Source: a virus
Direction: 5' to 3' (one strand)
IMG/VR virus record: IMGVR_UViG_3300042868_010500
Coordinates: 1 to 23,663 of that record
DNA length: 23,663 bases
In this document: piece by piece, positions 1-23,663 of the stretch
Layout: every line of letters starts with the position of its first letter
Position numbering within the stretch: the stretch's first letter is position 1
Translations under genes and position numbers: made by a program
Notes under the pieces: generated by a model
The model's input: only the letters and a program-made list of their open reading frames with translations
Database searches by the model: none
Told to the model about the DNA's origin: nothing

Positions 1-41
1 ACCACGAGCGCGAGGAAGAACGCGACCTCGGCCCGACTCAC
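1..41 (-). CDS. Start of a hydrophobic protein, cut by the window edge
   Basis: A GTG codon at 41-39 overlaps the TGA of the amidase gene in a GTGA arrangement, the same junction used at many other places in this operon. The 13 codons visible read MSRAEVAFFLALV and then run out of the window. The stretch is hydrophobic, so the gene may encode a membrane protein, and its place directly after the endolysin would suit a holin or other lysis accessory. That role is inference from position; too little sequence is present to assign a family. Confidence rests mainly on the overlap and the open frame. Confidence 0.45.
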   Translation of the reverse strand, partial: MSRAEVAFFLALV

Positions 42-742
42 GGCAGCAGGCCGTCCGGGCCAAGCGCCACGCCCATCCAGCCTGCGTCGAGGAGAGCGCG
101 GAACGGCGCCGCGCCGGGGTCGCCGGGGCCGCGCACCGACGCCGGGACGAGCTGACAGTGGCCCACGACGCCACCCCACCGCTCGCCCCGCCCGCCGAGC
201 AGGGCGCCGCCGGTGCCGCGCGCGGCCTCGCTCAGCAGCGCCCGCACGGGGCGCAGGAGCGGGGCGCCGACGCCGTCGACGAGCACCCGCCGAGGGATCG
301 CCAGCGCGTCCGAGATCGCCGCGCAGACGATCACGAGAGCGTCGAGCTGCGCGCGCCAGAGGTCGGGCGAGTCGGGGTGCTGCACCAGCTCGATGCCCAC
401 GGTCCATCCGTTCGCGTGCCCCGCGTGCCAGCACAGCCACGTCGCGAGGTCGGCCTGCTGCAGCACCGTCCCATCGGAGTCGATCGTGAGGTGCCACGAC
501 ACCTCGCGGTCGGTGGTGCTCTGGTATCGCGCGAGGGCCTCAGCGCGAGTGCTCGGGCGCCCGCCGTCGCGGATCTTCGCGCCGTCGACGCCGCGGGTGG
601 TGTGCAGGCAGATCGCGCGGACCTTCGACGCCGCGCGCCGCACGCCGTCGGTCACGGGCATGACGCGCGGGTCGCCGTCCTGCCACGTCGCGCCGTCGGT
701 CCACGGCACGGAGTGCCGACGCCCATCGATGATCAGATCCAT
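38..742 (-). CDS. N-acetylmuramoyl-L-alanine amidase endolysin (Amidase_2 type)
   Basis: This 234-aa protein looks like a zinc amidase that cuts the bond between N-acetylmuramic acid and L-alanine in peptidoglycan at the end of infection. The family layout is visible: a first zinc histidine in CLHTTRG (H47), the core strand SWHLTIDSDG (82-91), WHAG (105-108), GIEL (116-119) and a late VVGHCQLVP with H195, followed by D208 in GPGDPG as the likely third ligand. There is no signal peptide or anchor, so it would need a holin to reach the wall. The ATG at 742 has GGGAG about 7 bases upstream and overlaps the end of a 50-aa coiled-coil gene by 10 bases. The first 35 residues or so precede the fold and have no assigned role. 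The family call is strong; substrate specificity is inferred. Confidence 0.85.
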   Translation of the reverse strand: MDLIIDGRRHSVPWTDGATWQDGDPRVMPVTDGVRRAASKVRAICLHTTRGVDGAKIRDGGRPSTRAEALARYQSTTDREVSWHLTIDSDGTVLQQADLATWLCWHAGHANGWTVGIELVQHPDSPDLWRAQLDALVIVCAAISDALAIPRRVLVDGVGAPLLRPVRALLSEAARGTGGALLGGRGERWGGVVGHCQLVPASVRGPGDPGAAPFRALLDAGWMGVALGPDGLLP

Positions 743-885
743 GCGAGGCTCTCCCGGCGCCGAGCGGCGCGCTCCTGCTCACTGGCGACCCACTGCGCGA
801 TCTGCTCGAGCTGCGCCCGCAGCCGCTCGACCTCCGCGCGGAGCTCTGCGACTTCGACCTCGAGGAGAGCCTCTCGCTGCGTCAC
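733..885 (-). CDS. Small coiled-coil protein, 50 aa
   Basis: This short gene starts with GTG at 885-883, sharing GTGA with the stop of the upstream lipoprotein gene, and ends at TGA 735-733 inside the start of the amidase gene. A GGGGG stretch lies about 7 bases before the start. The product is almost one amphipathic helix: L8, V12, L15, V19, L22, L26, I29 and V33 alternate at 4 and 3 residues, a clean coiled-coil a/d pattern, with charged residues between. The C-terminus is arginine rich (RAARRRES). There is no membrane segment or signal peptide. It lies between a lipoprotein and an endolysin, so a lysis accessory role is possible, but no family was recognised. The tiling overlaps and clean heptads make it a real gene despite its size. 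Confidence 0.6.
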   Translation of the reverse strand: MTQREALLEVEVAELRAEVERLRAQLEQIAQWVASEQERAARRRESLAWI

Positions 886-1070
886 TCCACGACCCCCGCG
901 TCGACGACGCGCACGGGCGTCTCGCAGGCGCCGCCGTCGAGGTGATGCGCGTGCACCTCCTGGGCGGTCGTGATGGCGACCTCAAGCGCCTTCAGAGCGA
1001 GTTGCAGGGCGGTCGAGCCGCAGCCTGCCAGCGAGAGAGACAGAGCGACGAGAGTCAGCGCGCGAGCCAT
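882..1070 (-). CDS. Small lipoprotein, candidate outer-membrane spanin
   Basis: This 62-aa product has a hydrophobic N-terminus (MARALTLVALSLSLAGC) ending in a canonical lipobox LAGC, so C17 should be lipidated after signal peptidase II cleavage. Residue +2 is Gly, not Asp, which fits outer-membrane sorting in Gram-negative hosts. The mature part is about 46 residues and carries one more Cys. GGAG lies 6 bases before the ATG, and the gene overlaps the end of the receiver-domain gene by 16 bases. A tiny lipoprotein in a phage lysis cassette suggests an o-spanin (Rz1-like) role, but it lacks the proline richness typical of Rz1, and no separate i-spanin was recognised nearby. Lipoprotein is well supported; spanin is inference. 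Confidence 0.65.
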   Translation of the reverse strand: MARALTLVALSLSLAGCGSTALQLALKALEVAITTAQEVHAHHLDGGACETPVRVVDAGVVE

Positions 1071-1735
1071 GATCCACTCCGGAGGTTGTCGAGCAGCAGC
1101 GGGAGCACCATCGCGCCGCGCGCGCCGCCGCCGCCGCCGCCGCGCAGTGCTTCGAACAGGTTGTGCGGCCTGACGCCGGCGACCAGCAGGATCGCTGCGG
1201 TGGTGCCCACGTCGAGCCGCTGGATCTTCGCGAGGTAGACGATCGCGGCGAGGGCGCCCGCGTAGATGGCGCGATCTGCGAGGACGCGGATGCGATCGCG
1301 CCACGGGTCGTGCGCCGTCGTCGGCGGCTCGACCGTCGGCAGAGCGGGGAGCGAGAGCGGGGAGGGCGGCGGCATCGTCGGTCTCCGGTGTGGCGTCGAC
1401 GCGAGTCGCTCGACGCGCGCCAGCAGATCCTCGGGCTCGAAGGGCTTGGTCACGAGATCCCACCCGTGGGCGATCGCGGCGTTGCGAGCGTCCGCTTCGG
1501 GCGCGCCCGACACCAGCAGCGCGGGGAGCTTCGCGGCGCGCAGGCGCTCGCGCAGAGCCGCCGACGGCGCGTCGAGGACGAGGTCAAGCACCACGGCCTC
1601 GGGCAGCGACTCGTCGAGCGCGGAGAGCGCCGCAGCGACGGTCGATGCCTCGCGGACGTCGTGCCCCGCCTCGCGCAGCAGCGACGAGACCATCGTCAGC
1701 AGCGCGGGCTGGTCTTCGATGACGAGGAGCCTCAC
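1055..1735 (-). CDS. Response-regulator receiver domain joined to a hydrophobic hairpin
   Basis: The first 112 residues of this 226-aa protein form a complete CheY-like receiver domain: MRLLVIEDQ with acidic pair E7/D8, phosphoacceptor D51 in VVLDLVLD, S76 in LLVSGAPE, and K97-P98 in VTKPF. All residues normally needed to accept phosphate from a histidine kinase are present. A Pro-rich linker (about 115-142) leads to two hydrophobic stretches (about 157-170 and 176-188) that could form a membrane hairpin, then a Gly6 run and a short tail. No DNA-binding output domain is present. The GTG start at 1735 shares GTGA with the upstream fibre gene stop and has GAGG 5 bases before it. It heads the lysis cassette, so the C-terminal half may be holin-like. 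The receiver call is firm; a lysis role is inference. Confidence 0.8.
   Translation of the reverse strand: MRLLVIEDQPALLTMVSSLLREAGHDVREASTVAAALSALDESLPEAVVLDLVLDAPSAALRERLRAAKLPALLVSGAPEADARNAAIAHGWDLVTKPFEPEDLLARVERLASTPHRRPTMPPPSPLSLPALPTVEPPTTAHDPWRDRIRVLADRAIYAGALAAIVYLAKIQRLDVGTTAAILLVAGVRPHNLFEALRGGGGGGARGAMVLPLLLDNLRSGSWLAR
1372..1390 (-). promoter_or_regulatory. Possible internal ribosome binding site and start in the receiver gene
   Basis: Inside the receiver gene, on the minus strand, GGAG is followed 7 bases later by an in-frame ATG at 1375-1373 (Met121). This lies in the linker between the receiver domain and the hydrophobic hairpin. Translation from here would give a 106-residue protein with only the Pro-rich leader and the hydrophobic part, a size and shape like a small holin. 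The spacing is good, but GGAG occurs often by chance in DNA this rich in GC. Confidence 0.35.
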
Positions 1736-2481
1736 AGCGACCTCGCCGCCTGCACGTCGAGCACGTCGACCGTGAGCCCGCTCGAAACCGACGTGTCGAG
1801 CGTGCCGACGAGCACCTGGCAGTGCGTGCCCCACGTCACCGCCGACGCGGCGTCGCTCGACCGCGACTGCGCCACCGTCCACGAGGTCGGCAGAGCGCCC
1901 GCGCTCCCGACGCCCCAGAGCGTGCGGTAGCCAGCGTCGCTGCCACGGATGCGCAGCCACAACTGCCCGCCGGTGCGCTGCCCCGAGGTCGGCCCCGTGG
2001 TCGTGCTGATGTCCGTCGGCGACGCGGACGCGACGCGGTAGCTGATCGCGCTCCCGTTGGTGTCGATCTCAAGCGTCACGTTGTCGCTCGCGCCGACGCC
2101 CGCGACGAGGCGCACGCGCGTCTGCGCGCTGCCGTCGCCGGTGAGCACCTGCACTCGCACCGCCACGTCCCACTGCGACGCTCCCGGCAGGAGGTCCGTG
2201 CGCGTCACCGACTGCGCCCCGGCGGCGCTTGCTGGCACGGCGAAAGACAGCCGCGAGGGAGACGTGCCCTGCGAGACGGAAGCGCCGCCGGTTGCCGTGC
2301 CCTCCGTCCATGCGGTGAGCGTCACCTGTTCCATGAGAGTGAGCGCGAGCGTAGCGTTGAGCTCGGTGATGCGCGTCGGGTCGTCGGCGAGCGCGTCACC
2401 GAGGCCCTCCCACACCTGATCGCCAGTGGGCGCGCCGCCGCCGCCGCCGAGAATGCCGGGGGATGAGGTGTTGATGCTCAT
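1732..2481 (-). CDS. Tail fibre or appendage protein with shared N-terminal tag
   Basis: This 249-aa protein begins MSINTSSPGILGGGGG, almost the same start as the fibre protein encoded at 2684-3577. After a Gly hinge and a short region with an LNATLALTLM helix, the rest is Ser/Thr/Val/Gly rich and predicted to be beta structure, with a late LWLRIRGS...RTLWGVGS...PTSWTV pattern that resembles jelly-roll or laminin-G-like appendage domains. The start was set at the ATG at 2481, which overlaps the previous stop as ATGA; a Met five codons upstream would run into the earlier gene. A fibre or receptor-binding role is inferred from position and composition. Confidence 0.6.
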   Translation of the reverse strand: MSINTSSPGILGGGGGAPTGDQVWEGLGDALADDPTRITELNATLALTLMEQVTLTAWTEGTATGGASVSQGTSPSRLSFAVPASAAGAQSVTRTDLLPGASQWDVAVRVQVLTGDGSAQTRVRLVAGVGASDNVTLEIDTNGSAISYRVASASPTDISTTTGPTSGQRTGGQLWLRIRGSDAGYRTLWGVGSAGALPTSWTVAQSRSSDAASAVTWGTHCQVLVGTLDTSVSSGLTVDVLDVQAARSL

Positions 2482-2687
2482 GGCATCACCCAGCATCCCG
2501 GCGCGGGCACGTCGCTCCGCTCGGCGCGCGAGACGATCGTCACGTATGAGGGGTTGAGCACGCAGAGCGCGACGGTGTCGACGGGGAGGTCGAGGTTCTC
2601 GTCGCTGGTCTCGGTGACGATCGCCACGCGCGGCGTCGTCGGCTCCGCGATTGAGTAGTAGCGGACCTGTGTGCCGAGGATCGTCAT
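2478..2687 (-). CDS. Small hypothetical protein between two fibre genes, 69 aa
   Basis: This 69-aa frame starts with an ATG that overlaps the previous stop as ATGA (2687-2684), and its own stop overlaps the next ATG in the same way. The protein begins MTILGTQVRYYSIAEPTTPR and continues with VDTVALCVLNPSYVTIV, with alternating hydrophobic residues suggesting a small beta fold, and ends with Cys-Trp-Val-Met-Pro. No signal peptide, membrane segment or known motif is visible. It may be a small structural partner or chaperone for one of the flanking fibres. The tiling overlaps on both sides support a real gene; the function is unknown. Confidence 0.6.
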   Translation of the reverse strand: MTILGTQVRYYSIAEPTTPRVAIVTETSDENLDLPVDTVALCVLNPSYVTIVSRAERSDVPAPGCWVMP

Positions 2688-3577
2688 GGTGCCACTCCGA
2701 GGATGCGGTACTGCAGGTCGCGCCACCGCGTCGTGAACGTTCCGCTGCCGACGTTGGCGCGCCCTGCGCGCACGCTGAGGTGCGTGAGGTAGCCGCCAGA
2801 GAGCGAGGTCAGCGTGGTCGCGACAGTGGACGTTGTCGTCCACGTCGTCGGCGGGGTCGAGCCGCCGGTGTCAGCGCCCCACGATGCCGAAGCGTAGCTC
2901 GGCGTCACGATGATGCGCAGCCAGTTGCCCGCCGTCACGCTGATCGCGCCGGAGGTCGCCACGAGGCTGTATCCGCTGCCGTGCGCTTGATAGAGCCCCA
3001 CGCTCCCGAGACGATCGACCTGCACAAGGTAGCCGTAGCTGTCGCCGTTGCTGCCGAGGGAAAGCGCGGAATACCAGTCGGTCGCGGGTGCGCCGCTCGT
3101 CACGTCGAAGCGCCCGATGAACTCGACCGCGGGACACTCCGCAGTCGAGATCGTCAACCGCCGCTCGCGGACGAAGCTGTTGGCGCTGTTGCTGAACGTG
3201 TGGACTGACGAGCTTCGGCTGATCGTCCCGTTGGTCTGCTGATCCGTCCAGCCCGTGTCCGGTGCCGCGAGGCGCGTGCCCGCCGTCGAGGTGCCGGTGA
3301 TCCCCAGCGCCGTGTTGAGCGAGGCGACGCTGATGTCGGCAGAGAGGTCGAGCGTTGCGATGGTGCGCGAGGTCTGCACCGCGCCGACGATGCGCGAGTC
3401 GTTGCCCTGCGCGACCTTGCCCGAAGTCGTGCCGAAATCAACCGTGAGCGTGCGGTCGGCGCTCAGGTCGCCACCGCCGGTGAGGCCCGTGCCTGCGGTG
3501 ATGGTGCGCGTGCCCGGCACGTCGCCGCCGCCACCGCCGCCGCCGAGGATCCCCGGCGTCGAGGAGTTGATGCTCAC
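2684..3577 (-). CDS. Tail fibre protein with TGLTGGGDL repeat motif
   Basis: This 297-aa protein starts MSINSSTPGILGGG followed by more Gly. It then carries TITAGTGLTGGGDLSADRTL (about 25-44) and a following GNDSRIVGA, a signature seen widely in tail fibres and other phage appendages. From about residue 105 it is rich in Ser, Thr, Gly and Trp, with an NWLRIIVTPSYASASWGAD segment that suggests a carbohydrate-binding-like jelly roll at the tip. The GTG at 3577 shares GTGA with the upstream stop. Receptor binding is inferred. The N-terminal tag is shared with the protein encoded at 1732-2481, which may mean both dock on the same tail component. Confidence 0.72.
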   Translation of the reverse strand: MSINSSTPGILGGGGGGGDVPGTRTITAGTGLTGGGDLSADRTLTVDFGTTSGKVAQGNDSRIVGAVQTSRTIATLDLSADISVASLNTALGITGTSTAGTRLAAPDTGWTDQQTNGTISRSSSVHTFSNSANSFVRERRLTISTAECPAVEFIGRFDVTSGAPATDWYSALSLGSNGDSYGYLVQVDRLGSVGLYQAHGSGYSLVATSGAISVTAGNWLRIIVTPSYASASWGADTGGSTPPTTWTTTSTVATTLTSLSGGYLTHLSVRAGRANVGSGTFTTRWRDLQYRILGVAP

Positions 3578-3975
3578 GACGCGCCGACCGCCGTGATCGA
3601 CAGCGTGCCGCGCGCGCCAGCCGACGCGCTAAACGCCCGCACGCGCAGGGTGCGGATGCCGTTGAGCTCAAGCGGGATGTGGAACGCGCCCGTCACGTCG
3701 CGCGAGTAGCGCAGCTCGCCGAGCGCCGCCGTTGCCACGCCCGAGGCGATCGTGGCCGAGCCGTCGATCACCACCGGGATCGACGCCCACGTCGTCCCGT
3801 CGAGCGTGCCCTGCACCTCGACGGTGAGCAGCGTTTCCGCCGCGTCCTTCGCCCAGTTGATGACGAGCGAAATGTACTCGTTGTCGCGCGTGTCGAACGT
3901 GTTGCCGACGACGGCGATCGAGCCGGTGAGCGCGACGGTCGTCGCGAGGACTACGGGACGTGATTTCTCGGCCAC
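3574..3975 (-). CDS. Small beta-rich virion protein, 133 aa
   Basis: The 133-aa product (MAEKSRPVVLATTVALTGSI...) is almost all alternating Val/Thr/Ala/Leu strands, with VEVQGTLDGTTWASIPVVID in the middle and LRVRAFSASAGARGTLSITAV at the end. This composition is common in small tail-tip or baseplate proteins with a single beta-sandwich domain. The GTG start has CTGGAG about 7 bases upstream. It follows the longest intergenic gap of the window (65 bases) and overlaps the next fibre gene as GTGA. No catalytic motif or membrane segment is seen. A role in fibre attachment is possible from position. Confidence 0.55.
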   Translation of the reverse strand: MAEKSRPVVLATTVALTGSIAVVGNTFDTRDNEYISLVINWAKDAAETLLTVEVQGTLDGTTWASIPVVIDGSATIASGVATAALGELRYSRDVTGAFHIPLELNGIRTLRVRAFSASAGARGTLSITAVGAS

Positions 3976-4040
3976 TGGCTGACTCCAGCTACTGGCGCCG
4001 CGAGCACAGCCAAGGGCCGCTGGGCGCCGACCCGCCGACG
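3976..4040. other. Longest intergenic gap (65 bases)
   Basis: This is the longest stretch without coding sequence. It contains two copies of the palindrome GGCGCC about 23 bases apart that could pair with each other, but no T-rich tract follows on the minus strand, so it does not look like a standard intrinsic terminator. No convincing -35/-10 promoter was seen. At its downstream end it holds the Shine-Dalgarno-like CTGGAG for the 133-aa gene. Confidence 0.4.
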
Positions 4041-5189
4041 CTACGCCTCGTCCTCTCGCAGGTCAACGCAGGCGATCGATAAGAGCTCGCCAGACCCCGG
4101 CCCCTTCGCCGTCAAACGCAGCCGCACCAGCCCGTTCGTGCCGTCGCGCGGGAGCGACACCGAGACAGCCGTCGTCCACGCCCACGCGCCCGAGGTGGCT
4201 GTCAGAGTGACCGCGGTGCTGCCCTCGGTGCCGACGCCAGTGAACGTGTTGGAGCCGAGCGACCCGCCCTGATGGTACAGCTTGAGCTCGCAGTCGACTG
4301 CGCTTGACGTGCGGTAGCGCACGCGCAACTTCCACGCGCTGGCCGTGCCAGCGTAAAGGTCGCGGACCTGCAGGTACCAGTTGGGGTCGTTGACAGCGGC
4401 GTTGAGCAGCCAGTCGATCTCGCCCTCGGTCGCGCTCTGCCGGTGCCAGTGCGGCGTCTGAGTGTTCGACGTGGTCGCGTTGGCGCTCTCGACGCCCGAC
4501 AGACACCAGTGCTGGCGCCACGCCGACCGCGCCTGATCGAGCAGGTGGAACAGCCGCTGCATCCCGCGCGGAGACGCTGAGCCGCCGTCGATCACCGGGC
4601 GCCCCGAGCGCGTCGCGGCTGCGTCCCAGCCGGGCTCCGACGACGACACCGCGAGCGACGACAGCGGACACTCGTGAACCGTCACGCGCCGCACTCCAGA
4701 CCCCTTCGAGGTGGGCGTCGTCGCGACCGCGATCTCCTGCGTCAGCGACGCCGTGACGCCGCTGACGTTCGCGAAACCCACGATCTCCATGGGCGTCGTG
4801 CGTCCGACGGGAGGGTTGAAGAACGTGGCGGTGCCATCGAGCCCACCGGCATCGAGCCACGTCGCACCCGTCGGCAGCGTCACGGTGATCGCCTGTGAGT
4901 CGAGGATCTCACTGCTCTCGTGGATCTCGACCGCGATGCGAACTACTCGCGCGCCGCTCGACCGCGTGTACGGCACGCGCAGCGTGTACGCGAGCCCGGT
5001 GAGCGATACGCGCCCCGCGCCGGTCTGACGCAGCGGCGCGTCAGCCTCGCCGGTTTTGACGAGGTTGTGGCCGTTGAGGAACGCAGTTTCTTCCGCCAGG
5101 CGCGCGACGGTGCCGACGCTGACGGGCTCGCCGGTGCGGACGGCATCGAGACTGAACGCGCTCGGCGCCTGTGTGACGGGTGTCGGCAT
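4041..5189 (-). CDS. Tail tip or fibre-like virion protein, 382 aa
   Basis: The real start is the ATG at 5189 (MPTPVTQAPSAFSLDAVRTG), two bases after the previous stop; the frame stays open further upstream, but only as a shadow of the preceding gene. The 382-aa product has a short N-terminal region with LAEETAFLNGHN, then a long beta-rich part. It contains many Ser/Thr/Val strands, a Trp/His-rich middle (HWCLSG, HWHRQS, NWYLQVRDLYAG) and ends in a jelly-roll-like stretch with LRVRYRTSSAVDCELKLYHQ. The proteins encoded at 5192-5899 and here look like successive tail-tip components. No enzymatic motif was recognised; the role is inferred from location after the hub gene. Confidence 0.6.
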   Translation of the reverse strand: MPTPVTQAPSAFSLDAVRTGEPVSVGTVARLAEETAFLNGHNLVKTGEADAPLRQTGAGRVSLTGLAYTLRVPYTRSSGARVVRIAVEIHESSEILDSQAITVTLPTGATWLDAGGLDGTATFFNPPVGRTTPMEIVGFANVSGVTASLTQEIAVATTPTSKGSGVRRVTVHECPLSSLAVSSSEPGWDAAATRSGRPVIDGGSASPRGMQRLFHLLDQARSAWRQHWCLSGVESANATTSNTQTPHWHRQSATEGEIDWLLNAAVNDPNWYLQVRDLYAGTASAWKLRVRYRTSSAVDCELKLYHQGGSLGSNTFTGVGTEGSTAVTLTATSGAWAWTTAVSVSLPRDGTNGLVRLRLTAKGPGSGELLSIACVDLREDEA

Positions 5190-5191
5190 GG

Positions 5192-5899
5192 CTACTCCCA
5201 GACCTCGAAGACGCTGATGGACTCGATCGTGTCCGGATCGCCGCTCGGCGCTGCCGTCGTGGTCGAGCGCCAGCCGACCCACACCCACGCGGGAGTGATC
5301 GCTGCGGTCGCCCCGAGGCCCGACGACGCCTCGCGGCAGGGCCACTCCTGCGTCGGGCGCACCAGCTCTGGCGTCAGCAGGAGGTCGAACACACAGAGCG
5401 TGTCGCTGCCCCCAGCGGCCTTCGACGCCGTGGCCGTGGCGTAGCGCAGCGATCGGATCGGCGTGTCGCACGTCGCGGTCAGCGCAGCGTAGACGTAGAG
5501 CGTGGTCCCGCTCTGCGTGCTCTTCGTGCCCTGCACGACGACGCGGACCTTCCGCGGGACCAGCCCCGCGGGCGCCGTCTGAACGCGCGCCATCGATAGT
5601 GCGAGGGGGCCAAACGCCTTCGCGGTGCGATCGCGGTACCACGGGATCAGCTCGTAGGTGTCGGCACTCACCCCGTTCTGGGTCTCGTCGATCACGCCAG
5701 ACCACGCGCCCTGCCAGTCGACCTCGCCGGGGCCGAGCGCGTGCGCCACGAGGCGGATGTTGCGCTCGCTCAGGTGCGAGAGGTTGCTGTGGACGATGTG
5801 CGCGCTGCCCGCGTCGAGCGGGTCTCCATCGGCGAGGTAGCCCGACCCTGCCGCCGGGTGCTTGATGTAGCGCGTGACGACTCGTTGTCCGATGGGCAT
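5192..5899 (-). CDS. Tail tip or baseplate-associated protein, 235 aa
   Basis: The ATG at 5899 follows the hub gene stop by eight bases. The 235-aa protein (MPIGQRVVTRYIKHPAAGSG...) has a short polar N-terminal part with VHSNLSHLSERNIRLVAHAL, then a beta-rich remainder with VRVVVQGTKSTQSGTTLYVY and a C-terminal strand ending VFEVWE. Cysteines are few and scattered. No signal peptide, membrane helix or catalytic motif is visible. Its place between the hub and a larger fibre-like protein suggests a structural tail-tip part. I do not recognise the family. Confidence 0.55.
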   Translation of the reverse strand: MPIGQRVVTRYIKHPAAGSGYLADGDPLDAGSAHIVHSNLSHLSERNIRLVAHALGPGEVDWQGAWSGVIDETQNGVSADTYELIPWYRDRTAKAFGPLALSMARVQTAPAGLVPRKVRVVVQGTKSTQSGTTLYVYAALTATCDTPIRSLRYATATASKAAGGSDTLCVFDLLLTPELVRPTQEWPCREASSGLGATAAITPAWVWVGWRSTTTAAPSGDPDTIESISVFEVWE

Positions 5900-5907
5900 C
5901 TCGTCTC

Positions 5908-8484
5908 CTAGGGCGCGATCGGGCGGGCGGCGTCGGAGGTCGAGTCGATCACCAGCGTCGTGTCATCGCCGACGAACATCCAGTTGCTCTTTTGCGTAGC
6001 CGTAAGCGTCCAGTATTGAGCGAAGCGCACGTCGACCCAACCCGCAGCGATCTTCGACTGCGCGGTCGCCGACATGGCCGACGTGAACGTCAGCCGGTTG
6101 GTGCCGGTGTCGACCGACTGCACCGTCAGTTGCTCGGTCCACAGCGTCGTCGTGTCGCGCTCGATCAGATCGACCACGTCGCCCGCGGTGAACGTACTCG
6201 CGTCCACCCCGCCAGAGTAGGTGTACGCGCCGGTCACGTAGCCGCTGGCGAGTTGCAGCACCGTCGACGAGACAACCGAGTCGGCCTTGCCGCACGGTGC
6301 GTAGGGGTACGACTCGCGCGGGAAGAGCAACGCCTCGACCTTCATTTGCGCGCGTTCAAGGTCGAGCGTCCGCGCGTAGACGATGCCGATCTTCGAGGTC
6401 AATCCGCGCCCGCCCGAGCCGTTAGGGAGCATCCACTCCGTAACCTTGATCAACGACCCTAGCTCTACCGTGTCCCAAAGCGACGCCTTGAGCGTCAGCG
6501 TCGCGACGGCCAGCGGCTCGGACCAGAGCTCGAGGCGCCCGACGACCTCGCGCGCGAAGGCATAGGGGTCGTCGACAGGCAGGCTCTGGTCTTCGATTCC
6601 GGCGAGCTCGACAGTGATCGTGCGCCCCGGCCCGTAGCGCGCACGACTCTGTTGCAGCGTCGCCTCGACGTTGAGGGCCTCGCCCTTGATTTTGAGTCGG
6701 TTGACGATGCCGTCGGCCCAGCGCGACCACGTCGGCAGGCCGATGAGATCAGTGGACGTGAGCGTCACCACCGGCGCCGCGCCCGCCGCGGGCCAGCCCC
6801 AGGCGTGAATCGCAAGGCGCCCCGAGCGCGTGACCGGCGTGCACCCGTGCAGCAAGCTGCACTCGGTCACGACGGACCCGAGGGTGCGGTCGCCGTCGAA
6901 GAGCCACTCTCGCGCCGTGCGCAGGCCCGCCGTCGCGCGCAGCGCCGGTCCTGAGGTGCCCGAGGCGTAGACGCTCGACCAGTCCCAATCCTCGGCGCGC
7001 GCGTCCTCGCAGAGCCCGAGGACGCTGTTCTTCAGCCCGAGCAGCCAGTGATCAGTGCGCACCCGGTAGCAGACCTTGAGCACCGGCGAGCCGAGCAGCA
7101 CCCATGTGTGCGGCACGGTCCCCGTGCGCGGCTGAGGCACCTGAGCACCGGCCTTGCGCGGCGCCCACACGATCGCAGAGCCAGAGATGTGCGGGCCTAG
7201 TGCTGCCGTGTCCGCGGTGGTGACGCGCGTCAGCAACGCCGACCACGACTCGTCCAGATGGAGCCGAAGCGCCGGCTGCTCGGCCGTCGTCAGAGACGCC
7301 TCGGTCGTCGTCGTCTCGGTCCACGTCGTCGGCAGCGAGGCGAGAGACGACACGAGATAGGAGACGTTGCCTGCGGCGGTCGACACGAGAGTTACGCCGC
7401 CCTGAGGCACCTCGCTGAGCCGCGCAGTGACCGCGTGGCGCGTGCCGTTGGCGCGAGCATCCTGCGTGATCCCTGCCGTCTGCGCCCACGCGGCCTCGAC
7501 TCTGAAAGGCAACGTCGAGTCAGCGTTGATGCCGACGCCGTCGGCGGTGCGCGTGTAGTGGTAGACGACTCGCTGACCCGCGGTGTTGGTGAGCGACGAG
7601 GCAAGGTCGGCGTGCTGCCGAAACAGCAGTTCGAGCGTGCGGTAAGACCCGCAGGTTCGGACGTTGACTCGCGTCCCGGTCGCAGGATCGGTGCCGCCAC
7701 TGAGCGTCGTGCGAGAGACGAACAACTGCTGCCCGCCGGTGTTGCTCTCGTTGACGTTGCCGCTGTTGTAGCCAGCGAGGCGCGTCGACCCAGTGTTGCC
7801 GCCGATGCCGTTGCTCGCCTGCACCTGCCAGAGCGGGTCGCAGGCCATGGCGTAGCGCGCGCCCTCCGCGGCGAGCGCAGGCGCTCGCACCGCGTAGCCC
7901 GACCAGTAGAGCGTCGCGGTAGTGCCCTCGACGCGCCAGAGGTTGACCTTGCGCCGCGTCGTCCACGGCACGCTCGCGTAGAGCTCCGGGAAGTACCCCG
8001 TCGCCGCGTCGACCGTGTGCGCGATCGCCTTCGTGCCGAGGCGCCCTCGCGTGACCGTCAGGACGTTGCCAGCGACCGCGGTGACCCGCACGCACTCCGT
8101 GTTGAGCCAGGCGAAACATGGCGCGGTGAACAGCGCCCCGTTGCCGACGGTGATCGAGGTCGCGCTTGCGGTGATCGTCGAGGCCAGCGGCGTCGAGGTC
8201 AGTAGCGCCGCGTCACGCCCCGCGAGGCTGGTCAGGAGCGGTGAGCCGCCTGCCGTCGTCGCGGCGTCGTGCAGCTCGAACGACAACGGCGACACCTCAA
8301 GCTCGCCCTCAAGGGGCTTCGCGCGCTCGCTGATGGTGCCGCGCGGCGGCGACAGCCACCCGTTGGCGTAGACCACGCCGGTCTCGCCCGCCCACCAGAG
8401 CGGCGACGAGCTCGTCAGAGTCCCCTGATCGTGCGTCGTGAAGACGTGCGGAACGCCCGTGATGGTCAGTGCCCAGCCGCTCAC
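5908..8484 (-). CDS. Large tail hub or baseplate protein, 858 aa
   Basis: At 858 aa this is the largest protein in the window and sits where the central tail hub or tip protein is normally encoded, two genes after the tape measure. At 97-160 it carries a recognisable phage module: a threonine-rich strand (STITASATSITVGNGALF), a middle CVRVTAV, then VLTVTRGRLGTKAIAH. A GDVVDLI...LTVQSV module near the C-terminus looks related. A segment with VELGSLIKVTE and LTSKIGIVYARTLDLERAQM resembles the hub-domain region that deals with position-dependent coefficients in tail hubs. The GTG start overlaps the upstream stop as GTGA. It probably forms the tail tip that holds the fibres. No lysozyme or peptidase motif was spotted, so no wall-degrading activity is claimed. 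Confidence 0.65.
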   Translation of the reverse strand: MSGWALTITGVPHVFTTHDQGTLTSSSPLWWAGETGVVYANGWLSPPRGTISERAKPLEGELEVSPLSFELHDAATTAGGSPLLTSLAGRDAALLTSTPLASTITASATSITVGNGALFTAPCFAWLNTECVRVTAVAGNVLTVTRGRLGTKAIAHTVDAATGYFPELYASVPWTTRRKVNLWRVEGTTATLYWSGYAVRAPALAAEGARYAMACDPLWQVQASNGIGGNTGSTRLAGYNSGNVNESNTGGQQLFVSRTTLSGGTDPATGTRVNVRTCGSYRTLELLFRQHADLASSLTNTAGQRVVYHYTRTADGVGINADSTLPFRVEAAWAQTAGITQDARANGTRHAVTARLSEVPQGGVTLVSTAAGNVSYLVSSLASLPTTWTETTTTEASLTTAEQPALRLHLDESWSALLTRVTTADTAALGPHISGSAIVWAPRKAGAQVPQPRTGTVPHTWVLLGSPVLKVCYRVRTDHWLLGLKNSVLGLCEDARAEDWDWSSVYASGTSGPALRATAGLRTAREWLFDGDRTLGSVVTECSLLHGCTPVTRSGRLAIHAWGWPAAGAAPVVTLTSTDLIGLPTWSRWADGIVNRLKIKGEALNVEATLQQSRARYGPGRTITVELAGIEDQSLPVDDPYAFAREVVGRLELWSEPLAVATLTLKASLWDTVELGSLIKVTEWMLPNGSGGRGLTSKIGIVYARTLDLERAQMKVEALLFPRESYPYAPCGKADSVVSSTVLQLASGYVTGAYTYSGGVDASTFTAGDVVDLIERDTTTLWTEQLTVQSVDTGTNRLTFTSAMSATAQSKIAAGWVDVRFAQYWTLTATQKSNWMFVGDDTTLVIDSTSDAARPIAP

Positions 8485-9353
8485 AGCGTCCCCGCTCCCG
8501 CGTAGGAGAGCTCGAACGACACATCGCGCCGCGCGTCGTAGCCGGGGATCGACAGCGTCACGCGCGCAGCCGACGCCATCTCGGGCGTGAGGTAGACCTT
8601 GTCATAGGCTGTCACACTGCCGCTCAGAACGCCCTGCAGGTCGCCCCACGTCACGCCGCACTCGAGCGTGTGCGCGGTGACCACGGTGTCGAGCGCGGAC
8701 CACGGCGGCGCCTGCGCTGGCTCGCCGGTCGACGGCGAGAGCCACCGCGACGAGACCGGGTAGGCCTGCGTCGAGGTCGACGACAGCGACGTGACGAAGC
8801 CAGCGTCCTTCGGCAGCAGCTTGAAGGCGCCCTGCCGACGCAACGTGGCGCGCCCGTCGTGCCACCCGTAGACGGTGCCGTCGGGCATCGACGACGCCGC
8901 GTACCGCTGCGGCTGGTCGACCCAGCCCGAGTCGGGGTCGACGAAGGCCGCGAAGACGCAGTGCGTCGGCTGGTGCGGCGCGGTGTACGTCGTGCCGGTC
9001 GCGGTCGACGGGACGTTGCCTGTCATCCCCAGCAGCGCCCGCAGCGTCGGCGAGCCCGAGAGGTCGATGGAGCCCGAGGTCGCGCCGAGGTACGTGAACT
9101 GAACCTTTCCCGTCGCAGGCGCGATGGTGAGCAGCCAGTTGAGCGAGCCGAGCGCCGCCGTGACGGCCGCGAGGAACTCCACTGGGTCGTTGTGCGCGGA
9201 CCCCGTGCCGTTGGCGAGGCGCGTGCGGTACCACGCCGCAGCCACGGTGCGGTTGGTCGGCCCGCCGCGGTCGTCGGTGGTCGTGATCGTCTGCGTCGAC
9301 GTGATGCGGAACGACTGCGCGAGCAGGTATCCGAGCGACTCAGCCATGGTCAT
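8481..9353 (-). CDS. Distal-tail-type protein, 290 aa
   Basis: The gene starts at ATG 9353, overlapping the tape-measure stop as ATGA; a second ATG two codons later is an alternative. The 290-aa product (MTMAESLGYLLAQSFRITST...) contains a DPVEFLAAVTAALGSLNW helix early on, then beta-rich sequence with repeated Trp/Tyr and VDPDSGWVDQPQRYAASSM. The gene directly after the tape measure usually encodes the distal tail protein that links tube and hub, so this is the position-based guess. The sequence itself did not match a family I know. It is cytoplasmic during assembly, with no signal peptide or membrane segment. Confidence 0.5.
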   Translation of the reverse strand: MTMAESLGYLLAQSFRITSTQTITTTDDRGGPTNRTVAAAWYRTRLANGTGSAHNDPVEFLAAVTAALGSLNWLLTIAPATGKVQFTYLGATSGSIDLSGSPTLRALLGMTGNVPSTATGTTYTAPHQPTHCVFAAFVDPDSGWVDQPQRYAASSMPDGTVYGWHDGRATLRRQGAFKLLPKDAGFVTSLSSTSTQAYPVSSRWLSPSTGEPAQAPPWSALDTVVTAHTLECGVTWGDLQGVLSGSVTAYDKVYLTPEMASAARVTLSIPGYDARRDVSFELSYAGAGTL

Positions 9354-11623
9354 CCTCCGAACAGGCCGACGAGGTGCTCTCGCCGGATCGCGCCAGTGCC
9401 GACGGCCTCGCGCAGGGCAGAGCCTACAGCCTGCTGCACCCCGGCGTCAGTGAACGCGGCGCCGCTCACGTTGACCACCAGCGTCAGCGGACCGCCGCCA
9501 CCGCCGGTCTGCCGGTCGTCTGCCCGAGCCGCGGTCGTCGTGCCCGCGCCAGCAGCCCCGCCAGCGGCCGCAGGCGTCGCGGAGGTCTGTGGCCCCATGG
9601 CAGCCGCTCCGATGCCCGCAGCGGCCGCTGTAGCGGCGTGGAGGCCAGCGGACTTGAAGTGCCCGACGGCGCCGGGGACGTTGCCCATGGCGAGCGCGCC
9701 GACCCCCTTGGCAGTCTCCTGCAACGCCGACACGACCGACTGCCGTGCGAGCGACCGCAGGAAAGAGCGCGTCTGATCCTCGACCACCTGGGCGAAGGTC
9801 GCGCCCGCGTTGGCCTGCGCGTCCTGCGCTGCGAAGGCCGCGTCGACCAGCGTGCCGCCGAGCACGCCAGCGACCTCGGTGGACTTCTCCAGCACGAACT
9901 GTTGGCTTTCGCTGAGCCGGTACTGCTCTTCGGTGAGCGCGCGGGTGGTCTCCGCCAGAGAGGTCTGGATGCCGATGCGCTGCGTGAGCAGGTCGTTCAG
10001 CTCGCGCGCCGAGGCGCCCGCCGCCGTCTGCGCGTCGGTCATCTGCCGATTCTCTTCGAGGAGTCCCTGCAACGCCTGCTGCCGCTCGCGGAGCTGCGTC
10101 GTGAGCGTCGCGCGTCCGACGGTGCCACCGCGGGCCTCGATGAGCGCACGCTCCGCAGCCTGCCCTCGGGCTGTCAGGTCGAGTCCTCCCGCGCGAGCGC
10201 CGATCGCCTCGCGAGACTGCGCGCGGAACTCCTCGACGGCGCGCCGCTGCGCCGCCGCCTGCTGATCGGCCTGCGCCATCAGCTCTTCGAGCGGTCGCTG
10301 ACGCCCTGCCCGCTCGGCCTCGACGAAGAGCGCCTCTACCTCGGGGGAGAACACCGTGGGCATCTCGACAGCAGCCGCTCTGGCAGCGCCGCCGCCGCCG
10401 CCGCCGCCGCTGACACGGTTGCGCCGGTTGATCTCGGCGCGGCGTGCCCTCTCGGTCGCCCGCTCGGCCTCGATCCTGATCCGCTCCTGCTCCGCGAAGG
10501 TCTGCTCGATCTCTGCCGTCAGCCCGCGCAGTTGCTGTTGGAGGGCCTGCTGTCGCGTCACACCGCGACCACCGGCGAACCCGAGCGTCTCCTGCGCGCC
10601 GCCTTCGAGCGCGCCGCGCTCTGCCCGCTGCAGAGCTTCGAGGATGCGGGCGCGCTGCTCAGGAGTGCCTTGCACGCCGAGACGCCCGAGCTCGACACCG
10701 CCGAGGTTGAACCCTCGCGCGCGCAGTCGCGCCGCGATCGCGCCAGCCTCGGTGGTGAACTGCCCCGACGCGCTCTGCGCTTGCGGCGCCATGGCCGTCG
10801 ATCGGAGACCGATCATCTCGGTCAGCGTGCCGACCGCAGCCTCGATCATGGCGTTGAAGCTGTTGGCGTCCGTCGTCGCCTGCGTGAGCCAGCCCGAGAA
10901 CTGAGTGAAGAAGTCTGCGAGTTCGAGCCGTTGCGCGATAAATCCGGCGAGCGCGTCAGTGGCCTCGCGCTGCGCGCGCGTTGCCATCTCCATCGACTCA
11001 GACAGCGAGGCTTGCGCGACGCCGGTCTGCCCCGCCTGCTCGGAGAGCTGTCGCAGCGCCTCGCGAAGCTGGTCGCCCGCCTCCATCCCCTGCTGCAGCC
11101 GGATGCCGAACTTGGAGAGCTCTTCGCCGGGGTTGATCAGCTGGTCGGTCAGCTGCTCGAGGGCTTGGTTGATATCGGTGCCGGTCGACCGCGCGAAGTC
11201 ACGCGCCCGCGCCGTGACCGCTGCGAGTTCCTGCGCCGACAGCCTGAGGCCAGACTGCAGAGCGCGCTGCTGCACGGCTGCGGCCTGCTCCGCGGACACG
11301 ACTCCGTTGGTGGCCTGCTGCACCACCCCGTACGCCGCGCCGAGCTGCTGCAGCGCCATCTGGTGGCGCTCCGACCCCGCGGCGGCCTCGACCAGCGCAG
11401 GACCGAAACGAAGCGCAGCATCGATCGCGTTGTTGAGGCCATCCGCCGCGAGTTCGCCGAGAGCGTGCGTCAGCACCTGCGTCGACCGCGAGGCGTCCTC
11501 GGCGCTCTCGCCGACGCCAGCCAGCGGCGCCTGAGCGCCCTTCGCCGCGTCGCCCATCTGCTTGAGCGAGTTGGCGACTGCGCGCGCTTCTTTGGAGAGC
11601 TCGTCGAGTGCGTCGTCAGCCAC
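9350..11623 (-). CDS. Tail tape-measure protein, 757 aa
   Basis: The 757-aa protein has the shape of a tape measure: long Ala/Gln/Glu/Arg-rich helical stretches with coiled-coil character (for example LQQQLRGLTAEIEQTFAEQE and ERIRIEAERATERARRAEIN), a Gly-rich hinge (GGGGGGG), and an Ala/Gly-rich end containing GIGAAAMGPQ that may be membrane active during DNA entry. It follows the chaperone pair, as in most long-tailed phages. By the rough rule of 1.5 angstrom per residue it would set a tail near 110 nm if the whole length counts. The GTG start is preceded by AAGG and overlaps the end of the T frame by 8 bases. No lytic transglycosylase or peptidase motif was noticed. Confidence 0.88.
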   Translation of the reverse strand: MADDALDELSKEARAVANSLKQMGDAAKGAQAPLAGVGESAEDASRSTQVLTHALGELAADGLNNAIDAALRFGPALVEAAAGSERHQMALQQLGAAYGVVQQATNGVVSAEQAAAVQQRALQSGLRLSAQELAAVTARARDFARSTGTDINQALEQLTDQLINPGEELSKFGIRLQQGMEAGDQLREALRQLSEQAGQTGVAQASLSESMEMATRAQREATDALAGFIAQRLELADFFTQFSGWLTQATTDANSFNAMIEAAVGTLTEMIGLRSTAMAPQAQSASGQFTTEAGAIAARLRARGFNLGGVELGRLGVQGTPEQRARILEALQRAERGALEGGAQETLGFAGGRGVTRQQALQQQLRGLTAEIEQTFAEQERIRIEAERATERARRAEINRRNRVSGGGGGGGAARAAAVEMPTVFSPEVEALFVEAERAGRQRPLEELMAQADQQAAAQRRAVEEFRAQSREAIGARAGGLDLTARGQAAERALIEARGGTVGRATLTTQLRERQQALQGLLEENRQMTDAQTAAGASARELNDLLTQRIGIQTSLAETTRALTEEQYRLSESQQFVLEKSTEVAGVLGGTLVDAAFAAQDAQANAGATFAQVVEDQTRSFLRSLARQSVVSALQETAKGVGALAMGNVPGAVGHFKSAGLHAATAAAAGIGAAAMGPQTSATPAAAGGAAGAGTTTAARADDRQTGGGGGPLTLVVNVSGAAFTDAGVQQAVGSALREAVGTGAIRREHLVGLFGG

Positions 11624-12580
11624 GGTCGTTGCCCTTGCGTTTCGCTCGCTCCAGCTCGTCCCGTTCGCGGGAGGCCAGAGAGTCCTGTACGAGGTCGAGA
11701 GCTTCGACCTCGGCCCCGGTGGGGTGCGGACACCTGAGGTGCAGCGCGCCCGCGCGGAGCCACCGGAGGTGCGTCACCGCTCGGTGGGCCTCCGGACGGC
11801 GGGGATAGTACCCCGGACAGGTGCGGATCTCACCTGCCTCGGCATGGCAGAGCCTCGACGCCCGATCGATCGCTGCGCGGTGCGTCTCGGGCAGCGCGCT
11901 CGGATCGATGCGCCCACCGGCGAGCGGGCAGCGCCACTCCGCGCGGCACGCTGCGGCGTCGCTGGCGAGCACCGCGGCGCCGCGCGGGTCTGTCTCGGAC
12001 GCAGCGCGCTCGGCTAGGTCGCAGCCACAGGCCGCGTCGCCGAGCGCTTCGGTCAGGGCGACGCTACCGACCCAGCCCAGTAGCCGAAAGGGCCTCGGGC
12101 GGCCTTCGGCAGACGCGACAGGTCGATTGCGACGCGACCCATCTCCTGCACGGTCTCCAGCCCGAACCGGTCGGCGATCTCCTGCACCCACTCCTCGGGG
12201 GCGAGGCCGACGCCGTGATGCGCCTCGGTCGCCACGAACCGCGCCCCCTTCGAGCCAGGCTGCGCGACCGTGAGCATCTCGTCTCCCTCGACCGCGTGGC
12301 AGGCCGCGCGGAACGCGAGCATCCGCTGCGCGGGCGCCGAGAACAGCCCGTCGAGCACGTCGACCATCCACGCCGCGGACAGCCGCCGCAGGTGGAACCA
12401 CGTAGGCGCCATCGCCTCGCGGAACACCAGCAGCGACTCGTCGCGCGTGACGAGGTAGCGCGCGGCGCGGCTGAGAGAGTCGCCGTCGACCGGACGACTC
12501 ATCACCGCCACGTCGAGCGCAGGGTCAGGGTCGCTCGGGTTGAGACGCACCACGCGGAGGGTCTTGCTCGTCGGGTCCAT
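11616..12580 (-). CDS. Tail assembly chaperone GT, made by -1 frameshift
   Basis: This is the predicted fusion of the G frame (12580 down to the slippery site at 12092-12086) with the T frame (12086 down to 11616), giving about 165 + 156 = 321 residues. The T frame has no convincing start of its own near this point, overlaps the end of G, and ends just inside the tape-measure gene, exactly as in lambda-type chaperone pairs. The T part carries seven cysteines (CGC, CRAEWRCP, CHAEAGEIRTCP, RCPHP) with several histidines, which could bind zinc. In known phages GT binds the tape measure and G and GT together recruit tube subunits. The frameshift is inferred from the sequence. Confidence 0.78.
12034..12064 (-). 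promoter_or_regulatory. Stem-loop downstream of the frameshift site
   Basis: On the minus strand GCGTCGCC (12064-12057) and GGCGACGC (12041-12034) form a perfect 8-base-pair GC-rich stem with a 15-base loop. It begins 21 bases after the slippery heptamer, somewhat further than the usual 5-9 bases. It could slow ribosomes and raise frameshifting; its role is inferred. Confidence 0.4.
12053..12580 (-). CDS. Tail assembly chaperone G
   Basis: The 175-aa product lies between the tail tube and tape-measure genes, the standard position of the tail assembly chaperone. It begins MDPTSKTLRVVRLNPSDPDP and is mostly helical after residue 40, with a TRDESLLVFREAMAPTWFHL stretch and a conserved-looking FGLETVQEMGRVAIDLSRLP near the end. 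Only ten residues follow the slippery codons. No enzymatic motif is seen and none is expected. It would be the major product of this frame, with GT as the minor one. Alternative: an unrelated small tail protein, but the frameshift arrangement argues strongly for the chaperone. Confidence 0.78.
   Translation of the reverse strand: MDPTSKTLRVVRLNPSDPDPALDVAVMSRPVDGDSLSRAARYLVTRDESLLVFREAMAPTWFHLRRLSAAWMVDVLDGLFSAPAQRMLAFRAACHAVEGDEMLTVAQPGSKGARFVATEAHHGVGLAPEEWVQEIADRFGLETVQEMGRVAIDLSRLPKAARGPFGYWAGSVASP
12086..12092 (-). promoter_or_regulatory. Slippery heptamer CCCTTTC for -1 frameshifting
   Basis: Read on the minus strand the heptamer is C CCT TTC in the G frame, which fits the X XXY YYZ rule: both tRNAs can re-pair one base back on CCC TTT. 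It lies 10 sense codons before the G stop, and the -1 frame then stays open to 11616. Lambda uses the same layout with GGGAAAG. The match to rule, place and open downstream frame is strong. Confidence 0.8.
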
Positions 12581-12589
12581 GCTCTCCTG

Positions 12590-13852
12590 TCAGCCCAGCG
12601 CGAGCACAAACGGCGCCTGCGCGAGCTCTTCGTTGTCGAGCGTGCCGGAGCACTGCTCGTTGATCTTGGTGCGCAGCACCACGCGGAGCTTCGTGAGGTT
12701 CCCCTCGCCCTTGAACCGCTCGGGGATCGACTCGATCACGCACTGCGGGGCCATCACGACGACGTGGCGTCGCGAGGCGGCGGCGCCCGCGCGGACGATC
12801 AGGGAGAAGTGCAACTCAGTGCCCGCGTCGAACCACGTGAACACGTCGGCGTTGTCGGGCATCTCCAGCGTGATCTTCGCGAACGCCTGCACTAGCCCCT
12901 CGCCGCGAGCGACCGCGCGCTTGCCTTCGAGCGTGCCGGTGAGGCTGGTCAGGTGGATGTTGCCGAAGTTCAGCTCCATCGCCACGGTGTCGATCGCGGT
13001 GTCCACGCGGGTCGTCGTCGCGACGGGCTGGAGCCACACGATCGCGTTGCGCACCGCGAGCGGCGAGCCAGCAGGGTCTTCCGACCGCGCGACCGACAGG
13101 CCCTGCGACGAGGGGCCGGTGAAGGTCGCGGCGTTGAGCGTGAACTGGGCGAGGGCGAGGGCGTTGCGCTCGAAGCGCAGCGCGCATGACCCGTTGAGCC
13201 CGTTGAAGGTGTACTGCCTCGACGTGTCGCGCGACGACGCCGACACCGACATCGAGCGCGAGTTGGTGCGCGTCGGGTAGTAGCAGACCATCTGCACCAC
13301 GTCGGCGTTGCTCGCCGGGGTGCCTGAGAGCGCGGGGTAGACGGTCAGCGTGTCGGTCGAGCGCGACCGCACCTGCGCGACCTCGAGGCCGTTGCTGGCG
13401 TTGGCGACGGCGATGATCTGCCCCGCCGGGAAGTCCGCGCCGTCGCCGCTGTCGACCGTGAACTCGGTCGCGCTCGTCGGCGTCGCGGCCTGCGTGCCCA
13501 CGTCGGGGATCGACTCGCCGCCGAACACGACGCGCAGCGGGATGCGCCCCGGCATCGTCACGTCCGTCGGCAGCGTGCCCGTCTCGTCGAGCAGCGTGGC
13601 AGGGGGCTGCAGATAGTAGGAGAAGTTCACCGTTCCGCCCTTGTCGCCCGCCATGGGCGTCACGGCGTCGTAGGGCACGGGGGAGAGCTTCATCGCGTCG
13701 ACGAGCACCTGCGTCGCGGTGGTCTCGACGGAGTCGCCGACAGGCGCCGCGCGGCGCAGCTGCGCGCCGGTGGTGCCGAACACAGACTCCTCGGTGAAGT
13801 AGACGGCGCCAAGATGCTCGAACGCGACGTGATCGATCGGGGTGGTGCTCAC
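12590..13852 (-). CDS. Major tail tube protein, 420 aa
   Basis: The 420-aa protein lies two genes before the tape measure and starts MSTTPIDHVAFEHLGAVYFT, followed by FGTTGAQLRRAAP, a common opening for tail tube proteins. The middle carries a GGTVNFSYYLQPP stretch and, at about 127-190, an inserted beta module (SATEFTVDSGDGADFPAGQI ... LTVYPALSG) like those in the hub and neck proteins. The C-terminal half is strand rich, with NIHLTSLTGTLEGKRAVARG. It is longer than the 150-250 residues usual for tube proteins, which fits an extra surface domain. The start is GTG at 13852, seven bases after the previous stop; no strong Shine-Dalgarno is seen. The role is inferred from fold pattern and position. 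Confidence 0.72.
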   Translation of the reverse strand: MSTTPIDHVAFEHLGAVYFTEESVFGTTGAQLRRAAPVGDSVETTATQVLVDAMKLSPVPYDAVTPMAGDKGGTVNFSYYLQPPATLLDETGTLPTDVTMPGRIPLRVVFGGESIPDVGTQAATPTSATEFTVDSGDGADFPAGQIIAVANASNGLEVAQVRSRSTDTLTVYPALSGTPASNADVVQMVCYYPTRTNSRSMSVSASSRDTSRQYTFNGLNGSCALRFERNALALAQFTLNAATFTGPSSQGLSVARSEDPAGSPLAVRNAIVWLQPVATTTRVDTAIDTVAMELNFGNIHLTSLTGTLEGKRAVARGEGLVQAFAKITLEMPDNADVFTWFDAGTELHFSLIVRAGAAASRRHVVVMAPQCVIESIPERFKGEGNLTKLRVVLRTKINEQCSGTLDNEELAQAPFVLALG

Positions 13853-13859
13853 GGTGATC

Positions 13860-14396
13860 TCATGTGGTGACGGGGCCGTACGCTCCGGGGAAGGTGGCCC
13901 TCGTGGTCATGCTGAACGGGACCGACAACACGGCGCGGTCCTCGAGGAACTCCACAGACCATCCGTCCTCGGCGGGCGCAACGTCAATGACGTGCGGGTC
14001 GAGCCCCGCCCACGACGGCTGCCACGACACCGAGCCGAGGATCAGCGCGGCGTCCTCGCTGGCGCGGTCTTCGATGGACCCGCGGTCGGCACCGCCCAGG
14101 CGCGCTGCGTCTACGCCTGCGTCGAGCGACCCCTCGGGCTCGAAGCGGTAGCCAACACGGACGACGAGAGGGCTCACGCGCAGGTCGCGACCGTCGAGGT
14201 GGTTCTGGTAGCCGCCGAGCGGCGCCGACGACAGGATCTGCACCTCAACCGCACGCTCGACAGCGTCGGGCTCGCACGTCTCAAGCGGCCCCGACGGCAG
14301 CCGGAAGTGTCCAGCGGTGATGGTGTGCCCAGCCTCACCGGCAGCGGTGGTGAGCAGCGACAGCGCCAGCGTGCGGTGGGCGGAGAAGTACGCCAT
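13860..14396 (-). CDS. Tail terminator or completion candidate, 178 aa
   Basis: The 178-aa product is encoded just before the tail tube gene, where tail terminators or completion proteins are usually found. It begins MAYFSAHRTLALSLLTTAAG, contains VERAVEVQILSSAPLGGYQN and RVSPLVVRVGYRFEPEG strands, and ends with VEFLEDRAVLSVPFSMTTRA. This mix of an N-terminal helix and several long strands fits the small alpha/beta fold of terminators. The ATG is two bases after the neighbouring stop. No specific family motif was recognised, so the role is mainly positional. Confidence 0.5.
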   Translation of the reverse strand: MAYFSAHRTLALSLLTTAAGEAGHTITAGHFRLPSGPLETCEPDAVERAVEVQILSSAPLGGYQNHLDGRDLRVSPLVVRVGYRFEPEGSLDAGVDAARLGGADRGSIEDRASEDAALILGSVSWQPSWAGLDPHVIDVAPAEDGWSVEFLEDRAVLSVPFSMTTRATFPGAYGPVTT

Positions 14397-14398
14397 GG

Positions 14399-15253
14399 CT
14401 ACGACCTCAACAGAGGCACGCCGCGCCAGAGGGCCTTGCCCACCTCGGCGTTGCCATCTTGGTTGGTGTCGTAGGCGACGCTGGCGAGCGCGAGGTCGAG
14501 CTCCTGCCGGAACCGCTCGCGCATGTCGTCGCGGTAGAGCACGCCCTCGGCGGTCGTGTCGGTCTCAGCGACCAGCGCGCGCACGCGGTAGGCGTGCGCG
14601 GTCGTGAGCTCGACCACGCCAGCGTATCCGCCGGGGTGGCGCTCCTTCGTCCCGAGGTCGTCCAGCAGCATCTCCCACGCGCGCTCGATCAGCGCGGGCA
14701 CCCACGCGCCCGAGGGCAGGCGCTTTCGCAGGCTGGCGTCGAGGTCGAGCAGCAGCGACTCCGTGAGGTGCGAGCGCGGCGCGTAGCGGGTCACGTCGAA
14801 GGGGATCGCGATCAGCTCGCCCGTGTCGGGGTCGACCCACTCCACGCGGCTCTGCCTGACGATCTCCGCGGTGCAGGCGCTCGACACGGCGACGGTGATG
14901 CGGGTGCCTTGGAAGGCCGCTCCCGAGGCTTTGGCGCGAGCCAGCGGACGCGCCAGCGACACGGCGAGTCCAGACACCGCAGCCACCAACACCGACTCCC
15001 CGCCCGCGCTCTCCGCGCCGCCGACGAGGTAGCGTCGTCCAGCGACGATGCCCGTGGCGCTCGTCACGGCGAGAGACGTGCTGCCAGCCGCGGCGGCGCT
15101 CGACAGCGTGGTGTTGACACCATCGAGCGTCGGAGTCGGAGTCGCCTGCGCCGCGCCGCCCATCGAGCGCACGGTTGCGGTGCCAGCCCCGCTCGGGCGC
15201 GACGGCAGGTCGAAGGTGATGCTGCCGCTGCCGTTGTACTGGACCCAGCGCAT
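14399..15253 (-). CDS. Neck or head-tail connector candidate, 284 aa
   Basis: The start is the ATG at 15253, which overlaps the previous stop as TGATG; the frame extends upstream only as a shadow. The N-terminus (MRWVQYNGSGSITFDLPSRP) leads into a beta module at about 48-123 (TLSSAAAAGSTSLAVTSATG ... GRRYLVGG ... VSLARPLA) of the kind also seen in the tube and hub. The C-terminal half is helical, with LLLDLDASLRKRLPSGAWVP and MRERFRQELDLALASVAYDT, which resembles connector or adaptor helices. Position between capsid and tube genes favours a neck role. No family name can be given. Confidence 0.5.
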   Translation of the reverse strand: MRWVQYNGSGSITFDLPSRPSGAGTATVRSMGGAAQATPTPTLDGVNTTLSSAAAAGSTSLAVTSATGIVAGRRYLVGGAESAGGESVLVAAVSGLAVSLARPLARAKASGAAFQGTRITVAVSSACTAEIVRQSRVEWVDPDTGELIAIPFDVTRYAPRSHLTESLLLDLDASLRKRLPSGAWVPALIERAWEMLLDDLGTKERHPGGYAGVVELTTAHAYRVRALVAETDTTAEGVLYRDDMRERFRQELDLALASVAYDTNQDGNAEVGKALWRGVPLLRS

Positions 15254-15903
15254 CAGGCGACCTTGCGCGAGCTGGTGGACTTCGGCGTGTGCTCCTCGAC
15301 GAGCCACTGGCACTGGCCGTTGGACTCCTCGACCACGCCGCGCCGATCGGGAGTCGAGGCGCGACGGTACTGCTTCGGAGCGACGCCGACGCCCCACATT
15401 GACAGCACCTTGATGGCGTCCTCGATCGCAAACGGCGACGCCTTGCGGGTGATGTCGACGTAGCGATACAGGTCGCCGCGGCTTCGCTCGCGCGCCTGGC
15501 GAGCCTCGGCGTTCCATCGCGAGAGTTCGTGCTTGTCCGCAGTGGCGGGCACGTTGCCGCCGAGGTTGCCGACCTTGGTCCGCAGCACCTTGCCCTTGAG
15601 CTCCGGTGGCATCAACCGCCCCTGCGCGTCGCGGTCGGGCGGGTTCTCGCCCTCGACGAGCGCGAGCATCCATTGCCGTCCGTGGTCGTAGATCGTCTTC
15701 CCCTCGCCGTCGGCGTTGTCGCGCAGCATCGTCACCGCGAGGTGGCGGACTGCATCGTCGGTCTGCGCGAGTGCCACCGTGAGGAGGGGCACGCCATCGC
15801 GATCGAGTCGTCGGAGTTCGTCGGCCACGTACGCGCGGCGCGACTGATCCCCGAGGTGCTCGACGGTGGCCCAGCGGTCGAAGGCGAGAGGGAGGACGAT
15901 CAC
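15253..15903 (-). CDS. Unknown protein in the head-neck region, 216 aa
   Basis: This 216-aa protein starts with GTG at 15903, with AAGGAG 10 bases upstream, and its stop overlaps the next ATG. It begins MIVLPLAFDRWATVEHLGDQ and is largely helical and charged: VADELRRLDRDGVPLLTVAL, a central DNADGEGKTIYDHGRQWMLA, and a basic stretch with ELKGKVLRTKVGNLGG. The C-terminus is lysine/serine rich (TPKSTSSRKVA). There is one Trp-rich segment, VLSMWGVGV. I do not recognise the family. Its place between decoration and neck genes suggests a virion or assembly protein. Confidence 0.55.
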   Translation of the reverse strand: MIVLPLAFDRWATVEHLGDQSRRAYVADELRRLDRDGVPLLTVALAQTDDAVRHLAVTMLRDNADGEGKTIYDHGRQWMLALVEGENPPDRDAQGRLMPPELKGKVLRTKVGNLGGNVPATADKHELSRWNAEARQARERSRGDLYRYVDITRKASPFAIEDAIKVLSMWGVGVAPKQYRRASTPDRRGVVEESNGQCQWLVEEHTPKSTSSRKVA

Positions 15904-15925
15904 GATTGAGAGGCTCCTTGGTTGG

Positions 15926-16267
15926 TCAGACGCCCGTGACTTCGAGGACGAAGGTCACGGCAGAGAGGTCACCGCTCGCCTCGGCGTCGCTCGCGGCGCT
16001 GATGTCACGCACCTTCAGCTTGCCCGTGGCGGCCGCGTAGGACGCCGCGGTGATGAAGGTCGGCTGGTACTTGTCGTCGGCAGCGGTCGGCTGGCCGATG
16101 AGCTTGACCCCGTAGACCTTGGTGAAGCCACCGCCCGCGAGGGACGACAGGTTGATCACCGAGCCGCCCGCGTCGTAGGACGCAGGGCCGACGGCGGTGA
16201 CGACAGCGCGGCGCTCGTGAACGCCGAACTCGTTGGAGAGCTGAGTGACAGACGTGAATGCGCCCAT
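15926..16267 (-). CDS. Small head protein, decoration candidate, 113 aa
   Basis: The gene directly follows the capsid gene and has an ideal AGGAGG eight bases before its ATG, suggesting strong translation. The 113-aa product (MGAFTSVTQLSNEFGVHERR...) is beta rich with Gly turns (GGSVINLSSLAGGGFTKVYG) and ends VTFVLEVTGV. Small, abundant, beta-rich proteins next to the capsid gene are often decoration or cement proteins that stabilise the shell, which is the inference here. No signal or membrane segment is present. Another small structural role cannot be excluded. Confidence 0.55.
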   Translation of the reverse strand: MGAFTSVTQLSNEFGVHERRAVVTAVGPASYDAGGSVINLSSLAGGGFTKVYGVKLIGQPTAADDKYQPTFITAASYAAATGKLKVRDISAASDAEASGDLSAVTFVLEVTGV

Positions 16268-16285
16268 GGTCGTGTCCTCCTATCA
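16268..16285 (-). promoter_or_regulatory. Tandem stops plus perfect Shine-Dalgarno after the capsid gene
   Basis: The capsid frame ends TGA TAG, two stops in a row, and the second stop merges into AGGAGG, the best ribosome binding site seen in the window, eight bases before the ATG of the 113-aa gene. This fits two proteins that are both needed in large amounts. Confidence 0.6.
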
Positions 16286-17218
16286 GGCCGTAATGCCGGT
16301 GAGCTTGCCGTGCTTGCGGCGGTTGGCGACCTTGAGTGCGCACGCCATCGACGCGACGACTTCCTGGTTGTCGTTGACCTTCGCGAGGTTCTCCACCTTC
16401 AGGTCGCGGTGCATCACGAGCTGCACGCCCGACGAGAGGTCGAGCCAGTACATCTCGGTCGTCGTCATCCGGCGGATGTTGATCAGCGGGATGCCGTTGT
16501 AGGTCGGCGCCGACCGGAGGAGCCCGAGGTCGACCGGGCCAGAGAGCGGCAGGTTCATCCGCGAGTAGGACGAGCTCGCGCCCATGATCGAGACGTAGTT
16601 GGTGATCTGGTTGGCGGCGCAGAGGATCACGCTCGGCGTCGCGTTGTAGGGCACCGTGGTCAGCGCCTCGTAGGTGTCGTGCATGACCGCCGCGCTGAGC
16701 GCGCCGCCGATGCCCTGCTCGTACGCCGCCCACGTCGAGTAGGAGCCGGGAGCGAGGCCCGCGTAGGTGTCGCCGCTGTCGACGATCGACGCGATGCCGC
16801 GATCCTGCGTCGAGCCGAGCAGCGTGGACTCCAGCAGGCTGTAGAGATCCTTCGTCGCGTTGGCGATCTCGGCCTGGAGCAGATCCTCGAAGGTGCCGCC
16901 GCGCGCCACCTGATCGAGGACGTGACCCGTCACGCTGGCCACCGCGCGGAGGTAGAAGGGCGACAGCACGGCGCGCGCGAGGTTGCGGCGGTTGGTGCTG
17001 CCGATCGCCTGGTTCTCCACGAAGATCTCGGCGTTGTCCGTGCTGCTGTACTGCACGTTCCACTCGAACGGCTGCGCGCCGTTCGAGGGCACGACGAGGC
17101 CGTTCTGGAGGAGCAGGTTGTACAGGTCGGTCGGCCGCGACACGAGGTCGACGGGGATGCCGGGGCTGACGTTCTCTCGCACTGCGATGCCCGCGAGGAG
17201 GGCGTTCGTCTGGGACAT
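16283..17218 (-). CDS. Major capsid protein, HK97-like fold, 311 aa
   Basis: The 311-aa protein has the general features of an HK97-fold shell protein: an N-arm (MSQTNALLAGIAVRENVSPG), an early beta part with FEWNVQYSSTDNAEIFVENQ, a long helix (FEDLLQAEIANATKDLYSLL), and a late strand region with YNGIPLINIRRMTTTEMYWL that is typical of the axial and E-loop-bearing domains. The length matches small HK97-type capsid proteins without a cleaved delta domain. It lies after the scaffold candidate and before the decoration candidate. No maturation protease is visible in the window. Translation would start at ATG 17218, with only a weak GAAAGA upstream inside a small hairpin. Confidence 0.82.
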   Translation of the reverse strand: MSQTNALLAGIAVRENVSPGIPVDLVSRPTDLYNLLLQNGLVVPSNGAQPFEWNVQYSSTDNAEIFVENQAIGSTNRRNLARAVLSPFYLRAVASVTGHVLDQVARGGTFEDLLQAEIANATKDLYSLLESTLLGSTQDRGIASIVDSGDTYAGLAPGSYSTWAAYEQGIGGALSAAVMHDTYEALTTVPYNATPSVILCAANQITNYVSIMGASSSYSRMNLPLSGPVDLGLLRSAPTYNGIPLINIRRMTTTEMYWLDLSSGVQLVMHRDLKVENLAKVNDNQEVVASMACALKVANRRKHGKLTGITA

Positions 17219-17221
17219 GAT

Positions 17222-17236
17222 GCGTGTCTTTCACGC
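17222..17236 (-). promoter_or_regulatory. Small hairpin just upstream of the capsid start
   Basis: On the minus strand GCGTG AAAGA CACGC forms a five-base-pair stem with a five-base loop, ending three bases before the capsid ATG. The loop holds the only purine-rich Shine-Dalgarno candidate. It lies in the 47-base gap before the gene and may affect translation or mRNA stability. The stem is short and could be chance. Confidence 0.3.
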
Positions 17237-17265
17237 GAGGGCCAGAGCGCGCGGCGGGGCCGGGT

Positions 17266-17655
17266 CTAGCCGTTGCTCCTGCTCGCCCTAGCGCGAGCGG
17301 TGAGGTCTTCGTTGTCGGCGGCGTCCATCTGACGGACGAGCTTGGCTGCCCATGCCATGCCAGCGTCGCCGCCCCAGAGCAGCCACGCGACGTAGGCAGG
17401 CGACTGCTTGTCGCGCTCGCGCGCGCGCCGCTCCACTGGGTTGTCGTGGCGAGCGAACCACGCGTTCATGGTGCGTGCCTTCTCGAAGGTCACGTCGTCG
17501 CCGCTTGCCATGCGCGTGGCCCACGCGACCGTCGCAGGCTGGAGGCCGTCGCCCGAGTAGCCCTGCTCATGCAGCGCCAGACCACGACGCAGCGCTTCGA
17601 CGACGCCTTGCGGCGGCGCGAAGTTGATGCCGCGATAGCGGTCGGGCACTGGCAT
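17266..17655 (-). CDS. Small phage protein with WLLWGGDAG motif, 129 aa
   Basis: The 129-aa product contains a pattern I recognise from structural or head-related proteins of many phages: an NFAPPQGVVEALRRGLALHE start, an alternation of helices with ARTMNAWFARHDNPVE, then YVAWLLWGGDAGMAWAAKLV near the end. In other phages the same domain is found alone or fused to larger head proteins; its biochemical role is not known to me. The ATG lies three bases after the previous stop. Its position between the scaffold candidate and the capsid gene fits a head-assembly role. No catalytic or membrane features are seen. Confidence 0.6.
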   Translation of the reverse strand: MPVPDRYRGINFAPPQGVVEALRRGLALHEQGYSGDGLQPATVAWATRMASGDDVTFEKARTMNAWFARHDNPVERRARERDKQSPAYVAWLLWGGDAGMAWAAKLVRQMDAADNEDLTARARASRSNG

Positions 17656-17658
17656 CGC

Positions 17659-18246
17659 TCACCCAGCCCGGCGCAGCCCGAGGGCGACCGCGGTCTTGCG
17701 TGCAAGGTCGGTCAGACCAGCCGAGGTCGACAGGTCGACAGGCGCGGGCGCAGTCGGCGGCACGACGACCGCCGACGCGGGCGAGCCACCAGCGGGCGCG
17801 AGCGGCTTGAGCAGGAAGGGCTTGCTCGCGAGGTAGCTGCGGAGGTGGTCCTCGATGGTCTGCCGCGGGTCGCGCGACACCACCACGCGCCCATCGTCGG
17901 CGACAGTAAATTGATCGGCGACGAGGGCAAGCACGGTGTCGGAGTCGATCGCTCCGACCTTCTCGGCGACCCGCACCACCTCGCTCCGCACAAGGGCGCG
18001 GCGCATCACGTCGTGGCCGTCGTGCGCGGGCGCAGGCGGGGCCTTGTGCGGCTCGACGACCGGAGGCGGTGCGACGACAGGCGGCACGACGACGGCGGGC
18101 GCAGGCGGCGGCGCTGGCACGACCACGGCGGGGGTCGGAGTCGGCACCACGACAGCTGGTGCGGGCGCGGGCGCAGGCGCGGGAGGGGTCGTCACGGGGT
18201 CCATGCCCGTCGAGTCTCTCACGCCGCTGGTGTCAAGCGCAATCAC
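17659..18246 (-). CDS. Pro/Val-repeat protein, scaffold candidate, 195 aa
   Basis: The first half is a low-complexity run of Pro, Ala and Val with several PAPAVVVP-like units (about residues 21-66). The second half is a helical domain with RRALVRSEVVRVAEKVGAID, SDTVLALVADQFTVADDGRV and HLRSYLASKPFLLKPLAP, a layout seen in phage scaffolding proteins. It lies two genes before the capsid gene, where scaffolds are usual. Two starts are possible: GTG at 18246, overlapping the previous stop as GTGA, or ATG at 18204 (MDPVTTPPAP), which would drop 14 residues. The scaffold role is inferred from domain shape and position; no protease domain is seen in it. Confidence 0.55.
   Translation of the reverse strand: MIALDTSGVRDSTGMDPVTTPPAPAPAPAPAVVVPTPTPAVVVPAPPPAPAVVVPPVVAPPPVVEPHKAPPAPAHDGHDVMRRALVRSEVVRVAEKVGAIDSDTVLALVADQFTVADDGRVVVSRDPRQTIEDHLRSYLASKPFLLKPLAPAGGSPASAVVVPPTAPAPVDLSTSAGLTDLARKTAVALGLRRAG
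18049..18186 (-). repeat. Degenerate repeat encoding PAVVVP units
   Basis: This segment of the scaffold-candidate gene encodes imperfect repeats of Pro-Ala-(Pro)-Ala-Val-Val-Val-Pro separated by short Pro/Thr runs. The DNA copies have drifted, so this is a protein-level repeat more than an exact DNA repeat. It probably forms an extended flexible N-terminal arm. Confidence 0.6.
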
Positions 18247-18494
18247 TGTCGCGCCGCATCCCGCAGGCCGTCTGCGATTTCGCGCGCTCGACGAGCGATC
18301 GGCGCGGCTAGGCAGGGCAGGTGGTACACGTCGCCGCCCGAGACGCGCACGCGCGCTCCGACGAGCGTGATTTGGTACGCGCGCGCGCCATCACCGCCAG
18401 CGCGCGTCGGCGCGAGCTCGATCACTGCGCCGGGCACGGCGTAGCGCAGGAGGTCGAGCGCGTCGTCATGGGTGCGGAGCCATGTTGGGGTCAT
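18243..18494 (-). CDS. Hypothetical head-region protein, 83 aa
   Basis: The true start is ATG 18494, overlapping the previous stop as ATGA; the frame is open further upstream but only as a shadow. The 83-aa product (MTPTWLRTHDDALDLLRYAV...) has a strand-rich middle (AYQITLVGARVRVSGGDVYH) and a basic C-terminal helix (IARRAREIADGLRDAARQ). It has one Cys and no membrane segment. Its place between a morphogenesis protein and the scaffold candidate suggests a small head protein. I do not recognise the family. Confidence 0.55.
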   Translation of the reverse strand: MTPTWLRTHDDALDLLRYAVPGAVIELAPTRAGGDGARAYQITLVGARVRVSGGDVYHLPCLAAPIARRAREIADGLRDAARQ

Positions 18495-18949
18495 GCGTTC
18501 TCTCTCGTCACTCGCGTCGCTGCTGTCGAGACCTGCTTCAGCAGCAGGCCGCTGTCGACGCCGATGCGGCTGTGGCCCTTGCGGCGGATGGTCGAGGGCT
18601 TGAGCTTGCGCAAGCGACTCCGCACGTCGCCACCGCTCGTCGCGAGGCGCGTCGCGAGCCTGTCGCGGTACGCCTCGGCTGCGGCCTTCCACGGCGCGCT
18701 GACCGGCGCCTTGCCCGCAGCGACCTTGCGGAGGGCGTCGACGAAGGCGTCGTTGACCTCGGCCTTCATGACGTTGGTGACCTCGCGGAAGTCCCGGCCT
18801 CCGCGCTCAAGCCACCGGAGCTTCTGCAGCGCGTCGTTGGGGAGGACGATGGCTGCGCCAGGGACGCGCCCGATCGCGGCCATGGCGAGCGCCGCGGCCT
18901 TGTCGATCTCGCGGAGACGAGTGAGACCTCTGATCGGGACGACGGCCAT
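18491..18949 (-). CDS. HK97-gp10-like or virion morphogenesis protein, 152 aa
   Basis: The 152-aa protein is helical and basic. Near its end it has LKPSTIRRKGHSRIGVDSGL, matching the pattern L-x-P-x-T-x3-KG...VDSG-L-x-x-S/Q that marks the HK97-gp10 and phage virion morphogenesis families, which finish the connection between head and tail. In many phages this gene sits after the capsid gene; here it follows the portal by three bases, a less usual order. The helix ALQKLRWLERGGRDFREVTN and a second with EAYRDRLATRLATS form the rest. It ends at an ATGA overlap with the next gene. The family call is moderate and rests on one motif. Confidence 0.55.
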   Translation of the reverse strand: MAVVPIRGLTRLREIDKAAALAMAAIGRVPGAAIVLPNDALQKLRWLERGGRDFREVTNVMKAEVNDAFVDALRKVAAGKAPVSAPWKAAAEAYRDRLATRLATSGGDVRSRLRKLKPSTIRRKGHSRIGVDSGLLLKQVSTAATRVTRENA

Positions 18950-18952
18950 GGA

Positions 18953-20485
18953 TCACTCCTCGGCTGGCGGCGGCGGCGGCTGCGAGGGCCTGCCCTCGCG
19001 CTCCTGCTCGGACTCTGCGTACTCGGTCTCGATCTGCGCGACGACCTTCGCGAGCGTCTCGTCATCGAGCGCGAGCGCGGCACTGATCGCCTGCCGGATC
19101 GCGAGCACCGTGCCCGTCGCGCCGATGCGGTCGCCGACCTGCGTCAGCAGCAGCGTCGCCTTCGCAAGCGCCTCGGCGGGGTCGTCGGCCACGAAACGCT
19201 TCGGGTAGGTCAGCGTCACGGTGATGCGGTCGAGGTCGACGCCGAGCAGGTCGGCCACCAGCGACAGCGCCTTGCGCTCGTACGCTTCGAGATCCTGCGC
19301 GAACTGCCGAGCCCGCGCCTCGAAGTCCCGCGACCTCACACGCAGCGCCTCGCCGCTCTGCGTCTGCGCGCTCTGGTCGGCCTGAACTTCGAGGCCAGCG
19401 GTCCGGTAGGCGAGCGCGATGAGGAACAGGCAGTGCGTGCGCAGGTCGGTGAGGCTGTCCGGCGGGAACGTCACCCACTGCGGCGAGCCCGCGCCCTCGG
19501 GCGCAGGGAGCGCGGTGCCGGGGCCGACGCGCAGGTCAACCTCGGGCTCGATGCCACCGCGCGCCGTCGTCGGCACCGACAGGAACGGCGGCGCCCGACG
19601 CTGCGTGTCCTCGACCTGCGAGAGCAACTGGTACACCTGTCGCCCGATCGCCGCCGGTGTCGCCGCGAGGGAGCGGCCCGAGGGCACGCGCGAGAGCGGG
19701 TCGCGACGGTGCGCCGCGAACACGACGGGAACCTTGCCGGGGACGGCGTTGGGACCGCTGGACACCGGCTGGCCGAGCACAGCCTCGCCGACGCCCTGCG
19801 ACGTGCCGAGGCTGGCGACGTGACGCTCCCAGCCCTCGCGCGTGTAGCGCCAGATCGTAACCACCTGCGTCTGGCGCGTCTCGTCGACCACGGCGTCGTC
19901 GGCGTACGCGAACTCCGCGAGCCCGTCGTCGTCGTAGCGCGCCCACGCCCACGCGGTCGGCGGGATGACCCGCGCGCGAACGCTGACCTTCGCGGCGATC
20001 TCTTCCTCGCGCGTCGTCGCCGCGTTGCGGCGCGGCGGCTCGATCACGACGGCGCAGGCGCCGTGCACCGCGATCTGCCTCGCGACGTTGCTGACGTGCT
20101 CGGGCCACCGGCATCCCTCGCCGTCGAGATCCTGCACGTAGGGGCCGAGGTCGCTCAGGTCGCGCGACACGCCAGGCGCAACCGCGTCGGCGTAGGCGTC
20201 GACCACCGGCTCCGTCAGGTTCGCGTAGAACGCGAGATGCCGACGGCGTCGGAAGTCGGCGGGCTGCTCGCCCTGCCACGGGACGAGGTACGTGCGCTCC
20301 GTGCCGCGCGGTACCTCGACGGCGACCTCTCGACCGCTCTCGGTGCGGCGCAGCTCGTAGCCGTAGAGCCGCGCGGTGCCGAGCGTCGGTGAGCTCGGGT
20401 GCTCCCAGTGCCATCCGCCTCGATAGGCGTCGCTCAGGAACGCGTGCCAGCCACGGGCCTCGTCGAACGTGTGTCGGTCATCCAC
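18953..20485 (-). CDS. Portal protein, 510 aa
   Basis: The 510-aa protein directly follows the large terminase, the usual place of the portal, the dodecameric ring through which DNA enters the head. It has an N-terminal region with LAFYANLTEPVVDAYADAVA, a strand-rich wing-like middle, and a helical stem/crown part with LIALAYRTAGLEVQADQSAQ, TQSGEALRVRSRDFEARARQ and FAQDLEAYERKALSLVADLL, a pattern typical of DUF4055-like portals. The C-terminus is acidic and proline rich (QPPPPPAEE). The GTG start has GGAG seven bases upstream and the gene overlaps the terminase end by 8 bases. Family assignment is from pattern and position. Confidence 0.78.
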   Translation of the reverse strand: MDDRHTFDEARGWHAFLSDAYRGGWHWEHPSSPTLGTARLYGYELRRTESGREVAVEVPRGTERTYLVPWQGEQPADFRRRRHLAFYANLTEPVVDAYADAVAPGVSRDLSDLGPYVQDLDGEGCRWPEHVSNVARQIAVHGACAVVIEPPRRNAATTREEEIAAKVSVRARVIPPTAWAWARYDDDGLAEFAYADDAVVDETRQTQVVTIWRYTREGWERHVASLGTSQGVGEAVLGQPVSSGPNAVPGKVPVVFAAHRRDPLSRVPSGRSLAATPAAIGRQVYQLLSQVEDTQRRAPPFLSVPTTARGGIEPEVDLRVGPGTALPAPEGAGSPQWVTFPPDSLTDLRTHCLFLIALAYRTAGLEVQADQSAQTQSGEALRVRSRDFEARARQFAQDLEAYERKALSLVADLLGVDLDRITVTLTYPKRFVADDPAEALAKATLLLTQVGDRIGATGTVLAIRQAISAALALDDETLAKVVAQIETEYAESEQEREGRPSQPPPPPAEE

Positions 20486-21806
20486 GGTGCAGCTCCATCA
20501 CGCCGTATCTCAGCGCGTCCATCGCGTCGTCGTTGATCTTGTCGACGTCCTCGGTGAAGGCGCCGTCGCGGCCGCGCCGCCGCGAGTACGACTCGAACTC
20601 CCCGATCGTATGCGCGCAGGCGTCTGAGATCCACAGCGCGCTGCGCCCGAGCACAGGGCCGCTCTGCACGCGCTCGACGGTCCACTCAAGCAGGGCGCTG
20701 ACGCGCCTCAGGCCCTCGCCCACGTCGTTGCGCGCCTCGTAGGTGCGCGCGGCGCCGCGCAGGTAGCGCCCGACGCTCTCGATGTGTCCCGGCTGCGACG
20801 GGTCGCAGAACACCCGCGTCGCGCGGTAGCGCCTGCACAGGTCCGCGATGATCGGGAGCCACCCGTCGGAGGTCGCCGCGACGACCTTCCCTCGGTGGAC
20901 TTCCTCGTGGATGACGTAGAGGTCCGCTCCGTCGGTGGCGAGCACCAGCGCGACGCCGGGGTGCGTCCAGCCCCAGTCAACAGCGACGATCACGTCAGCC
21001 CAACTGCGCCCCGCGAGGTCGCCCGCGCGGCGTACGTGCACGTCGCGCGAGAAGCTCTCGTACACCTGCCCCTCGACGCTGCCGAACTCGGCATCAAGCC
21101 ACTGGCGGCACCAAGCCTTCGTGGCGCCGGGGCGCGAGCGGAGCGACGCCTCGAAGTCCGACGGCAGGTGCGGGTTGTCACGGGTGCGCGCGCGCACGAC
21201 GCGGCGCCTGCCGTCGGTCCACGACAGCGCGTCGCCGGTGCGTCCCTCGCCGGGGCCGGTCCCGAAGTCCAACGCCGTCCAATGGCCCCGCGTCTGCGGC
21301 GGGCCGATCACGAGCTGCCGACGCTGGCGCCCCGGATGTCCTCGACGCAGACGCGCCGCGAGCACGCGGATGGGGTCGTGCGACCGCTCGCGCGTCGCCT
21401 CGTCGAACACCAGCCACGCCGCGTTCATCCCCTCGAGGCTCTCGGTCGCGACGGTCGAGCGCAGCCAGATGCGCGACTCGCCAGCAGGCGTCGGGATCGC
21501 GAGGTACGCGCCGAACAAAGGGTCGCGGCTGAACCGCCAGCAGGCGCGCGGGATGTTGCGCTCCCACTCCGTGAACCAGCTCTGGAACAACAGCGGGAAC
21601 GTCGGCGCGGCGACGATGCCAGCGAAGCCGGGGTGCGTCTGCGTCGCGAGCGAGAACGCCTCCCAAACGGCCAGCGTTGTCTTGCCGGTGCCGTAGCCGC
21701 ACGCGGCCCACACCTCGGCCTCAGGCGCGTCGTGGATGGCCTGCTGCCGTTCGTGCGGGGCGTAGGTGACCACCACGCGGTCGAGCGGCTGCGCGGCGGC
21801 GATCAC
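20478..21806 (-). CDS. terL: Large terminase subunit (packaging ATPase and nuclease), 442 aa
   Basis: The 442-aa protein has both halves of a large terminase. The ATPase shows a P-loop GYGTGKTT (37-44), a Walker B with catalytic Glu in WLVFDEAT (D135, E136), and IGPPQTRG after it. The RNase H-like nuclease shows its acidic residues in VAVDWGW (D277), VFCDPSQPG (D335) and INDDAMDALRYG (D427/D430). It cuts concatemeric DNA and drives it into the head through the portal. The start is GTG at 21806, overlapping the small-subunit stop as GTGA. Length is typical. It is followed by the portal gene. Confidence 0.93.
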   Translation of the reverse strand: MIAAAQPLDRVVVTYAPHERQQAIHDAPEAEVWAACGYGTGKTTLAVWEAFSLATQTHPGFAGIVAAPTFPLLFQSWFTEWERNIPRACWRFSRDPLFGAYLAIPTPAGESRIWLRSTVATESLEGMNAAWLVFDEATRERSHDPIRVLAARLRRGHPGRQRRQLVIGPPQTRGHWTALDFGTGPGEGRTGDALSWTDGRRRVVRARTRDNPHLPSDFEASLRSRPGATKAWCRQWLDAEFGSVEGQVYESFSRDVHVRRAGDLAGRSWADVIVAVDWGWTHPGVALVLATDGADLYVIHEEVHRGKVVAATSDGWLPIIADLCRRYRATRVFCDPSQPGHIESVGRYLRGAARTYEARNDVGEGLRRVSALLEWTVERVQSGPVLGRSALWISDACAHTIGEFESYSRRRGRDGAFTEDVDKINDDAMDALRYGVMELHRG

Positions 21807-22246
21807 GTCGCCTCGCGCGGGCGCACCAGCGACGCGGGCAGCTCGATCACGACGGTCGGCGTCTGCTGCCCCGCAGCGGCCTTGTCGGCCTCGGCCTTGG
21901 CAATGTCAGCCTCCCACCGCGCGCGCCGCGCGTCGTGCCGCGCCTTCGGGTCGCCGCGGCGGTGGTCGAGCTGCCACGCGGCGGCGCGCCAGTCCTGCGT
22001 CGCCGCCTTCGAGACGGTGGCCGCGAGGCCCACGTTGGCGGCGGCGTACGCCTCGCGCGCCCGCTCGACGAGCTCGCGCACGTCGTCGTTCGTGCACGTC
22101 CCCTCGCGCACGCTCTTCGACCAGTCCATCCATGTGCGCCAGGGGATGCCCGCGCTCTCCGCAGCGTCGCGGTAGAGCGCGCCCGCGCGCAGGGCGTTCA
22201 GCAACCGGTCGCGCTTCTCGCGCGTGATGGCGTGAGCGCGGCCCAT
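21803..22246 (-). CDS. Small terminase subunit candidate, 147 aa
   Basis: The 147-aa protein has an N-terminal helix-turn-helix-like part (REKRDRLLNALRAGALYRDA then AESAGIPWRTWMDWSKSVRE), as found in small terminase subunits that recognise packaging sites. A middle helix with VRELVERAREAYAAANVGLA would oligomerise, and the C-terminal part is charged, with a WEADIAKAEADKAAAGQQ helix. It lies directly before the large subunit with a GTGA overlap and starts one base into the glycosyltransferase stop (TGATG). The role is strongly suggested by order and shape. Confidence 0.75.
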   Translation of the reverse strand: MGRAHAITREKRDRLLNALRAGALYRDAAESAGIPWRTWMDWSKSVREGTCTNDDVRELVERAREAYAAANVGLAATVSKAATQDWRAAAWQLDHRRGDPKARHDARRARWEADIAKAEADKAAAGQQTPTVVIELPASLVRPREAT

Positions 22247-23121
22247 CAGGCGCGCTTCTCACGCGCGACGAGGCGCATCGCCTTCGCCGTCGGTGACTCC
22301 ATCACGGCGTCAGGCTTGCGCAGCAGCGGCTGCTTGAAGCGCTTGTAGTCGCAGTGGTGATGGTGGCGACCGAACTTCCAGACCAGCCGCGTCACGTCGG
22401 GGTGAACGGCCTTGAGCATCTCGCTCTTCGGAGCGGTGCCTTCCTTCGCATAGAACTCGGCCGTGTTGCCGCCTCCAAGGGTTTGCGTCGCCACCTTCCA
22501 CTGAAGAAAAGCGTTGAACTGAACCGTGCACCAACCCGCTTTGAGCATATCGAGCGAGAGGATCGTGTCTTCGTTGTACCGCCCGCGCCATCGGAACGGC
22601 ACGTCGTTGCGGATGAGATTGCATGAGTAGATGCGCGTATTCGTGACGAACGGCGACCTCTTGCTGCGGCAATCAACGAACATGAAGTAGTTCGGTCCCG
22701 CCATCGAGACGTTCGCGTAGCGCAAAACGAAGTCTTCTTGCGCGCGCCAGAACGCCGGAGTGCGGCAGGCGATCTTCTTGTTGGTGTGGAGTCGATCGAA
22801 CCGATAAATGTTGTCGTCCATCACCCAGTGCCACGCGTGGCCGTTGGCGATGGAGTGATCCCAGATGAAGTTGCGCGCTGGACCGGGGCCGGTGCTCTTC
22901 GTCAGGCCGAGGTCGTCGCAGAGCTCGTACCGGGACTTGTAGGCCATGTCGAGCGGAAGCACCGTCGCGAGAGACCCGCGCGAGGCGCGCTCGTACTGCT
23001 CGACCTCCTGCGGCTCAACTACGAGGTAGTGCGGTACGCCCTGCTCGGTGAGTGCGTTCGATGTGAGCCGCTTCGTCCATCGCCCCTTCGTGGGCACATA
23101 CAGCGGGAAGCGCGGAAGCAT
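22246..23121 (-). CDS. TET-associated-type glycosyltransferase (DNA base modification)
   Basis: This 291-aa protein matches the TET/JBP-associated glycosyltransferase (TAGT) pattern: PLYVPTKGRWTKRLTSNALT at the start, VVEPQEVEQYE, the GPGPARNFIWDHS block (78-90), a DxD-like VMDDNI (D102-D103), RYNEDTILSL (E184-D185) and a late GRHHHHCDYKRFK (251-263). Members are thought to add sugars to hydroxymethylated bases in phage DNA. The ATG at 23121 was chosen since it abuts the ParB-like stop and has GAGG nine bases upstream; the open frame further upstream overlaps that gene. GC in its body is near 52-53% in two 60-base samples, against about 77% in the terminase gene. No dioxygenase partner is in the window. 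The family call is good; the substrate is inferred. Confidence 0.8.
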   Translation of the reverse strand: MLPRFPLYVPTKGRWTKRLTSNALTEQGVPHYLVVEPQEVEQYERASRGSLATVLPLDMAYKSRYELCDDLGLTKSTGPGPARNFIWDHSIANGHAWHWVMDDNIYRFDRLHTNKKIACRTPAFWRAQEDFVLRYANVSMAGPNYFMFVDCRSKRSPFVTNTRIYSCNLIRNDVPFRWRGRYNEDTILSLDMLKAGWCTVQFNAFLQWKVATQTLGGGNTAEFYAKEGTAPKSEMLKAVHPDVTRLVWKFGRHHHHCDYKRFKQPLLRKPDAVMESPTAKAMRLVAREKRA

Positions 23122-23122
23122 T

Positions 23123-23663
23123 TCAGTCCGCCTCAACGTACGCACGGTCAGAGAAGCATCCGACCTCGCGCTCTTCGCCTGCCTCCGTGCGAGGAGGAAA
23201 CCACGTTGACTTGGAGCCGCCCGGAAACGTCGCTCCAATGAGTCGCGCGAATTCGTCAAAGTCCTCGTCGCTTGCGAAGTGCACGACGATGTGACGGTGC
23301 GACTTGTGATCCTGCGACTCGTAGTCCGGCATCCCCTCCCACTCTGCCGAAGCGTCGCCCGCTTTGATGCCGTCGCGAGGAGCCTGCGGCCCCGACGCCA
23401 GCACCGCGTCGCCCGCGGCCCTCACGAGCGCATCCAGCGCCTCGCCGCCGAAGCCCATGTCGCTCATCACGGCGGCGTCGCGGCCGAACTGCGCCGCCAT
23501 CGCGACGATCGCCTCGGCGCTGTCGGTGCCCTGCAGGCCGCGGGCGTTGTCCGCGAGGGTCATGGCGTCGGCCTCGGCGTCGGACACGTCGACGACGCGC
23601 ACGGGCACGCAGCCGGGGGGACCGCCGAACGAGTGCTCGGCGCCGCCGCGCATCTCACCGTCG
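23123..23663 (-). CDS. ParB-like protein, N-terminus outside the window
   Basis: The frame is open to the right edge, so the gene begins outside; an internal Met at 23653 should not be taken as the start. The visible part begins with the end of a ParB-type domain: DGEMRGGAEHSF, then VPVRVVDVSDAEADAMTLAD and N, followed by a GFGGEALDALVRAAGDAVL helix. A separate C-terminal module, HIVVHFASDEDFDEFARLIG followed by GGSKSTWFPPR, resembles a domain I associate with phage ParB-like proteins encoded near base-modifying enzymes. It lies two bases before the glycosyltransferase start. It may guide or regulate DNA modification; the function is inferred. Confidence 0.65.
   Translation of the reverse strand, partial: DGEMRGGAEHSFGGPPGCVPVRVVDVSDAEADAMTLADNARGLQGTDSAEAIVAMAAQFGRDAAVMSDMGFGGEALDALVRAAGDAVLASGPQAPRDGIKAGDASAEWEGMPDYESQDHKSHRHIVVHFASDEDFDEFARLIGATFPGGSKSTWFPPRTEAGEEREVGCFSDRAYVEAD

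Follow-up and report, generated by a model that had tools for sequence, protein, structure and literature searches.

Why a phage lysis cassette should begin with a response-regulator receiver is the question raised by this locus. The window, i.e. the whole stretch of DNA analysed, comprises an entire IMG/VR virus record (23,663 bases; GC content 70.6%), and one of its genes joins a CheY-like receiver domain to a hydrophobic C-terminal part. When to lyse the cell is the final decision that a lytic phage takes, and the arrangement suggests that signalling kinases of the host may help set the moment of cell bursting.

Domain organization of the fusion gene

The coordinates given in the original prediction are right; the gene is encoded by the minus strand (Table 1), and its GTGA start shares 4 bp with the stop codon of the upstream tail gene. 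Residues 4–109 match Pfam Response_reg (PF00072; E=7e-12, 45.9 bits against a curated cut-off of 30.2), and the receiver is intact, as had been claimed, with all five phospho-site residues (E7, D8, D51, S76, and K97) present. The AlphaFold2 model adopts the alpha/beta receiver fold, with ten-residue mean pLDDT values of mostly 78–92 over residues 1–110 (63 for the block 51–60), and its best PDB matches in Foldseek are PhoP/PhoB receivers (E about 1e-8). The best NCBIfam match is PhoB, with a score far under that model's cut-off for true PhoB. The beta3-alpha3 region falls short of that in solved receivers by several residues, and the usual DG motif is absent.

The Pro linker of the original prediction corresponds to residues 116–143, which are disordered in the model. 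For the C-terminal half the model is of low confidence and contains no confident soluble domain; this half carries hydrophobic segments, and the absence of a DNA-binding output was borne out, since no family in Pfam or NCBIfam was matched there. The proposal of two hydrophobic segments held in part: in an insertion-energy scan, which is a rough, approximate implementation of our own, residues 155–171 form a credible transmembrane helix, whereas residues 174–190 are marginal, and the pattern is identical in every close homologue.

Table 1. Features of the fusion gene and the surrounding lysis cassette in the window
Feature	Position	Strand	Remarks
Receiver-membrane fusion gene (proposed receiver-holin)	1055..1735	-	226 aa, GTG start at 1735
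CheY-like receiver domain, residues 1-114	1394..1735	-	PF00072 7e-12, model, Foldseek, alignments to solved receivers
Pro-rich disordered linker, residues 115-143	1307..1393	-	model, sequence
Membrane module (putative holin part), residues 144-226	1055..1306	-	model, insertion-energy scan
Hydrophobic segment 1, residues 155-171, credible transmembrane helix	1223..1273	-	insertion-energy scan
Hydrophobic segment 2, residues 174-190, marginal	1166..1216	-	insertion-energy scan
Candidate internal start ATG121, receiver/linker border	1373..1375	-	GGAG at 1383-1386, 7 nt upstream
62-aa lipoprotein, lipobox LAGC, possible outer-membrane spanin	882..1070	-	kept beside fusion in L009
50-aa coiled-coil-like cassette protein	733..885	-	
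Amidase_2 endolysin, 234 aa	38..742	-	Pfam 1e-13; PHROG endolysin
First 13 codons of single-membrane-segment protein, truncated at window end	1..39	-	possible inner-membrane spanin
Tail-region gene upstream, stop overlapping fusion start	1732..2496	-	

Gene organization of the lysis cassette

The fusion heads the lysis genes, as originally described, and is followed by the lipobox lipoprotein, the coiled-coil protein, and the Amidase_2 endolysin, in this order. It is likewise the first lysis-cassette gene in the related records L007, L008, L009/L010, and L023. The protein that begins at the very end of the window is complete in L007 (7695-8162). This Cys-containing protein is conserved after the endolysin (L007:7695-8162, L009:7885-8361, and window 1-39), has one N-terminal membrane segment, and belongs to no known family; it may be the inner-membrane spanin that pairs with the lipoprotein. 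In L007, a further small protein (8159-8521) shows weak similarity (7e-4) to a PHROG family annotated as endolysin and is perhaps, judging from this match, a second lytic enzyme. On the other side of the cassette, the neighbouring tail-region genes at 1732-2496 and 2684-3577 encode near-identical N-termini, MSIN(T/S)S(S/T)PGILGGGGG, which may function as a common attachment peptide.

Conservation of the fusion in other phages

Comparison with related phages, which the original prediction had proposed, covered L007, L008, L006/L009, and L010, plus the distant L023. Full-length fusions were identified in the IMG/VR records L007 (99% identity), L008 (88%), and L009/L006/L010 (56%), and partial copies are present at the contig ends of L011 and L025. 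The phospho-site residues are kept in the full-length homologues, with position 7 being E or D. In receiver and membrane part alike, dN/dS is low: between the receivers of L009 and L010, dN is 0.01 and dS 0.32, and other close pairs also have dN/dS below one. At high GC content, where many long false ORFs occur, a chance reading frame or an assembly chimera might be suspected, but independent contigs carry the fusion at 56–99% identity with dN/dS below one, which already refutes this explanation; its probability is negligible, and that the fusion is real is virtually certain.

The downstream gene set of the window is also found in L007, and the L008 contig is cut inside the amidase. In L009, the fusion is followed by the lipoprotein (51% over 41 residues), an endolysin, and the single-membrane-segment protein (84%). 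The L009 endolysin (6935-7888) is a protein with a peptidoglycan-binding domain, unrelated to the window amidase (38-742); the endolysin has thus been swapped, with the flanking genes conserved on both sides. No match to the terminase or the 858-aa tail protein of the window was found in the L008 and L009 phages, records that may be incomplete. Both nevertheless share with the window the gene beside the cassette (2684-3577), which is about half identical. Since the cassette and this adjoining tail gene are shared despite the unmatched terminase and 858-aa tail protein, they appear to move between otherwise different phages. None of the homologues is indicated to be a virion component; they keep the membrane part beside lysis genes. 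The phages concerned are few and uncultured, and several are represented by fragments. Among them, three lineages retain the fusion, and for two of these no terminase or large tail protein in common with the window was found.

A second type of fusion in L023

L023, a 49-kb record, was found by an amidase search, its amidase being 71% identical to that of the window. Its cassette starts, again via a GTGA overlap, with a 266-residue receiver-membrane protein. The receiver is 41% identical to that of the window over 96 residues (3e-13) and keeps the acidic pair, D51, S76, and K97; its PF00072 score of 29.5 bits is just below the cut-off of 30.2, whereas 31.7 bits were obtained in a whole-record search. 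A Pro-rich linker follows, and then a membrane part that is longer than that of the window and contains roughly four hydrophobic segments. When the two membrane parts are aligned, no significant similarity results; a weak common origin of the first hairpin is conceivable. The structure predicted for the L023 fusion is too low in quality to be used.

Receiver-free counterparts in Myxococcota genomes

Amidase homologues with about 41% identity were found in genomes of Myxococcota, the phylum of a Sandaracinaceae MAG. The gene preceding the amidase in one of them (L168:6220-6999) encodes a Pro-rich N-terminus, a membrane hairpin, and a lipoprotein-like part, with no receiver. Another Myxococcota genome contains a gene 77% identical to it with the same receiver-free layout (L179:4621-5217). 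The lipoprotein part of L179 resembles the separate L023 lipoprotein (39%, 8e-8), and the next genes of L179 and L023 are similar to each other (6e-5), both values being single-pair E-values. In these Myxococcota elements, hairpin and lipoprotein-like part form one protein. These proteins share with the fusion the type of slot, the Pro-rich stretch, and the membrane hairpin; unlike the fusion, they have no receiver and their C-terminus runs into the lipoprotein-like part. The cassette of L168 has the amidase (41%) in common with the window, and that of L179 has the lipoprotein part and the next gene in common with L023. Because receiver-free hairpin proteins are found in L168 and L179, the cassette slot can be regarded as filled with or without a receiver.

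Sequence similarity between the window hairpin and the Myxococcota hairpin proteins is not significant. The original prediction had proposed looking for stand-alone phage holins homologous to residues 143–226. Sequence searches of viral contigs, genomes, annotated phages, and family libraries returned none; the only counterparts identified were positional ones of like layout. A profile search of 379 Myxococcota genomes with the membrane part returned only four weak matches (E 0.003–0.008). A match in G221 (3e-4) was rejected, as it lies in a soluble dehydrogenase-like frame. Among the receiver matches examined in sequenced genomes, no receiver followed by a membrane hairpin was found. The related receiver-free cassettes in their genomes make Myxococcota plausible hosts; host assignment via the terminase gave no support for Myxococcota.

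Is the membrane part a holin?

The gene stands beside the endolysin in a lysis cassette and encodes one clear and one marginal hydrophobic segment, in a region modelled with low confidence. No Pfam, PHROG, or NCBIfam family, holin families included, was matched by the membrane part. Holins are a functional class spanning many unrelated families, so that the missing match lowers the likelihood of membership in a known family, not that of working like a holin. In G003 and G001, no ORF of 50–400 aa other than the fusion has two or more membrane segments predicted. The scan used a loose codon-position GC filter and a cut-off lenient enough to admit the marginal second segment, a choice that can bring in rival ORFs but not hide them. 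The G003 record containing L009 (C1) is 35,393 bp long with ends identical over 127 bp (a terminal repeat), and may therefore be complete. Being the only two-segment ORF in G003 and G001 and lying where it does in the cassette, the fusion is the best holin candidate, and its membrane part probably acts as a holin.

Two alternatives deny the hole itself to this protein. It could be an antiholin or a regulator acting on a host or phage membrane protein, a role that the marginal second segment would fit and to which, we infer, a long soluble regulatory domain would be suited; the same ORF scan revealed no separate holin candidate for it to control, and we consider this role very unlikely. It could also be a membrane-anchored decoy that draws phosphate from host kinases and blunts the host stress response, while another, unrecognised protein makes the hole. 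Phage interference with two-component systems has precedent (PIT4 of phage LSL4, PMC10714779), and the receiver is an orphan, with no phage kinase found; but G003 and G001 are without another ORF of 50–400 aa having two membrane segments, and the gene lies inside the lysis cassette and stays there while other genes differ, which makes a decoy improbable.

Phosphorylation and a possible short form

No HATPase_c kinase domain, and hence no cognate kinase alongside the fusion, was found in eight phage records, some of them fragments; the phosphate would therefore have to be derived from the host. The phospho-site is intact in all lineages. A holin whose receiver serves only as a protein-interaction or dimerisation module, i.e. 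as a cytoplasmic brake or an oligomerisation aid to which phosphorylation is irrelevant, would be compatible with the shortened beta3-alpha3 region and the lost DG motif, and in the T4 holin, which has no receiver, hole formation is governed by soluble domains (PMC12162936, PMC11413866). On the other hand, all five catalytic positions are kept between receivers only 41% identical, and we regard an interaction-only role as unlikely. Pseudo-receivers commonly lose some catalytic positions. A holin in which the receiver acts as a phospho-switch on lysis is the reading to which we incline slightly.

An in-frame start preceded by a Shine-Dalgarno-like tetramer is present at the receiver/linker border in each lineage: ATG121 with GGAG in the window and L008, GTG122 with GAGG in L009 and L010, and ATG117 with GGAG in L023. 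The chance of such a start in three lineages is about 0.0004 if a stretch of 15 codons is considered, or 0.009 with 45 codons, calculated post hoc with a background of 0.5% per codon from the window genes, for lineages that are not fully independent. From these signals, translation could yield a receiver-free form. The predicted short product would resemble the receiver-free Myxococcota proteins, which open with a Pro-rich stretch.

Proposed mechanism

The C-terminal hairpin (155–171 and 174–190) would be inserted into the inner membrane, the flexible Pro-rich linker would tether the receiver on the cytoplasmic side, and the fusion protein would build up alongside the endolysin late in infection. 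D51 might be phosphorylated by host histidine kinases or small phosphodonors, and the resulting change in the receiver state (dimerisation in the PhoB/PhoP type) could alter hairpin association such that hole formation is advanced or delayed. After hole formation, the amidase would reach the wall, and the lipoprotein and the single-membrane-segment protein would help open the envelope. The short form from codon 121 may be the bare holin and the full-length protein its regulated partner, comparable with lambda's two holin products.

The full scheme, in which a holin is gated by host-kinase phosphorylation, an internal start provides a receiver-free holin, and the ratio of the forms together with the phospho-state sets the lysis time, is offered tentatively, as somewhat less likely than not. 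In favour of a phospho-gated holin, the cassette is kept while the terminase, the large tail protein, and (in L009) the endolysin differ; against it stand the missing holin-family match, the marginal second segment, the low-confidence C-terminal model, and the shortened beta3-alpha3 region without DG. The original idea of receiver-controlled lysis timing is partly supported; it is strengthened by the three lineages, by a receiver borne on two membrane parts without significant alignment, and by the receiver-free counterparts. The domain layout, the intact site, the conservation, and the gene context are direct observations, and the anatomy of the fusion is real, conserved, and unusual; holin activity, phosphorylation by host kinases and its sign (trigger or brake), the short form, and the effect on timing are what we infer.

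Comparison with known systems

The original prediction knew of no described lysis system of this kind, and our searches agree: no precedent for a receiver-holin fusion was found in the literature searched, with subscription journals largely outside its coverage. In lambda, S105/S107 are two holin products that differ by two residues. The fusion gene would resemble this dual-start holin in possibly giving two products through an internal start, but its two forms would differ by a whole receiver domain. A likeness may also be seen to T4, in which soluble domains control hole formation upon a signal: the antiholins RI and RIII, which act in lysis inhibition, regulate holin T through its soluble domains (PMC11413866, PMC12162936, PMC8385771). 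Holin T differs from the fusion in having one transmembrane helix, separate antiholins in control, and no receiver. Two-component signalling over holin-like membrane proteins is known from LytSR, which governs LrgAB (PMC2996381, PMC3507848); control there is exerted on gene expression by a separate regulator, whereas in the fusion the receiver is within the membrane protein. Known signal routes to a holin run through separate antiholins or gene expression, and a receiver-bearing holin, if true, would be a one-protein link from host two-component signalling to lysis and would provide a phospho-switchable lysis protein.

Receivers of phage origin are present in PHROGs and BFVD, and in jumbo phages a divergent Rec domain has been tied to NAD processing (PMC7824862). 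With response regulators of the PhoB/PhoP type, the fusion has the receiver fold and phosphorylation site in common; it differs from them in its shortened beta3-alpha3 region and in the membrane module that replaces the DNA-binding output, so that, if the proposed reading is true, a membrane pore would be added to the known outputs of response regulators.
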